Both the position numbers and the translations under genes were made by a program. A stretch of DNA of 64,000 nt from Archangium violaceum (GTDB lineage: Bacteria > Myxococcota > Myxococcia > Myxococcales > Myxococcaceae): assembly GCF_016887565.1 (NCBI RefSeq), contig NZ_CP069396.1:1081001-1145000 (forward strand). Direction: 5' to 3'. A model generated the notes under the pieces. The model saw only the letters and a program-made list of their open reading frames with translations. It did no database searches and was not told where the DNA came from. Numbering within the stretch: the stretch's first letter is position 1; the number at the start of each line of letters is the position of its first letter. Positions 1 through 64,000 of the stretch are shown here, piece by piece.

Positions 1-574
1 GTGCCAACTCCTGTCGTGCGTGCTCCTTCGAGGCGAAGTCCACGCCGTTGCGCGACTCGGTGACGAGGGCGAATCCCTGGGGCCCGGAGCCCGCCACGGC
101 GGCCGTCACGTCGTACTCCACCCAGCTCCCGTTCGGCACGAGGCCCACGTCTCCCAGCGGGCCTCCCGTCAGCTCGGGCGCCTTGGTCCACGAGAGACTG
201 TCCTCGGTCCAGTCCGTGGTGGCCGGGTACAGCTTCGGCCCATCCGTGCTCCCATCCAGCGCGTACAGGCGCAACGTGGCCCGCAGGACTGGCCCCGGTG
301 GCTCGGGCACCTCGAAGCGGAGCCAGGCAGAGCGTCGCGAGAGATTGTCCGCCACCAGCTTCCGCTCGGTACCGTGGACCGTGGGGCCCTGGTCCTCCTC
401 CACATACGAGTCCGCCACGGGCGCGAGGGCCAGCTCCCTCACCTCCAGGCCCGAGGACTCCCGACACCTCGGGTCATCCTCCATCCCGTTCACCGCCTCG
501 CCACACCGGGTGAGCAGCATGCACGCCGCCCATCCGGCTACAACCCTGCCACCCCAACGCACACCTTGTTTCAT
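1..574 (-). CDS. Putative lipoprotein with CBM96/DNRLRE-type domain (3' end outside window)
   Basis: The reading frame opens at an ATG complementary to 572-574 and runs off the left edge after 191 codons, so only the N-terminal part is visible. Residues 1-24 look like a lipoprotein signal (hydrophobic stretch AACMLLTRC with C24), although Arg just before the Cys is unusual. From about residue 50 the pattern (VADSYVEE, AWLRFEVPE, ATLRLYAL, WTEDSLSW, GSWVEYDVT, GFALVTES) matches the DNRLRE/CBM96 beta-sandwich found in bacterial surface proteins, a family that binds carbohydrate in some members. An outer-membrane or surface role is an inference. The upstream 250 bp to the divergent gene at 827 show no clear promoter. 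Confidence 0.65.
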   Translation of the reverse strand, partial: MKQGVRWGGRVVAGWAACMLLTRCGEAVNGMEDDPRCRESSGLEVRELALAPVADSYVEEDQGPTVHGTERKLVADNLSRRSAWLRFEVPEPPGPVLRATLRLYALDGSTDGPKLYPATTDWTEDSLSWTKAPELTGGPLGDVGLVPNGSWVEYDVTAAVAGSGPQGFALVTESRNGVDFASKEHARQELA

Positions 575-826
575 GTCTCGCTCGTGCCTCCGAGCGCCGG
601 GTGTGCAGCGGTGATGCCAGGGCGGTTCGTGCCCAGACAGACCCGACTCGTCCGGGAAACCCCTCGCGGATGGGGAGGGGCCGTGCTCACCGCGAGAAGG
701 TGCGTTGCCCTTGGAGTCCGCGCGGAGGACATCTCGAGGGCGGGGAGTCGTCCGCGCGGGGTGGGTTCCCAGGCAGGCGTGCATTCGTCGTCGCCGTGTG
801 CCCTCCTGCCCCGGCAGGCTAGGCTG

Positions 827-1462
827 GTGCCCACCGTGCAACGTTCCCGCTCCCACTCGTCTTCGGCACAGCCCATCGAGTCCTCTCCTCTGGAAGAGGT
901 GCCCTCCCTGGAAGAGGTGCCCTCACCGCGCGAGCTGCTGGAACTGGCGCGGGCGCCGGACGCGGCCCGTCCCGAGGTGGATGCGCTGCTGCGGGGACTC
1001 GCGCTGCCCCTGAGGCCAGGAGAGGACGCTCGCGCGCGGGCGGACCTGTTGCATGAGATCCTGGAGGACAAGCGGGTCCGGGCCTTCACGGGCGGCAATG
1101 GGCACCGGGTGGCCCATGCGGCGGTGGAGGCCCTCCTGGCGCTCGGTTATCCCTACGCGCTGGAGGTCTCTCCGGAACTGCTCGCCGAGTCCCGTGCGCT
1201 CTCTCCGCTTCCGGCCGTCTCCGGGGAGGCCTCGGCATGGGGGCGCGGGTTGGCGGCCCTGGCGGGCCTTCTGGTGGGAGGGGCGGGCCTGCTGGTGGTG
1301 GGGTTCGTCTTCCGTCTCCTGGCCACCGAGCGTTCGGAGGGCTTTCTCTTCCTCTTGTCCGCAATGGGACTGGTCTCGGGGGCGATCTTCATCGGGGTGG
1401 CCAAGGTCCTGCTCGGATTGACGTGGCGGTCCGGAGCGCCCAAGGGCGAGCAGGAGGACTGA
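827..1462 (+). CDS. Hypothetical protein with two C-terminal membrane segments
   Basis: This protein of about 211 residues is not recognised. The N-terminal half is hydrophilic and Ser/Glu/Leu-rich, with a short repeated PLEEVPS motif, and may form helices (ARADLLHEILEDKRVRAF). The C-terminal third carries two hydrophobic segments separated by a short charged loop (around GLLVVGFVFRLLATERSEGF), so it is probably an inner-membrane protein with a cytoplasmic N-terminal domain. The start is uncertain: GTG at 827 or 836 both fit, and the frame stays open upstream without coding character. It precedes the phosphatidyltransferase gene by about 80 bp on the same strand and may be co-transcribed with it. 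Confidence 0.6.
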   Translation: MPTVQRSRSHSSSAQPIESSPLEEVPSLEEVPSPRELLELARAPDAARPEVDALLRGLALPLRPGEDARARADLLHEILEDKRVRAFTGGNGHRVAHAAVEALLALGYPYALEVSPELLAESRALSPLPAVSGEASAWGRGLAALAGLLVGGAGLLVVGFVFRLLATERSEGFLFLLSAMGLVSGAIFIGVAKVLLGLTWRSGAPKGEQED

Positions 1463-1539
1463 CACGAGGGGCGAAGGAGCAGGCGGGCCATTGCCCCTCG
1501 GAATGCAAAGGGTGGGAAGCGTTCCTAGGTTGGGAAGGT

Positions 1540-2115
1540 ATGCGCCGCCGCACGAGCCTCACGCTCCTCAACGCGCTGTCGCTTTCCCGCCTGCCCCTCG
1601 CCGCCGTCTTCGTCGTGATGGAGGAGCCGCTGGTCCGGGTGGGGCTGGTGGTGGCCGCGGCGCTGACGGACTTCCTGGACGGGTGGATCGCCCGTCACAA
1701 GCACCTGGAGTCGTACTGGGGAGCGCTCATCGACCCGCTCGCCGATCGGGGCTTCGTGATGGTGGCGCTGCTGGCCTTCGTGCTGGAGGGAAGGCTGACG
1801 CCGGTGGAGTTCGGCATCCTGGTGGTGCGCGACGTGGCGACGGGCCTGGGGTTCGTGGTGGCGCGCATCGTGCCGCGGTTCCGCCCGGTGAAGTTCCAGG
1901 CGCGGATGCTGGGCAAGGTGGTGACGACGTTGCAACTCGGAGCGTTGCTGGCGGTGCTGGTGGTGCCGGTGCTGGTGCGCCCGCTGGTCATCGCGGTGGG
2001 GCTGACGGCGCTCGCGGCGGTGGTGGACTACACGGCGGCGGTGTGGCGGGCGAGGGCGCGTCCCGGCCCGGGTGGACCCCACATCCCCACGCCCACCGGG
2101 GGCGGTGCGGTTTGA
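1540..2115 (+). CDS. CDP-alcohol phosphatidyltransferase family protein
   Basis: This 191-residue integral membrane enzyme should transfer a phosphatidyl group from CDP-diacylglycerol to an alcohol such as glycerol-3-phosphate, releasing CMP. The family signature D-G-x2-A-R-x8-G-x3-D-x3-D is complete (D47, G48, A51, R52, G61, D65, D69), and several hydrophobic helices follow. Length and motif fit the PgsA/cardiolipin-synthase-like group, but the alcohol acceptor cannot be read from sequence, so no symbol is given. The ATG at 1540 follows a purine-rich GGGAAGG ribosome-binding site. The C-terminus ends in a Gly/Pro-rich tail. Confidence 0.88.
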   Translation: MRRRTSLTLLNALSLSRLPLAAVFVVMEEPLVRVGLVVAAALTDFLDGWIARHKHLESYWGALIDPLADRGFVMVALLAFVLEGRLTPVEFGILVVRDVATGLGFVVARIVPRFRPVKFQARMLGKVVTTLQLGALLAVLVVPVLVRPLVIAVGLTALAAVVDYTAAVWRARARPGPGGPHIPTPTGGGAV

Positions 2116-2120
2116 GGGGC

Positions 2121-3114
2121 CTACAGGTCCAGGGCCGGCTGACACCCCCATAGCGTGAAGTCCTCGGAGGCCGTGGCACACATCCAGCCCTTGCCGCAGG
2201 AGTCGACGTCCGTGTGGTCGCACGCGCGGAAGCAGGTGCTGGTGCCACCCCCTCCGTGCCCACAGACATATCCCTGGGGGCAACTGTCCGCGCGGAGCGG
2301 ATCGCAGAGGCGGGCGCACCAGAATGCCCCGCGACCTCGCCACACCGCCTGGTTGCAGCGCTCGCCCTCGGAACACGGTGTTTCAGGACAGGTGCCGGAG
2401 ATGCTCGTCAGGCACTGATACGTGCCGGTGTTGAGGCGCTTGCACTGCTGTCCCTGGGGACATCCGAGCTTCTGGCAATCTGGAACACAGCCCGGCCCGT
2501 CGAGGCTATCCGTGCACTCGTGGCCAGCAGGACAACTCCTGGGCTCGTCGAGCCGGCTCGGAGGTGCCGGTCGAGATGGCTCGACAGGCGGAGCCTGGAA
2601 AGCAGTGCGCGTCTTCCTCGCATTCGGAGGCCATGCACTCGAAGTGGCGCCTCTCCCGGTTGGGCACGCATCCCTGGCCCCGCGGGCAATCATTGTCGGT
2701 CCAGCAGCTTCCGCACTTCAGGGTTCCTCCATCCCGGGAGCAGCGCAAGGCATTGGCGGGAAGTCCATCCCGCGCGATCTCCTCGTGGCCCAGTGGAAGC
2801 AGGTTCATGGTGGCTTCGGTGGATGTCGATGTGGCGGCCACCTCGAAGCTGGCGGGAATCGTCTCTCCTCGTGCACCGGCTGGTGGCGTGACCGAAACCA
2901 GGCTTCGTGACGAGGCCGCATCAGCGGCCTTGCCAGAGGGATGATCGACGGGTGAGACGTTCGGGCTCCTGGTGGACGCCGTCGCTTCGCTGGCGGGATG
3001 CTCGTGGGTTGTGCTGACTGATGGCATGACCCTGGAGACCAGCCAGAGCGCCAACCCGAGACCTCCCAATGCGATGAGCACGACCCCGCTGGGATGTGGC
3101 TTACCAGGACGCAT
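2121..3114 (-). pseudogene. Frameshifted, internally deleted cysteine-rich secreted protein gene
   Basis: Two overlapping frames together resemble the intact paralogue at 55144-56244. The first (from ATG 3114, ending at 2506) gives a signal-anchor N-terminus and the block DGLPANALRC, CGSCWTDNDCPRGQGC, CEEDAHCFPG. The second (ending at 2121) gives CPAGHEC, DGPGCVPDCQKLGCPQGQ, CPETPC, RGRGAFWCARLC and the C-terminus. Relative to the paralogue about 55-60 codons are missing near 2560 and the frame changes there, so a single full-length product cannot be made. The gene starts right after the stop of the TrpF-like gene (TGATGAATG). The paralogue's function is unknown; the many Cys and the signal sequence suggest an exported disulphide-rich protein. 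Confidence 0.72.
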
Positions 3115-3117
3115 TCA

Positions 3118-3780
3118 TCAGGCGCGCACCTGGGCGACGAACCGCGCCAGCTTCTCCTCGTCCAGATTGCCCCCGGTCCGCACGCTGCTGCACAGGTCGA
3201 GCCCGAACGGTCCCACCTGGCGGATGGCTTCTCCCACGTTCTCCGGACGCAATCCTCCCGCGAGGAACACGGGCACGCGCACCTGCTCGCGGATGCGCCG
3301 GCTGATGCTCCAGTCGTGGACTCGCCCGGTCCCGCCCAGCTCCTTCACCGCCAGCGACTGGTTGCCCGAATCGAGCAACAGCGCATCCACGTGCGGTGCC
3401 ACGGAGCACGCCTCCTCCAGGGACTCCTCGCCGGTGACGTGGATGACCTGCACGAGCGACACGCCCGGCATCGCACCCCGTAGATCCGCGTAGCTCCCGG
3501 ACGTGAGCCGGTCGCAGATCTGCACGGTGTTGGTCCGGCAGCGGCGCTGCTGCGCGATGATGTGCTCCACGTCCTGCCCGCACGTGAGCAGGAAGGTGGC
3601 GATGGGCGGCGGCACGGCCGCGGCGATCTCCGCGATGAGTGATTCGGAAATGACGCCGGGTCCGCTCGGCATCGAGGACACCAGCCCCAGCGCGGACGCC
3701 CCGGCTCGGATGGCCGCCCACGCCTCCTCGACGCTGGCGATACAGCAAATCTTGATTCTAGGGGTGTGGGTGGCTTGCAT
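3118..3780 (-). CDS. Phosphoribosylanthranilate isomerase-like (TrpF-type) protein
   Basis: The 220-residue protein has the TrpF TIM-barrel signature. It shows K-I-C near the N-terminus (C12 at the catalytic-base position, followed by Cys rather than the usual Gly), a central DALLLDS strand with the general-acid Asp, the phosphate loop AGGLRPENV, and GLDLCSS where TrpF usually has G-[VI]-D-x-SSG. TrpF isomerises N-phosphoribosylanthranilate in tryptophan synthesis. No other trp gene lies nearby and the active-site loops differ somewhat, so it could be an authentic TrpF outside an operon or a divergent relative. A GAGGAG ribosome-binding site precedes the ATG. Confidence 0.75.
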   Translation of the reverse strand: MQATHTPRIKICCIASVEEAWAAIRAGASALGLVSSMPSGPGVISESLIAEIAAAVPPPIATFLLTCGQDVEHIIAQQRRCRTNTVQICDRLTSGSYADLRGAMPGVSLVQVIHVTGEESLEEACSVAPHVDALLLDSGNQSLAVKELGGTGRVHDWSISRRIREQVRVPVFLAGGLRPENVGEAIRQVGPFGLDLCSSVRTGGNLDEEKLARFVAQVRA

Positions 3781-3822
3781 GCGACTCCTCGATGCACATC
3801 GGGGGGACCCGGGGGACGGGTA

Positions 3823-3855
3823 CCCTCACCCCGACCCTCTCCCAGAGGGAGAGGG
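3823..3855. repeat. REP-like palindromic intergenic repeat, copy 1
   Basis: The core is CCCTCTCCC (3835-3843), a 3-nt loop, then GGGAGAGGG (3847-3855), flanked at 3823-3832 by CCCTCACCCC. The same unit recurs in inverted orientation at 18361 and in degenerate form at 6065. It lies between the stop of the M3 peptidase gene and the start of the TrpF-like gene, both on the minus strand, and its transcript could form a very stable hairpin. Confidence 0.8.
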
Positions 3856-3856
3856 A

Positions 3857-3905
3857 GGGTTTGGGTTTGGTTTGGTTGGGGTTGGGTTGGGTTGGGTTGG
3901 GCTGG
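3857..3905 (+). repeat. G-rich GGGTT-type simple repeat
   Basis: The plus strand carries irregular tandem GGGTTT, GGTTT and GGGTT units with more than four runs of three or more G. It abuts the REP-like element and ends 2 nt before the stop codon of the minus-strand M3 peptidase gene. On the plus strand it could fold as a G-quadruplex; on the minus-strand transcript it reads as C-rich (CCCAA) units. No coding role is apparent. Confidence 0.85.
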
Positions 3906-3906
3906 A

Positions 3907-5955
3907 CTAGTTCTTGTCGAGGTACGTGCGGTAGGCCTCGAAACCGTAGGGCCGGCCCAGGAAGTCCTTCACCAGATCGGCCGCGGGCTTGGAGCCTCCC
4001 GGCTCGAGCACCGTCTTGCGGTACTTCATCGTCGTCGCCGGGTCCAGATAGCCGTGCTTCTGGAACTCCGTCTCCAGATCCTTGGCGATGACGAGCGACC
4101 ACACGTAGGTGTAGTACGCCGCCGAGTAGCCCTCCAGGTGTCCGAAGGACAGTTGGAAGTACGTGCCGTCCCGGTACTCGTGCCGGAATGGGCTGTACTT
4201 CTCTTGCAGCTTCGCGAGCTCCGCCGTGGTGTCGAAGCCCGGCGCTCGTGAGAAGTAGTCCAGCGCCACCGCCGACAGGAACATCTGCCGCCGCGTCCAC
4301 AGCCCCTTGCCGAACTCGTTCGAGGCTCGCAGCTTCTCCACCAGCGCCGCCGGAATCGCCTCTCCCGTCTCGTGGTGGCGGGCGAACTCCTGCAGCACCG
4401 CGGGGTTGGACGCCCACTGCTGCAGCAGCATGGAGGGCGTCTCCACGAAGTCCCACTCGGTGGAGATGCCGGTGATTCCCTTCCACTTCTGCCGGCCCGC
4501 GAAGACGTGGTGCAGCAGGTGGCCGAACTCGTGGAAGAACGTCTCCACCTCGTCCTGCGTCATCAGCTCGCCGTCGCGCGGGAAGTTGCACACCAGCGTG
4601 CCCTCCGGGTAGCGCTTTCCGGCCTGGCCCGCCACCACGTCGAACTGCGCCGCGTGCTTGTACTTGTCGTCGCGCGGGTGCATGTCCAGGTAGATGCGGC
4701 CCAGCAGCGCGCCGTTCTCGGTCACGTCGTAGGTCTCCACCTCCGGGTGCCACACCGTCGTGTCCTTCACCGGCACGAAGGTGATGCCCCACATGCGCGA
4801 GGTGATGTCCATCACCCCCTTCTTCACCCGGCCGTACTCGAAGTAGGGGCGCAGGGCCTGCGAGTCGAAGCCGAGCTGCTCCGCCTTGAGCCGGTCCTCG
4901 TAGTAGTCCTGGTCCCACGGCTCCAGCACGGTGGCCTTGGGCTCGTCCTTCTTCTTGCGGGCGAGCAGGTCCGCGTACTCCTGTTTCGCGCGCTGCTCGG
5001 CGGTGGCCGCCACCTTGTCGATGAACTCCGCCGCCACCTGCTGGGTGCGCGTCATCTTCGTCTCCGTGACGAACGCGGCCCAGGTGGGGTAGCCCAGGAG
5101 CGTGGCCAGCTCGTGCCGCTTCGCGATGAGCTGGGAGAGCACGTCCAGGTTCTTCGGGTGCGCGCGCTGGTGGTAGGCACGCCACACCTTCTCGCGCGCC
5201 TTCCCGTCTCGCGCGTACGTCATGAACGGGAAGTAGTCGGGGTAGTTGGAGGTGATGACCACCTTGCCATTGGCCCCCGGCGCGTGGGCCTTGATGAAGT
5301 CCTCGGGCAGGCCCGCAAGCTCCTTCGAGTCCAGCTCCACCTTGCGCACGTCCTCGGCGATGTTCTGGTTGAAGGTCTGGCCCAGCTTGAGGATTTGCTC
5401 GTTGAGCGCCTTCACCCGGGCGCGCGTGGCATCGTCCCGGTCCACGCCCGCGCGGCGGAAGTCGAGCAGGGTGCGCTGCATCCAGTACCGGGTGGCGTCG
5501 TCACTCTTGGAGAGATCCACGGCGGACAGCGCGTCATAGACGCCGCGGTCCTGCGAAATCTCCACGTTGAGGGCATCGGCCTTCTGCTCGCATTCACGGG
5601 CGGCGTCGCGGAAGGCGGCCTGGGGGTGCACCTCGCGCGTCAGGCTGGAGCGGCTGAGGGCGTTGCCAATGGCGGCCGTGGCCTCGTCGTAGGCCTCGAG
5701 GATGGCGCGGCCATCCGTGGCGGGCTTCAACGTCTTCAGGACGGCCACCTGGGCGCGGGCCTTCTCCAGGTCGGCGGTGCAGGCGGCGTTGAAGGTCTCG
5801 AGCGTCCCGGAGAAGGCCCTGGCGCCCTCGGGAGGCGCCAGGGACCCGCGGGCTTCGGCCTGGGGAAGGGAGGAGGGCTCGGGATTCTGCATGGTGGAGT
5901 GGGTGCAACCGGCCGCGGTGAGCGCGGCCGCGAGGGAGAGTGCTGCGATTCTCAA
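3907..5955 (-). CDS. M3 family oligopeptidase, lipoprotein
   Basis: This 682-residue zinc metallopeptidase belongs to the thimet oligopeptidase/Dcp family (M3), which cleaves short peptides. The zinc site HEFGH is at about 475-479 with a third ligand Glu near 505 (DFVETPS), and the C-terminal catalytic fold (FGHLEGYSAAYYTYVWS) is typical. Length matches the family. The N-terminus has a lipobox (ALTAAGC, C17), so the enzyme is probably anchored in the envelope, whereas many bacterial M3 enzymes are cytoplasmic. The ATG at 5955 gives the signal peptide directly. Its downstream flank holds the G-rich tract and a REP-like repeat. Confidence 0.93.
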   Translation of the reverse strand: MRIAALSLAAALTAAGCTHSTMQNPEPSSLPQAEARGSLAPPEGARAFSGTLETFNAACTADLEKARAQVAVLKTLKPATDGRAILEAYDEATAAIGNALSRSSLTREVHPQAAFRDAARECEQKADALNVEISQDRGVYDALSAVDLSKSDDATRYWMQRTLLDFRRAGVDRDDATRARVKALNEQILKLGQTFNQNIAEDVRKVELDSKELAGLPEDFIKAHAPGANGKVVITSNYPDYFPFMTYARDGKAREKVWRAYHQRAHPKNLDVLSQLIAKRHELATLLGYPTWAAFVTETKMTRTQQVAAEFIDKVAATAEQRAKQEYADLLARKKKDEPKATVLEPWDQDYYEDRLKAEQLGFDSQALRPYFEYGRVKKGVMDITSRMWGITFVPVKDTTVWHPEVETYDVTENGALLGRIYLDMHPRDDKYKHAAQFDVVAGQAGKRYPEGTLVCNFPRDGELMTQDEVETFFHEFGHLLHHVFAGRQKWKGITGISTEWDFVETPSMLLQQWASNPAVLQEFARHHETGEAIPAALVEKLRASNEFGKGLWTRRQMFLSAVALDYFSRAPGFDTTAELAKLQEKYSPFRHEYRDGTYFQLSFGHLEGYSAAYYTYVWSLVIAKDLETEFQKHGYLDPATTMKYRKTVLEPGGSKPAADLVKDFLGRPYGFEAYRTYLDKN

Positions 5956-6064
5956 GACGACTCCTTCTGCGAGGTACAGAACGGCGGACTGTATCGCCGG
6001 GACGAGGCGGTCGCAGCCATACCGTGCTCCCGAGCCGGGCAGTCAACCAATCGTCTCCGGTCTC

Positions 6065-6097
6065 CCCTCTCCCCCTGGGAGCGGGGCGGGGCGCGGG
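6065..6097. repeat. REP-like palindromic intergenic repeat, degenerate copy
   Basis: CCCTCTCCC (6065-6073), three bases, GGGAGCGGG (6077-6085), then GC and GGGGCGCGGG. This is the same layout as the element at 18361 with a few substitutions, and like it is followed by GGTATC. It lies in the divergent region between the M3 peptidase gene and the lipoprotein gene at 6129. Confidence 0.6.
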
Positions 6098-6128
6098 TAT
6101 CCTGAGCGCCCCCTCTTTCGAAGGTGTG

Positions 6129-6938
6129 GTGACCGTGTATTCGCGACGTGGATCGTGGCTGTCGATGTTCTGCCTCCTGGGATTGTCCCTCGGCTGTGGC
6201 TCGGCCGGGGAGGAGGTCGTGCCCGACATCGAACCCAGGGTGAGCGCCTCGGGTGCGTGCAAGGCGAACGGGCTCGTGCTCTGCGACGACTTCGAGGATG
6301 CGTCCGCGGGCGGGGCTCCCAATCCGCAGACGTGGTCGGTCCAGGTCTTCCAGCAGCAGGGCCGCATCTCCATCGATGGCACCCAGGCGCACTCCGGCTC
6401 GAAGTCGGTGTACGTCAACGGCACCGGCCAGGGCAGCTACCGCTCCGTGCTGTTCACCACCACCTATCCCTTCCCGTCCCCCAACAACAGCTTCTACACG
6501 CGCGTCTTCCTGCGCTCGAAGAACGGAATGGGCGAGGGACACAGCACCTATTTCGGCGCGGGCTCGGGGGACAACCAGCGCATGCTGCGCATCGGCTTCC
6601 ACCAGTACGTGCTGGAGGCGAACCTCATCCACCCGGGCACCGAGTATGAAGTCCTCTCGGGCCCCTGGGGTCAGCCCTCCCAGGGCGTCCAGCTGCAGGC
6701 GGGGAAGTGGCACTGCGTGGAGTCCTTCTTCGATGGTGCCCGGCACGAGCTGCGCGCGTGGTTCGATGGCAACGAGGTGGGCGGCCTCCACACGACGAAC
6801 TGGGACAAGAACCTGACGAGCTGGTCTCCCCGGTATGCCCGCGCGTGGTTCGGTTTCGAGACCTACCACGGCGAGCAGGATGAGCTCTGGTACGACGACG
6901 TGGCCATTGGCACGCAGCGGATCGGCTGCGACGGGTAG
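6129..6938 (+). CDS. Lipoprotein with predicted jelly-roll (Cip1/polysaccharide-lyase-like) domain
   Basis: The protein is about 269 residues with a lipoprotein signal (LGLSLGC lipobox). The mature part begins with ACKANGLVLCDDFED and continues with beta-rich sequence (HSGSKSVYVNG, NSFYTRVFLRSK, HCVESFFDG, ARAWFGFETYHG, DELWYDDVAIG). This arrangement is typical of myxobacterial concanavalin-like or Cip1-like domains that resemble polysaccharide lyases. No catalytic residues can be confirmed, so a carbohydrate-binding or lyase role is an inference. GTG codons at 6129 and 6135 both follow a GAAGG ribosome-binding site; the frame stays open further upstream but lacks coding character there. Confidence 0.75.
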   Translation: MTVYSRRGSWLSMFCLLGLSLGCGSAGEEVVPDIEPRVSASGACKANGLVLCDDFEDASAGGAPNPQTWSVQVFQQQGRISIDGTQAHSGSKSVYVNGTGQGSYRSVLFTTTYPFPSPNNSFYTRVFLRSKNGMGEGHSTYFGAGSGDNQRMLRIGFHQYVLEANLIHPGTEYEVLSGPWGQPSQGVQLQAGKWHCVESFFDGARHELRAWFDGNEVGGLHTTNWDKNLTSWSPRYARAWFGFETYHGEQDELWYDDVAIGTQRIGCDG

Positions 6939-6944
6939 TCACCC

Positions 6945-7049
6945 ATGCGAATCGGCGTCATCGGAACGAAGTGGGGTCTGATGCACGTGGCGCTGGATTG
7001 CGCATGTCGCTTCGCGTCATCCCGGTGGGAGGGGGCATCCGTCGGGTAG
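6945..7049 (+). pseudogene. Truncated start of a Gfo/Idh/MocA-type oxidoreductase
   Basis: An ATG 6 nt after the preceding stop opens a 34-codon frame beginning MRIGVIGTKWGLMHV. That is the conserved first beta-strand and dinucleotide-binding loop of Gfo/Idh/MocA oxidoreductases. The similarity ends after about 15 residues and the frame stops at 7047-7049. It is probably the 5' stump of a gene whose remainder was lost. A short functional peptide cannot be excluded. Confidence 0.5.
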
Positions 7050-7343
7050 ACAACGGCTCGGGCGCTACCCGGGCTGCTTGGGTTCTCGTGACTCTCTCCG
7101 AATTCAAGTAGTCTTGTGTTCTCAGGTATTCAAACGATGAGAGGGGTGATGACTCCCTGTCATTTCACTCCTGGTATCCCTGGCGGAAGTGGGTCCTCGA
7201 AGCACCTTCCGGGTTCGGGGGCGGAGCGGCTTCCTTCTTTCAAAAGGATGGTTCGTTTCCGCTTCCGTCGGAGTATTAGAGTGTTGAGCGTCTGACGGTG
7301 GCTCCGGCTCCCACGGGGTAGACCGTTATCGAGGGAGGTACTT
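7050..7343 (+). promoter_or_regulatory. Leader region of the terpene synthase gene
   Basis: This stretch of about 290 bp has no convincing gene and is less GC-rich than its surroundings (for example around 7090-7140 and 7230-7290), so the promoter of the terpene synthase probably lies here. No -35/-10 pair could be assigned with confidence. A strong ribosome-binding site, GAGGGAGG at 7331-7338, precedes the ATG at 7344. Confidence 0.4.
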
Positions 7344-8402
7344 ATGTCCGTCGCCCGTTCGTCCGTTTCCGCTGCCGTACCGCGGGAGCGGGGTGAGGCC
7401 CCTCTTCTTCGTGGCCCCAGTCTGTCGGCGCTGCGGATTCCCTCGCACTGGCCCTCGCAGCACAGCCTGTTCGCCGCCGCCATCCAGCAGGCCAGCCGGG
7501 CGCGGCTGCTCGGGGTGAAGCTGCTGCCGGACGACCCGGAGAGCCTCCGGCGCTTCGATACGAGCAACTTCGGTCTGCTCGCGGCGTACACCTACCCACA
7601 GGCCACGCGCGAGCGGTTGGAGGTCTGCAACGACTGGCACGCCTGGCTGTTCTTCTTCGATGACATCGCCGACGAGGTCTCCGAGGTGGGCCAGCGGCCG
7701 GCGCACCTGGAGCAGCTCATGGTGGCGTGCGTCGAGGTGCTGCGGGGCGCCCCCCTGCGCGCGGGTGCCACCGCGCTCGAGCACTACACGCTCGACATCC
7801 GGGAGCGGCTGCGGCGCTTCGCGAGCGACGCGTGGCTGGCGCGCTTCGCGGATGACGTGGACCTCTACCTCTTCCGAGGCACGCTCCCGGCCGCGCAGCA
7901 CTGGGCGTCGGGCACCGTGCCGGACTTCGACGCGTACTACTCCCAGCGCGCCCTGGACTCGGCGGTGTTCACGGCCCTGGACCTCATCGAAATCACCGAG
8001 GAGGGGCGCGAGCTGCCCGAGGGCGTGCTCATCCAGGACGACCTGCTGCGGATGCGCGAGCTGTCCACGCGGGTGGTGGCGCTGAGCAACGACCTCTTCT
8101 CCTATGAGAAGGAGGTGCTCTGGCACCACAACCCCAACAACCTGGTGCACATGCTGCAGGTGCACCTGTCGATGAGCCTGGAGGACGCGGTGGCCGAGGC
8201 CATCCAGGTCATCAACACGGATGTGGAGCGCTTCCTCGCGTGCGAGGGGCGGCTGACGCAGTCGGGGTGGCTCGACGACGCGCGGGTGGCCTACTACGTC
8301 GAGGGGATGAAGTCGTGGATGCGGGGGAACGTGACGTGGTCGCTCGTGTCGGGGCGCTACTGCTCGCGCACCTCGCCGTTCCCCGAGATGCGCCACCCGT
8401 AG
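7344..8402 (+). CDS. Class I terpene synthase (sesquiterpene-type cyclase)
   Basis: The 352-residue enzyme has both metal-binding motifs of class I terpene cyclases: the aspartate-rich DDIAD at 106-110 and the NSE triad N249/S253/E257 in NDLFSYEKE. These coordinate three Mg2+ ions and the diphosphate of a prenyl substrate. The length suits a single-domain sesquiterpene synthase acting on farnesyl diphosphate, but the product cannot be predicted. No tailoring P450, methyltransferase or prenyl transferase lies nearby, so it is an orphan cyclase in this window. The start is well supported by an AGGGAGG ribosome-binding site. The thioredoxin gene converges from the other strand only 15 bp downstream. 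Confidence 0.9.
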   Translation: MSVARSSVSAAVPRERGEAPLLRGPSLSALRIPSHWPSQHSLFAAAIQQASRARLLGVKLLPDDPESLRRFDTSNFGLLAAYTYPQATRERLEVCNDWHAWLFFFDDIADEVSEVGQRPAHLEQLMVACVEVLRGAPLRAGATALEHYTLDIRERLRRFASDAWLARFADDVDLYLFRGTLPAAQHWASGTVPDFDAYYSQRALDSAVFTALDLIEITEEGRELPEGVLIQDDLLRMRELSTRVVALSNDLFSYEKEVLWHHNPNNLVHMLQVHLSMSLEDAVAEAIQVINTDVERFLACEGRLTQSGWLDDARVAYYVEGMKSWMRGNVTWSLVSGRYCSRTSPFPEMRHP

Positions 8403-8417
8403 TCCCCGCCGGGCCGC

Positions 8418-8762
8418 TCAGGCCGTGGGCAGGTGGTCGCGGATGACGCCGAGCCAGTACTCGCGCCCGTAGTACTGGCTCATCTTCCCGAGCAGCTTGC
8501 CGTCGCGGAAGAGGAGGAAGGTGGGGATGCCGTACAGCCCGAAGCGCCGCGCCAGCTCCTCGTGCTCGTACGCGTTCACCTTCACCACGCGCATGCGGGC
8601 CCCCTCCAGCTCGGAGAGCAGCGCGGGCTCCGCGGCCGCGTAGATGTCGCAGTTGGGGCAGCCGGGGCCCCAGAAGTCCACCACCACCAGCTCGCCCTGG
8701 GGTGCCAGCACCAGCGCGTCGAAGTTCTCCGTCGTCGCGTCGTAGCTCACGGGATGTGCCAT
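8418..8762 (-). CDS. Thioredoxin family protein
   Basis: This 114-residue thioredoxin-fold protein has the active site WGPGCPNC, so the redox pair is Cys-Pro-Asn-Cys rather than the classical CGPC. The cis-proline region is YGIPTFLLFRDGK. The strand order VVVDFWG, MRVVKVNAY and PTFLLF fits thioredoxin. There is no signal peptide, so it should reduce disulphides or sense redox state in the cytoplasm. Its partner is unknown. Confidence 0.88.
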   Translation of the reverse strand: MAHPVSYDATTENFDALVLAPQGELVVVDFWGPGCPNCDIYAAAEPALLSELEGARMRVVKVNAYEHEELARRFGLYGIPTFLLFRDGKLLGKMSQYYGREYWLGVIRDHLPTA

Positions 8763-8834
8763 GGCCCCTGACTAACGGCACGCGGCGCCCGCTTCAACCG
8801 GGGAAGCGGACGCTGGAGGGAGGCCAGGTGCCTC

Positions 8835-9575
8835 TCACCGGCCAGCGGGTGGTGGGCGTCCCTGCCGCTGCTGCGGCGGGGGCTGCGGCTGTTGCGCCTG
8901 CTGCTGCTGCGCCGGTGGCTGCTGGCTCGCCTGGGCCTGCGGCTTGACCTGGCCGAGGAGCTGGTACGCGTGGTCCCGGTGCTGGCGGAGCGTGGGCATC
9001 AGCCCGTCCAGCATCGGCGCCAACTCGGGGTATTGCTGCCGGGCGAGTGTCACCAGTTGGAGGGTCTGGTCGTGGGAGGCCACCTGCGAGGCCAGGTATT
9101 CCTGGTCGTAGAGGCTGCCCTGGAGCACCGACAGCTTGGACTTGGTGGCCTCGGTGGCGCTCATGATGCGGCGCTGCACGTCATTGGTCGGCTGAGGCAT
9201 CGCGCCGAGCTGGATGCCGCGCTGCTTCGCGAGCGCCATGAGCTGCTGGTCGGCCTGGGTGTGGTCCCGCACCATGTGCTCGCCGTACTGTTGCACGGCC
9301 GGCGAGGACGCCTTCTGCTCGGTGAGCTCCCCGAGGGCGATTTCCGTCTGGTTCATGCCGTGGAGCTGCGCGAGGAAGGCCGGGATGCCATCGGCGACCA
9401 TCATCCGGCCCAGCTCGACGGTCTGCTCCGCCATCGGGTCCCGCTTCTTGTCCACGGAGCTCTTCTGCTCCGGCTGCTGCTGTGAGGTTCCCGGCCTCCC
9501 CTGCGCCAGGGCCGAGCCCCCCAGCGTCACGGTCATCGCTCCGAGCAGTGCCCAACGTCCCCACCAGCGATTCAT
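8835..9575 (-). CDS. DUF4142 family exported protein
   Basis: The protein is about 246 residues. An N-terminal signal peptide (RWALLGAMTVTLGGSALAQG) is followed by the helical DUF4142 domain (AFLAQLHGMNQTEIALGELTEQKA, YGEHMVRDHTQADQQLMALA, YDQEYLASQVASHDQTLQL). The C-terminal 40 residues are Gln/Pro-rich low complexity. DUF4142 proteins are periplasmic and resemble a four-helix ferritin-like bundle; their function is largely undefined. The ATG at 9575 sits 9 nt after AAGGA and is preferred over the in-frame GTG at 9584, which abuts it. Confidence 0.83.
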   Translation of the reverse strand: MNRWWGRWALLGAMTVTLGGSALAQGRPGTSQQQPEQKSSVDKKRDPMAEQTVELGRMMVADGIPAFLAQLHGMNQTEIALGELTEQKASSPAVQQYGEHMVRDHTQADQQLMALAKQRGIQLGAMPQPTNDVQRRIMSATEATKSKLSVLQGSLYDQEYLASQVASHDQTLQLVTLARQQYPELAPMLDGLMPTLRQHRDHAYQLLGQVKPQAQASQQPPAQQQQAQQPQPPPQQRQGRPPPAGR

Positions 9576-9701
9576 GTGCTCCACTCCTTGCAGGCTTCCA
9601 AAGGAGGAAGCTGGTCCGGGAGGGAGCGGGAGGACAGGGGAGGGGAGGCCGCCGGGCGAGGCCCCCCAGGTCGGGCCGGGGAGCCCCTCGGGACGGGGTG
9701 C

Positions 9702-10229
9702 CTAGCGGGCGGTGACGTCCAGGGTGAGGGTGACGGTGGCCTCGAAGTCGCCGTTGGCCGTCCGCGTCGTGCCCCCGCGCAGCCCGAGCCGGAAGTCGCC
9801 CCGGGCCAGGCTCGAATCCAGCGTCTCGAGCGAGCTGTCGGTCGGATCCATGGACACCTGGGCGCTGCCCTTGGGGTCCCGGGTCTCGGCGACCTCCACC
9901 TGGAGGCCGGTCTCGCTGACGCGCATGAAGGCCACCACGTCACCGGAGAACACGTCCTGCAGCATGCCCACGTTCTTCGACTTCGTGGCGTCCAGCTGGA
10001 TGCGCGCGCCCGTCACCTCGAAGCGCGTGGGGGCCTCGCCCAGGGTGGAGCGGGCCTGGGACAGCAAGGTCTTCCACTGAGCATCGTCGGGGTCCACGCG
10101 CAGATCCCTGGCGATGGTGCTGCCCGTCACATCGCCGGGCTTGAGGTTCACCTGATAGGTGACAGTGCCCTCGTGGCCGCCACCACAGGCGGTCAGGATC
10201 AGGAAGAGGGGGAGGAGGAGACGGTACAT
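9702..10229 (-). CDS. Hypothetical lipoprotein
   Basis: The 175-residue protein has a clear lipoprotein signal (LPLFLILTACGGG, Cys at about 15). The mature domain is beta-rich with features such as TVTYQVNL, TRFEVTGARIQLDA, DVVAFMRVSETGLQVEVAE and a closing strand DFEATVTLTLDVTAR, perhaps a single beta-sandwich. I do not recognise the family. The frame continues upstream as an open antisense frame over the acidic region of the next gene. That part is a composition artefact, and the ATG at 10229 is the real start because it gives the signal peptide. It lies 126 bp downstream of the DUF4142 gene's start, on the same strand. Confidence 0.75.
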   Translation of the reverse strand: MYRLLLPLFLILTACGGGHEGTVTYQVNLKPGDVTGSTIARDLRVDPDDAQWKTLLSQARSTLGEAPTRFEVTGARIQLDATKSKNVGMLQDVFSGDVVAFMRVSETGLQVEVAETRDPKGSAQVSMDPTDSSLETLDSSLARGDFRLGLRGGTTRTANGDFEATVTLTLDVTAR

Positions 10230-10412
10230 GGCTGGGCTCCAGGAGGGGATGTGGATGGGTGTTCCCGTGGGTTTATCCGATACGGGATCAGCGGCTCGCG
10301 GGTGCGGAAAGAGGCTGCCCGCACGGGCCGTGCCGTGCACAATATCCGACGAGGCGCACTGCGCAGCAGGCCCCGCGCGCCATAAGTTGGGGCCCTTCGA
10401 TGTGGAGGGGAC

Positions 10413-11882
10413 ATGTTCGAGTGGCTGGAGGGACTTCAGAAGTCGGCGAAGCGGGTGGCGGCCGGAGTGGGACACGAGGATGTCCGGCGGGCGGAGACCG
10501 AGTGTGGGGTGCCTTTCCCCGAGGAACTCGGCGTGCTGTACCGGGCGTTCAATGGCGGTGAGTTCCAGGGGGAGGTCCACCTCTTCCCGCTGCACGCTCC
10601 CGAGGGCGCGCCCAGCGTGCTGGAGAAGTCGCGGCTGAAGCTCGAGAGCCTGCCCGCCGCTGGCCTCTGGCGCATCGGGGTGAAGGGGCCGCACCGTCAG
10701 CTGTTCGCCGCGCGCAAGTCCGCCATGGTGGAGCAGGCCGACAGCCCGCTGCCGAGCTGGGCGGAGACGCTCTCGGACGATGCCTGGATCTACGGCACCT
10801 GGGAGACGGAGAAGCGCGAGCTGCGGCTGTACCGCTCTCTGCAGGGCATGCTCGAGGTGCTCGTGCCTCCCGCCGAGGTGGAGGAGTTCGGTGACAGGAC
10901 CTTCGCCAAGGCCCTGTCCGCGGTGCAGGGCGCGCTGAGCGACCTCCGCGTGGAATACGAGGAGGGTGGGCAGGAGGAGCCTCGGGCCGAGGAGGAAGAG
11001 GAGACCGAGGAGGAAGAGGCCGAGGCTGACGAGGAGGAAGAGGCCAAGGAGGAAGAGCCCGGGGCCGCGGCGGAAGAGGCTCGGGCCGGGGAAGAGGCCA
11101 AGGCTGACGAGGAGGAAGCAGCCGAGGAAGAGGCCGAGGAGGAGGCCGAGGCTGGCGAGGAGGAAGAGGCCGAGGAGGAAGCCGAGGCTGGCGAGGAGGC
11201 CGAGGCCGAGGAAGAGGCCGAGGCTGGCGGGGAGGAAGAGGCCGAGGAAGATGAAGAGGCCGAGGAGGAACTCGAGACCGGGGCTGAAGAGGAGGAGTTG
11301 CGGCAGCCCGTGGTCTCCGCCGCCACGCGTCGCTTGGAACAGCTCCGGCAATCAGCCACCAAGGCTCAGGTCGCGCCCCTCTCCCCTGCTCGGAAGGCCG
11401 CGAAGAAGGCTGCCGCCGTGGTGAAGACCGCCGCGAAGAACACGGCTGAGCTCGTCACGACCCCCGCTGTCGGGACGGACGCGGCGACGAAGGCGGCTGG
11501 TGCGAAGACCGCCGCGAAGGCCCCGGCGAAGAAGGCGGCGGCAAAGGCTCCGGCGAAGAAGGCGGCGGCCAAGGCTCCGGCGAAGAAGGCAGCGGCAAAG
11601 GCTCCGGCGAAGAAGGCAGCGGCAAAGGCTCCGGCGAAGAAGGCTCCGGCGAAGAAGGCGGCGGCCAAGGCTCCGGCGAAGAAGGCGGCGGCGAAGAAGG
11701 CCCCCGCGAAGAAGGCGGCGGCCAAGGCTCCGGCGAAGAAGGCTCCGGCGAAGAAGGCGGCGGCGAAGAAGGCAGCGGCCAAGGCTCCGGCGAAGAAGGC
11801 GGCGGCGAAGAAGGCCCCCGCGAAGAAGGCAGCGAGCACCCGGACGGCCGCCAGGCGCGGGGCCGTGCGCGGCCGGCGCTGA
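10413..11882 (+). CDS. SMI1/KNR4 domain protein with acidic segment and histone-H1-like tail
   Basis: The 489-residue protein has three parts. Residues 1-170 look like an SMI1/KNR4 (SUKH) domain (DVRRAETECGVPFPEELGVLYRAFNGGEF). Residues about 185-295 are almost only Glu and Ala with some Asp and Gly. Residues about 340-489 are Lys/Ala/Pro repeats (AAKAPAKKA type) ending in an Arg-rich tail, very like histone H1 tails. The basic tail should bind DNA or another polyanion, and the acidic block could mask it. SUKH proteins act as immunity or adaptor modules in bacteria. The layout loosely recalls the acidic-basic arrangement of myxobacterial CarD, but the domains differ. GGAGGGG precedes the ATG. 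Confidence 0.85.
   Translation: MFEWLEGLQKSAKRVAAGVGHEDVRRAETECGVPFPEELGVLYRAFNGGEFQGEVHLFPLHAPEGAPSVLEKSRLKLESLPAAGLWRIGVKGPHRQLFAARKSAMVEQADSPLPSWAETLSDDAWIYGTWETEKRELRLYRSLQGMLEVLVPPAEVEEFGDRTFAKALSAVQGALSDLRVEYEEGGQEEPRAEEEEETEEEEAEADEEEEAKEEEPGAAAEEARAGEEAKADEEEAAEEEAEEEAEAGEEEEAEEEAEAGEEAEAEEEAEAGGEEEAEEDEEAEEELETGAEEEELRQPVVSAATRRLEQLRQSATKAQVAPLSPARKAAKKAAAVVKTAAKNTAELVTTPAVGTDAATKAAGAKTAAKAPAKKAAAKAPAKKAAAKAPAKKAAAKAPAKKAAAKAPAKKAPAKKAAAKAPAKKAAAKKAPAKKAAAKAPAKKAPAKKAAAKKAAAKAPAKKAAAKKAPAKKAASTRTAARRGAVRGRR
11509..11832 (+). repeat. Tandem Lys-Ala-Pro coding repeats
   Basis: The 3' third of the SMI1-type gene is built from imperfect short repeats such as GCGGCGGCCAAGGCTCCGG and GCGAAGAAG, encoding APAKKAAAK-like units. 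Such DNA is prone to slippage, so repeat number may vary between strains or assemblies. The repeats are coding and continuous, without CRISPR-like spacers. Confidence 0.85.
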
Positions 11883-11935
11883 GCCTCGCTCCCCGGGTCC
11901 TCCCCTTCGGGCGGAGGACCGGGGCTCCGGGGCTC

Positions 11936-13072
11936 TCAGTGGTGGATCGCGGGCGGCTCGGTGGGAGGCTCGTCGGGGAGTTTCCGGGTCTCGGGGGCGA
12001 GGATGATGCGCGTCGCCCCGTTGCTGCTCGCGCTCCACTGCTTGCGCATTTGCGACAGCCGGTCCTGTAGCAGCACCTGGACCGCGCCCGCGATGGGGAG
12101 CGCCAGCAGCGCGCCGACGAGCCCCGTCAGGCTCGTGCCCACCAGCATCACCAGGGCAATGAGCAGCGGGTTCATCTTCAAGGTCCGGCGTTGGACGAGC
12201 GGCTGCAGCAGGTTGCCCTCCACCTGCTGGTAGATGAGGAACACCGCCAGCGCGATGAGGCCCTCCTTCGTCCCCACCGAGGCGAACGTCGTCCCCGACA
12301 CCAGGATGGCGCCCAGGGCGGAGCCCACGAAGGGGATGAGCCCCAGCACCGCCATGGCCAGCCCCAGTGGCAGGAAGTAGGGCACGCCCAGCAGCAGGGT
12401 GAACACCGCCGTCACCACCCCGCCGATGAACGAGATCAAGAACGCTCCCGCCACGTAGCCGCCCACCGTGCGGTGCATCTCGTGGCCCAGGGACCGCCAG
12501 TGCTCACGGCGCGACGGCTCCACCCACTGCAGCGCCTTGTCGAACAGGTCCCCTCCGAACAGCAGGTAGAAGATCGTCAGCACGGCGATGGTCACCGCCG
12601 CCGCCACGTCCCGCAGGATGTCCGTCACCATCCCGAGCACCGGCCCCGGGGCCATTCCAATCCGCCGGCGCAGCTCCTGGGAGATCCGGTCGATGATGTC
12701 GTAGCGGTCGTCGAGCGTCCTCACCCACCGGTGCTGCTGCAACCGCTCGATGTAGTCCGGTGCCGCGCGCACGAGCGCGCGGCCCTGCTCGATGAACATC
12801 GGCACCAGCGTCATCACCAGCGCCGTCACCAGGCCCACTCCCAGCAGGGACACCGCCAACACCGCCAGGCTCCGCCGCAGCCCCCGCTGCTCCAGCCAGC
12901 GCACCAGCGGGTTGGCCGCCAGCGCCAGGAAGAGGGCCACCAGCATCCACGACAGCACCGTCCACGCCGTGGCCACCATCCACAGCACGGCCACCAGCGC
13001 CAGCACGTTCAACGCCACCATCCACACCACTCGAGGGGTCAGCGGCGCGTGCCGTCGGGTCCGGGTCTCCAA
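11936..13072 (-). CDS. AI-2E family (PerM/YhhT-like) membrane transporter
   Basis: The 378-residue polytopic protein matches the AI-2E/PerM family. It has two N-terminal membrane helices, a large extracytoplasmic domain (about 80-150), and a C-terminal group of helices with the conserved motifs LGLIPFVGSALG, IYQQVEGNLLQPLV and NPLLIALVMLVGTSLTGLVGALLALP. Family members have been linked to autoinducer-2 export or Na+/H+ exchange; the substrate here is unknown. The C-terminal tail is hydrophilic and cytoplasmic. Its start lies 15 bp after the stop of the upstream small gene on the same strand, suggesting co-transcription. Confidence 0.9.
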   Translation of the reverse strand: METRTRRHAPLTPRVVWMVALNVLALVAVLWMVATAWTVLSWMLVALFLALAANPLVRWLEQRGLRRSLAVLAVSLLGVGLVTALVMTLVPMFIEQGRALVRAAPDYIERLQQHRWVRTLDDRYDIIDRISQELRRRIGMAPGPVLGMVTDILRDVAAAVTIAVLTIFYLLFGGDLFDKALQWVEPSRREHWRSLGHEMHRTVGGYVAGAFLISFIGGVVTAVFTLLLGVPYFLPLGLAMAVLGLIPFVGSALGAILVSGTTFASVGTKEGLIALAVFLIYQQVEGNLLQPLVQRRTLKMNPLLIALVMLVGTSLTGLVGALLALPIAGAVQVLLQDRLSQMRKQWSASSNGATRIILAPETRKLPDEPPTEPPAIHH

Positions 13073-13087
13073 GGATTCGTCCCTCGC

Positions 13088-13366
13088 CTACCCTTCGGGT
13101 AGATCGTTCGGAGGCAGGGGCCGCAGCGGCTCCCTCGGCCGGGCGGTGATCTCCTCCTGCTCCTCCTCGTCCTCGCCCTCGCCGCGGCGGAACTCGTGGA
13201 TCTGATCCGGGAGGATGTCCCGGTAGTCCGGCGAGTCCTCCAACGGTGGGGTCGCGGTGAGCTCCTGGTCCGTGAAGTTGATGTGTTCCTGGCCGGTGAC
13301 GGGGTCCCGATTCCGCAAGGATTCCGACTCACCCACGTCCTCGGCTCCGAGGTCCTTGAATCGCAT
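13088..13366 (-). CDS. Small acidic hypothetical protein
   Basis: This hydrophilic protein of about 92 residues begins MRFKDLGAEDVGESE and is rich in Asp and Glu (GEDEEEQEE near the end). It has no signal peptide or membrane segment and I do not recognise a family. The ATG at 13366 follows GGAGGAAGAG at good spacing; the frame extends 23 codons upstream but lacks a ribosome-binding site there. It is probably transcribed with the AI-2E gene downstream. Confidence 0.6.
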   Translation of the reverse strand: MRFKDLGAEDVGESESLRNRDPVTGQEHINFTDQELTATPPLEDSPDYRDILPDQIHEFRRGEGEDEEEQEEITARPREPLRPLPPNDLPEG

Positions 13367-13465
13367 GGCTCTTCCTCCGAGCACGCCGGGTTGGCTGCCC
13401 GAGTCAACGGTGCGAACCGGTTGGATTCCACGCAACAGGACGCGGTTGCTCGCCTGTCAGGTGGC

Positions 13466-14200
13466 TCAGCGCGACCCGGTCAGCGTCCGGCCGGAGGGGT
13501 AGCGGGGCTCCGCCTCGGCCAGCACCATGCCCAGGGCCAGCACCCGGGAGAGCGCCTCGCGCAGGGCGTAGCGGCGGGTGCGCGGCCGCCCCTCGTCCGC
13601 GGCCACGCCCCAGGCGTCGATGCCCACCGAGTTGGCGATGTAGAGGGCTCGCGTCAGGTGGAAGCGCTGGGTGACGAGCACCGCCTCGCGCACCCCGAAG
13701 ACGGTGTGCGCCCGCACGGAGCTGTCATAGGTGGACAGGCCCGCGTCGTCCTCCTGCACCGCGGAGGCCGGGATGCCCCGCTCCAGCACGTAGTGCAGCA
13801 TGGCCCGCGTCTCGTCGTGGAAGCGGTCCGAGTTGTCCCCGCTGAGCAGCAGCGTGTCCACCTTGCCCTCGCGGTAGAGGGCGATGGCCGCGTCCAGCCG
13901 CTGGGCCAGCACCGGCGAGGGCACCCCTCCGGGCGCCAGTCCCGCCCCGTACACGATGGCCACCGGCTTCTGGGGGGCCTCGGACCGGGGGAGGATCCGA
14001 TCCGCGTAGCGCTTCTCCACATAGAGGGAAACGGCCCACACGCCCACCGCCACCGCCAGGCCCATGGCCAGCAGTGTCAGCACCCACCTGCGTACCCGAC
14101 TCGCCTTGCCTCTCCCCATGGACCCCGGCCCAACCACCGGGAGGCCCATTCTCGTCCCCTCGTCCCCGGTGGGAAACCGCTTCCCCGCCCGGTTGCTCAC
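13466..14200 (-). CDS. YdcF/SanA-like DUF218 membrane protein
   Basis: The protein is up to 244 residues. A cytoplasmic N-terminus is followed by one membrane helix (WVLTLLAMGLAVAVGVWAVSLY). The DUF218 domain contains AIVYGAGL, RLDAAIALYREGKVDTLLLSGDN, ASAVQEDDAGLSTYDSSVRA and VLVTQRFHLTRALYIA. SanA/YdcF proteins act at the cell envelope; E. coli SanA affects the vancomycin barrier. The GTG start overlaps the stop of the response regulator gene by 4 nt (GTGA), so translation is probably coupled. ATG codons further in could also serve as starts, but the coupling favours the GTG. Confidence 0.83.
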   Translation of the reverse strand: MSNRAGKRFPTGDEGTRMGLPVVGPGSMGRGKASRVRRWVLTLLAMGLAVAVGVWAVSLYVEKRYADRILPRSEAPQKPVAIVYGAGLAPGGVPSPVLAQRLDAAIALYREGKVDTLLLSGDNSDRFHDETRAMLHYVLERGIPASAVQEDDAGLSTYDSSVRAHTVFGVREAVLVTQRFHLTRALYIANSVGIDAWGVAADEGRPRTRRYALREALSRVLALGMVLAEAEPRYPSGRTLTGSR

Positions 14201-14619
14201 ACGGGGACACCCGCGCTGGTGTCCTCGGCCCGTTGGGCGTGCCGCTCCACCGCCTCCAGCACCTTCCGGGGGTCCGCCGGCTTGCCCAGGAAGGAGGCGA
14301 CCCCGTAGCTGGCGGCGTACAGGGCCCGGTCCCTGGGGCTCATCCCCGCCATGGCCGCCGAGAGGATGACGACGGGGATGGCGAACAGGGTGTCATCCCC
14401 CTTCCGGGCGATGAGCAGCCGGTGGCCGTCCATGACGGGCAGGGACATGTCCAGCACCACCATGGTCGGCCGGGGCGAGCGCCCCATCAGCTCGAGCGCC
14501 TCCTTCCCATGGCTGGCTGATCGCACGGAGTAGCCATGGGACTCCAGGAAGTGTTGGAGCGACTCGCGAATGTCGGGGTCGTCCTCCACGATGAGTACCG
14601 GGCCGCGCGGCGGGGCCAT
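14197..14619 (-). CDS. Single-domain response regulator
   Basis: The 140-residue protein is a CheY-like receiver with no output domain. The acidic pocket is VEDD, the phospho-acceptor Asp lies in VVLDMSLPVMDG, the switch Ser in VVILSA, and the conserved Lys in FLGKPADP. It could receive phosphate from a hybrid kinase encoded elsewhere; no kinase gene adjoins it. It is first in a two-gene unit with the DUF218 gene (GTGA overlap) and divergent from atpG. Confidence 0.92.
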   Translation of the reverse strand: MAPPRGPVLIVEDDPDIRESLQHFLESHGYSVRSASHGKEALELMGRSPRPTMVVLDMSLPVMDGHRLLIARKGDDTLFAIPVVILSAAMAGMSPRDRALYAASYGVASFLGKPADPRKVLEAVERHAQRAEDTSAGVPV

Positions 14620-14764
14620 GGTTCAGAGCTCCAGCGAGATGTGGGCCTGCCCTTGAAGGCTAGTCCCCGGGTCCCCGGGCGGCATCCCCGGGGGCGCGGC
14701 GTGTCCGCCTGGATGCCATACCCCACTCCCGGGCCAGCGAGGCCCCTTTAGTGGAAGGCCACGG

Positions 14765-14795
14765 TTGACCGGCTGGCACACCGCCCTATATAGGG
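14765..14795 (+). promoter_or_regulatory. Sigma-70-type promoter with CCCTATATAGGG palindrome, upstream of atpG
   Basis: TTGACC at 14765-14770 and TATATA at 14787-14792 are separated by 16 bp, close to the housekeeping consensus and conspicuous in this GC-rich sequence. The -10 lies inside the perfect 12-bp palindrome CCCTATATAGGG (14784-14795). The predicted transcript start is near 14799, about 70 nt before the atpG ATG. It should drive atpG-atpD-X-atpC. Confidence 0.6.
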
Positions 14796-14869
14796 GGCCG
14801 CGTCCGGACCCCGCCCCCCCCTTCCGCGGGGGTGCTCGGGTCCGCGTTTCCAGAGGAGTTGGTGGCCCC

Positions 14870-15769
14870 ATGGCGTCACTTCGCGACATTCGCAAGCGCA
14901 TCCGCTCGGTGAAGAACACGCGGCAGATCACCAAGGCGATGAAGATGGTGGCCGCCGCGAAGCTGCGCAAGGCGCAGGACGCCATCATCGCCGCCCGGCC
15001 CTACGCGCAGATGCTGGACCAGATCATCTCCGACCTGGTGACGCGCTCCCAGGGCGAGGGTCTGGCCCACCCGCTGCTCACCTCCCGCCCGGTGAAGAAG
15101 GTGGAGCTGCTGCTGCTCACCTCGGACCGTGGCCTGGCCGGTGGCTTCAACTCCAACGTCATCCGCCGCGCCAGCCGCTTCATCTACGAGAACAGCGGCA
15201 TGGACATCGAGGTGTCCACCGTCGGCCGCAAGGGCAACGACTTCTTCCGCCAGCGCGGCCAGAAGATGCGCAAGGACTTCGGCCAGCTCTACCAGCGGCT
15301 GGACTACCTGCACGCCTCCCAGGTGGCCGAGGAGATGGGTGCCCGCTTCCTCAAGGGCGAGGTGGACGCCGTCTACGTCATCTACAACGAGTTCCTGTCC
15401 GCCATCAGCCAGAAGGTGACGGTGTCCCAGCTGCTGCCGCTGCAGACGCTGGCGGCGGGCGAGTCCACGCCCGCCCAGGCCGCTGCTCCGGAGACTGCGC
15501 CCCATTCGCTGGTGGACTTCAAGTACGAGCCGGGCCGCCAGGACGTGCTCGATCGGCTGGTGCCCCAGGCGGTATCCATCAAGCTGTACCGCTCCCTGCT
15601 GGAGAGCGTCGCCAGCGAGCACGGCGCGCGCATGAGCGCCATGGAGAACGCCACCAGCAACGCCACGGACATGATCGCCGCCCTGTCGCTCACGTACAAC
15701 CGCACGCGCCAGGCCGTCATCACCAAGGAGCTGATGGAGATCGTGTCCGGTGCCGAGGCTCTGAAGTAG
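14870..15769 (+). CDS. atpG: ATP synthase F1 gamma subunit
   Basis: The 299-residue protein is the central shaft of F1. The N-terminal helix [20 protein letters not shown] and [15 protein letters not shown] are hallmark sequences, as is the C-terminal helix with [21 protein letters not shown]. It couples proton flow through the c-ring to catalysis in beta. Length is normal for the family. An AGAGGAG site precedes the ATG. It is the first gene of the unit; atpA and atpH, which usually precede atpG in bacterial operons, are absent here, where the upstream neighbour is a response regulator on the other strand. Confidence 0.97.
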
Positions 15770-15805
15770 AAGTTCCGCTTCTGGCCGAAGGGCCGCGAAG
15801 CTTGA

Positions 15806-17329
<1,524 letters not shown>

Positions 17330-17359
17330 TCGGCCGTACCGCGCCGGGAGGTCGTCAAC

Positions 17360-17902
17360 GTGCTGCGTTCCGTCCTCATCCTGGTGCTGTTGCTGGTGGC
17401 GCTCCCGGTGTCCGCCGTGGAGCGCGCCAGCCGTACGCGGGTGAGCGCCAACGGTACCTTCAGTGTGCGCCTGGTGGAGAAGAGCCCCGGGAAGTGCACG
17501 CTGGAGGTGTCGAAGGAGAGCGGCCCCATCTGGACGCTGGCGGAGTGCGTGGGCGGGGTGGACGACCTGTACTTCGTCTCCAATGACGGAGAGCGGGTGT
17601 GGGTGTTCTTCCCGCTGGCGCCCAAGGGCACGGTGAAGCTGCCCGGCAAGAAGAACCGGAAGGTGCCCGCGTGGGCCAACACGGTGGTGGCGGCGGAGTA
17701 TGGCCGTCAGGGCCGTGTGCAGGAGCGGCGCCTGCTGGAGTACGTGGGTGTACGCGAGCTGCCGGAGGTGAGGCAGATGGCGCAGCACCTCAAGTGGTTG
17801 GAGGGCGTGCTCGGGGTTCCGGGCAAGGGCCCGCGCCTGACGGACGCGGGGCGCATCGAGTTCGAGACGGTGGGTGGCAAGTCCCACCAGCTGACGTTCT
17901 GA
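17360..17902 (+). CDS. Secreted protein of unknown function inside the atp operon
   Basis: The 180-residue protein begins at GTG 17360, 8 nt after GGGAGG, with a signal peptide (MLRSVLILVLLLVALPVSAVE). The mature part has beta-strand-like segments (TFSVRLVE, CTLEVSKESGPIWTLAEC, DDLYFVSNDGERVWVFFPL) followed by a Lys-rich patch (LPGKKNRKVPAW) and a helical end. I do not recognise the family. It lies 30 bp after atpD and 30 bp before atpC on the same strand, so it is co-transcribed with F1 genes even though it should be exported to the periplasm. A role linked to energy status is only a guess. Confidence 0.78.
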   Translation: MLRSVLILVLLLVALPVSAVERASRTRVSANGTFSVRLVEKSPGKCTLEVSKESGPIWTLAECVGGVDDLYFVSNDGERVWVFFPLAPKGTVKLPGKKNRKVPAWANTVVAAEYGRQGRVQERRLLEYVGVRELPEVRQMAQHLKWLEGVLGVPGKGPRLTDAGRIEFETVGGKSHQLTF

Positions 17903-17932
17903 AAAAGCGGTACCCAGGGAGCACGGAAGCCC

Positions 17933-18337
17933 ATGGCCAAGCTGACGGTCGAGATTGTGACCCCCGAGAAGCGCATCCTGTCGGTGCAGGCGGACGAGGC
18001 GATCGTCCCCGGAGGCAAGGGCCTGTTCGGCGTGAGGCCGGGCCACACCCCGTTCCTGTCGCTGATGGAGCCGGGGCCGCTGACGCTCATCGATGGAGGG
18101 CGGCGCGAGTACTACTTCGTGGCGGGCGGCTTCGTCGAGGTGAGCAACGACAAGGTGCTGGTGCTGGCGGACGTGGCCGAGTCGGTGACGGGCATCGACG
18201 TGGAGGCGGCGCGGCGCCGGATGCAGGAGGCCTCGGAGCGGCTCAAGGGCCTGTCGTCGGATGACGTGCGCTTCGACATCGAGCAGGCGACGGTGCGCCG
18301 GGAGACGGCGCGCATGAGCGCGGCCTCGCTGCGCTAA
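17933..18337 (+). CDS. atpC: ATP synthase F1 epsilon subunit
   Basis: This 134-residue subunit has the N-terminal beta-sandwich (KLTVEIVTPEKRILSVQADEAIVPG, LFGVRPGHTPFLSLMEPG, YFVAGGFVEVSNDKVLVLAD) and a C-terminal helical hairpin. It joins gamma to the c-ring and can inhibit ATP hydrolysis. It closes the atp gene set in this window; a REP-like hairpin 24 bp after the stop (18361) may end or stabilise the transcript. Confidence 0.96.
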   Translation: MAKLTVEIVTPEKRILSVQADEAIVPGGKGLFGVRPGHTPFLSLMEPGPLTLIDGGRREYYFVAGGFVEVSNDKVLVLADVAESVTGIDVEAARRRMQEASERLKGLSSDDVRFDIEQATVRRETARMSAASLR

Positions 18338-18360
18338 CACGGCGAAACGCCAACCAACCC

Positions 18361-18393
18361 CCCTCTCCCTCCGGGAGAGGGCTGGGGTGAGGG
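18361..18393. repeat. REP-like palindromic intergenic repeat, copy 2
   Basis: CCCTCTCCC (18361-18369), TCC loop, GGGAGAGGG (18373-18381), CT, GGGGTGAGGG. This is the reverse complement of the element at 3823-3855 except in the loop and the 2-nt linker. The perfect 9-bp stem after atpC could act as a transcript terminator or 3' stabiliser, although no U-run follows. Confidence 0.85.
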
Positions 18394-18491
18394 TATCTCG
18401 GGTCCCGAGTTCGGGGCCTGGGATGCCCTCTTCGCGTTTCTGGGCCCCCGATTCCCCTCGTACCGGCGGGTGACTTGACGCTGGGTCAAAA

Positions 18492-18514
18492 AAGGTGCAT
18501 CACATATGCATCTT
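18492..18514. promoter_or_regulatory. NsrR-type operator, distal site
   Basis: AAGGTGCATCA, one base, ATATGCATCTT. This fits the 11-1-11 inverted repeat known for NsrR in other bacteria (AAGATGCATTT type) at 8 of 11 and 10 of 11 positions. It precedes the truncated haemoglobin gene whose operon also encodes an NsrR homologue. Confidence 0.7.
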
Positions 18515-18516
18515 TA

Positions 18517-18539
18517 AAGATGCATGTGAAATGCATCGA
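18517..18539. promoter_or_regulatory. NsrR-type operator, proximal site
   Basis: AAGATGCATGT, one base, AAATGCATCGA: a second 11-1-11 inverted repeat, matching 10 and 9 of 11 positions. Its centre is 25 bp from that of the distal site, and the facing half-sites together make the perfect palindrome TGCATCTTTAAAGATGCA at 18507-18524. The core promoter was not resolved but probably overlaps these sites. Confidence 0.75.
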
Positions 18540-18574
18540 TACGGCGGCCCGAAGCGGGCCGGGGGAGAAGACAC

Positions 18575-18964
18575 ATGAAGGGCAACGTCGCGGAGAATCA
18601 GTCCAGCCTGTACGAGCAGATTGGCGGAGAGCCGGCGATGAGCGCGGCGGTGGAGCTCTTCTACCGGAAGGTGCTGTCGGACGAGCGCATCAGCCGCTTC
18701 TTCGAGGACGTGGACATGGAGCGCCAGGCGGCGAAGCAGAAGGCGTTCCTGACCATGGTGTGCGGAGGCCCGAGCGCCTACTCGGGCAAGGACATGCGCA
18801 AGGGGCACGCACACCTGGTGAAGCAGGGGCTGAACGACACGCACTTCAACGCGGTGGCGGAGCACCTGGGCGCGACGCTGACGGAGCTGGGGGTGCCGAC
18901 GCCGCTGGTGGAGCAGGTGCTGAAGATCGCCGAGAGCGCTCGCGCGGACGTGCTCAACCGCTGA
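18575..18964 (+). CDS. Group I truncated haemoglobin
   Basis: This 129-residue 2/2 globin of the TrHbN type begins its domain with SLYEQIGGEPAMSAAVELFYRKVL. The proximal haem ligand is probably H78 in GHAHLVKQ, followed by the typical LNDTHFNAVAEHLGATLTELGV. In this context it should oxidise nitric oxide to nitrate using bound O2. It is first in an operon with a 2Fe-2S/flavin reductase 19 bp downstream, which would re-reduce its haem, and with nsrR. Two NsrR-type sites lie upstream, so it is expected to be derepressed by NO. The ribosome-binding site GGGGGAGAAG supports the ATG. Confidence 0.93.
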   Translation: MKGNVAENQSSLYEQIGGEPAMSAAVELFYRKVLSDERISRFFEDVDMERQAAKQKAFLTMVCGGPSAYSGKDMRKGHAHLVKQGLNDTHFNAVAEHLGATLTELGVPTPLVEQVLKIAESARADVLNR

Positions 18965-18983
18965 GTCCGGAGAGGGCACGCAC

Positions 18984-20000
18984 ATGGCGAGGGTGAAGCA
19001 CGAGGGCCAGTGGTACGGGCTGGACGAAGGCGAGTCGGTGCTCGACGGACTGCTGCGGCGGGGCGTGGCGGTGCCGCACTCGTGCCGGGCGGGGGCCTGC
19101 CAGTCCTGTCTGATGCGGGCCGAGCGCGGAGAGGTGCCGGCCAAGGCGCAGGTGGGACTGAAGGAGACGCTGAAGGCCCGGGGCTACTTCCTCGCGTGCG
19201 CGTGCCAGCCGGACTCCGAGCTCGAGGTGGCTGGGGCCGGCGCGGACCTGCGGGTGTCCGCGCGCATCGCCTCGCTGGAGCGCCTGAGCGACAGCGTGCT
19301 GCGCGTGCGGCTGCGCCCCGAGGGGCGCTTCGAGTACCGGGCCGGCCAGTACGTGTCCCTGCTTCGAGCCGATGGCCTGGCCCGCAGCTACTCACTGGCG
19401 AGCCAGCCGCACGAGGACCTGTTGGAGCTCCACGTTCGCCGGATCTCCGGAGGCCTCATGAGCGGGTGGCTCTTCGACGAGGCCGGTCCGGGAGAACCGG
19501 TGGTGCTCCAAGGACCCGCGGGTGACTGTTTCTACGTGCCGGGGCGGCCGGAGCAGCCGCTGTTGCTGGCGGGGACGGGCACGGGCCTGGCGCCGCTGTA
19601 CGGAATCGCCCGGGACGCGCTGGCCCAGGGGCACACCGGGCCCATCTGGCTCTTCCACGGCGCGGTCGACGCCTCGGGGCTGTACCTCGTGGACGAGCTG
19701 CGCGCCCTGCAGTCCCAGTACCCCCAGCTCCAGTACCGGCCCTGTGTGCTGAAAGGGCAGGAACGGGTGGGAGTCTGGGTGGGGGCTCTCGATGCGCTCA
19801 TCAAGGAGGCATGCCCCCGGCCGGCGGGCTGGCGCGCCCTGCTGTGCGGCAACCCCGACCTGGTGCTATCCCTGAGGAAGAAGCTCTTCCTCGCCGGACT
19901 GTCGCTCAAGGAGATCCACGCGGACGCGTTCCTCCCGAGCACACCTCCGCCGCAGGCGGGCACAGGGGTGACGACGAGTGCATCTGACACTTCACGCTGA
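18984..20000 (+). CDS. 2Fe-2S ferredoxin/FAD/NAD(P)H oxidoreductase
   Basis: This 338-residue reductase has three modules. A plant-type ferredoxin comes first, with cluster ligands C34, C39, C42 and C72 (CRAGACQSC and CACQP). A flavin-binding beta-barrel follows, with RSYSLAS near residue 130. The NAD(P)H-binding Rossmann part has LLAGTGTGLAPLYGI and LLCGNPDLV. The layout resembles the reductases of ring-hydroxylating dioxygenases and the reductase half of flavohaemoglobin systems. It should pass electrons from NAD(P)H to the haemoglobin encoded upstream. Its 3' end overlaps nsrR by 23 nt, which implies translational coupling. Confidence 0.9.
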   Translation: MARVKHEGQWYGLDEGESVLDGLLRRGVAVPHSCRAGACQSCLMRAERGEVPAKAQVGLKETLKARGYFLACACQPDSELEVAGAGADLRVSARIASLERLSDSVLRVRLRPEGRFEYRAGQYVSLLRADGLARSYSLASQPHEDLLELHVRRISGGLMSGWLFDEAGPGEPVVLQGPAGDCFYVPGRPEQPLLLAGTGTGLAPLYGIARDALAQGHTGPIWLFHGAVDASGLYLVDELRALQSQYPQLQYRPCVLKGQERVGVWVGALDALIKEACPRPAGWRALLCGNPDLVLSLRKKLFLAGLSLKEIHADAFLPSTPPPQAGTGVTTSASDTSR

Positions 20001-20436
20001 CTACGCGCTGCGCGTGCTGCTGTACCTCGCGTCCAACCCCGACCGGGTGGTCTCCACGGGCGAGGTGAGCGACGCGTACGGCATCTCCAAGCACCACCTC
20101 GTCCGGGTGGTGCAGGGCCTGGGCCGGCATGGCTTCGTGGAGGTGCGGCCCGGGCGCGCGGGAGGGGTGGTTCTCGCGCGGCCCCCCGCGGAGATCTCCG
20201 TGGGCGAGGTGGTGCGCCGCATGGAGCCGGACTTCCACGTGGTGGAGTGCTTCGACCCCGCGACGAACAAGTGCCCCATCACCCCGGCCTGTGGACTCAT
20301 CGGCGTGCTCAACGAGGCCACGCGCGCCTTCCTGTCCACGTTGGACAAGTACACGCTGGAGGACGTCCTGCGCCGCGGCCCGCGCAAGCTGTCCGCCTAC
20401 TTCCTCAAGCCCGCGGCGGACGCCGGGGTGGGTTGA
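19978..20436 (+). CDS. nsrR: NsrR, NO-sensing Rrf2-family repressor
   Basis: The 152-residue Rrf2-family regulator has a winged helix-turn-helix (ADYALRVLLYLASNPD, TGEVSDAYGISKHHLVRVVQGL). The Fe-S ligands are three Cys at C91, C99 and C105 (ECFDPATNKCPITPAC). The ITPACGL and LDKYTLEDVL segments are diagnostic of NsrR rather than IscR. In NsrR the cluster is destroyed by NO, releasing DNA. The spacing C-x7-C is slightly wider than the C-x4-C of the E. coli protein. It sits third in the operon whose upstream region carries two NsrR-type sites, so it is probably autoregulated. The GTG start lies inside the reductase gene. Confidence 0.93.
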   Translation: MHLTLHADYALRVLLYLASNPDRVVSTGEVSDAYGISKHHLVRVVQGLGRHGFVEVRPGRAGGVVLARPPAEISVGEVVRRMEPDFHVVECFDPATNKCPITPACGLIGVLNEATRAFLSTLDKYTLEDVLRRGPRKLSAYFLKPAADAGVG

Positions 20437-20446
20437 AGGGGCTCGC

Positions 20447-20704
20447 GTGACGTCGCCCGTGCTGGAGCTCTTCCACCTCATCGCGGATCCTCCCTCGGCG
20501 CTGGCGCGCCGCTACGTGGTGGACTACGCGCTCGAGGACCGCGTGCGCTTCCGCAATGTCGCCTTTCCAGAAGCGGAGGCGGATTGGCGAGAGCGGGGTG
20601 GACACAGCACACCAGCGCTCTGGGATGGCGTGCACCTGCACCAGGGCGCCGAGGCGGTGCTGGCCAGACTGCAGGCGGTTGTCAACCTCGGTCGCGACGC
20701 GTAG
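20447..20704 (+). CDS. Small thioredoxin-fold protein without CxxC
   Basis: This 85-residue protein starts at GTG 20447, 10 nt after the nsrR stop. The sequence (SPVLELFHLIADPPSALAR, VRFRNVAFPEAEADW, STPALWDG, AEAVLARLQ) follows a glutaredoxin-like beta-alpha-beta / beta-beta-alpha order, with a cis-Pro-like TPALW before the last strands. The position of the CxxC redox motif is occupied by ADPP, so it cannot act as an ordinary disulphide reductase. It is probably part of the NO-defence operon; its role is unknown. Confidence 0.65.
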   Translation: MTSPVLELFHLIADPPSALARRYVVDYALEDRVRFRNVAFPEAEADWRERGGHSTPALWDGVHLHQGAEAVLARLQAVVNLGRDA

Positions 20705-20829
20705 TCGACTCGGCTCTTGTGGTGGGAGCGCGTCCTCCCCCCAACCGGTGCGTTGGCACGAGGCGATCTCGCGTGGGATGAAAGTCGGTGCTGGTCACGG
20801 GACGCGGCTCGGTTATCTTGCCGCTCCCC

Positions 20830-21864
20830 ATGTCGCTGACACCCGCCGAGCGCCAGGACAGGTTCCATGCCGCGTTCCTGGGACTCGCCATTGGGGATGC
20901 CCTGGGCTTTCCCCTGCGGGGCATCCCTCCGGCGAGTCTCGCGCGCCTGCCTGGACTGGCGGAGGACTTCGCGCCTCGGCCTCGGGGGAAGTTCGCCAAG
21001 GGGCAGTTCTCGGATGACACGCAGCTGATGCTGGCGGCGGCCGAGAGCGTCATCCGCGAGGGGAAGGTGGAGGGGCGCAGCGCGGCGGCGCACCTGGCGT
21101 GGCTGTGGCAGGAGGGCATCATCCTCCAGCCGCCCAAGCAGCTGGCCGAGGCGCTGCAGAAGCTGGCGCAGGGCACTCCGTGGATGAGCGCGGGGGCGCC
21201 GTTGGGAGTGAAGTGCCCCTCGGTGCTGAGCCGCGCGGTGGTGGTGGGCCTCTTCGAGAGCAAGAGCAAGGTGCGCATCCGCCACGACGCGGGCGTGCTG
21301 TCGGTGCTGACGCACAAGGATCCAACGTGCGCGGCGGCGGCGGCGGCCTTCGCGCAGGCGGTGGCGCTGGGGCTGACGACGAAGGAGCCCCTCACGCCCG
21401 CGGCCTTCTGCGAGGAGCTGGCGCTCTCCGCGGCGGCGCACGACAAGGAGCTGGCCGAGGAGCTGCGGCACCTGCCCCGGCTGCTGACGTGGGACACGGC
21501 GCGGGCGCTGGGGCAGCTGCGCAAGGTGAGCGTGCCGCCCAGTCAGCTGCGGGGCGTGGACGGGCTGCCGCCGCACGTGGTGCCGGTGCTGCTCACCTCG
21601 CTGTACGCGACGCTGAAGGTGCCGCACGACTTCCGGCAGGCGGTGGAGCTGACGCTGCGCTGCGGAGGCGAGGCGGACGTGGCCGCGGCCTGCACGGGCG
21701 CGCTGCTGGGCGCGCACCTGGGCACGGCCGTGCTCCCGGCGCGGCTGCGCAAGAACGTGCTGTACGCGGACACGCTGCTGGACGCGGCGGACCGGCTCTT
21801 CCAGGCCAGGCAGGTGCGCGAGACGCTCGCCACGGCGCTGGCCCAGCAGAAGCGCCGCCGCTGA
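20830..21864 (+). CDS. ADP-ribosylglycohydrolase family protein
   Basis: The 344-residue protein matches the DraG/ARH family, which removes ADP-ribose from proteins or other acceptors with two Mg2+ ions. AAFLGLAIGDALGFPL lies at the N-terminus, the metal motif FSDDTQL follows, and CGGEADVAAACTGALLGA is at the C-terminus. Most members have GGD-x-D there, so Glu replaces one metal-binding Asp. The fold is all-helical and cytoplasmic. ATG 20830 is preferred to the in-frame start at 20788. No ADP-ribosyltransferase gene is nearby. Confidence 0.88.
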   Translation: MSLTPAERQDRFHAAFLGLAIGDALGFPLRGIPPASLARLPGLAEDFAPRPRGKFAKGQFSDDTQLMLAAAESVIREGKVEGRSAAAHLAWLWQEGIILQPPKQLAEALQKLAQGTPWMSAGAPLGVKCPSVLSRAVVVGLFESKSKVRIRHDAGVLSVLTHKDPTCAAAAAAFAQAVALGLTTKEPLTPAAFCEELALSAAAHDKELAEELRHLPRLLTWDTARALGQLRKVSVPPSQLRGVDGLPPHVVPVLLTSLYATLKVPHDFRQAVELTLRCGGEADVAAACTGALLGAHLGTAVLPARLRKNVLYADTLLDAADRLFQARQVRETLATALAQQKRRR

Positions 21865-22031
21865 CCCGCCGGGCCCCTGTCTGCTCGCCCGCTCCAGAGG
21901 GGGCGGCCGGGCGTCTCCGTGTTCCGGCGGTCAGACTTCCCCAGGAATGTCTCCGCTCCCACCTTCCGCGAGAGAGCGGGTCGCACCCGGTACCACGGGT
22001 GGGCCCGCCGGATGCCCCGGGAGGCGGCGAC

Positions 22032-22436
22032 GTGGAACTCGAATCGGAGCGTCTGGAGCGCAGACAACTGGAGTCACTGTCCACGGCGGAGCTCATCCGC
22101 CATGCCATCGAGGAAGCGCGGCTGCTGGCGCGCGCCGAGGTGCTGCACGCCAAGAAGGAGCTGAAGGAAGAGGTGAAGGCGGCGCGCACCTCCGGCATCC
22201 TCCTGGGGGCTGGTGGCGTGCTGGGACTCGTGGGCCTGGCGGCCCTCCTCGTGGCGGCGGGTCTGGCCCTGCCGCTGGCGCAGTGGCTCGGGGTGCTGTT
22301 GGTGGGCGTCTTCCTGGTGCTGCTCGCGGGAGGCCTGGCGTTCGCGGGCGCCAAGAGGCTGCCGAAGAAGCCCCTGCCCCACACCCAGGAACGGTTGAAG
22401 ACGGACATCGCCCGCACCCGGGAGACACTGCAATGA
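22032..22436 (+). CDS. Phage_holin_3_6/DUF1469 family membrane protein
   Basis: This 134-residue protein starts at GTG 22032, 8 nt after GGGAGG. The N-terminal half is a charged amphipathic helix (STAELIRHAIEEARLLARAEVLHAKKELKEE) and the C-terminal half has two membrane helices (GILLGAGGVLGLVGLAALLVA and a second one after AQW). This is the layout of the DUF1469 family. These proteins commonly pair with DUF3618 proteins, as here, and are linked to envelope or stress functions rather than lysis. Its stop overlaps the next start (ATGA). Confidence 0.8.
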   Translation: MELESERLERRQLESLSTAELIRHAIEEARLLARAEVLHAKKELKEEVKAARTSGILLGAGGVLGLVGLAALLVAAGLALPLAQWLGVLLVGVFLVLLAGGLAFAGAKRLPKKPLPHTQERLKTDIARTRETLQ

Positions 22437-22960
22437 GCGAGCAGGAGAAGGGCGGTGGGCACATCACCGCCGGCATGGACGAGCGCGAGAAGGTGGAGCA
22501 GACGGCGGATCGGCTGCGGGACGAGCTGCTCCTCACCCTCGAGGAGCTGGACCGGCGCCGCGAGCGGGCCATGGACGTGCGCTACCAGGTACGCCACGCG
22601 CTCGACAAGAACCGCGACGTGTTGATGAAGGCGGGCGGCGTCGCGCTCGGGATGCTGGTCCTGAGCATGGGCTACTCCTGGTGGAAATCGCGCCACCGCG
22701 AGGAGCTGCTGTGGAAGCACCGCCGCGAGGCGCTGCGGCGCGCCTGGGACCACCCGGACCGGCTGGCCTCCCACGCCGAGGAGCGACCCATCGGCATCGA
22801 GCTCGGCCGCAAGCTCGTCCTCATCTTCGCCTCCACCCTGGCCTCGGCCCTGGCCAAGAGCGCGGTGAAGACGCTGGTGCCTCCCTCCCCGGAGCCCCAG
22901 GCCCCGGAAGGCAAGAAGCGTCTCGGGCTGCGCATCAACCACTCGCCGGCCCACGCGTAG
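22433..22960 (+). CDS. DUF3618-like membrane protein
   Basis: The 175-residue protein starts with an ATGA overlap with the DUF1469 gene, so the two are translationally coupled. A charged helical N-terminus (EKVEQTADRLRDELLLTLEELDRRRERAMD) precedes a membrane segment (GGVALGMLVLSMGYSWW) and a basic region (KSRHREELLWKHRREALRR). A second moderately hydrophobic stretch follows (KLVLIFASTLASALAKSAVK). The N-terminal pattern resembles DUF3618. The role is unknown; the pair may stabilise the envelope. Confidence 0.68.
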   Translation: MSEQEKGGGHITAGMDEREKVEQTADRLRDELLLTLEELDRRRERAMDVRYQVRHALDKNRDVLMKAGGVALGMLVLSMGYSWWKSRHREELLWKHRREALRRAWDHPDRLASHAEERPIGIELGRKLVLIFASTLASALAKSAVKTLVPPSPEPQAPEGKKRLGLRINHSPAHA

Positions 22961-23024
22961 TGTCCGGGGCCGGACGGTGGACACGGCACCCTCCGGCGAC
23001 GGGGTGTGCCGTGTTCAGTGCTGG

Positions 23025-23037
23025 TGATATATATAAG
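23025..23037 (+). promoter_or_regulatory. AT-rich extended -10-like element upstream of cydA
   Basis: TGATATATATAAG is an island of A/T in GC-rich DNA about 50 bp before the cydA ATG. TG-A-TATATA fits an extended -10 promoter. No convincing -35 was found, consistent with an activated or extended -10 promoter, but this is only a candidate. Confidence 0.4.
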
Positions 23038-23085
23038 AATCATTGATTGCGTGGAATTGGCGCATAAAGCAGACTCATCCACGCC

Positions 23086-24414
23086 ATGGATCTGCTCTAC
23101 GCACGCGCCCAGATGGGGTTGTCGCTCGCCTTCCACATCATCTTCGCGGCCGCGGGCATCGCGCTGCCGCTGTTGATGGTGCTCAGTGACGTGAAGGCCC
23201 GGAGGACGGGCGACGCGGACTACGTGCAACTCAGCAAGAAGCTGGCGAAGGGCACGGCCATCCTCTTCGCGGTGGGGGCGGTGAGCGGCACGGTGCTGTC
23301 CTTCGAGCTGGGGCTCTTGTGGCCCGAGTTCATGGGGACATACGGAGAAGTGATAGGGCTGCCCTTCGCGCTGGAGGGGACGGCCTTCTTCACCGAGGCG
23401 GTGTTCCTCGGCATCTACCTGTACGGGCGGGAGCGGATACCGGCGGGGCTGCACCTCTTCTCGGGGGTGATGGTGGCGCTGAGCGGCGCGGCGAGCGCCT
23501 TCTTCGTCACGCTGGTGAACGCCTTCATGAACCACCCGGCGGGCTTCACGCCCACGCCGGGAGGGCCGGTGAACGTGGACCCGGTGGCGGCGATGTTCAG
23601 CCCGGGCTGGGCCTACCAGGTGCTGCACACGCTGCTGGCGTGCTACCAGGCCAGTGCCTTCGCCATGGCGGGCATCCACGCCTTCGTGCTGCTGCGGCAC
23701 CCGGGCGCGGCCTTCCACCGCAAGGCGCTCTCCGTGGCCCTGCCGCTCGCGTGCGTCTCCGCGCTGCTGCAACCGTTCGCGGGAGACCTGGAGGCGGAGC
23801 ACATCGCCCATGCGCAGCCGGTGAAGCTGGCGGCGGCGGAGGGACTCTTCGAGACGCAGCGGGGCGCCCCCCTGAGCGTGGGCGGGCTGCCGGACGTGGA
23901 GACGCGCACCACGCCCTACGCCCTCGAGATACCCAAGGGGCTGTCGATGCTGGCGTTCAGGGATCCGGACGCGGAGGTGAAGGGGCTGAACGACTTCCCG
24001 CGCGACGAGTGGCCGCCGGTGCTCAAGGTGCACCTGGCCTTCCAGGTCATGGTGGGCACGGGCGGGCTGATGGCGTTGCTGTCGGTGGTGACGCTCTTCC
24101 TGCGCTGGCGGCACAAGGCGTGGCCCGAGGGACGGCGGGTGCTGTGGGGCTGGCTGCTGTGCGGACCGCTCGGGGTGGTGGCGATGGAGGCCGGGTGGCT
24201 CGTCACCGAGTGGGGACGCCAGCCGTGGATCATCCGCGGGGTGATGCGCACGGCGGACGCGGTGACGCCGGTGGCGAACCTGGGCGTGCCCTTCTGGACG
24301 TTCACGCTCGTCTACCTCTTCCTGGGGGCGATGGTGGTGTTCCTCCTGGTGCGGCAGGTGTCGGGCACGCTGCCGGGCCGCGCGCCCCCGTCGGAGGTGG
24401 CCCATGTCCACTGA
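23086..24414 (+). CDS. cydA: Cytochrome bd-type ubiquinol oxidase subunit I
   Basis: This 442-residue membrane subunit binds the haems of cytochrome bd oxidase and oxidises quinol while reducing O2 to water. The N-terminal segment YARAQMGLSLAFHIIFA carries the His that ligates haem b595 in homologues. LLWPEFMGTYGEVIGLPFALEGTAFF is characteristic, as are the quinol-site region (periplasmic Q loop around residues 250-310) and the GRQPW motif near the end. The Q loop looks short, as in CioA-type oxidases. The oxidase is high-affinity and NO-tolerant in other species, which fits the nearby NO-defence operon. Confidence 0.94.
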   Translation: MDLLYARAQMGLSLAFHIIFAAAGIALPLLMVLSDVKARRTGDADYVQLSKKLAKGTAILFAVGAVSGTVLSFELGLLWPEFMGTYGEVIGLPFALEGTAFFTEAVFLGIYLYGRERIPAGLHLFSGVMVALSGAASAFFVTLVNAFMNHPAGFTPTPGGPVNVDPVAAMFSPGWAYQVLHTLLACYQASAFAMAGIHAFVLLRHPGAAFHRKALSVALPLACVSALLQPFAGDLEAEHIAHAQPVKLAAAEGLFETQRGAPLSVGGLPDVETRTTPYALEIPKGLSMLAFRDPDAEVKGLNDFPRDEWPPVLKVHLAFQVMVGTGGLMALLSVVTLFLRWRHKAWPEGRRVLWGWLLCGPLGVVAMEAGWLVTEWGRQPWIIRGVMRTADAVTPVANLGVPFWTFTLVYLFLGAMVVFLLVRQVSGTLPGRAPPSEVAHVH

Positions 24415-25453
24415 GCTGTGGTTGCTGGGCGGAGCGCTGGTGGGCAGCTTCGTCCTCTACGCGCTCTTCGGGGGCGCGGACTTCGGCGGCGGGGTGTGGG
24501 ACCTGCTGGCCTCGGGGCCCCGGAAGGCGGAGCAGCGGGCGCTCATCGCCAGGGCGCTCGGGCCGGTGTGGGAGGTGAACCACGTCTGGCTCATCATCGG
24601 CGTCGTCATCCTCTTCGGCGTCTTCCCCAGGGCCTTCGCGGTGCTGTCGGTGGCGCTGCACGTGCCGCTGACGCTGCTGCTGCTGGGCATCATCTTCCGG
24701 GGCACGGCCTTCACCTTCCGCACCTACGACGCGCGGGGAGACAGGGTGCAGCGGCGCTGGGGGCTCGTCTTCAGCGTGGCGAGTGTGCTGGCGCCCGTGC
24801 TGCTGGGCATGTGCGTGGGCGCGGTGGTGAGCGGAGACATCCACGTGAGGGGGCTGAAGGTGGAGAGCGGCTTCATCTCCGCGTGGCTGTCGCCCTTCGC
24901 GCTGGCGGTGGGGGTGCTGGCGCTGTGCCTCTTCGCCTTCCTGGCGGCGGTGTACCTCACGGCGGAGACGAGCGAGCCCGCGCTCCAGGAGGACTTCCGG
25001 CGGCGGGCGCTGGGGGCGGGCGTGGCGGTGTTCCTCGCGGCCCTCGGGGTGCTGGTGCTGGCGCGGGGTGGGGCGCCCCGGGTGTGGTCGGGGCTGACGG
25101 GCTCGCCCTTCGCGCTGGCGCTGCATGGGGCCACGGCGGTGGCGGCGGTGCTGGCCTTCGGACTGTTGCTCACCCGACACTTCTGGCCGGCGCGCGTGGC
25201 GGCGGCGGCGCAGGTGGGCCTCATCGTCGCGGGGTGGGCGGCCTCCCAGTATCCCTACCTCGTGGTGCCGGATGTCACCCTCCAGGGCGCGGCGGCGAAC
25301 GTGGCCACCCAGCGGGCGCTCTTGGTGGCGCTCGCTGTGGGCGGGGCCCTCATCTTCCCGTCCCTGGTGTTCCTGTTGAGGGTGTTCCAGTCGCCCCGCC
25401 CACCATTTTCCACCCCAGGTGCGAGTGGAAGCGCCTCCAGACCCGTGCAGTAG
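24404..25453 (+). CDS. cydB: Cytochrome bd-type ubiquinol oxidase subunit II
   Basis: The 349-residue polytopic subunit has the CydB signature: LYALFGGADFGGGVWDLLA near the N-terminus, then GPVWEVNHVWLII and AFTFRTYDAR. It binds no haem itself but stabilises the complex with CydA. It overlaps cydA by 11 nt, so the two are translated together at equal levels. No small CydX-type gene or cydDC genes were noticed nearby. The C-terminal 20 residues are Ser/Pro-rich. Confidence 0.94.
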   Translation: MSTELWLLGGALVGSFVLYALFGGADFGGGVWDLLASGPRKAEQRALIARALGPVWEVNHVWLIIGVVILFGVFPRAFAVLSVALHVPLTLLLLGIIFRGTAFTFRTYDARGDRVQRRWGLVFSVASVLAPVLLGMCVGAVVSGDIHVRGLKVESGFISAWLSPFALAVGVLALCLFAFLAAVYLTAETSEPALQEDFRRRALGAGVAVFLAALGVLVLARGGAPRVWSGLTGSPFALALHGATAVAAVLAFGLLLTRHFWPARVAAAAQVGLIVAGWAASQYPYLVVPDVTLQGAAANVATQRALLVALAVGGALIFPSLVFLLRVFQSPRPPFSTPGASGSASRPVQ

Positions 25454-25547
25454 GGCCTCCAAATGAAATGAGGTAGCGTCCCGGGCCTCATGCACGGGGG
25501 GGAGCTTCAAAACCGTCCACCTCCCAGCACCCAAGGAGCCCGAGCAC

Positions 25548-27365
25548 ATGGCGAGCCCCAAGTTCGAGACGCTGGTCGACATCTTCCTGCAGAGCACCGC
25601 CCACTTCGGTCCCCGCCAGCTGTTTGGCGAGAAGAAGAACGGCCAATGGACGTGGATGACGTACGTCCAGTTCGGTCAGATGGTGGATGACCTGCGCGGG
25701 GGGTTGTCCCAGCTGGGGGTGACGCACGGAGACCGGGTGGCCGTCATCTCCAACAACCGCCACGAGTGGGCGGTGGGCGCCTATGCCTGCTACACGCTGG
25801 GAGCTGCCTACGTCCCCATGTACGAGCAGCAGCAGGAGAAGGAGTGGCTGTACATCCTCAACAACTGCGGCGCCAAGGTGGTGTTCGTCGCCACGGATGC
25901 CATCGCCGCCAAGTTGAAGTCGCTCAGCTCGGAGCTGCCCAAGCTGGAGCACATCATCCGCTTCACCGGCACCCCGCATGAGACGGACAGCTTCGCCTGT
26001 CTGCTGCGCCGGGGCGCGGAGACGCCCAGCCCCCTCGTGCAGCCCAAACCGACGGACCTCTGTGGCCTCATCTACACCTCGGGCACCACCGGCAACCCCA
26101 AGGGCGTGATGCTCAGCCACGCGAACGTCGCGCGCAACGTGGCCGCCATGCACGAAATCTTCCCCATGGCCGAGGACGACCGCTCGCTGTCCTTCCTGCC
26201 GTGGGCGCACGTCTTCGGCCAGTCGGTGGAGCTGCACGGCCTGTTCTCCATGGGCGCCGCCATGGGCATCGCCGAGGCGGTGGACAAGATCATCGACAAC
26301 CTGAGCGAGGTGAAGCCCACGCTGCTGTTCTCGGTGCCGCGCATCTTCAACCGCATCTATGACGGGCTGCAGAAGCGCATGGCGTCGGAGTCGCCCATCA
26401 AGCGCATGCTCTTCACCCGGGGCCTGGAGGTGGCCCGGCAGCGCCGCGAGCTGACGGACCGCAAGGACAACAGCCTGCTGGTGGATCTGCAGCACACCTT
26501 CTTCGACAAGGTCGTCTTCTCCAAGGTGCGCGCCCGGTTCGGCGGCCGGCTGAAGTACGCCTTCAGCGGCGGCGCGGCCATCTCCCGCGAGGTGGCGGAG
26601 TTCATCGACAACCTCGGCATCACCGTCTACGAGGGCTACGGCCTCACCGAGACGTCCCCCATCGCCACCGCCAACTTCCCGGGCAACCGGAAGATCGGCT
26701 CGGTGGGCAAGGCCATCCCCGGCACGCGCGTGGAGATCGACCGCACGGAGACGGGTGACCCCAAGCAGGGGGAGATCGTCGTCCACGGCCACAACGTGAT
26801 GGTGGGCTACTACAACATGCCCGACGAGAACGCGAAGGCCTTCACGGGCGACGGTGGCTACAGGACGGGCGACATGGGCTACGTGGATGACGACGGGTAC
26901 CTGTGGATCACCGGCCGCATCAAGGAGCAGTACAAGCTGGAGAACGGCAAGTACGTGGTGCCGGTGCCCATCGAGCAGGCGCTGCAGCTCTCGACCTTCA
27001 TCGCCAACGTGATGGTGCACGGGCAGAACAAGCCCTTCAACGTGGCCATCATCGTCCCGGACATGGAGTCGCTGAAGAAGTGGGCGGCGGAGAAGGGGCT
27101 GGATGCGACGTCGATTCCCGAGCTGCTCAAGCGCGAAGAGGTGCAGCAGCTCTACCGGGAGCAGATCCTCGAGCACACCAAGAGCATCAAGGGGTACGAG
27201 AAGCCGCAGCGCTTCCTGCTCATCAGCGAGGACTTCACCACGGCCAACGACATGCTGACGGCGTCGCTGAAGCTCAAGCGGCGCAGCGTGCTCAAGAAGT
27301 ACGACGAGGCCGTGGAGGAGCTGTACCGCGAGGCGGAGAAGAGCGGCGAGTTCCGAGCGGCTTGA
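25548..27365 (+). CDS. Long-chain fatty acyl-CoA synthetase (AMP-binding)
   Basis: The 605-residue adenylate-forming enzyme activates a fatty acid with ATP and joins it to CoA. The AMP-binding motif LIYTSGTTGNPKGVMLSH lies near residue 175, EGYGLTETSP near 365, and YRTGDMGYVDDDGYLWITGR near 440. The following KEQYKLENGKYVVP is the typical long-chain ACS linker, and the length fits FadD15-type enzymes. Lipid catabolism is important in myxobacterial development, but this gene's specific role cannot be told. AAGGAG precedes the ATG. Confidence 0.93.
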   Translation: MASPKFETLVDIFLQSTAHFGPRQLFGEKKNGQWTWMTYVQFGQMVDDLRGGLSQLGVTHGDRVAVISNNRHEWAVGAYACYTLGAAYVPMYEQQQEKEWLYILNNCGAKVVFVATDAIAAKLKSLSSELPKLEHIIRFTGTPHETDSFACLLRRGAETPSPLVQPKPTDLCGLIYTSGTTGNPKGVMLSHANVARNVAAMHEIFPMAEDDRSLSFLPWAHVFGQSVELHGLFSMGAAMGIAEAVDKIIDNLSEVKPTLLFSVPRIFNRIYDGLQKRMASESPIKRMLFTRGLEVARQRRELTDRKDNSLLVDLQHTFFDKVVFSKVRARFGGRLKYAFSGGAAISREVAEFIDNLGITVYEGYGLTETSPIATANFPGNRKIGSVGKAIPGTRVEIDRTETGDPKQGEIVVHGHNVMVGYYNMPDENAKAFTGDGGYRTGDMGYVDDDGYLWITGRIKEQYKLENGKYVVPVPIEQALQLSTFIANVMVHGQNKPFNVAIIVPDMESLKKWAAEKGLDATSIPELLKREEVQQLYREQILEHTKSIKGYEKPQRFLLISEDFTTANDMLTASLKLKRRSVLKKYDEAVEELYREAEKSGEFRAA

Positions 27366-27382
27366 GCCTCGCGCTTCTCGAG

Positions 27383-29626
27383 CTAGGTGGCCACCGGCAG
27401 CGTGAAGAAGAAGGTGCTGCCGGAGCCCACCTGGCTCTCCACCCACAGCTGGCCTCCGTGGGCTTCGATGATGCCCTTGGCGATGTAGAGGCCCAGCCCG
27501 GTGCCCTCCCGCGCACGCTTCTTGGCTTGCCAGTACCGGTTGAACAGGTGGGGCAACTGCTCCGCGGGAATGCCCGGGCCGGTGTCCTTCACGGCGAACC
27601 TCACGGCCTTCCCCACCAGCTCGAGCGTGAGCTGGATGGTGCCTCCTTCCGGGGTGAACTTGATGGCGTTTCCCATCAGGTTCGACATCGCCTGGAAGAT
27701 CCGGTCCCGGTCGGCTCGGATCAGCACCTCAGGATGACTCACGTGCTGTGAGATGGACAGCCGCTTCTGCTCCGCGATCGGACGTAGGCTCTCCAGACAC
27801 TCCTCGAGCAGGCTCTCCAACTCCTCCGGCACGGGCTCGATGACGAAGCGTCCCGCCTCGATCTTCGCGAGGTCGAGCAGGTCCCGGATGAGGGTGTTCA
27901 TCCGCTCCGTCGCGCGCTGAATGCGCTCGGCTGAGTTCTGGAGCCGCCGCCAGGGGCCTTCGTGGTCCAGAGGCAATGCCCGGAGGATGGAGCCTACCTG
28001 GAGATGGATGACCCCGAGCGGGTTCTTCAAATCGTGCGAGACGACCGCCACCAGATCGTCCCGGGCCTGGACGGCCTTCTGCTCCCGGAGCACCTGATGC
28101 CCCAGGTCCACCTCGATGGCGTAGCGCCTCAGGTCCGCGGCGGCTTCCACCTCGGCCGGCGTCCACGGCGGCGAGGTCGAGCGGACGACCTCCTTCCACA
28201 GCTCGAACGAGCGGCGCGGGTGGAGGCGTAGCTCCTGTCCCTCCCGCTCGACGGGCTTGGTGGGGTCGCCTCCCCAGTTCACCGTCTGGATGACCTCCGG
28301 CCGGAACCACAGGACGTAGTCGGGGGCGGGCTTGGGAAGGGAGACCGCGAGCAGGCCGCTGGCGACCTCCTTGAATGTCTCCGCCGGCGGGTAGAGGCCA
28401 GGCAGGGCCCTGGTGTGGAAGAGGCCCTCCTTGACCGTCTCGCGCAGCCACTCGACGAGGCCCTCGATGGCCGATTCTGGAGGGACACGCCCCACTGTCC
28501 AGCACCTGCCTTCGCGGAACACGGCCGCGCCGCTCGCTCCCACGAGCCCCAGCAGCTCTTCTGGCTGCTTGACGAGGCCGGCGAGGGCCTCTTCCTCTTC
28601 GGCCCGCATCGCTCCCACCAGGCGCTCCTGGAGCCCGCGCAGCTTCTGGCGGAGCTCCTGCTTCTCGCGCTCCTGCCTGGCCCCTATCAGCTGAGCGGTG
28701 ATGCGGCCGATGAGCTCACACGCGGCCCGCAGCTCATAGGAGAGGTACCTCGGGGAGGAATGGTTCCCGCAGGAGATCAGCCCCCAGAGCTTGTTGCCAT
28801 GGACGAGGGAGATGCTCATGGAGGCGCGGAGACCCAGGTTCCGCATGTACTCGATGTGAATGGGCGAGACACTCCGGAGCACGGAGAAGCTCAAGTCGAG
28901 GGGCTGCTGGTTGTCAGGCCGGAGGCTGGGAAGGATGGGCGCGGGCCTGTACTCCCTGTCGGGGATGATGCGCAGCCAGTTGAGCAGGTAGAGCCGGCGT
29001 GCCTGCTGGGGGATGTCCGAGGCGGGATAATGAAGGCCGAGATACGCATCCAGGCCCTCCAGCTTGTCCTCGGACAGGACCTCGCCATTGTCCTCCTCAT
29101 CGAAGCGGTAGATCGTGACCCGCTCGAACCCCGTGAGCCGGCGCACCTCGGCGGCGGCCGTGTCGCAGAGCTCGCGCAGGTTCTCCGCCGCCTGCAACCG
29201 GGCGAGGGCCCGCTGGAGGAGTCGCTGGGGGGACCACCCATCTTCCCCCTCCGTCATGGGCCGTACCGGCTCGAGCTCCAAGAGGGTGGCGCCCTGGTGG
29301 CGATGGACGATTCCGTCGAAGGCGCGCGAGCCCACCGTGACAGGAAACGGGTTGTTCTCCTGGGGACGGTCGCTCCGCAGCGCTTCGGTCAGCAGGCCCA
29401 GCGAGGTCGCATCGAGCAGGTTTCCGAGCGGGCGGCCCAATAGCAGCTCCGGTTCGATGCCCAGGATGTCCGCCACGTTCGCGCTCACCTGAGCGACCGT
29501 CAGCGCGGGCTCGTGCAGGGCGAACAGGACGCCATGCGGCTGAATGGCGCCCGGAATGTGGATGGGTTCCTTGGCGCAGTTGGTCAGGTCGACGGCTTTT
29601 CCGGGCAAGGACGTGTCGGTCTTCAT
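27383..29626 (-). CDS. Bacteriophytochrome histidine kinase
   Basis: The 747-residue red/far-red light sensor has PAS (about 15-120), GAF (about 140-310) and PHY (about 330-500) domains, then HisKA and HATPase_c. C17 in LTNCAKEPIHIPG is the biliverdin attachment site. LHYPASDIPQQAR in GAF and the PRRSF tongue motif in PHY are present, and the chromophore-contacting His is retained in CGNHSSPR. The H-box is VSHDLKNPLG, and NAIKF, DTGPGIP and GTGLGLYI form the ATP site. Phosphorelay partners and the biliverdin-forming haem oxygenase are not encoded nearby. It is divergent from the MEDS-domain kinase. Confidence 0.95.
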   Translation of the reverse strand: MKTDTSLPGKAVDLTNCAKEPIHIPGAIQPHGVLFALHEPALTVAQVSANVADILGIEPELLLGRPLGNLLDATSLGLLTEALRSDRPQENNPFPVTVGSRAFDGIVHRHQGATLLELEPVRPMTEGEDGWSPQRLLQRALARLQAAENLRELCDTAAAEVRRLTGFERVTIYRFDEEDNGEVLSEDKLEGLDAYLGLHYPASDIPQQARRLYLLNWLRIIPDREYRPAPILPSLRPDNQQPLDLSFSVLRSVSPIHIEYMRNLGLRASMSISLVHGNKLWGLISCGNHSSPRYLSYELRAACELIGRITAQLIGARQEREKQELRQKLRGLQERLVGAMRAEEEEALAGLVKQPEELLGLVGASGAAVFREGRCWTVGRVPPESAIEGLVEWLRETVKEGLFHTRALPGLYPPAETFKEVASGLLAVSLPKPAPDYVLWFRPEVIQTVNWGGDPTKPVEREGQELRLHPRRSFELWKEVVRSTSPPWTPAEVEAAADLRRYAIEVDLGHQVLREQKAVQARDDLVAVVSHDLKNPLGVIHLQVGSILRALPLDHEGPWRRLQNSAERIQRATERMNTLIRDLLDLAKIEAGRFVIEPVPEELESLLEECLESLRPIAEQKRLSISQHVSHPEVLIRADRDRIFQAMSNLMGNAIKFTPEGGTIQLTLELVGKAVRFAVKDTGPGIPAEQLPHLFNRYWQAKKRAREGTGLGLYIAKGIIEAHGGQLWVESQVGSGSTFFFTLPVAT

Positions 29627-29852
29627 CGGGAAAGTCCTGGCGGAGACATCTGCTCGTTACTCCACAATGCTGCCTACCCGCTGACGACTGGAAGAGAGCA
29701 TGGACGACTGCGAGGTCGTCGGCTCGCCTGCCTGGAGGCAGACCCACCATTCCAAGGATTGCGCACGCAATACTCCACGGACCCGATGCCGCGGATGCAG
29801 TCCCTCGGGCAGTGGAGGGCAAATGGAAGAGGGGGGACCCCCCTTGGTGGTA

Positions 29853-29864
29853 ATGTCATGACAT
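29853..29864. other. Palindrome ATGTCATGACAT over a start codon
   Basis: A perfect 12-bp palindrome ends on the second base of the start codon of the MEDS kinase gene. A second inverted repeat, six G, A, six C, lies at 29831-29843. They could be operator sites in the divergent region, or chance; there is no matching copy elsewhere in the window that I noticed. Confidence 0.3.
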
Positions 29865-31251
29865 GACCTCCGCACCCGGACGTTCAGCGCACAGCCAGAA
29901 CCAGCATCCGCGGAGGGCTGAGGACAACCACACCGTTCAGTTCTACGAGGACCCAACGTTCCTCTTCGACGTGGTGGTGCGATTCGTGGACGCGGGGTTC
30001 CAGGCGGGTGAACCCGCTGTCATCATCGCCACGGAAGCGCACCGAGCGGGCCTGGTGCAGCGGCTGAAGGCGAAGGGCTTCGACGTGGAGCGTGCCCGCG
30101 AGGACGGGCGGCTCGTCCTCCTCGACGCTCGGGACACCCTGGCCAGGTTCATGGTCGGGGGGCTGCCTGACTGGAGTCGCTTCCGGGGTGTTATCGGTGG
30201 GGTTCTCGACAGGAGTCATCGGAACGCTGGGGGGGCAGGTGTTCGTGCCTACGGCGAGATGGTGGACCTGCTCTGGAAGGAGCGAAACCCGCAGGCCGCA
30301 CTGCTGCTGGAGGAGCAGTGGAACGAGCTCGGCAAGGAGCACCCCTTCAGCCTGCTGTGTGGTTACGAGATGGGAAACTTCCGCACGAAGGACGATGCGC
30401 AGGCGTTCCACGAAGTCTGCTCCGCACACTCCCACGTCATTCCCGCCGAGAAGTATTCACAAGCCGAGTCCCTCGATGCGCGCCTGCGCGAAGTCTCCGT
30501 TCTCCAGCAGCGCGCCCAGGCGCTCGAAGCTGAAATCGAGCACCGGAAGCGGATCGAGAAGGAGCTGTTGGAGGCGCTGAAGCTGCGTGATGATTTCCTG
30601 TCCATTGCCGGGCATGAGCTGAAGACACCCCTCACCACTCTCCAACTCCATGTCCAATCACTCCTGGGCATGGTGAAGGAGAGGGGGGAGGAGCGCCTGA
30701 AGGAGAAATTGGAAAAAGCGCGGCGGCAGACCGAGCGGCTCGCCGCGCTCACGGATGAGCTTCTGGATGTTGCCCGCCTCAGCACGGGCCAACTCACGCT
30801 TCGGTTGGAGGAGTGTGACTTGTCAGCACTCGTGCTCGACGTGGTGGACCGTTTCGCCGAAGCGGTGGCCCGGTCGGAATGTCAGCTCAGGGTGAGCGTG
30901 GAGGAGCACGTGAGGGGGCAGTGGGACCGGTTACGTATCGAGCAGGTGATAACGAACCTGCTCTCCAACGCGCTCAAGTACGGGGTTGGCAAACCCGTGG
31001 AAGTGCGGGTGAACGCGGGGATGGGCCGAGCGCGGCTGTCCGTCCGGGATAACGGCATGGGCATTCCGCTCAAGGATCAGGCTCGCATCTTCGACCGATT
31101 CGAGCGGGCGGTGTCCTCACGGAATTACGGCGGACTCGGGCTCGGGCTCTGGATTACCCGGCAAGTGGTCGAAGCGCACGGTGGCGTCGTTCGCGTCGAG
31201 AGCGAGCCAGGGAATGGGGCCACGTTCATTGTCGAGCTAGGGCTGGGGTGA
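29863..31251 (+). CDS. MEDS-domain sensor histidine kinase
   Basis: The 462-residue protein has an N-terminal MEDS (DcmR-like) sensory domain of about 170 residues (HTVQFYEDPTFLFDVVVRFVDAGFQAGEPAVIIAT, DRSHRNAGGAGVRAYGEMVDLLW, FSLLCGYEMG). A short coiled coil (about 210-245) and a HisKA/HATPase_c kinase follow (GHELKTPLTTLQLH, NLLSNALKYG, DNGMGIP, GGLGLGLWITR). No membrane segment is present. In actinobacteria and methylotrophs MEDS domains sense small organic ligands or regulate sigma networks. It is divergent from the bacteriophytochrome, with 236 bp between, suggesting shared control. Confidence 0.9.
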   Translation: MTSAPGRSAHSQNQHPRRAEDNHTVQFYEDPTFLFDVVVRFVDAGFQAGEPAVIIATEAHRAGLVQRLKAKGFDVERAREDGRLVLLDARDTLARFMVGGLPDWSRFRGVIGGVLDRSHRNAGGAGVRAYGEMVDLLWKERNPQAALLLEEQWNELGKEHPFSLLCGYEMGNFRTKDDAQAFHEVCSAHSHVIPAEKYSQAESLDARLREVSVLQQRAQALEAEIEHRKRIEKELLEALKLRDDFLSIAGHELKTPLTTLQLHVQSLLGMVKERGEERLKEKLEKARRQTERLAALTDELLDVARLSTGQLTLRLEECDLSALVLDVVDRFAEAVARSECQLRVSVEEHVRGQWDRLRIEQVITNLLSNALKYGVGKPVEVRVNAGMGRARLSVRDNGMGIPLKDQARIFDRFERAVSSRNYGGLGLGLWITRQVVEAHGGVVRVESEPGNGATFIVELGLG

Positions 31252-31278
31252 GGGTCGTCCCCTCACCCGCGGCTCACA

Positions 31279-33459
31279 TCATTTCGACGCGGGCACGGCC
31301 ACCTTGCCGGACACGGGCCGGTACTTCATGCCCAGCTCGTTGAAGAGGAAGGCGAAGACGTCCACCGACTCTTCGATCTCCTCCGCCAGCGGCGTGCCGA
31401 TGCCGTGACCGAGGTTGTTGGTGCGCAGCAGCACCGGACGCCTGGAGCCCGTGGCCGCCTGCAGCCGAGCCACCATCTTGCGCGAGTGGAACGGGTCCAC
31501 CCGGGGGTCATTCTCCCCCGAGGTGAAGAGCACCGAGGGGTACTTCACCCCGTCCTTCACGTGGTGCAGCGGTGAGTAGCCGTACAGCGTCTGGAACTGC
31601 TCGGGGTCCTTCACCGAGCCGTACTCGGTGGTGTTGAACTGGCCGTTGGGCGTGAGCTCCACCCGAAGCATGTCGTAGATGCCCACGTGCGCCAGCACGG
31701 TGCGGTACAGCTCCGGGTGCTGGGTGAGCGCCGCGCCCATGAGCAGGCCGCCGTTGCTGCCGCCCTCGATGGCCAGCCGCTCGGGCTTCGTCCACTTCTT
31801 CTCCACCAGCAGCTTCGCGCAGGCGTGGAAGTCATCGAAGACGTTCTGCTTCTTCGTCAGCGAGCCGTTGGCGTGCCACGCCTCGCCGAACTCCGAGCCG
31901 CCGCGCAGGTTGGCGATGGCCACCACGCCGCCCTGCTCGATGAAGGCCAGATCGAGCACGCTGAAGCCCGGAGAGACGGCGATGTTGAAGCCGCCATAGC
32001 CGGTGAGCAGCGTGGGGTTGTTGCCATCGAGCTTCGTGCCCCGGGCATGCAGGAGGTTGAGCGGCACCTGGGTGCCATCCTTCGAGGAGCACAGGACACG
32101 CTCCACCTGCACGTTGCGCGTGTCCAGGGGCGAGGTCCGCCCCAGCGACGTCTTCGCCAGCTTCCCGTCCTTCGCCGCGTAGCGGTACACGGTGAAGGGC
32201 TCGGTATAGCTGGTGGAGGAGAGCAGGACGTCGTCACCGCTCAGCGGCACCACCGAGCCCACGCTGGACACCGGGGCCGTGGGCACCACGCCGAGCTCCT
32301 TGCCGTCCAGGCCCACCATGCGCAGCTGGTTGGGGCCTCCCAGCTGCTCCTTCACGTACAGGCGGGTGGCCGTGGGGCGGAAGCTCTCGATGGAGGCCTG
32401 GCCCTCGGGGATGACGACGGTGGCCTTGTCCAGCGACGGCGTGGCGAGCGGAATCCTCAGCACCTTGCCGCGCGGCGCGTCCTTGCGCGACAGCACGTAG
32501 AGCGCCCCGTCCCGCCCGAAGCTCGCGGCGACGAGCTTGTCCTCGAAGCGGGATACCCGCGTCCACGTGCCCTGGGGACCGCGCAGGTGCAGCGCGTACT
32601 CACCGCCATCCCCGTTGCCCAGCAGGGCCAGCACGTACGCGCCGTCCTCGGACGTCTGCAACTGGTAATTGGCGATGCGTGGCGCGTCCCGGCCCAGCTC
32701 GTAGGTGTCCTTCTCCGTCGGCGTGCCGAGCTTGTGGAAGTACACCTGCTGGTAGAAGTCCCGGTCCTCGGGAGGACGCTCCTCGCCGCGCGGGTAGCGC
32801 GTGTAGAAGAAGCCCGTGCCATCCGCGTTCCAGGTGAGACCGCCGCCAGCCGTGCCGCCGTTCACCCGGGGGACCACCTCGCCGGACAGCGGCTTGCCGG
32901 TGGCCACGTCGTAGACGGTGACATCTCCGCTCTCGGTCCCGTCCTTCGACAGCGACACCGCGACCTTCTTGCCGTCCAGCGAGGGCACGTAGAAGTCCAG
33001 CGTGGTGCGGCCGCTGGGGTCCAGCTCCGCGGGATCCAACAGCACGCGCGCCGAGGACGGGTCCTCCGAGGTCAACACCACCAGCAGCGGCTGGGGCCTG
33101 GGCGGCTGGAACTTCAGGGCGAAGAGCACGCCACCCCGCCAGGAGTCCACGGAGTGGGCCGGGGACTCATGGGAGAGCAGCGCGGTGAGGCGCGCGCGGA
33201 TGGCCCCGCGCGAGGGCAGCTTGTCGAGCACCGCGCGCGTGTGCGCCATCTGCCCCTCGACCCACTTGCGGACCTCGGGGTCGTCCCCCTTCTCGAGCCA
33301 CTGGTACGGGTCCTCGACCTTCACGCCATGGTAGGTGTCCACCACGGGCTTCTTCGCCGCGACGGGCGGCGGAGGCACGGCTCCCTTGCCGCCAGCGGAC
33401 GACGCCAGCGGCAGGAGGAGCGACAGCGCGGCGAGCGCCGGCTTCAGGCTGTGTTGCAC
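31279..33459 (-). CDS. Prolyl oligopeptidase (S9A), exported
   Basis: The 726-residue serine peptidase cleaves short peptides after proline. An N-terminal signal peptide (KPALAALSLLLPLASSAGGKG) precedes the family start YHGVKVEDPYQWLEKGDDPEVRKWV. A beta-propeller and then the alpha/beta-hydrolase follow, with nucleophile Ser in GGSNGGLLMG, Asp in ENDPRVDPFHS and His in NLGHGIG. Length is typical. The GTG at 33459, 6 nt after GAGGGA, gives the signal peptide directly and is preferred over an upstream in-frame ATG. It is likely last in a run of four minus-strand genes. Confidence 0.94.
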   Translation of the reverse strand: MQHSLKPALAALSLLLPLASSAGGKGAVPPPPVAAKKPVVDTYHGVKVEDPYQWLEKGDDPEVRKWVEGQMAHTRAVLDKLPSRGAIRARLTALLSHESPAHSVDSWRGGVLFALKFQPPRPQPLLVVLTSEDPSSARVLLDPAELDPSGRTTLDFYVPSLDGKKVAVSLSKDGTESGDVTVYDVATGKPLSGEVVPRVNGGTAGGGLTWNADGTGFFYTRYPRGEERPPEDRDFYQQVYFHKLGTPTEKDTYELGRDAPRIANYQLQTSEDGAYVLALLGNGDGGEYALHLRGPQGTWTRVSRFEDKLVAASFGRDGALYVLSRKDAPRGKVLRIPLATPSLDKATVVIPEGQASIESFRPTATRLYVKEQLGGPNQLRMVGLDGKELGVVPTAPVSSVGSVVPLSGDDVLLSSTSYTEPFTVYRYAAKDGKLAKTSLGRTSPLDTRNVQVERVLCSSKDGTQVPLNLLHARGTKLDGNNPTLLTGYGGFNIAVSPGFSVLDLAFIEQGGVVAIANLRGGSEFGEAWHANGSLTKKQNVFDDFHACAKLLVEKKWTKPERLAIEGGSNGGLLMGAALTQHPELYRTVLAHVGIYDMLRVELTPNGQFNTTEYGSVKDPEQFQTLYGYSPLHHVKDGVKYPSVLFTSGENDPRVDPFHSRKMVARLQAATGSRRPVLLRTNNLGHGIGTPLAEEIEESVDVFAFLFNELGMKYRPVSGKVAVPASK

Positions 33460-33536
33460 GGAGTCCCTCGGGTTGGTTGAGGGCCCGCAGCCTGCCACGC
33501 GGCGCCTCCGTCCGCTCGTCCCGCCGCGTCAGCGGC

Positions 33537-33929
33537 TCACTGCCCGCGGATGCGCGCGGCCAGCTTCGCCAGCTCGCCAGGGTCCATCGGGCTGCCGGCG
33601 AACGAGGGCAGCTCCGCCATGGAGTCGCTGGGGATGAGGTGCACGTGGGCATGCGGCACCTCGTAGCCGAGCACCACCTCCACCACGCGCTGGCACTGCG
33701 TGCGCTCCTTGAGCAGCCGCGCCACGGTGCGCACCGCCTGCATCAGCGCGCCATACGCCTCGGGCTCCATGTCGAAGAGGTAGTCCACCCCCACCTTGGG
33801 GATGACGAGCGTGTGCCCGGGCCTCAGCGGACGGATGTCCAGGAAGGCCAGGTGCCGGTCGTCCTCCCACACCTTGTGGCAGGGAATCTCGCCTCGGACG
33901 ATCTTCGAGAAGATGGTGTCTGCGGCCAC
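33537..33929 (-). CDS. HIT family protein
   Basis: The 130-residue protein has the histidine-triad motif PHAHVHLIP near the C-terminus, and the N-terminal TIFSKIVRGEIPCHKVWEDDRHLAFLDIRPLRPGHTLVIPK typical of Hint/HinT nucleotide hydrolases (AMP-lysine or related phosphoramidates). The GTG at 33929 follows GGAGG by 6 nt; longer versions extending upstream are not supported. It is 77 bp upstream of the prolyl oligopeptidase start and on the same strand. Confidence 0.92.
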   Translation of the reverse strand: MAADTIFSKIVRGEIPCHKVWEDDRHLAFLDIRPLRPGHTLVIPKVGVDYLFDMEPEAYGALMQAVRTVARLLKERTQCQRVVEVVLGYEVPHAHVHLIPSDSMAELPSFAGSPMDPGELAKLAARIRGQ

Positions 33930-34021
33930 GGTGCTGCCTCCGTTGAAGGAAGAGGCGGCAGGATAGCGGCTGCCGCCACGAAGGGTGCCGGGCTCGTGCG
34001 GAAAGTGAGGACCGGTGACAG

Positions 34022-34393
34022 TCAGGCACGCCGCGAGGGGCGGGCGGGCTTCTTCTTCTGGGCGGCCCTCAGGGCGGCTTCCACCGCGCGGCGCGCCCAG
34101 GGCAACAGTGCGTGGGCGTCGTCGACCGCGTCCGGCGGAGGCGTCCAGTACGACATGGTGACGGGCTTGCGGCCGTTGCCCGCGTCGTAGACGAAGGGCT
34201 CGCCTCCCGCGGACTCGAAGGCGGGGCGCGTGGTGTCGTCCGTCTTGAGGTAGAGCCGGTCCTCGGCGATGAGGCCGAACATCCTCCCGCCCTGGTACAG
34301 GCCCCACCCGCCGAACATGTTGCGCGCCTGCACGGGGCCGAGGGGCTCCAGCAGCTCCAGCGTGTACTCCACGTAGCTATCCATGCGCGCCAT
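34022..34393 (-). CDS. TfoX N-terminal domain protein
   Basis: This 123-residue protein consists of the TfoX/Sxy N-terminal domain (YTLELLEPLGPVQARNMFGGWGLYQGGRMFGLIAEDRLYLKTD, EPFVYDAGNGRKPVTMSYW). A Lys/Arg/Ala-rich basic tail (KKKPARPSRR) follows. TfoX/Sxy promotes natural competence in gamma-proteobacteria together with CRP; single-domain versions are widespread and mostly uncharacterised. The TfoX C-terminal domain is absent. It starts 23 bp after the amidohydrolase stop. Confidence 0.9.
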   Translation of the reverse strand: MARMDSYVEYTLELLEPLGPVQARNMFGGWGLYQGGRMFGLIAEDRLYLKTDDTTRPAFESAGGEPFVYDAGNGRKPVTMSYWTPPPDAVDDAHALLPWARRAVEAALRAAQKKKPARPSRRA

Positions 34394-34416
34394 GCGGTGG
34401 CCTCCGGTTCACCCCA

Positions 34417-35877
34417 TCATGGAACCGCCGAGGCGGTGGTGGCCACGCTCTTCTTCGCCCGGGGCGGCGCGTTCGCCACCACCACCGTGCGCTCCAGCAT
34501 CGCGTCCAGCTCGCTCCTCGACAGCCAGTGCCCGCGCACCATCACCCCGGCGATGGCGCGCGTGTGCCGCACGTCCTCCAGCGGGTTGGCGTCCAGCAAC
34601 AGCAGGTCCGCGCGCTTGCCCGCGGCCACCGTGCCCCAGGTGCCCGCCTCACCCAGGTACTCCGCCGCGTTGCGCGTGGCCGCCTCCAGCACCCCGTAGG
34701 CCGGAATCCCCGCCGCCGCCAGCGCCTCCATCTCCCGGTGCACCGCGAAGCCCGCCACCATGAAGAGCTGCGGCGAGTCCGAGCCCACCAGCAGCTTCGC
34801 CCCCGCCGTGTACAGCCCGCGCGCCAGCTGCCGCCGCAGCTCGGCGAACCGGCGCTTGCGCTCCGCCGGCACTCCCGCCATCTGCGGGTCCGCCGTTACC
34901 ATCCGCGTCCACGCTTCCACGGACGCCTGCGGCGCGTAGCGCAGCTCCGGACGCGCACGCAGCGCCTCCACACCCTCGGGGCTCGTCACCGTCTCGAAGA
35001 GGGCCAGCGTGGGCGAGCTCCACACCCCCGCCTTCCTCGTGGCCTCCGCCAGCGCGGGGATGCGCGCCGGGTCCATCCGCTCCAGCGGCTCGCCCACCTC
35101 CACCTGGCCCACCTCCGCCCTCGCGGCGTCGTTCTCCGGCAGCAGCTCGTTGAGGTAGCCGTCCAGGTGTTCGATCTGCTGCCCTGCCTCCAGGGCATGG
35201 AAGAGCCCCACGTCCGGCGTCACGTGGCCGCTCACCTTCAGCCCCTGGGTGCGCGCCTCGGCCACCATGGCGTCGTAGCTCTCTCGGCCCAGGGAGCCGT
35301 GTGTCTTCAGCAGGTCGTAGCCCACCACCTTGTACTCGCGCACCCGCTGGCGCACCTGCTCCGGATTCCGCACCGACTTGCCATGCAGTGAAGGCCCCGC
35401 GACGCGCAGCGTGGGTCCCAGCACCTCCCCGCGCGCCACCCGGTCCCTCACCACCCGGGTGGTGTCCTTGGGGCCTCCCAGCGCCCGCGCCGAGGTGACG
35501 CCATTGGCCAGCAGCAACGCGAGCACCTGCCCGGCGGGATCCTCCGGCTGCCCCGTTCCGGGCACCAGGTGCAGGTGCATGTCCACCAGCCCGGGCATCA
35601 GATATCGGCCCTGGCCCTCCACGCGCACCGCGCCCCGGGGCACCCGCGTGGAGTCCACCGGGCCCAGGGCCACGATGCGCTCCCCCCTCACCACCACCGT
35701 CTGGTGGGCGAGCAGGTGCTCGGAGTCCATGGGCACCACGTTCACATCCACGAAGGCCACCACGCTCTCCGCCGGCTCCTCGCTCGCGGGTGCGGTGGCG
35801 GAGCCCGCCGCGCAGGCCGTCATCCCGAGTACCACCCCCAGGGCCATCCACCGAAGCCACCGTGTCTCTCGCCGCAT
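34417..35877 (-). CDS. Amidohydrolase family lipoprotein (imidazolonepropionase-like)
   Basis: The 486-residue metal-dependent hydrolase has a lipoprotein signal (LGVVLGMTACAAG), so it is likely envelope-anchored. A beta-domain begins around residue 40 (AFVDVNVVPMDS). The metal site HxH lies in LVDMHLHLVPG, and KVSGHVTPDVG, QQIEHLDG and VGSDSPQ supply further ligands. Related enzymes hydrolyse cyclic amides or act as prolidase-like peptidases; the substrate is unknown. It is probably first in a set with TfoX-like, HIT and prolyl oligopeptidase genes. Confidence 0.9.
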   Translation of the reverse strand: MRRETRWLRWMALGVVLGMTACAAGSATAPASEEPAESVVAFVDVNVVPMDSEHLLAHQTVVVRGERIVALGPVDSTRVPRGAVRVEGQGRYLMPGLVDMHLHLVPGTGQPEDPAGQVLALLLANGVTSARALGGPKDTTRVVRDRVARGEVLGPTLRVAGPSLHGKSVRNPEQVRQRVREYKVVGYDLLKTHGSLGRESYDAMVAEARTQGLKVSGHVTPDVGLFHALEAGQQIEHLDGYLNELLPENDAARAEVGQVEVGEPLERMDPARIPALAEATRKAGVWSSPTLALFETVTSPEGVEALRARPELRYAPQASVEAWTRMVTADPQMAGVPAERKRRFAELRRQLARGLYTAGAKLLVGSDSPQLFMVAGFAVHREMEALAAAGIPAYGVLEAATRNAAEYLGEAGTWGTVAAGKRADLLLLDANPLEDVRHTRAIAGVMVRGHWLSRSELDAMLERTVVVANAPPRAKKSVATTASAVP

Positions 35878-35936
35878 GTGTGTCTTTCCCCCTCACCCGG
35901 GTCTCCGGGCGGCGCGGCCAACAGAGCTGTCTGGCT

Positions 35937-35963
35937 GCTTGTTCCCGGGACCAGGGAACGAGC
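35937..35963. promoter_or_regulatory. Inverted repeat in the divergent amidohydrolase/M23 promoter region
   Basis: GCTTGTTCCC, 7-nt loop, GGGAACGAGC: ten-base arms with one mismatch. It sits 60 bp upstream of the amidohydrolase start and 50 bp upstream of the M23 peptidase start, so it could be an operator serving both or a hairpin in a leader. No regulator is evident nearby. Confidence 0.4.
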
Positions 35964-36012
35964 AGGAAAGCGGAAAAGGAGTTTGAAATACAGCAGTGGC
36001 ACTCCGCCGTTT

Positions 36013-36780
36013 ATGCGCGGCCCTCCCATGATCCTGCCTACGCTCTTCCTGCTTGCTTCCGCTCCGGCAGTCCCCTCCGCCCGCAACACCGTGGTTCCCG
36101 AGATGGGCGTCCCGTTTGCCTGTGGCCGGGTGTTCCCGGTGAGCCAGGGCCACGACACGGGCAGCCACCTCCAGAACGACACCTACGCCTGGGATTTCCG
36201 CATGCCCATCGGCACCCCCATCGTCGCCGCGCAGGACGGCGTGGTGCGCATGGCGCGCGGTGACAGCAACCAGGGCGCGTGCGATCCGAAGATGGCGCAG
36301 TACGCCAACTACATCGTCATCTCCCACGAGGGCGGCGTCGAGACCCAGTACCTCCACTTCAGCGCCGTGGTGGTGAAGCCAGGCGACAAGGTGCGCAAGG
36401 GTCAGCTCATCGGCTACTCGGGCAACACCGGCTGGTCCTGCGGCCCCCATCTGCACTTCAAGGTGGCCCAGACCCGGGGCAACGGGTGGAACAACCCCTC
36501 CGTGCCCGCGCTCATCGCCGGCTACGGCGACCCGGTGCGCGACACCCTCATCGCCGCTCCCGCGTGTGGCAACACGGGCGACATGCCGGTGATGGCCGCC
36601 AATGACGCGGCGCGTGGCAGCGAGCCGCTCGCGCCCGCCTCGGCCTCGCCTCGCGATGGCGAGCAGGCCGCGGGTGGCATCCCGGCCGGGGCCAAGGCCA
36701 TTCTGGAGCGCGCGACGCCCGCCGCGAATCGCGCGTCGGATGCGGCCGGGGGCTCGCGCCAGGCCAGCCGCTCCGAGTAG
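36013..36780 (+). CDS. M23 family peptidoglycan endopeptidase-like protein
   Basis: The protein is about 255 residues with an N-terminal signal (ILPTLFLLASAPAVPSA). The LytM/M23 domain shows GHDTGSHLQNDTYAWDFRMPIGTPIVAAQDG (first zinc ligands His/Asp region) and SCGPHLHFKV (HxH). VVKPGDKVRKGQLIGYSGNTG is also characteristic. M23 enzymes cleave peptidoglycan cross-bridges; some lack activity and regulate amidases. The C-terminal 60 residues are Ala/Ser/Pro-rich and disordered. ATG 36013 or 36028 could be the start; the former adds an Arg before the hydrophobic stretch. Confidence 0.88.
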   Translation: MRGPPMILPTLFLLASAPAVPSARNTVVPEMGVPFACGRVFPVSQGHDTGSHLQNDTYAWDFRMPIGTPIVAAQDGVVRMARGDSNQGACDPKMAQYANYIVISHEGGVETQYLHFSAVVVKPGDKVRKGQLIGYSGNTGWSCGPHLHFKVAQTRGNGWNNPSVPALIAGYGDPVRDTLIAAPACGNTGDMPVMAANDAARGSEPLAPASASPRDGEQAAGGIPAGAKAILERATPAANRASDAAGGSRQASRSE

Positions 36781-36862
36781 GCGCGGAACGCCGTGGAGCG
36801 GCTGCCCGTCAGCTCTCCATGCTAGCGTGCACCTCATCGGTGAACCCCCCGACGAGGTGGCC

Positions 36863-37513
36863 ATGCTGTTCTTCGACCTGGAGGCCTATGCGCCTCCGAG
36901 CGAGCGCGCCACGAGCCTGAGCTCGCTCGTCGTCAATCCCGCGAGACCGGGCCACCTGTTGCTCGGGGGCTGCTTCTTCAGCAAGCGCTTCGAGCAGTCC
37001 ATTCCAGAGACGCCCGAGGTCCAGGGGCTGTGGCTGTGGGACTTCGAGTCCGAGGCCGCGCTGCTCCGGGCCATCAAGGCGCGCTTCGAGGAGGAGTGGA
37101 AGCGCCAGCGGGCCGAGGGTGTGCGGGTGCTCGGCAAGCCCGCGACGGACCTGGTGGTGTGTGGCGCGGGGATCGCCAAATTCGACCTGCCGGCGCTCTA
37201 CTGCCGCTCGCTCTTCAACGAGATCGCCGACCCGGCCGAGCTGTTCGAGGTCTTCTTCAAGGCCCGGCCGATCGACCTGGCGAACGAGGCGAGCTTCCTC
37301 TTCCCCGAGGAGCCCATCCTGTACCCCAAGACGACCAAGGAGATGGCCGGGCGTCTAGGGCTGCGAGAGAAGAAGGGCTCCAGCAAGGGCGTGTGGGAGA
37401 GCTACGAGAGCGGCGACTACCGCGCCATCGAGCAGCGGACCGCGGAGGAGCTGCTGCTGGTGCTCGACATCTACGAGCGCCTGCGCGGGCGGATTGTCAG
37501 GTCCGCCCGGTAG
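36863..37513 (+). CDS. DnaQ-like 3'-5' exonuclease-fold protein
   Basis: The 216-residue protein shows the RNase H-like exonuclease pattern. Exo I is FFDLEAY (Asp/Glu) near the N-terminus, Exo II is VVCGAGIAKFDLPALYCRS, and Exo III is like YESGDYRAIEQRTAEELLLVLDIY with Tyr and Asp residues. It may process DNA or RNA 3' ends, but the substrate is unknown. The 3' end of this gene (from about 37384) is duplicated at 46500-46642, marking the left breakpoint of the segmental duplication. The start is the ATG after GACGAGGTGGCC. Confidence 0.75.
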   Translation: MLFFDLEAYAPPSERATSLSSLVVNPARPGHLLLGGCFFSKRFEQSIPETPEVQGLWLWDFESEAALLRAIKARFEEEWKRQRAEGVRVLGKPATDLVVCGAGIAKFDLPALYCRSLFNEIADPAELFEVFFKARPIDLANEASFLFPEEPILYPKTTKEMAGRLGLREKKGSSKGVWESYESGDYRAIEQRTAEELLLVLDIYERLRGRIVRSAR

Positions 37514-37546
37514 GGGTGAGTCGAGGGCGCTTGCGAGTCCCGGGGC

Positions 37547-39085
37547 TTACTTGGGCTGGCAGGTTCCCTTGGCGCTACCGAGCGGAATGTCGCACTTCAG
37601 ATCGAACGTGCAGTCTTCGTCACGCACGCACCCCGTGTAACGCGGGCAGTTATAACCAGAGCCGCCGGACATTCCTTCCACTCTGAGATTGTTGTTGTTG
37701 CCTGACTTTCTGATTTGGTGGTTACCTGCCGTTCCCATGCTTCTGTGTGAGAGTTGTACTTCGTTCCAGTTGATTGAGAATACGTAGACCCTGAAGCCAT
37801 TGGGGGTCCCGTTGCTGATTGCGGCCGCGATCTGGTCGGCTACTTCGTTGGGATGTTTTTTGTCAGAGATGTCGACCTTGATGTTGTTTTTGGCCACTCC
37901 GTCGTTCGTTACATCGAACTCGAAGTGTAGCCGGTCCAGGACGCCGTCATTGATGGAAAACGTTGCGCCGTCCGAGATGTTGTCGGTAGGAACGGCAATG
38001 ATTTTTCCGGTCGCATAACTGGCGTCTTGCCTGTTTTTGCAGTCGGCACTGCAGGTGCCGCAGTCAACGTTGTTCCCGTCGTCACACAGCTCTTTGGTGC
38101 TGACGTTCACAATGCCGTCGCCGCACCAGTTCCACTTGCAGTTGTAGTTGCAGCCAGGGTGGGCACCGGGATCGCAATCTTCTACATTGCTTTGCACGTA
38201 TCCATCACCGCACCGTGCCGGCTGACACGTGCTCGTGCAACCATCCGTGTCCTCGGTATTTCTGTCATCGCACAGCTCTCCGGCACTGGTGTTCACGATG
38301 CCGTCGCCGCATTCTGGCTTCGTGCAGTCGTAGTCGCAAGTTTTTGACGGGCCCCCAGTATCGCACTGCTCGGTACGTGGCGCCTTGCTGTCTACCTTCC
38401 CATCGCCGCAGGTGGCGAGCACGCAGGTGGTGAGACAATCGTCTTCATCGCTGGTGTTCCCGTCATCGCACTGCTCGTCAATCTCGCGAATGCCATTGCC
38501 GCATTCCTTGCCCGAGCGGCAGTCGTGGTTGCAGTCGTCACCGCTTTGTGTGTTCCCGTCGTCACACACCTCGCCTGCTTCTCTGTCAACGATACCGTTG
38601 CCGCAGGTTTCGTTGGACAGGCAGTCAGCGTTGCAGCCATCTACGCTCTTGGTGTTCCCATCGTCACACACCTCACCCACGCTGTAGTCCACGATGCCGT
38701 TGCCACACGCCTCATTGGACTTGCAGTCGGAACTACACTGGTCCCCGCTGTCGTTGTCCCCGTCATCGCACTTCTCACCGGCGACCATGTCCACGATGCG
38801 GTTTCCGCAGGTTTCGTCGGACAGGCAGTCTGAACTGCAGCCATCTCCGCTCTTCGTATTGCCGTCGTCACACACCTCGCTTGCCTGGATGACATTGTCG
38901 CCGCAGTCGTTCTTGATGCACTTGTCCTCCTTGGCGGCACACTTCTGTCCAGCCGGACAGACCAGACCGGACGGACAGTCCACGCTTTCGGGCTGAAGGC
39001 AGGCCGCAAGAGGCAGGACCAGGAGCGCCAGCGCGAACGGGAGCAGGGGCGCCCGAAGAACAGGAGGATGGGTTTCTCGTCTCAT
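37547..39085 (-). CDS. Cysteine-rich DUF4215-repeat lipoprotein, copy 1
   Basis: The 512-residue protein has a lipobox (LVLPLAACLQPE). A short Cys motif follows (CPSGLVCPAGQKC), then nine repeats of about 30-34 residues with the DUF4215 'myxo-cysteine-rich' pattern (CGNGIVD..GEVCDDGNT..GDGC..DC). A C-terminal domain of about 160 residues includes HFEFDVTNDGVAKNNIKVDIS, a pattern seen in exported adhesin-like proteins, and ends in another Cys cluster. It is probably an elongated, disulphide-rich outer-membrane or surface lipoprotein. It is the last gene of the kinase-PEGA-lipoprotein unit, 8 nt after the PEGA stop. ATG 39085 gives the signal. Confidence 0.85.
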   Translation of the reverse strand: MRRETHPPVLRAPLLPFALALLVLPLAACLQPESVDCPSGLVCPAGQKCAAKEDKCIKNDCGDNVIQASEVCDDGNTKSGDGCSSDCLSDETCGNRIVDMVAGEKCDDGDNDSGDQCSSDCKSNEACGNGIVDYSVGEVCDDGNTKSVDGCNADCLSNETCGNGIVDREAGEVCDDGNTQSGDDCNHDCRSGKECGNGIREIDEQCDDGNTSDEDDCLTTCVLATCGDGKVDSKAPRTEQCDTGGPSKTCDYDCTKPECGDGIVNTSAGELCDDRNTEDTDGCTSTCQPARCGDGYVQSNVEDCDPGAHPGCNYNCKWNWCGDGIVNVSTKELCDDGNNVDCGTCSADCKNRQDASYATGKIIAVPTDNISDGATFSINDGVLDRLHFEFDVTNDGVAKNNIKVDISDKKHPNEVADQIAAAISNGTPNGFRVYVFSINWNEVQLSHRSMGTAGNHQIRKSGNNNNLRVEGMSGGSGYNCPRYTGCVRDEDCTFDLKCDIPLGSAKGTCQPK

Positions 39086-39093
39086 CGTGCACC

Positions 39094-40103
39094 TCAGAAT
39101 CGGAAGGTGGCCAGGAGTCCGTTGGTGTCGCCGACGAGCGGGGTGACGTTCACCACCTCCGCGCCCGTGGCCGGGTTGATGCGATGGGGCTGGGGCCGGT
39201 TGAGGTAGAGAAGCACCGCACTGCCCACCAACGCGGCCCCTCCGAGCGCATATGCGCCGTATGCCGCCGTCTGCAGGGTGTCGCCCCGGGCTCGCGTGTT
39301 CGCGAGCCCCGGCTCCGGCTCGCAGCCGCCGCACTGCACGATTCCCGCATCGAAGCCGCGGTAGTCCTTGTCGGTCTGCAGGTGCAGCAACCCGCCTCCC
39401 GCCGCCACCGCCAGTCCCGAGCCCATCACCGCCCAGGGGATCCAGACCGGCCACCGGCTCCGATGCACGATGAGCTGCTCCTCGGTGTACAGCTTGAGGT
39501 TCAGGTTCGCCCGCTCGCCAGGGTTCAAGACCAGGCTCGTGTTGTCGACGTACACGTAGCCCTTCTTGATGGCGACGAGGCTGTGCATGCCGGGATGCAT
39601 CAGTCCCTCGAAGCGACCCGGCGCCACGAAGAGGGCCCGGCCGTCCAACGTCACCGTGGCGTCGGGCTCGTCACAGGTGATCTGCACCCAGGTCAATTGA
39701 TTCTCGAGCAGGTTCTTGTATTTGAGCGCGTGCTGGTACTTCTCGGAATCCAGCGGGTCCGGGCCATAGTGCGTCGCCGCCACCAGTTGCGCATGCGTCT
39801 CGGTGGGCTGATTGAAGTTCATCAGCGCCAGCGCCAGGTTGTAATGGATGGCGGGGTGCTTCCAGTGCTCGAGTGCTGCACGGTACTTCTTCTCGGCCTC
39901 CACGAAGACCGACTCCTCCATGAAGGCATTGCCCGCCTGGAACAGCTCATCCGCGGCCTTCCGCTCCCCGGGCGAGACGCCCTGCGCCCACGGGCCGTAT
40001 CCAAGACTGGTGTTGGATTGTTGCTCGTCCGCCGCGACAGCCCAGGTCGACAGCAACACCGCCGTCGAGGCGAGGACGAGCGGCAACCCGTTCATCGTCC
40101 TTT

Positions 40104-40107
<4 letters not shown>
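39094..40107 (-). CDS. TPR/PEGA-domain membrane protein, copy 1
   Basis: The 337-residue protein has a signal peptide (PLVLASTAVLLSTWAVAADE) and TPR-like helices at about 50-130 (ADELFQAGNAFMEESVFVEAEKKYRAALEHW, AIHYNLALALM). A PEGA-type beta-domain follows at about 145-215 (ATVTLDGRALFVAPGRFEGLMHPGMHSLVAIKKGY). Near the C-terminus two hydrophobic segments (IPWAVMGSGLAVAAGGGLLHL and YALGGAALVGSAVLLYL) should anchor it in the inner membrane. The layout suggests a periplasmic scaffold. Its ATGA overlap with the kinase gene implies coupled translation and partnership. Confidence 0.82.
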
Positions 40108-42953
<2,846 letters not shown>

Positions 42954-43219
42954 GTCTGGCCGGCCTCCCCAGGACATTCAGGGACTCGATGGGCGTAGAT
43001 GGACGTCGACGCTCCCTTCCGGAAGCGTTCAATTCCTCTCACCTCGGCCTGGTGGGGCGGAGCCAGCGCGGTGTGGTGGACCGCCGAGAGAGCGAGGAAC
43101 AAGCAGGCGCTTCGACGGGGGGCCTTGCTTGTCTGGTTTGGGGCAACGACGGCTACACGATGGCCATCCCCTTGCACCCTCGCCTACCCCCGACACGAGT
43201 GCAGGGCTTCTGTTCGCTG
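42954..43219 (-). promoter_or_regulatory. Leader/promoter region of kinase-STAND copy 1
   Basis: No gene is seen here. On the minus strand it leads into the kinase gene and is homologous to the leader of copy 2. Conserved blocks include one around 43035-43095 and one around 43130-43200 (plus strand CTTGC..CAACGACGG and CGCCTACCCCCGACACGAGT). No clear -35/-10 could be assigned. The conservation suggests that promoter and control sites were duplicated with the genes. Confidence 0.5.
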
Positions 43220-43380
43220 TTCAGCGAAATCGTAAAAATGCACAGGGGCATCTCGTCCGGGGAGAAGGCGCTCCTGGACGGGCTCACTGGAAAACCCGCT
43301 CCAGAGGCACCTCCCGGCCGCGTACTGCTCGAACTGGTCCGACCATCGGACCACTTGCTCGAACTCGAGCCCGGAGGCCG
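43220..43380 (-). pseudogene. Decayed 3' end of a dynamin-like GTPase gene
   Basis: In one minus-strand frame the peptide FEQYAAG..SEPVQERLLPGRDAP..FYDF aligns with the C-terminus of the intact GTPase at 52554-54245 (LERFVAL..GESVQESILTGREAA..FLRF). The bases around the former stop (TTCAGCGAAATCGTAA versus TTTAGCGAAACCGTAA) also match. The stop has been lost and small indels are present. It is the right-hand breakpoint remnant of the duplication. Confidence 0.6.
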
Positions 43381-43563
43381 CCTTCTTTTCGCTCCGGGAC
43401 CATGTTGAAGAACCTGTCGGACACTCCACCAGCGGGCACACACATGACGCCTCGAGAAGAGGCGCTCTGGGAACGGAACCTGCTAAGTTGAGGTCCTGGG
43501 AGGTAGGCCCATGACCTCACATCCGCATTCCCCTGTTCCAGAAACCAGTGACACGAGGGCGCC

Positions 43564-45348
43564 ATGAATGAGCTCAACATGCCGCCACTGCCGCCCGGCA
43601 CGCTCATCGCCGGTGACGTGGTGGAGGCCGTGTTGGGCGCGGGTGGCTTCGGCACCGTGTACCAGGTGCGTGGCCCCGAAGGACGCCGCGCCGCCCTCAA
43701 GATGATTCCGCTGGAGAACGGCGAGGACAGAGCTTGGCGCGAGGCCCTCATCGGCTCGCGCCTGAGCCTGCAGCACCCCAATCTGGCGCGGGTGCTGGGC
43801 GCGGGCAGCTGGCCCGCCAAAGACCCCCGCTTCGTCTACCTGAAGCAGGAACTGGTGGACGGCGTGACGCTGGACGTGTGGGCGCGCGAGCACGCCGTGG
43901 ACACCAGCCAGGTGGTGGACAGGGTGCTGGAGGTGGCACGGGCCCTGGCGGTGGTGCACGAAGCCAGGGTGGTGCACCGGGACGTGAAGGAGGCCAATAT
44001 CCTGGTACGCCGGAGTGACGGGCAGGCGGTGCTGGTGGACTTCGGGGTGGGCTACTACGCCGGGGCACCCACTATTACCGAGGGCCTGTTTCCCCCGGAC
44101 ACGCCCCGTTACCGCAGTCCCGAGGCATGGCGCTTCGGCCGGGAGAACAAGGACGTGCCGGGCGCGCACTACCGGGCCGGGGTGGGCGATGACCTGTACG
44201 CGTTAGGTGTCGTCTTCTACCGGCTGCTGACAGGCAGAGACCCCTTCCTGCTGGGCGAGCGTGGAGGCGTGGACGTGGAGGCCGTGCTGCACGAGGCGCC
44301 GCTGCCGCCGCACCTCGTCAACCCGCGCGTCCCCCGGGCAGTGGAAGAGATGTGCCTGCGGCTTCTGGAGAAGACGCCCGAAGCGCGCTATCCGGGCGCG
44401 GTGGCGCTGTGCGCGGCCTTGGAGGCGCTGAGGGCCCAGGCGGACGAGTCCTGGAAGGTGCCACTGCTCGGCGGGGGGCGTGTGGCCGGCAAGGACAAAC
44501 AGTGGGCACGCGTACGCGTACGGCGTGCGGCGACCTGGGCGGGCGTGGGGTTGGGGTTGGGGTTGGGACTGGTGCTGGGCGGCGCATGGCTCGCCGGACA
44601 GCGGAGGGCCGGGCGCGAGACGGCCACCGTCTCCTCACCCGTCACGTCACCCGCTGAGTCTCCAACCCGGGAGGCCAGTGTTGGCCAGGAAGTGGCGGCC
44701 TCGGAGTCACCGCCGGAATCTTCACGGGCCGCGACTCCGCCGCCGGTGGATCCTCCCCCCGCGGCCGCCGCTTCGCCCGCGGCGTCCGGAAAGGACACAG
44801 CTCCCGTGAAGAAGCAGCAGAAGCAGCAGACGAACGGCCCCCAGCGGGAAACACAGCCCAGGAGCGCAGGGGCCGCCGCGCGCAACGTGTGTCTGGGCCT
44901 GACGGGAGCCGCCCTGCAGGCCTGCCTCAGTGCGCAGCAGCAGGTGCCGCCGGTGCGCCCGATGCCTCCACCCCAGGAGTGCCCTGCCGGCGCAGTGGAA
45001 ACCATGACTCGCACGCTCGGCCTGCACATCGGGGACGTCACCAGTGGCCAGTGGTCCGACGTGCGGGGCCGGCCCGTTCCCGTGCGCGAGGACACCCCAT
45101 TCACCGTGGCCGGTATCTGGAAGAATCTCCCAGATGAAACTCGCCTCTACGGGCGGCTCTATTTCGGCGAGAAGCGCGTGTACGGCCGCTTCACCGAGGC
45201 CCGCACAACGACTGGAGAGACGTACAAGGTCTGCCTGCGACTGGGCTACCGCGGTGAGCCCGGCACGCTCATCCAGCCCGGCAGCACGCCGGAGAACATG
45301 TTGGTCGGTCCCATCGCGGAGGTGGAGGTCGTGGACCACTTCGACTAG
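43564..45348 (+). CDS. Membrane Ser/Thr protein kinase
   Basis: The 594-residue protein has an N-terminal kinase domain (about 15-290) with GAGGFGTVYQV, AALKMI (catalytic Lys), VVHRDVKEANIL and LVDFGVGYY, so it looks active. A single membrane helix follows near 325-345, then a Pro/Ser/Ala-rich linker and a C-terminal domain of about 140 residues (TMTRTLGLHIGDV, FTVAGIWKNLPDETRLYGRLYFGEK, TYKVCLRLGYRG). That domain should be periplasmic and is a candidate sensor. It lies between the two copies of the duplicated block and is followed by a DUF2381 gene, a pairing I recall from other Myxococcus-group genomes. CGAGGG precedes the ATG. Confidence 0.88.
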   Translation: MNELNMPPLPPGTLIAGDVVEAVLGAGGFGTVYQVRGPEGRRAALKMIPLENGEDRAWREALIGSRLSLQHPNLARVLGAGSWPAKDPRFVYLKQELVDGVTLDVWAREHAVDTSQVVDRVLEVARALAVVHEARVVHRDVKEANILVRRSDGQAVLVDFGVGYYAGAPTITEGLFPPDTPRYRSPEAWRFGRENKDVPGAHYRAGVGDDLYALGVVFYRLLTGRDPFLLGERGGVDVEAVLHEAPLPPHLVNPRVPRAVEEMCLRLLEKTPEARYPGAVALCAALEALRAQADESWKVPLLGGGRVAGKDKQWARVRVRRAATWAGVGLGLGLGLVLGGAWLAGQRRAGRETATVSSPVTSPAESPTREASVGQEVAASESPPESSRAATPPPVDPPPAAAASPAASGKDTAPVKKQQKQQTNGPQRETQPRSAGAAARNVCLGLTGAALQACLSAQQQVPPVRPMPPPQECPAGAVETMTRTLGLHIGDVTSGQWSDVRGRPVPVREDTPFTVAGIWKNLPDETRLYGRLYFGEKRVYGRFTEARTTTGETYKVCLRLGYRGEPGTLIQPGSTPENMLVGPIAEVEVVDHFD

Positions 45349-45456
45349 AGCCGACGGAGTACCTGTCGATAGCGAGCCGCCATGCACTACCGGGCGGGAG
45401 GTGTGGTAGAGGCCCACTTCTCCGGTCTCATCCACGTCCCTGGAGGTTCCCGTCCC

Positions 45457-46398
45457 GTGTTCGTCCTGTCCTCCGCCGCCCTCCTGGAGTTCGTCCTGCT
45501 CGCCGCACCCGCTGGCGCCGCCGAGTGGCTCCCGTTCCCCACCTGCGAGACGGGCACACGCCACATCGAACTGGAAGCGGATGCCCCAGACAGTTCCCCA
45601 GAGGTGTGCATCCACCCGGAGCTGTCCACCACCCTGGTCTTCGACTCGAAGCTGGCGCGTGTGGAGTTGGCCTCGCGAGAGCGGTTCCGGGTGATAGAGG
45701 GGGACGTCGGTCTCACGCTCGTCCCCACGGAGGCGCTTCAGAATGGGGAGCGCGTGCCGCTGATAGTCCATTTCCGGGATGGTGCGGCCCCGGCGAACAT
45801 CACCTTCCAACTGGTGGTGCATCCCTCCGAGGCTGAACGGCAGGTGGAAGTGACACGCCACCCGCGCACGCTGGCTTCCTACCGGCAGGGCGAGCAGCAG
45901 GCGCGGGCGGAAGCTCAACAGTGCCGGGAGGACAAGGCACGCCTCCAGGCCGAGTGCGGCGGGCTGGCGGGGCTCACGGGCCTCATCGCCCAGGGGCGCC
46001 TGGGCGAAGGGGGCGTGGCTTACAGAGACCTCGGCTTCGACATCACCTCACGTCCCGGCAACACTGTCACCAGCCAGTACGCGAGCAGCTACCGCTCCGA
46101 CACCTATCGCGAGGGCAAGAGAACCGGCGTGGTGCGGCTGGCCGTGAAACAGGAGCTTTGGAACAAGAGAAAGACGCCCTGGACGCCCGCCGGTGCTGCA
46201 CTGGTGGGTTCCAGGCGCAAGGAATTGAAGGCGCTCAGCGTCTGGCCAGGGGAGTCCATTCCGCCGGGGCAGAAGCGCCAGGTGGTGGTGGAGGTGGAGG
46301 CGACGGAGAGCGAGGCACGAGGCACCTTCACGCTCGAGATGTGGAGCCAGGAAGACGCAGTTCGGGTCGAGCGCTTCGATGGCGTGACGTTCCCGTAG
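45457..46398 (+). CDS. DUF2381 family exported protein
   Basis: The protein is about 313 residues with a signal peptide (FVLSSAALLEFVLLAAPAGAA). The DUF2381/TIGR02268 pattern covers RHIELEADAPDSSPEVCIHPEL, STTLVFDSKLARVELASRERF, PLIVHFRDGAAPANITFQLVVHPSEAERQVEV and a C-terminal beta-domain (GVVRLAVKQELWNK, GTFTLEMWSQED). The family is essentially myxobacterial and often adjoins Ser/Thr kinase genes, as here. GTG 45457 follows TGGAGG and gives the signal peptide; the in-frame ATG at 45382 is less likely. It may be the periplasmic partner of the kinase. Confidence 0.8.
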   Translation: MFVLSSAALLEFVLLAAPAGAAEWLPFPTCETGTRHIELEADAPDSSPEVCIHPELSTTLVFDSKLARVELASRERFRVIEGDVGLTLVPTEALQNGERVPLIVHFRDGAAPANITFQLVVHPSEAERQVEVTRHPRTLASYRQGEQQARAEAQQCREDKARLQAECGGLAGLTGLIAQGRLGEGGVAYRDLGFDITSRPGNTVTSQYASSYRSDTYREGKRTGVVRLAVKQELWNKRKTPWTPAGAALVGSRRKELKALSVWPGESIPPGQKRQVVVEVEATESEARGTFTLEMWSQEDAVRVERFDGVTFP

Positions 46399-46499
46399 GC
46401 CGTCACACATGACCAGCGAGCCCGACCCAGGGCTAGCGCTCCGCGCCATGACAGCTGGCAAAGGCGCGAATCAGGTCATCGAACACCTGCTCGATGTCG

Positions 46500-46642
46500 A
46501 GCTCCTCAAGTGCGTGCGGGAGAGCTATGAGAGCGGCGACTACCGCGCCACCGAGCAGCGGACCGCGGACGAGCTGCTGCTGGTGCTCGACATCTACGAG
46601 CGCCTGCGCGGGCGGATTGTCCGGCCTGAGCGGCGAGGCTGA
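46500..46642 (+). pseudogene. 3' fragment of the DnaQ-like exonuclease gene
   Basis: The peptide ESYESGDYRATEQRTADELL..LDIYERLRGRIV is nearly identical to the C-terminus of the exonuclease encoded at 36863-37513, and the DNA is about 93% identical by eye. Upstream of about 46500 the similarity ends. The fragment could be read within a 77-codon frame from ATG 46409, but it lacks the Exo I and II motifs. It is the left-hand scar of the duplicated block. Confidence 0.8.
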
Positions 46643-46692
46643 GTCACGCCTCGCCAGCTTCAGCCCGGAGTCCGCCCGTGGACCGTTGAACG

Positions 46693-48234
46693 TCAGTCCG
46701 TGCAGCGGCCGTTCTCGCAGTCCAGGCCGCTTTTGCAATCACTGTCGAGTCTGCACGAAATCCCCTCCCCGCATCCTTCACCACTGCCTCCGGCCATTCC
46801 TTCTGTTGCGAAGAGGTCGTGATCCACCGTGTCGGTGATGGGTTTATTGCCACCAGAGCCCGCTGCGTCGTTTTCGAGATTGATGACATTCCAACGGACC
46901 GAAGTTACCTCGATGTCGAGGCTCGAGTACCTGATCTCGCCTGCGAGGGCATCAGCTACCTCGTCCGGCTGTGGTCGGTTGCGGATGTCGACACAGCGAG
47001 TGTTGTCGGAGCATCCCTTGTCGTCTTTGTTGAACTCGAAGGTCACGCTCTTCTGGCCATCGTGAATGAATATTTTCTCGCCATCATTGAGCGCGTCTCT
47101 GGGGAGGTTGATGATGCTTCCCTTCGCTGGTTTGAGGTCCTGCCACTGCTTGCATGAGCTGTTACAGGTGCCGCAGGGCAGATTGTTCCCATCGTCACAT
47201 ACCTCACCAGCACGGGTGTTCACGATGCCGTCGCCGCATGCGGAAATCGTGCAGTTGAGGTTGCAGTTCGGGTCGTTTTTGGGATCGCACTTCTCTTGGC
47301 GCAAAGAGGTGCTGTCGACGTTCCCATCGCCGCAGAAGGTCACCTTGCAGTCGTTGCTGCAATCATCGGTGCTGATGCCGTTTCCGTCATCGCACTGCTC
47401 CGTGGGATCCAGTTTGCCGTTGCCGCATGCCACGCCCGGACCCTTGCAATTGGCGCTGCACGCATCGCCATCCTGCTGGTTGCTGTCGTCGCAGATTTCA
47501 CCGACGGATATGTCCACGGTGCCGTTGCCGCACTTCTCGTTGGACTTGCAGTTGGCGCTGCAGCCGTCGCCAGCTTCATTGTTGCCGTCGTCGCAGACCT
47601 CACCGACGGATACGTCCACGATGCTGTTGCCGCATCTCTCGTCGGATTTGCAGTCTCCGCGGCAGCCGTCATTGCTATCGTTGTTGCCGTCGTCGCAGAC
47701 CTCTCCCTTGGAGCGGTCCGTATAGTTGTTGCCGCAGAGCTCGTTGGACAGGCAGTCTCCGCTGCAACCATCGTTGCTCTCTTTGTTGCCGTCGTCGCAC
47801 GTCTCGCCCACCTTCGTGTCCACGAGCCCATTGCCGCAGAACTCGTTGGACAGGCAATCGGCACTGCACCCATCTCCATCCCGGGTGTTGCCGTCATCGC
47901 AGGCCTCCGTCTTGGTGCCACTCGCCGTGCTGACGACATCCACGATGTTGTTGCCGCAGCTCTCATTGGACCTGCAGTCGGAGCTGCAACCGTCGCCATT
48001 GATGGCGTTGCCGTCGTCGCACGCCTCCGTGGCCTGGACGATGCCATCGCCGCAGTCCGTCTTGAGGCATGAGTCTCCATTGGCGGAACATCTCTGCCCG
48101 GCGGGGCAGACCCGGCCGGACGCACACTCCACGCTCGTCGGCTCGAGGCAGGACGGGAGTGACAGGGCCAGCAGCACCACCAGGAGCGTGGGAACGACGG
48201 CGATACGAGCAAGGTGAAGGGGCTCTTGTCTCAT
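46693..48234 (-). CDS. Cysteine-rich DUF4215-repeat lipoprotein, copy 2
   Basis: The 513-residue paralogue of the protein at 37547 has a lipobox (LLALSLPSCLEP) and the motif CASGRVCPAGQRC. Nine DUF4215-type repeats follow, of which the second has an insertion (VVSTASGTKTEACDDGN). The C-terminal domain includes SVTFEFNKDDKG and ends in Cys pairs. Repeat order and the C-terminal domain differ much more from copy 1 than do the kinases, which suggests that ligand or partner specificity has changed. It has the same 8-nt spacing to the PEGA gene as copy 1. Confidence 0.85.
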   Translation of the reverse strand: MRQEPLHLARIAVVPTLLVVLLALSLPSCLEPTSVECASGRVCPAGQRCSANGDSCLKTDCGDGIVQATEACDDGNAINGDGCSSDCRSNESCGNNIVDVVSTASGTKTEACDDGNTRDGDGCSADCLSNEFCGNGLVDTKVGETCDDGNKESNDGCSGDCLSNELCGNNYTDRSKGEVCDDGNNDSNDGCRGDCKSDERCGNSIVDVSVGEVCDDGNNEAGDGCSANCKSNEKCGNGTVDISVGEICDDSNQQDGDACSANCKGPGVACGNGKLDPTEQCDDGNGISTDDCSNDCKVTFCGDGNVDSTSLRQEKCDPKNDPNCNLNCTISACGDGIVNTRAGEVCDDGNNLPCGTCNSSCKQWQDLKPAKGSIINLPRDALNDGEKIFIHDGQKSVTFEFNKDDKGCSDNTRCVDIRNRPQPDEVADALAGEIRYSSLDIEVTSVRWNVINLENDAAGSGGNKPITDTVDHDLFATEGMAGGSGEGCGEGISCRLDSDCKSGLDCENGRCTD

Positions 48235-48242
48235 CGTGCACC

Positions 48243-49261
48243 TCAAAATCGGAAGGTGGCCAGCAGGCCATTCGTGTCGCCACCGATGAGCGGTGTGACG
48301 GTCACCGGCTCCACGCGCTGTGCCGGGTCGATACGGTGGGACTGGGGTTGATTGAGGATGAGGAGCACCGCGCCGGTGACGAGCGCGGCTCCGCCAAGGG
48401 CATACGTGCCAAACGCCACTCTCTGCAGGGTGTCGCCACGGGTTCGCGTGGCCGCGAGCTGCTGCGTGGGAATGCAGCTCCTGCCATCCTTCGCACACTC
48501 CAGGACTCCGGTATCGAAGGTGCCATAGCTGTCAGCCGCTCCTCGATGAAGGAGCGCACCGCCCGCGCCCGCGGCCAGCCCCGAGCCCACCACCACCCAG
48601 GGCATCCACACGGGCCACCGGGTCCTGTACTCGATGACATCGAGCTTGATGTTCAGCGTGACCTGCTCCCCCGCCGTCAGGGTCCGGCTCCTGTCCGTGA
48701 GCGGGTGGCCTGCCTTGTTGGCGATGATGCTATGGGGCCCGGGGAGAACCATCGCCTCGTGCCGTCCAGGTGCCACGAAGAGGGGACGGCCATCCATCGT
48801 CACGGTGGTGCCGGGTTCATCACAGGTGAGCGTCAGCCGGACGAGCTGTTTCTCGACCAGGGTCTTGTAGTTGCTGGCGTGCTCGTACAACCCCGTCTCC
48901 AGGGACTCCGGTCCATGGCGCAGTGCCTCCAGGAGGTGCTCGTGCGTCTCGATGGGCTGATCCAGCCGCAGCAGTGCCAGCGCCAGGTTGTAGTGGATGG
49001 CCGGGTGGTCCCAGCGCTGGAGGGCCTCGCGGTACTTCACGATGGCCTGGGCGAAGACGGACTCCTTCAACAGGGCATTGCCCGCCTTGAACAGCTGGTA
49101 GGCGGCCTGCTGCTGCTGGGGGGAGACGCCGTGTGCCCAGGGCACGGGTCCCGTCGTATCCAACTTGTTCTGGAGCTGTTGCGCCGCCGCGGGGGTCATC
49201 CACGCACAGAGCAGTGCCACCGTCATGACGAGACCGGGCAGGGCCCCATTCATCATCCTTC

Positions 49262-49265
<4 letters not shown>
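48243..49265 (-). CDS. TPR/PEGA-domain membrane protein, copy 2
   Basis: The 340-residue paralogue of 39094-40107 has a signal peptide (LPGLVMTVALLCAWMTPAAAQQ), TPR-like helices (AAYQLFKAGNALLKESVFAQAIVKYREALQRW) and a PEGA-type domain (TTVTMDGRPLFVAPGRHEAMVLPGPHSIIANKAGH). Two C-terminal hydrophobic segments follow (WMPWVVVGSGLAAGAGGALL and YALGGAALVTGAVLLIL). The C-terminal ending (VTPLIGG..DTNGLLATFRF) is almost the same in both copies. The ATGA overlap with the upstream kinase gene is preserved. Confidence 0.82.
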
Positions 49266-52129
<2,864 letters not shown>

Positions 52130-52553
52130 GTCTGGCCGGCCTCCCCAGGACATTCAAGGACTCGATTGAGGGTGGATGCACGTCGATGCTCCCAGCGGGG
52201 AGCGTTCCATCCCCCTCACCTCGGCCTGATGGGGCGGAGCCAGCGCGACGGAATGAACCGCCGAGAGAGCGAGGGACGGACGGGGGTCGAACCTGAAGGA
52301 GCGGGCTCGGACACGACTGAGAGCCCCAACCTTCGCGTGGGGCGCGAGGGGGGCTACATCCAGGGTGTGTATCCTTGCTTCAAGACATCACGTCGCGCGG
52401 ACGCATGGGGTGCTCCTCTGGTGGCGTGCACGGCTCCACCGTGCCGTGGAGGAGTCTTGCCTGTTTGATATAGGGCAACAACGGCAACATGATTGCTACG
52501 CTCCTGTTCCCTTGCCTACCCCCCGACGCGAGTACAGAGTCGTTGTTGTTTGT
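52130..52553 (-). promoter_or_regulatory. Leader/promoter region of kinase-STAND copy 2
   Basis: No gene is seen. Both ends align with the leader of copy 1 (blocks around 52190-52275 and 52455-52560), but about 150 bp in the middle (roughly 52280-52450) have no counterpart there. The inserted part has no recognisable gene or terminal repeats. A plus-strand TTTGATATAGGGC at about 52464 gives the only AT-rich -10-like spot on the minus strand (CCCTATATC). Confidence 0.45.
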
Positions 52554-54245
52554 TTAGCGAAACCGTAAGAACGCACGGGCCGCTTCTCGCCCGGTGAGAA
52601 TGCTTTCCTGGACGGACTCACCCATCCGGCCCCCGAGCGCCCCCAGGAGCGCGACGAAGCGCTCGAGGCCCGCGCGGCGCACGGCGCGGGTGGTGCCCGC
52701 GAGGCTCAACGAGGTGAGCAGCGCCCCGGCTCCCGCGAGCAGCGCGAACAGCGCCCCCGCGTTGAGGAAGTAGTCCACGCCCAACAGCGGGCCTTCCACG
52801 TACGCGCGCACCACGCGGTAGCCCACGTGTCCCATGAGCGCCAGCAGGGGCAGGTTGACCAGGGGCAGCAGAAGCCAGCGTGCCGTGCGCCACCAGCGCG
52901 CCACCGTCTCGGCCACCGCCGTGGTGAGCGTGTAGCGCCAGGCGCTCGCGCGCGCCGACCTCAGCTCCGCCAGCAGCGTCTCCACGTCCGGCAGGCCCAG
53001 CGTCTCCGGCGACAGTCCGCTCGCGTGCGCCAGGCTCCTCGCCTCCGCCAGCGCGGTGCGCGCCGCCGACTCCACCGCCAGGTCGTCCTCGAAGGGCTCC
53101 ACCACCGCCGTCTCCGCCGCTCGCGCCCGCGTCCTGTCCCTCACCGCGTCCAGCACCGTCGAGGTCGCCGCCACCGCCAGCCCCACCGGCAGGTTCCGCC
53201 GCGCCACCAGTGTCGCCGCCCCCAATCCCCCGGCCCCCACGTAGGAGAGCCTCATGCCCCACGCGGCCGGGCCCCAGAAGCGCCCCGCCGCCTGACTCCG
53301 CACCTCCGAGCCCAGGTGGCCCTGCGCCAATCCCAGCCGTGAGTCGAAGTCTGTCTTCAGCGACTCGGAGGCGCGCGCGAGGCCCGACTCCAGCGCGCCC
53401 CGCGTCCGCGCCAGCGTGTCCTCCGTCTCCTTCAGCGCCCCCTCCACCCGCGTGATGATTTCCTCCAGCACGCCCCGGGCGTTGGTGCGCCGCACCCGCT
53501 CGGCCACCGCCTGCGTGGCCAGGGATTTGAGGTGGAAGAGCAGGGCGCCGAACTCGCCCGAGGGGTCCTCTCCCCGCTGCGCCGCCCGGGCGCTGATGGC
53601 GAAGACCGGCACGGACTCCAGCGGCAGCCCGTACTGCTCCGCCGCCAGCCGCCGCGACTGGGACTTCAGGGCCTCGCGTGACTCGGGGGACAGCTCGTCC
53701 GCGAAGTTGATGAGGAACACGAGCGCCCGGCGCCGGGCGAACTCGGAGAGGAACTCCACCTGGGTGGCCTCGGCCACGCTGCCCCTGTGCATCACCACGA
53801 GCGCCACGTCCGCGCGCTCCAGCGCCGCTCGCGCCACCTCGCGGTGCACGGTGGCCACGCTGTTGAGGTCCGGTGTGTCGATGAACACCTGGCCGCTCCA
53901 CAGCCCCTGGGGGCCCGGCGTGTAGCGCACCACCTTCGCGCCCGCCTGGGCCAGGGCGTCGAGCCCCGCGCCCTCGGGCGCGAAGACGGTGGCGGCGGAG
54001 CTGGTGGGGCGATCCTCCCCCTCGCGCGCGAGCGACTGTCCGGTCAGGGCGTTGAGCAGGGTGGACTTGCCCGCGCCCGTGGCGCCGACGAGGGCCACGG
54101 ACAGGGGCGCGTCCTTGCGCTCCAGGCCCCGTGCGTAGTCGCGCAGCAGCCGCTCGAGCCGGGCGGCCTGGGGTTTGAGCGCGGGCAGCGCCAGCGCGGC
54201 GGAGAGGAGGGGCTCGAGTTCCTGGGGTTCGGGCAGGGTGTCCAC
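52554..54245 (-). CDS. Dynamin-like membrane GTPase
   Basis: The protein is about 563 residues with an N-terminal GTPase domain. The P-loop GATGAGKST is at 54-62, Thr/Ser-rich switch I follows, G3 is DTPD at 123-126 and a G4-like INFAD comes later. The middle (about 250-330) is helical. Several hydrophobic segments in the second half (for example WLLLPLVNLPLLALMGHVGY and NAGALFALLAGAGALLTSL) anchor it in the membrane. Such proteins remodel or tether membranes. GTG 54245 is chosen; a longer frame to 54356 exists but lies antisense over the toxin fragment. Its 3' end is duplicated as a remnant at 43220. Confidence 0.82.
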   Translation of the reverse strand: MDTLPEPQELEPLLSAALALPALKPQAARLERLLRDYARGLERKDAPLSVALVGATGAGKSTLLNALTGQSLAREGEDRPTSSAATVFAPEGAGLDALAQAGAKVVRYTPGPQGLWSGQVFIDTPDLNSVATVHREVARAALERADVALVVMHRGSVAEATQVEFLSEFARRRALVFLINFADELSPESREALKSQSRRLAAEQYGLPLESVPVFAISARAAQRGEDPSGEFGALLFHLKSLATQAVAERVRRTNARGVLEEIITRVEGALKETEDTLARTRGALESGLARASESLKTDFDSRLGLAQGHLGSEVRSQAAGRFWGPAAWGMRLSYVGAGGLGAATLVARRNLPVGLAVAATSTVLDAVRDRTRARAAETAVVEPFEDDLAVESAARTALAEARSLAHASGLSPETLGLPDVETLLAELRSARASAWRYTLTTAVAETVARWWRTARWLLLPLVNLPLLALMGHVGYRVVRAYVEGPLLGVDYFLNAGALFALLAGAGALLTSLSLAGTTRAVRRAGLERFVALLGALGGRMGESVQESILTGREAARAFLRFR

Positions 54246-54289
54246 GGGCCCCAGCCTCGCCAACGCGCGCGCTCCTGCCCAGCACGGAA

Positions 54290-54477
54290 TTGGGGAGAGC
54301 TTCCGCCAGCGGGCACTTGTGTCAGTCACCGGGGCGGCAACCGGCAGGTGGAACAAGGGCGTGGACGTGGTGGATCCGGCAGGCTACCAGTACGAGATTC
54401 TCTCCAGCTCGGAGTCGAATCTGGCGCGGCATGGCAGGCGCATGGTGGGCGAACTCTTCTGGATGCTCACCTTCTGA
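54290..54477 (+). pseudogene. 3' end of a putative polymorphic toxin gene
   Basis: The plus-strand frame ending at 54477 has natural protein character only in its last 55-60 codons (GRWNKGVDVVDPAGYQYEILSSS, NLARHGRRMVGELFWMLTF). It has no start and no upstream domains. It ends 11 bp before a pentapeptide-type gene on the same strand, the usual place of a toxin before its immunity gene. It is probably the C-terminal stump of a toxin whose 5' part was lost next to the GTPase gene. The toxin type cannot be identified. Confidence 0.5.
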
Positions 54478-54488
54478 GAGGCCAGCGT

Positions 54489-55112
54489 ATGCTCTACAAC
54501 AAGGTATTCTACGAGGACCGGGAGATCGAAAACGAGCGGCTGGAACTAACGGACAAGGGCTCGCTCTACTTTCTTGGCTCCAATCTGACGTTGCGCAACT
54601 GCACCCTCGTCCTGAAGGTGTCTGCCAAGAACCTGTTCCTGACCGGAGCACGTTTCATCGACTGTACCTTCGAGGTGAAGCAGGAGTTGAAGAACCACCA
54701 GGCCTGGGTGAAGGCCTCTCTCGAGGGGTGCCGGTTCAAGGGGCCTCTCTCGGGCTGTGACTTCGGTCATTGGCCTGGTTACGCAAGAGGCTGGGAGCAC
54801 GGGGCCATCCAGGACTGCGACTTCACCGAGGCCCGGCTCAATGCCTGCCGCTTCATGGGTTGCGACCCCGCGACCTTGCGCTTTCCCAGGTGGCCCTGCT
54901 TCACCATCCTGGACCCCATCGGGCGAGCCCCCGAACTGCGCGGCGTCAAGTGGCCGGACCTGTTCGGCCGTGTCGTTGTGCAGGACCTCCACAATGAACC
55001 GCCCTCGACGGTGGCTGTGAGCTATCACGCTCCCACTGTCGCCAAACAGCTCGAGACCACGTCCGAAGAGCTCAGGGCCGTCATCGAGAAGCTCGACTGC
55101 ATCGTGTACTGA
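54489..55112 (+). CDS. Pentapeptide-repeat-like protein, possible immunity protein
   Basis: The 207-residue cytoplasmic protein has no signal peptide. Successive segments (LTLRNCTLVLKV, LFLTGARFIDCTFEV, WVKASLEGCRFKGPLSGCDF, IQDCDFTEARLNACRFMGC) follow the A-x-L-x-x-C-x-F pattern of right-handed beta-helices. A C-terminal part without repeats ends LDCIVY. Similar proteins often sit directly after toxin genes in myxobacteria and delta-proteobacteria. The truncated toxin-like fragment upstream suggests an orphan immunity gene; this is inferred from position only. Confidence 0.72.
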   Translation: MLYNKVFYEDREIENERLELTDKGSLYFLGSNLTLRNCTLVLKVSAKNLFLTGARFIDCTFEVKQELKNHQAWVKASLEGCRFKGPLSGCDFGHWPGYARGWEHGAIQDCDFTEARLNACRFMGCDPATLRFPRWPCFTILDPIGRAPELRGVKWPDLFGRVVVQDLHNEPPSTVAVSYHAPTVAKQLETTSEELRAVIEKLDCIVY

Positions 55113-55143
55113 CGGGGCATGCCGGTTTCGCGCCGCCGGGCAG

Positions 55144-56244
55144 TCACCTCGATTCGTCCGGGCTGCATCCCCACAGCGTCATGTCCTCGGACACCGTGCC
55201 GCAGGTCCAGCCCTCGCCGCAGGAGTCGAGGTCTCGCGGCTCGCACGCGCGGAAGCACGTGCTGACGGTCGATGCCGCCCTTCCACACACGTCACCGGAG
55301 GGGCAGCTGTTCGGGACGAGCGGATTGCAGGGGCGCGCGCACCAGAAGGCACCACGGCCTCGCGACATCCATTTGATGCAGCGCTCGCCCTCGGGACAGG
55401 GCGTCTCCGGGCAGGTGCCGAAGACGCTCTCCAGACATCGGGATTCCGAGTCGGTGATGCGCTTGCACCGTTGTCCCTGGGGACATCCGAGCTTCTGGCA
55501 GTCCGGGACGCAGCCCGGGCCGTCCCTGCCTTCTTCACAGCTGTAACCGGAAGGGCAGCTCCCGGAGTCGTTCCGCTGGCAGGGCAGGCTGCACACCCCA
55601 TTCACGCACCGAAGTCCCTCGCGGCAGGCCGCACCGGGGGAGATGAAGCCCGAGTCGCAGCTCTCACCCTCGCGCCGTACTCCTTCGGGCGTGCACCTTC
55701 GAATGATGGAGCCCGTGGCCTCGTTGTTGGCGACGCGGCAGACGAAGCCTGGAAAGCAGTGGGCGTCCTCCTCGCAATCCGAAGGCATGCATTGCATGCG
55801 GCGCGTCTCGCGATCGGGCACGCAGCCTTGTCCTCGTGGGCAATCCCCATCTGTCCGGCAGCTCCCACAGGTGAGCACTCCTCCATCGAGGGTGCAGCGC
55901 AGGGCGGCCGCGGGAAGTCCGTCGGGTGCGAGCTCCTCGGCGGACGTCGGGAGCGCGAAGCTGGCGAGAGGTGGGTCGGGTCTCGAAAGTGGTTCTGGCG
56001 AGACTGTCCACTCACGGGTCTGTTCCAGGCCCGTCTCGCGCGAGGTGTCCGGGGAGGCGGAGCGTGTCTCCCCGCGCGGAGTGTCGTGATGAGAGGTGCG
56101 GGTGATGGGGTTTTTGTCTTCGTGAAATGACGGAGCAGCATCGGACGGGAGCGCCTCGGTTTCACTCGAACCCGGCAGTGCCGTGGTGAGCATCCAGCTG
56201 AGGAACACGAGCGTTCCCGTGAGAGTCGCGAGTCTGGCACGCAT
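55144..56244 (-). CDS. Cysteine-rich exported protein (intact paralogue of 2121-3114)
   Basis: The protein is about 366 residues. A signal peptide or anchor (TLTGTLVFLSWMLTTALPGS) is followed by a Ser/Thr/Pro-rich linker to about residue 90. A Cys-rich region of more than 30 Cys comes next (CGSCRTDGDCPRGQGC, CEEDAHCFPGFVC, GPGCVPDCQKLGCPQGQRC, ETPCPEGERC), ending WGCSPDESR. The Cys spacing resembles short EGF-like or DUF4215-neighbour modules of myxobacterial surface proteins. A function is not known. The start could be ATG 56283 or 56244; the latter begins just before the signal. It is followed in transcription order by nothing closer than the convergent immunity gene. Confidence 0.78.
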   Translation of the reverse strand: MRARLATLTGTLVFLSWMLTTALPGSSETEALPSDAAPSFHEDKNPITRTSHHDTPRGETRSASPDTSRETGLEQTREWTVSPEPLSRPDPPLASFALPTSAEELAPDGLPAAALRCTLDGGVLTCGSCRTDGDCPRGQGCVPDRETRRMQCMPSDCEEDAHCFPGFVCRVANNEATGSIIRRCTPEGVRREGESCDSGFISPGAACREGLRCVNGVCSLPCQRNDSGSCPSGYSCEEGRDGPGCVPDCQKLGCPQGQRCKRITDSESRCLESVFGTCPETPCPEGERCIKWMSRGRGAFWCARPCNPLVPNSCPSGDVCGRAASTVSTCFRACEPRDLDSCGEGWTCGTVSEDMTLWGCSPDESR

Positions 56245-56304
56245 CGATGGACGTCCCTGATGGCTGGTGGGCCTTTCCGCCATGTCGATCTCTGCGAGAG
56301 GCGC

Positions 56305-56481
56305 CTACTGCTGGCACGCGTAGTTCTCACAGCACATCACGTAGCCCCCGTCCTCGGCGCAGCCACAGGGCCAACATCTCCAGCAGTCCTTGGACAGCGC
56401 GTACGCCGCTCCACCCAGCAGCGTGCCTGCCGCGACAGCCGCCGCCATCCAGCGGCGAACGACCTTCTGTCTGCTCTTCAT
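56305..56481 (-). CDS. 58-residue exported cysteine-rich peptide
   Basis: ATG 56481 follows GGGAGGCGCC at good spacing. The peptide has a basic N-terminus and hydrophobic signal (MKSRQKVVRRWMAAAVAAG, TLLGGAAYA). A short mature part follows with seven Cys and three Trp/Tyr (CWRCWPCGCAEDGG, CCENYACQQ). It lies 60 bp upstream of the large cysteine-rich gene on the same strand, so the two may be co-transcribed. Its Cys density suggests disulphides or metal binding. The family is not recognised. Confidence 0.68.
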   Translation of the reverse strand: MKSRQKVVRRWMAAAVAAGTLLGGAAYALSKDCWRCWPCGCAEDGGYVMCCENYACQQ

Positions 56482-56739
56482 GGCGCCTCCCCCCGTTGGA
56501 ACTCGCTGAAGATTCTGGAACCCCCGAGCGCGCGGCTCAAAGGCCGGCGGGTACGAGCGTCCAGTCCACCACCTTCGCTTTTCCAATCCGCTTCACGTTT
56601 TCCAGGGCTGGAAGAACTGGAAAGCCAGTTCAACCGCTTTTGAACGCGAATCCATGTCAGAGGGCCATGCCAGTGTGCCGCGCGGAACGGGGCGCGTCGT
56701 TCCCGAGCCGTTCCCTCACTCACGAAACGAGGACGAAGC

Positions 56740-58668
56740 ATGCACGCTGTCTTCAAGAGACGCATCCTGCACACGCTGGCGCTGGGCCTGTCGCTGACCG
56801 CCGTCGCCGACGCGCACGCCGCGGCCAAGGACCTGGTCCCGCGCGCCGCCGCCATCAAGCCCAAGGGCGCCGAGCTCCCTCGGGGCATGTACGTGGAGCG
56901 TCTCGTGGTGAAGTTCCACGAGGGCACCCGGGTGCGTCCGCGCGACGGCCGGCTGGTGGCCCTCGCCTCCGAGCGCGGCCCCGACGAGCGCTCGCTCCTG
57001 GCCCGCAGCGGGCTCGATGATGCGCGCCTCGCCACGGACCTCGCCTCCGTGTCGGACCTGCTGGCCCGCGTGCCCCGCTCGGGCTCCCTGAAGCCTCTCT
57101 TCAAGCAGGACGAGGCCTCCCTCGCCGAGCTCAAGCGCTCGGGCGAGGAGCGCGGTGGCCGCCAACTGGCCGACCTCGGCCTCTACGTCGAGGTGCCGCT
57201 GCTGCCCGGTACCACCGTCGGCGGCGTGCAGGACATGCTCGAGCGGCTCAACGCCCTGGATAGCGTGGAGGTGGCCTACGCCGAGCCTCCCGCCGAGCCC
57301 GCGATGGTGGGCTTCGGCTCCCTGCTCGCCTCGGGGTTGCTGGCCGCCGCGGACATCCCGCCCGCCACCGCCAGCTACGAGAGCCGCCAGGGCTACCTGG
57401 AAGCGGCCCCGAGTGGCGTCGACGCGCGCTACTCCTGGACGGTGCCCGGCGGCAAGGGCGCGGGCGTGCGCATCGTCGACGTCGAGGGCGGCTGGAACAC
57501 CACCCACGAGGACATGCCCGGCCTCTTCCGCATGAATGGCACCCAGTACAGTGACATCGGCTGGCGCAACCACGGCACCGCCGTGCTGGGCGAGATGGTG
57601 GGCGCGGCCAACGGCTACGGCGTCACCGGCATCGCCCACGAGGCCTCCGCCGGTTACGAGAGCATCGGCAGCCAGAGCTCCGCGAGCGCCATCGCCAACG
57701 CCGCGGCCGCCGTGGGCCGCGGGGGCGTCGTGCTCATTGAATTGCACGCCCAGGGCCCCGCCGACAGCACCGCCTGCACCTGCAACACCAGCCAGTGCAA
57801 CTACATCGCCATGGAGTACTGGCAGGCCAACTACGACGCCATCGCCACCGCCACCGCCAACGGCACCCACGTGGTGGAGGCCGCCGGCAACGGCAGCGCC
57901 AACCTGGATGACGCGGCCTACGGCGGCGTCTTCAACCGCGCGGTGCGCGACTCGGGCGCCATCCTCGTGGGCGCCAGCACCGCCACCACCCGCGTCCCCA
58001 TGTGCTGGACCAACTTCGGCTCCCGCGTCGACGTGCACGGCTGGGGCGAGAGCGTGACGTCGCTCGGCTATGGCGACCTGTTCGGCTCCGCCTACGGCGA
58101 GAACCAGTACTACACCGCCTCCTTCAGCGGCACCTCCAGCGCCTCGCCCATCGTCACCGCCTCCGTGGCCGACCTCCAGGGCGTGGCCCTCGCGCGCGGC
58201 AAGGGCGCGCTGGAGCCCCGCTACCTGCGCAGCATCCTCGCCTCCACGGGCACCCCGCAGGCCTCCGACTCGCGCAACATCGGCCGCCTGCCCAACCTGC
58301 GTCAGGCCATCGCCCAGCTGTCCGACTTCACCTGGTCCCAGTCCGGCGCCCTCGCGGGCCAGTACTGCGTCCAGTTCATCGAGACCTCGGACCCCAACGC
58401 CTGGAACGACAACTACCTGTGCTCCACCGTGAACCACGGCATCCAGTGGAGCAGCGCCGGGCCCATCTCCGGCATGCGCTGCACGCAGATTCACGAGGGC
58501 GCCGAGCCCGTCGAGCACACCTGGAATGACAACTACGTCTGCGTGCCCACCAGCAGCCCGCTCCAGTTCTCCTGGTCGTCCGCGGGCCCCATCTCGGGCA
58601 AGCAGTGCGTCCAGGTGTACGAGGACTCGGACCCGCACACGTGGAACGACAACTACCTCTGCTACTGA
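56740..58668 (+). CDS. Subtilisin-like serine protease (S8) with C-terminal repeats
   Basis: The 642-residue secreted protease has a signal peptide (1-28) and a propeptide-like region up to about 220. The S8 catalytic domain has Asp247 (RIVDVEGGWN), His278 (RNHGTAVLGE), oxyanion Asn384 (AAGNGS) and Ser466 (SGTSSASP). The Asp motif is DVEGG rather than the common DTGV/DSG. The C-terminal 130 residues are three repeats of about 43 residues (FSWSSAGPISGKQCVQ, DPHTWNDNYLC) each with two Cys, perhaps a binding module. A predatory or developmental role is plausible but not shown. Confidence 0.92.
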   Translation: MHAVFKRRILHTLALGLSLTAVADAHAAAKDLVPRAAAIKPKGAELPRGMYVERLVVKFHEGTRVRPRDGRLVALASERGPDERSLLARSGLDDARLATDLASVSDLLARVPRSGSLKPLFKQDEASLAELKRSGEERGGRQLADLGLYVEVPLLPGTTVGGVQDMLERLNALDSVEVAYAEPPAEPAMVGFGSLLASGLLAAADIPPATASYESRQGYLEAAPSGVDARYSWTVPGGKGAGVRIVDVEGGWNTTHEDMPGLFRMNGTQYSDIGWRNHGTAVLGEMVGAANGYGVTGIAHEASAGYESIGSQSSASAIANAAAAVGRGGVVLIELHAQGPADSTACTCNTSQCNYIAMEYWQANYDAIATATANGTHVVEAAGNGSANLDDAAYGGVFNRAVRDSGAILVGASTATTRVPMCWTNFGSRVDVHGWGESVTSLGYGDLFGSAYGENQYYTASFSGTSSASPIVTASVADLQGVALARGKGALEPRYLRSILASTGTPQASDSRNIGRLPNLRQAIAQLSDFTWSQSGALAGQYCVQFIETSDPNAWNDNYLCSTVNHGIQWSSAGPISGMRCTQIHEGAEPVEHTWNDNYVCVPTSSPLQFSWSSAGPISGKQCVQVYEDSDPHTWNDNYLCY

Positions 58669-58726
58669 GGTAGGGCGGGGTTGACGGGAGGGCCGCACGT
58701 CCAGAGACGGGCCGCCCTTCCGCCGC

Positions 58727-60505
58727 TCAGGCGGGCTTCTTCTGCTCGTCCTTCTCGAAGAGCTCCTCCAGCTCCTTGCGCGCCTGGTTCGCCAGCTCGA
58801 CGAGCTTCTTCTCGTCCCCGTGATGCTTGTAGGTGGCCTGGATGAGGGCCTCGTCGTGCTCGCGGAAGCGGTCCAGCGCGGTCTTGGCCTGCGACCAGGT
58901 GAGCCCCAGCTCCTGCAGAATCTCTCCCGTCATCTCCAGGCTGCCCGCGTACGTCTCGCGCATGACGTGGGTGATGCCCAGGTTCAACAGCCGGTAGGTG
59001 TGCTGCCGGTTGCGGGCCCGCGCGAAGATGGTGAGGTGCGGGAAGTGCTGGCGCACCGTCTCCGCCGTGCGCATGGAGGCCTCCACGTCGTCGATGGCCA
59101 GCACGAAGAGCTTCGCCTTGTCCGCGCGCGCGGCCCGCAGCAAGTCCAACCGCGAGGCGTCGCCGTAGTGCAGCTTCGTGTTGCCGAAGCGCTTGAGGAA
59201 GTCGATGTGCTCGGGGCTGGCGTCCAGGGCGGTGAAGCCGATGCGCTTGGCGCGCAGCAGCCGGCCCACCACCTGCCCCACGCGCCCGAAGCCCGCGATG
59301 ATGACGGGATGGTCCTCGTCGGGGGCCACGTCGAACTCGCGCTTCTCCTTCTTGTGGAAGCGGGGCCGGATGAACCGGTCATAGACGAGGAAGAGCACCG
59401 GGGTGACGGCCATGGAGAGGCTCACCACCACCACCAGCAGATCCGCCAGCTCGCGCTCCATCACCCGGAAGCCCACCGCGAGCCCGAAGAGCACGAAGGC
59501 GAACTCGCCGCCCTGGGAGATGACCACCGCCATGCTCAGGGCGGGCTCGTCACTCTTGAAGGCCCACCTGCCCAGGGCGTAGAGCACCAGCGCCTTGAGC
59601 AGCACCAGCCCGAGCACCAGCGCCACCACGCGCACCGGGCCGCTGGTGAGCAGGCCGATGTTCACCGACATGCCCACCGCGATGAAGAAGAGGCCCAGCA
59701 GCAGGCCCTTGAAGGGCTCGATGTCGGCCTCCAGCTCGTGGCGGTACTCCGAGTCCGCCAGCAGCACGCCGGCCAGGAAGGCCCCCAGCGCCATGGACAA
59801 CCCCACCTGACTCACCAGCAGCGCGGTGCCCACCACCAGCAGCAGCGCGGTGGCGGTGAACAGCTCCTGGCTGTGCAGCGAGGCCACGAAGCGGAAGAGG
59901 GGCCGCAGCACATAGCGGCCTCCCAGGACGACGCCGGCCAGCACGCCCACCACCTCGAGCGCCGACACCCACCCGGGCTGGGTCGACTGCGTCACCGGCT
60001 CCCCGAGGAAGGGTAGCAGCGCCAGCAGCGGGATGACGGCCAGGTCCTGGAAGAGCAGGATGCCGAAGGAGGCCCGCCCGTGCTCCGTGGGCAGCTCGTT
60101 CTTCTCCGCCAGCAGCTGCAGGGCGAAGGCCGTGGAGGACAGCGACAACCCCAGCCCGGCGATGAGCGCGGTGGGCAGCCGCAGCCCGAGCAGCAGCCCC
60201 ACCGCCGCGAGCAGGGCCCCCGTGGCCACCACCTGCGCCCCGCCCAGGCCGAACACCGAGCGGCGCAGCTCCCACAGGCGCGAAGGTTGGAGCTCCAACC
60301 CGATGAGGAAGAGCAGCAGCACCACGCCCAGCTCGGCGAAGTGGAGGATGCTCTCCACGTCCGAGATGAGCCCCACTCCCCACGGGCCGATGACCATCCC
60401 CGCCGCCAGGTAGCCGAGGACCGAGCCCAGGCCCAGTCGCTTGAAGATGGGAACGGACACCACAGCGGAGGCCAGGAAGACGAGGGCCTGGTGCAGGAAG
60501 GACAT
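58727..60505 (-). CDS. CPA2 cation:proton antiporter with TrkA-N domain (KefB/KefC-like)
   Basis: The 592-residue protein has a 12-13-helix Na+/H+ exchanger domain (about 1-380) with GYLAAGMVIGPWG, LLLFLIGLELQP, FGILLFQDLAVIPLLAL and MALGAFLAGVLLADSEY. A cytoplasmic TrkA-N domain (about 400-520) follows with the dinucleotide loop IIAGFGRVGQVVGRLL, then a charged tail. KefB/C relatives export K+ in exchange for H+ and are gated by glutathione adducts; whether this one is gated so is unknown. It is divergent from the first PAS kinase. Confidence 0.93.
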   Translation of the reverse strand: MSFLHQALVFLASAVVSVPIFKRLGLGSVLGYLAAGMVIGPWGVGLISDVESILHFAELGVVLLLFLIGLELQPSRLWELRRSVFGLGGAQVVATGALLAAVGLLLGLRLPTALIAGLGLSLSSTAFALQLLAEKNELPTEHGRASFGILLFQDLAVIPLLALLPFLGEPVTQSTQPGWVSALEVVGVLAGVVLGGRYVLRPLFRFVASLHSQELFTATALLLVVGTALLVSQVGLSMALGAFLAGVLLADSEYRHELEADIEPFKGLLLGLFFIAVGMSVNIGLLTSGPVRVVALVLGLVLLKALVLYALGRWAFKSDEPALSMAVVISQGGEFAFVLFGLAVGFRVMERELADLLVVVVSLSMAVTPVLFLVYDRFIRPRFHKKEKREFDVAPDEDHPVIIAGFGRVGQVVGRLLRAKRIGFTALDASPEHIDFLKRFGNTKLHYGDASRLDLLRAARADKAKLFVLAIDDVEASMRTAETVRQHFPHLTIFARARNRQHTYRLLNLGITHVMRETYAGSLEMTGEILQELGLTWSQAKTALDRFREHDEALIQATYKHHGDEKKLVELANQARKELEELFEKDEQKKPA

Positions 60506-60615
60506 GGCGTCTTCTTGTCATGGCCGCTCGCCGGTGGGCAATCCCAGGTCCCCCGCACAGCGGGCGGACGGGCGCGCCGGATGGAGTACCCCCTTGCCAG
60601 CGGTTCTCCTCCTCC

Positions 60616-61863
60616 ATGCTGCCGCTCCACCCGTTTCCCCTCCCAGACAGGACCTCCGCCACGTCGGAGGAGACGCCCCTCGAGGGTGTGTGTTGCTGTG
60701 GCCACGGCGTGTCTCCCTTCACCGGCTCGCCTCACGAGGGCCAGGGGCCCTGGAGGAGATCGCCGACGCCCGCCAGCCCGGACCGCGACGAGGACTTCCG
60801 CCTCCTGGTCGAGAGCGTGGAGGACGCCGCCCTCCTCATGCTCGACCCCGGTGGCCGCATCACGAGCTGGAATGTCGGCGCCGAGCGCATCAAGGGGCAC
60901 CGCGCCGAGGACATCCTCGGGCGGCACTTCTCCGTCCTCTTCTCCGAGGAGGACGTCGCCGTGGGCCGGCCCCGGCGGCTGCTGAGCACGGCGGAGGCGC
61001 GGGGCAAGGCCCGGGACGAGGGCTGGCGGGTGCGCGCGGACGGCTCGCGCTTCTACGCCCATGTCGTCCTCACCGCCCTGCGCGGCCCCGACGGCGAGCT
61101 CCGCGGCTTCGCCAAGGTGACACGTGACATCACCGCGCGCCGCGAGACCGAGGCCCGGCTGCGTGAGGCGCAGGAGTCGCTGCGCCGCGGTGAGTCCCTG
61201 TCCCGGATGGGCACGCTCGTGGCCGGCGTGGCCCACGAGGTGCGCAACCCCCTCTTCGGCATCTCCGCCACGCTCGACGCCCTGGAGGCGCAGCCCGGTC
61301 ATCCCCAGCCGACCGCGCACTCCCTCACCCTGCTGCGGCGCGAGGTGTCACGCCTCGACACGCTCATGCGGGAGCTGCTCACCTACGGCCGCCCGCGGAG
61401 CACCGAGCTGCAGCCGGGCCCGCTCTCCAGCGTGCTGGACGCGGCCTTGGACGCCACCGCCGCCCTCGCCCGCGAGCGCGAGGTGCGCGTGGAGCCACGG
61501 GTGGAGCCGGACCTGCCCCGCGTGGCCATGGAGCCGGGGCGGCTCACCCAGGTGTTCCACAACCTGCTCACCAACGCCCTCCAGCACTCCCCGCGCGGCG
61601 GCACCGTGTGGCTCACCGCGCGGCACGTCGTGGGCGACGGGGCCCCCCGGGTGGAGTGCGGGGTGAGGGACCAGGGACCTGGCTTCCCACCCGAGGAACT
61701 GCCGCGCGCCTTCGAGCCCTTCTTCACCCGCCGGACGGGCGGCGTGGGCCTGGGCCTCCCCATCGTCCAACGCATCGTGGAGGAGCACCACGGGACGGTC
61801 TCCGTCGGCAACCGGCCCGAGGGGGGCGCCGAGGTCCGCGTGTGTCTCCCCACGGGAGGATGA
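60616..61863 (+). CDS. PAS-domain histidine kinase A
   Basis: This cytoplasmic kinase is about 415 residues. The N-terminal 60 residues are unconserved and include a Cys cluster (GVCCCGHG). A PAS domain begins EDFRLLVESVEDAALLML (about residue 60) and ends GFAKVTRDITARRETEA. HisKA follows with the H-box GVAHEVRNPLFGIS, then HATPase_c (NLLTNALQHSP, DQGPGFP, GVGLGLPIVQRIVEEHHG). It closely resembles the next gene, from which it arose by local duplication or the reverse. The start is uncertain because no ribosome-binding site is evident at ATG 60616. Its partner is probably the NtrC-type regulator downstream. Confidence 0.85.
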   Translation: MLPLHPFPLPDRTSATSEETPLEGVCCCGHGVSPFTGSPHEGQGPWRRSPTPASPDRDEDFRLLVESVEDAALLMLDPGGRITSWNVGAERIKGHRAEDILGRHFSVLFSEEDVAVGRPRRLLSTAEARGKARDEGWRVRADGSRFYAHVVLTALRGPDGELRGFAKVTRDITARRETEARLREAQESLRRGESLSRMGTLVAGVAHEVRNPLFGISATLDALEAQPGHPQPTAHSLTLLRREVSRLDTLMRELLTYGRPRSTELQPGPLSSVLDAALDATAALAREREVRVEPRVEPDLPRVAMEPGRLTQVFHNLLTNALQHSPRGGTVWLTARHVVGDGAPRVECGVRDQGPGFPPEELPRAFEPFFTRRTGGVGLGLPIVQRIVEEHHGTVSVGNRPEGGAEVRVCLPTGG

Positions 61864-61878
61864 GGTTCCTCTCCCTCC

Positions 61879-63072
61879 ATGCCGACCCATCCGCCTCGAC
61901 CCTCGGAATGCCCCGGTGAGCAGCCCTCCTGTGCGTTCCCCAATCCCACCCCCCCGGACTGCGGTGAGGACTTCCGCCTCCTGGTCGAGAGCGTGGAGGA
62001 CGCCGCCCTCTTCATGCTCGGGCCCGATGGCCGCATCACGAGCTGGAACACGGGCGGCGAGCGCATCACGGGCTACTGCGCCGCGGAGGCCCTCGGGATG
62101 CACTTCTCGAAGGCCTACCTCGAGGAGGACCTCGCCACGGGTCTGCCCCAGCGGCTGTTGGAGGAGGCGGAGTCCTCGGGCAAGGCGCGGACCGAGGGCT
62201 GGCGGGTGCGCAAGGACGGCTCGCGCTTCTACTCCCGCACCCTCTACACCGCGCTGCGGGGCCCGGATGGCCGGCTTCGCGGCTTCGCCGGGATGACCCG
62301 CGACATCACCGCGCGCCGCGAGACCGAGGCCCGGCTGCGCGAGGCGCAGGACTCGCTGCGCCGCAACGAGACCCTGTCGCTGATGGGGGCGCTGGTGGCC
62401 GGCGTGGCCCACGAGGTGCGCAATCCCCTCTTCGGCATCTCCGCCACCCTGGATGCCTTCGAGGCGCGCTTCGGCCAATCACGGGAGCACGTGCCCTACG
62501 TCTCCATGCTCCGGCGCGAGGTGTCGCGCCTGCACCAGCTCGTGCACGGGCTGCTCACCTATGGCCGCCCGCCCAGCACCGAGCTCCACCCCTGTACGCT
62601 CTCCAGCGTGCTCGACGAGGCCGTGTCCGTCACCGCCGCCCTCGCCCATGAGCGCGAGGTCCACGTGGAGGTGCGGGTGGCGCCGGACCTGCCCCGCATC
62701 CCCATGGATCCAGGCCGGCTCGCCCAGGTGTTCCAGAACCTGCTCGCCAACGCGCTCCAGCACTCCCCACACGGTGGCACCGTGCGGCTCATCGCGCGGA
62801 GGAGCCCGGACGAGGAAGCCACCCGGGTCGAGTGCCTGGTGATGGACCAGGGGCCCGGCTTCTCACCCGAGGATCTGCCGCACGTCTTCGAGCCCTTCTA
62901 CTCTCAGCGTCCAGGGGGGGTGGGTCTTGGCCTCTCCATCGTCCAACGTATCGTGGAGGAACATCGTGGCTCGGTCTCCGTGGGCAACAGGCCCGAGGGG
63001 GGCGCCGAGGTCCGGGTGTGCCTGCCTGCCGAGGGGGCGCTGAATGCAGCGACGGATTCTGGTGGTCGATGA
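61879..63072 (+). CDS. PAS-domain histidine kinase B
   Basis: The 397-residue paralogue of kinase A has the same layout: PAS at about 30-145, HisKA (GVAHEVRNPLFGIS), HATPase_c (NLLANALQHSP, DQGPGFS, GVGLGLSIVQRIVEEH). It starts 15 bp after kinase A. Its 3' end overlaps the NtrC-type gene by 29 nt, so kinase B and the regulator are translationally coupled and most likely form a two-component pair. No membrane segment is present, so the PAS domain should sense an intracellular cue. Confidence 0.92.
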   Translation: MPTHPPRPSECPGEQPSCAFPNPTPPDCGEDFRLLVESVEDAALFMLGPDGRITSWNTGGERITGYCAAEALGMHFSKAYLEEDLATGLPQRLLEEAESSGKARTEGWRVRKDGSRFYSRTLYTALRGPDGRLRGFAGMTRDITARRETEARLREAQDSLRRNETLSLMGALVAGVAHEVRNPLFGISATLDAFEARFGQSREHVPYVSMLRREVSRLHQLVHGLLTYGRPPSTELHPCTLSSVLDEAVSVTAALAHEREVHVEVRVAPDLPRIPMDPGRLAQVFQNLLANALQHSPHGGTVRLIARRSPDEEATRVECLVMDQGPGFSPEDLPHVFEPFYSQRPGGVGLGLSIVQRIVEEHRGSVSVGNRPEGGAEVRVCLPAEGALNAATDSGGR

Positions 63073-64000
63073 CGAGCCGGCGGTCCGTTTCGGCATCCGC
63101 CACTTCCTCGAGGCGCACGGATTGGAAGTCGTCGAGGCGGAGGGTTGCCGCCAGGCACGCGAGCTCTTCCGTGGCTCCCGGCCCGACCTGGTGCTGCTCG
63201 ACTACCGCCTGCGGGATGGCACCGCGCTCGACCTGCTCCCGGAGATGCGGGCGATGGACCCCTCCATCCCGGTGCTGGTGCTCACCGCACATGTCTCCAT
63301 CGACACCGCCGTCCAGGTCATCAAGCACGGCGCGGAACACTTCCTGCCCAAGCCGGTGGAGCTGCCCACCCTGTTGATGATGGTGGAGCGCCTGCTGGAG
63401 GCCCAGCAGACGCGCCGCCGGCAGCAGGCGCTCGCCGCGAGCGGCCCCGAGGCGCTCAATCCCTTCCTGGGTGGGAGCCGCGCCATCCGCGAGCTGGAGT
63501 CCACCGCGCGCCGCGTGCTGGACAGCGACAGCGCCGTCCTCATCCAGGGCGAGACGGGCAGTGGCAAGGGCGTGCTCGCCACGTGGCTGCACCTGCACGG
63601 CTCGCGCGGCGCGGGCCCGCTGGTCCAGCTCAACTGCGCGGGGCTGTCCCCGCAGTTCCTCGAGACGGAGCTCTTCGGCCACGAGCGAGGGGCCTTCACC
63701 AGCGCCGTGAGCCGCAAGCAGGGCCTGCTGGAGGTGGCCCACCGCGGCACCGTGTTCCTCGACGAGATTGGCGACATGGACCTCCTGGTGCAGCCCAAGC
63801 TGCTCAAGGTGCTGGAGGAGAAGCGCTTCCGCCGGCTGGGCGAGGTGGAGGACCGCTCGGTGGATGTGCGTCTCATCGCCGCCACCCACCAGAACCTGGC
63901 CGAGGCCGTGAGCGTTCACCGCTTCCGCAGCGACCTGTACTTCCGCATCAGCGCCCTGCCGCTGTTCATCCCCGCGCTGCGCGAGCGGCCCGAGGACATC
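63044..64000 (+). CDS. NtrC-family sigma-54-dependent response regulator (truncated by window edge)
   Basis: The first 319 codons are visible. A receiver domain (1-115) has the acidic pocket VDDEP, the phospho-acceptor Asp in VLLDYRLRDG, Thr in VLVLTAHVS and Lys in LPKPVEL. A sigma-54 AAA+ domain follows from about 145, with Walker A GETGSGKGVLA, the loop GAFTSA where most members have GAFTGA, and Walker B TVFLDEIGDM. The Arg-finger region and DNA-binding helix-turn-helix lie beyond the edge. GAGGGGG precedes the ATG, which is inside the end of kinase B. Confidence 0.93.
   Translation, partial: MQRRILVVDDEPAVRFGIRHFLEAHGLEVVEAEGCRQARELFRGSRPDLVLLDYRLRDGTALDLLPEMRAMDPSIPVLVLTAHVSIDTAVQVIKHGAEHFLPKPVELPTLLMMVERLLEAQQTRRRQQALAASGPEALNPFLGGSRAIRELESTARRVLDSDSAVLIQGETGSGKGVLATWLHLHGSRGAGPLVQLNCAGLSPQFLETELFGHERGAFTSAVSRKQGLLEVAHRGTVFLDEIGDMDLLVQPKLLKVLEEKRFRRLGEVEDRSVDVRLIAATHQNLAEAVSVHRFRSDLYFRISALPLFIPALRERPEDI

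What the first reader, a model, noticed from the sequence alone, without database searches (positions are those of the whole stretch)
18492..20704. Complete NO-responsive operon with paired NsrR operators
Two 11-1-11 inverted repeats matching the NsrR consensus, 25 bp apart and sharing a central palindrome, precede truncated haemoglobin, an NAD(P)H reductase, NsrR itself and a small thioredoxin-fold gene. This predicts an NO dioxygenase split into two polypeptides, controlled by its own NO sensor, in place of a fused flavohaemoglobin.
Basis: partly seen in the sequence, partly recalled or inferred. Interest (0 to 1): 0.68.

Follow-up and report, generated by a model that had tools for sequence, protein, structure and literature searches.

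The report
NsrR-controlled split nitric-oxide detoxification operon
This soil bacterium carries a compact, self-regulated set of genes predicted to turn toxic nitric oxide into nitrate with two separate proteins instead of the usual fused one; the arrangement is real and conserved, but a close precedent was published in 2005, so it is a new member of a known kind.

Summary
Two 23-bp (11-1-11) NsrR-type operators lie at 18492-18514 and 18517-18539, 25 bp centre to centre, before a group I truncated haemoglobin, a [2Fe-2S]-FAD-NAD reductase and nsrR. Relatives keep one operator at the same place. The exact core motif occurs once in this 13.2-Mb genome; across 96 related genomes it was found 39 times, 36 at this operon. 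Best reading: an NsrR-repressed, two-polypeptide NO dioxygenase. In the family it never co-occurs with flavohaemoglobin, which appears only in seven genomes, each with NorR beside it. A degenerate operator also precedes this genome's quinol NO reductase.

Two corrections. The cysteine-free thioredoxin-fold gene is not a core member but an old ATP-synthase neighbour: in genomes without the unit, or with it elsewhere, it follows atpC directly. Only the upstream operator is ancestral; the second is specific to this genus.

The kind is known: Rodionov et al. 2005 described Legionella glbN-ferredoxin reductase as an NsrR target, and tandem NsrR sites at B. subtilis hmp. The same unit occurs here across several phyla. 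NO sensing, induction and enzyme activity are inferred, not shown.

The parts
18475..18480 (+). TTGACG, candidate -35 hexamer; the operator starts 11 bp after it
   Evidence: TTGACN followed by an 11-bp gap to the operator in 16 of 24 loci of other genera (4 have gaps of 12 or 16, 4 have none) and here. No good TATAAT was found, so the promoter is inferred from the conserved spacing.
18492..18514 (.). NsrR operator 1 (upstream, ancestral position)
   Evidence: 1 mismatch to GATGYATN5ATRCATC
18517..18539 (.). NsrR operator 2 (downstream, specific to this genus, 25 bp centre to centre)
   Evidence: 0 mismatches to GATGYATN5ATRCATC, the only such place in the genome; a second site is present in all six genomes of the genus
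18506..18525 (.). Perfect 20-bp palindrome formed by the inner half-sites of operators 1 and 2
18575..18964 (+). Group I truncated haemoglobin (GlbN/HbN type), 129 aa
   Evidence: PF01152; best solved relatives are cyanoglobins and other group I trHbs, E 1e-32; Tyr30 (B10), Gln51 (E7), Gln55 (E11) and His78 (F8) invariant in the alignment with cyanoglobin
18984..20000 (+). NAD(P)H reductase with N-terminal [2Fe-2S] ferredoxin domain, FAD and NAD domains, 338 aa
   Evidence: PF00111 + PF00970 + PF00175; nearest solved: P450 reductase 5ogx, BenC-type reductases, flavohaemoprotein reductase half; CX4CX2CXnC in all 70 reductases from the related loci
19978..20436 (+). nsrR, Rrf2-family repressor, GTG start, 152 aa, overlaps the reductase by 23 nt
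   Evidence: PF02082; best solved match S. coelicolor NsrR 5n07, E 3.5e-18; Asp8 and three cysteines conserved
20447..20704 (+). 85-aa thioredoxin-fold protein without cysteines; ancestral ATP-synthase-cluster neighbour, probably co-transcribed here but not a core part of the NO unit
   Evidence: AF2 model pLDDT 88, Foldseek to glutaredoxins; single copy in 88 of 96 family genomes, next to atpC where the NO unit is absent or elsewhere

Best explanation
A self-regulated NO-detoxification unit. NsrR, carrying an NO-sensitive Fe-S cluster held by Asp8 and three cysteines, binds the operator(s) just downstream of the -35 hexamer and blocks transcription of its own operon. NO destroys or nitrosylates the cluster, NsrR lets go, and the truncated haemoglobin and its reductase are made. 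Oxy-haemoglobin oxidises NO to nitrate, and the [2Fe-2S]-FAD reductase re-reduces the haem from NAD(P)H: a two-polypeptide NO dioxygenase standing in for the fused Hmp. Once NO is gone, newly made NsrR restores repression. The same regulator probably also controls a quinol NO reductase elsewhere in the genome. Shown by sequence: genes, operators, conservation, exclusivity with Hmp. Inferred: cluster type, repression, NO response, electron transfer, NO dioxygenation.
For: Domains and nearest solved relatives. Operator conserved at the same place in all genera with the operon that were read, with fixed 11-bp spacing from TTGAC in most. Exact pattern in 37 of 53 genomes with the operon but 1 of 43 without; 36 of 39 occurrences are at the operon. 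One of the three exceptions lies in the promoter of a quinol NO reductase, and 12 orthologues, this genome included, have their best (often weak) site at that position, 18.4 bits here against about 0.04 random hits per Mb. NsrR ligands invariant. In other phyla trHb loci with an adjacent NsrR carry the motif in 20 of 29 cases, against 4 of 28 without. 53 genomes of the family have the operon, 7 have Hmp with NorR next door, none has both. Precedent in Legionella (PMC1274295, PMC3820574).
Against: No experiment. The regulator scores 124 bits to NCBIfam NsrR, below the 182-bit cut-off, and almost as well to RirA (122.8), although proven S. coelicolor NsrR scores only 91. No good -10 or terminator was found. 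The Hmp exclusivity is not phylogenetically independent: chance of no overlap 0.003 if genomes were independent, and the seven Hmp genomes fall in two genera. The qNOR site in this genome is only 18 bits, and in two orthologues only 6-8 bits.
Confidence: 0.85

Rival explanations
1. The Rrf2 protein senses iron or Fe-S status (RirA/RisR-like) rather than NO, and the operon answers iron or oxidative stress.
For: NCBIfam gives nearly equal scores to NsrR and RirA, neither above cut-off. M. xanthus has another Rrf2 regulator, RisR, for Fe-S biogenesis, described as close to NsrR (PMC9973013). A putative NsrR of S. venezuelae proved to be a new kind of Rrf2 member (abstract of PMC5015018).
Against: The operators are of the NsrR type (GATGCAT-N5-ATGCATC, PMC1274295); the targets are trHb-reductase and a quinol NO reductase; best solved match is NsrR; RisR lies beside the suf operon, not here.
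Confidence: 0.1
2. The haemoglobin and reductase do other NO- or nitrite-linked chemistry (nitrite reduction, NO reduction or denitrosylation in low oxygen, peroxidase) and NO dioxygenation is minor.
For: Group I trHbs show several activities in vitro; one paper argues that NO dioxygenase activity of haemoglobins is ubiquitous in vitro but limited by reduction in vivo (title of PMC2323109). No biochemistry exists for this pair.
Against: Dedicated reductase encoded directly downstream in 70 of 80 related loci; distal residues TyrB10 and GlnE11 kept; Hmp in sister species that lack the unit.
Confidence: 0.12
3. The four genes form one functional operon in which the thioredoxin-fold protein takes part in NO defence.
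For: It follows nsrR by 10 bp here and overlaps it in several Myxococcus-type loci, so it is probably co-transcribed.
Against: No cysteine in any member. Present in genomes without the NO unit, directly after atpC; absent beside the unit in Corallococcus and in the other phyla.
Confidence: 0.08

Closest known systems
Legionella pneumophila glbN-lpg2536 operon, NsrR target (Rodionov et al. 2005, PMC1274295; Gardner 2012, PMC3820574)
   Same: Group I truncated (cyano)globin followed by a ferredoxin-reductase gene, preceded by an NsrR site, in a genome without hmp; the authors already propose NO oxidation as with Hmp.
   Different: The paper describes a two-gene target; here nsrR is the third gene, the operator is doubled, and the unit sits in the ATP-synthase cluster. 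The Legionella sequence itself was not compared here.
Bacillus subtilis hmp with tandem NsrR sites (PMC1274295)
   Same: Two adjacent NsrR sites over a promoter of an NO dioxygenase gene.
   Different: Fused flavohaemoglobin; nsrR elsewhere.
Streptomyces coelicolor NsrR (PDB 5n07; PMC4432287)
   Same: Closest solved relative of the regulator; a specialised NsrR with few targets, Asp8 and three cysteines.
   Different: Targets include flavohaemoglobins; sequence similarity moderate.
Hmp flavohaemoglobin with divergent NorR in sister myxobacteria (loci L053-L059)
   Same: Presumed same reaction, NO plus O2 to nitrate, under an NO sensor.
   Different: One fused polypeptide with a 3/3 globin, and an unrelated sigma-54 activator; never found together with the split unit.

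Membership tests
NsrR (Rrf2 family) | Rrf2 domain, closest to proven NsrR among solved structures | tested here: met
   PF02082 E 8e-36; TIGR00738 above cut-off; top solved hits are NsrR 5n07/5n08
NsrR (Rrf2 family) | Asp8 and three cysteines for the Fe-S cluster | tested here: met
   HADYALR at the N terminus and CFDPATNKCPITPAC; invariant in 30 family members and present in the distant relatives
NsrR (Rrf2 family) | NCBIfam NF008240 equivalog cut-off (182 bits) | tested here: inconclusive
   124 bits, below cut-off; but proven S. coelicolor NsrR scores only 91, so the cut-off is too narrow to exclude
NsrR (Rrf2 family) | NsrR-type operators (GATGYAT-N5-ATRCATC) upstream of NO genes | tested here: met
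   Motif present and nearly confined to the operon, also at qNOR; binding itself not tested
NsrR (Rrf2 family) | Release from DNA by NO | not testable with these tools
   Needs protein work
Group I truncated haemoglobin | 2/2 globin of N type with proximal His and TyrB10/GlnE11 | tested here: met
Two-component NO dioxygenase (globin plus separate reductase) | Globin and FNR-type reductase encoded together | tested here: met
   conserved in relatives
Two-component NO dioxygenase (globin plus separate reductase) | Reductase reduces the globin; NO plus O2 to nitrate | not testable with these tools
   Needs enzymology
Flavohaemoglobin Hmp | Fused globin-FAD-NAD protein over NF009805 cut-off | tested here: not met
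   Genome-wide best match 124.9 bits against a 432-bit cut-off, reductase part only
Thioredoxin/glutaredoxin | Thioredoxin fold | tested here: met
   Model pLDDT 88 (best of five; the others 43-55), Foldseek prob 1.0 to glutaredoxins, TMq about 0.67
Thioredoxin/glutaredoxin | Redox-active cysteine(s) | tested here: not met
   No cysteine in any of the family members aligned

The most novel reading that the evidence does not exclude
By landing between atpC and its old neighbour, the NO unit may have put a conserved, cysteine-free thioredoxin-fold protein of the ATP-synthase cluster under NO control, so that in Archangium, Myxococcus and relatives NO triggers both its own removal and an adjustment of ATP synthase.
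Probability: 0.07. Interest if true: 0.6.

Novelty: new member of a known kind. Interest (0 to 1): 0.33.

Why it matters
It gives a testable NO-response system for myxobacteria, including M. xanthus, a genetic model whose genome carries the single-operator form (L090). It shows two interchangeable packages inside one bacterial family: NsrR with a split NO dioxygenase, and NorR with fused Hmp. It also shows that the trHb-reductase-NsrR unit, noted in print for Legionella, occurs in several phyla (Acidobacteria, Planctomycetota, Hydrogenedentota, gamma- and beta-proteobacteria, Myxococcota), so split NO dioxygenases are probably more common than annotation suggests.

Tried and rejected
Sigma-70 promoter and terminator scans gave nothing. 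Pfam, solved-structure and NCBIfam searches did not identify the small fourth protein by sequence; only the structure model did. Reductase homologues at 39-48% in the family's other genera (L062-L067) had no NsrR, trHb of this kind or site around them and were set aside. Two of the three off-operon exact sites (G044, G074) share one sequence; the G044 copy lies inside an open reading frame, and both were taken as chance. The 27 two-mismatch sites in the genome were not followed; most are expected to be chance. The reversed-pattern control of the genome search was not used as a significance test because its dinucleotides differ.

Full report
OBSERVATION. The sequence at 18492-18539 holds two 23-bp inverted repeats of 11-1-11 form, 25 bp centre to centre (2 bp between their edges), whose inner halves form a perfect 20-bp palindrome. 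They match the published NsrR motif gATGyAT-N5-ATrCATc (PMC1274295) with 1 and 0 mismatches, and no other place in the 13.2-Mb genome has fewer than 2. A weight matrix trained only on the operators of other genera puts these two sites at 31.4 and 28.2 bits and the next independent place in the window at 9.0. Genes follow at 18575 (truncated haemoglobin), 18984 (reductase), 19978 (Rrf2 regulator, GTG, 23-nt overlap) and 20447 (small protein).

IDENTITY OF THE PROTEINS. The haemoglobin is a group I trHb, closest in the PDB to cyanoglobin (E 1e-32) and related to mycobacterial HbN; in the alignment with cyanoglobin the residues at B10 (Tyr), E7 (Gln), E11 (Gln) and F8 (His) are kept (residue naming from general knowledge of the family). 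The reductase has three domains, [2Fe-2S] ferredoxin, FAD and NAD, like benzoate-dioxygenase reductases, whereas Hmp has only the last two. The regulator is best matched by S. coelicolor NsrR and keeps Asp8 and three cysteines, as do the relatives from other phyla. It misses NCBIfam's NsrR cut-off, but so does proven S. coelicolor NsrR, with a lower score.

CONSERVATION. Searches over 96 genomes of the family found the regulator in 53, with trHb and reductase of the same kind in those genomes. In the 30 loci examined, an operator stands upstream of trHb; its match to the consensus is below 17 of 22 in four of them. In 16 of 24 loci of other genera it begins exactly 11 bp after TTGACN, and four more have gaps of 12 or 16. 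In the window's genus the upstream operator holds this place, so it is the ancestral one; the second, 25 bp further down, occurs in all six genomes of the genus and in no other genus read. Record titles of matching contigs point to Archangium for this genus.

REGULON. The exact motif was found 39 times in the 96 genomes, 36 of them at the operon; 37 of 53 operon genomes have it against 1 of 43 others. One exception (G120) lies in the promoter region of a quinol NO reductase (PF22085 and COX1; solved qNOR relatives at E 1e-241). The window genome has this qNOR at 10481845-10484112 (79% identity), and all 12 orthologues examined have their best upstream motif hit at about the same place, from 6 to 42 bits, 18.4 bits here; random sequence gives about 0.04 such hits per Mb. 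This is independent support for an NO regulator, and suggests a second target here.

REPLACEMENT BY HMP. Flavohaemoglobin above cut-off is present in seven genomes of two genera. The same seven, and no others, have NorR above cut-off, about 0.2 kb away on the opposite strand (L053 read in full). None of the seven has the split operon. One of the two genera holds both types in different species. Treated as independent, the lack of overlap has probability 0.003; relatedness weakens that. Some genomes have neither.

THE FOURTH GENE. The 85-aa protein has a predicted thioredoxin fold (best model pLDDT 88, the other four 43-55; glutaredoxin hits) but no cysteine in any relative. It occurs in 88 of 96 family genomes. 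In genomes without the unit, or with the unit elsewhere, it follows atpC directly and precedes the ADP-ribosylglycohydrolase gene (G058, G069, G074, G075, G079, G042, G054). So the three-gene NO unit sits between atpC and this old neighbour. The gene may be co-transcribed, since it starts 10 bp after nsrR here and overlaps it in several relatives, but it is not part of the portable unit.

WIDER DISTRIBUTION. A scan of 84,980 genomes with the trHb alignment kept the 80 best loci. Of 57 outside Myxococcaceae, 47 have the reductase directly downstream and 29 an NsrR relative within 3.5 kb, downstream in Acidobacteria, Planctomycetota and a Myxococcales bin, mostly divergent in methanotrophs, Gallionella relatives and Hydrogenedentota. 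A motif of at least 12 of 14 lies upstream in 20 of 29 with NsrR and 4 of 28 without (Fisher 4e-5), against 0.3% in shuffles.

KNOWN OR NEW. Rodionov et al. predicted in 2005 that the glbN-lpg2536 pair of L. pneumophila, in a genome without hmp, is the sole NsrR target and may oxidise NO as Hmp does, and Gardner's review takes this up. The same paper notes tandem NsrR sites at B. subtilis hmp. The finding is therefore a new, well-supported member of a known kind. New in detail here: the doubled operator of one genus, the ATP-synthase insertion site, the swap with hmp-norR, and the likely qNOR target. I found no paper on this operon in myxobacteria in the library searched, which does not hold most subscription journals.

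LIMITS. Nothing here shows NO binding, repression or catalysis. Statements on cluster chemistry and on haem-pocket residues rest on the named families. Genus labels come from the genome tool and record titles.

Noticed in passing
18361-18393 (and 3823-3855): A 33-bp palindromic repeat (CCCTCTCCCTCCGGGAGAGGGCTGGGGTGAGGG) between atpC and the operators; about 500 copies (243 + 259, up to 3 mismatches) in the genome, apparently a REP-like intergenic element.
   Followed up: partly
23086-25453: cydA and cydB of a cytochrome bd oxidase downstream on the same strand; bd oxidases are known to resist NO. The cydA gene is also near the ATP-synthase cluster in relatives without the NO unit there, so the closeness is probably old.
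   Followed up: partly
20447-20704: Cysteine-free thioredoxin-fold protein, single copy in most of the family and tied to atpC, with a strongly conserved VNLGRD tail: a candidate unknown accessory of ATP synthase.
   Followed up: partly
L174 (G000:C1:10481845-10484112): Quinol NO reductase of the window's genome with a degenerate NsrR-type site about 144 bp upstream, conserved in place in 12 orthologues.
   Followed up: yes
L061 (G000:C1:12156323-12156625): A second truncated haemoglobin in the genome, without this reductase, nsrR or operator around it.
   Followed up: partly
L060 (G075): Only the first 252 of 399 Hmp positions match in this genome, which has neither NorR above cut-off nor the split unit; perhaps a decayed hmp.
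   Followed up: no
17360-17902: An uncharacterised ORF lies between atpD and atpC here and in most related genomes looked at (L156-L162, L165).
   Followed up: no
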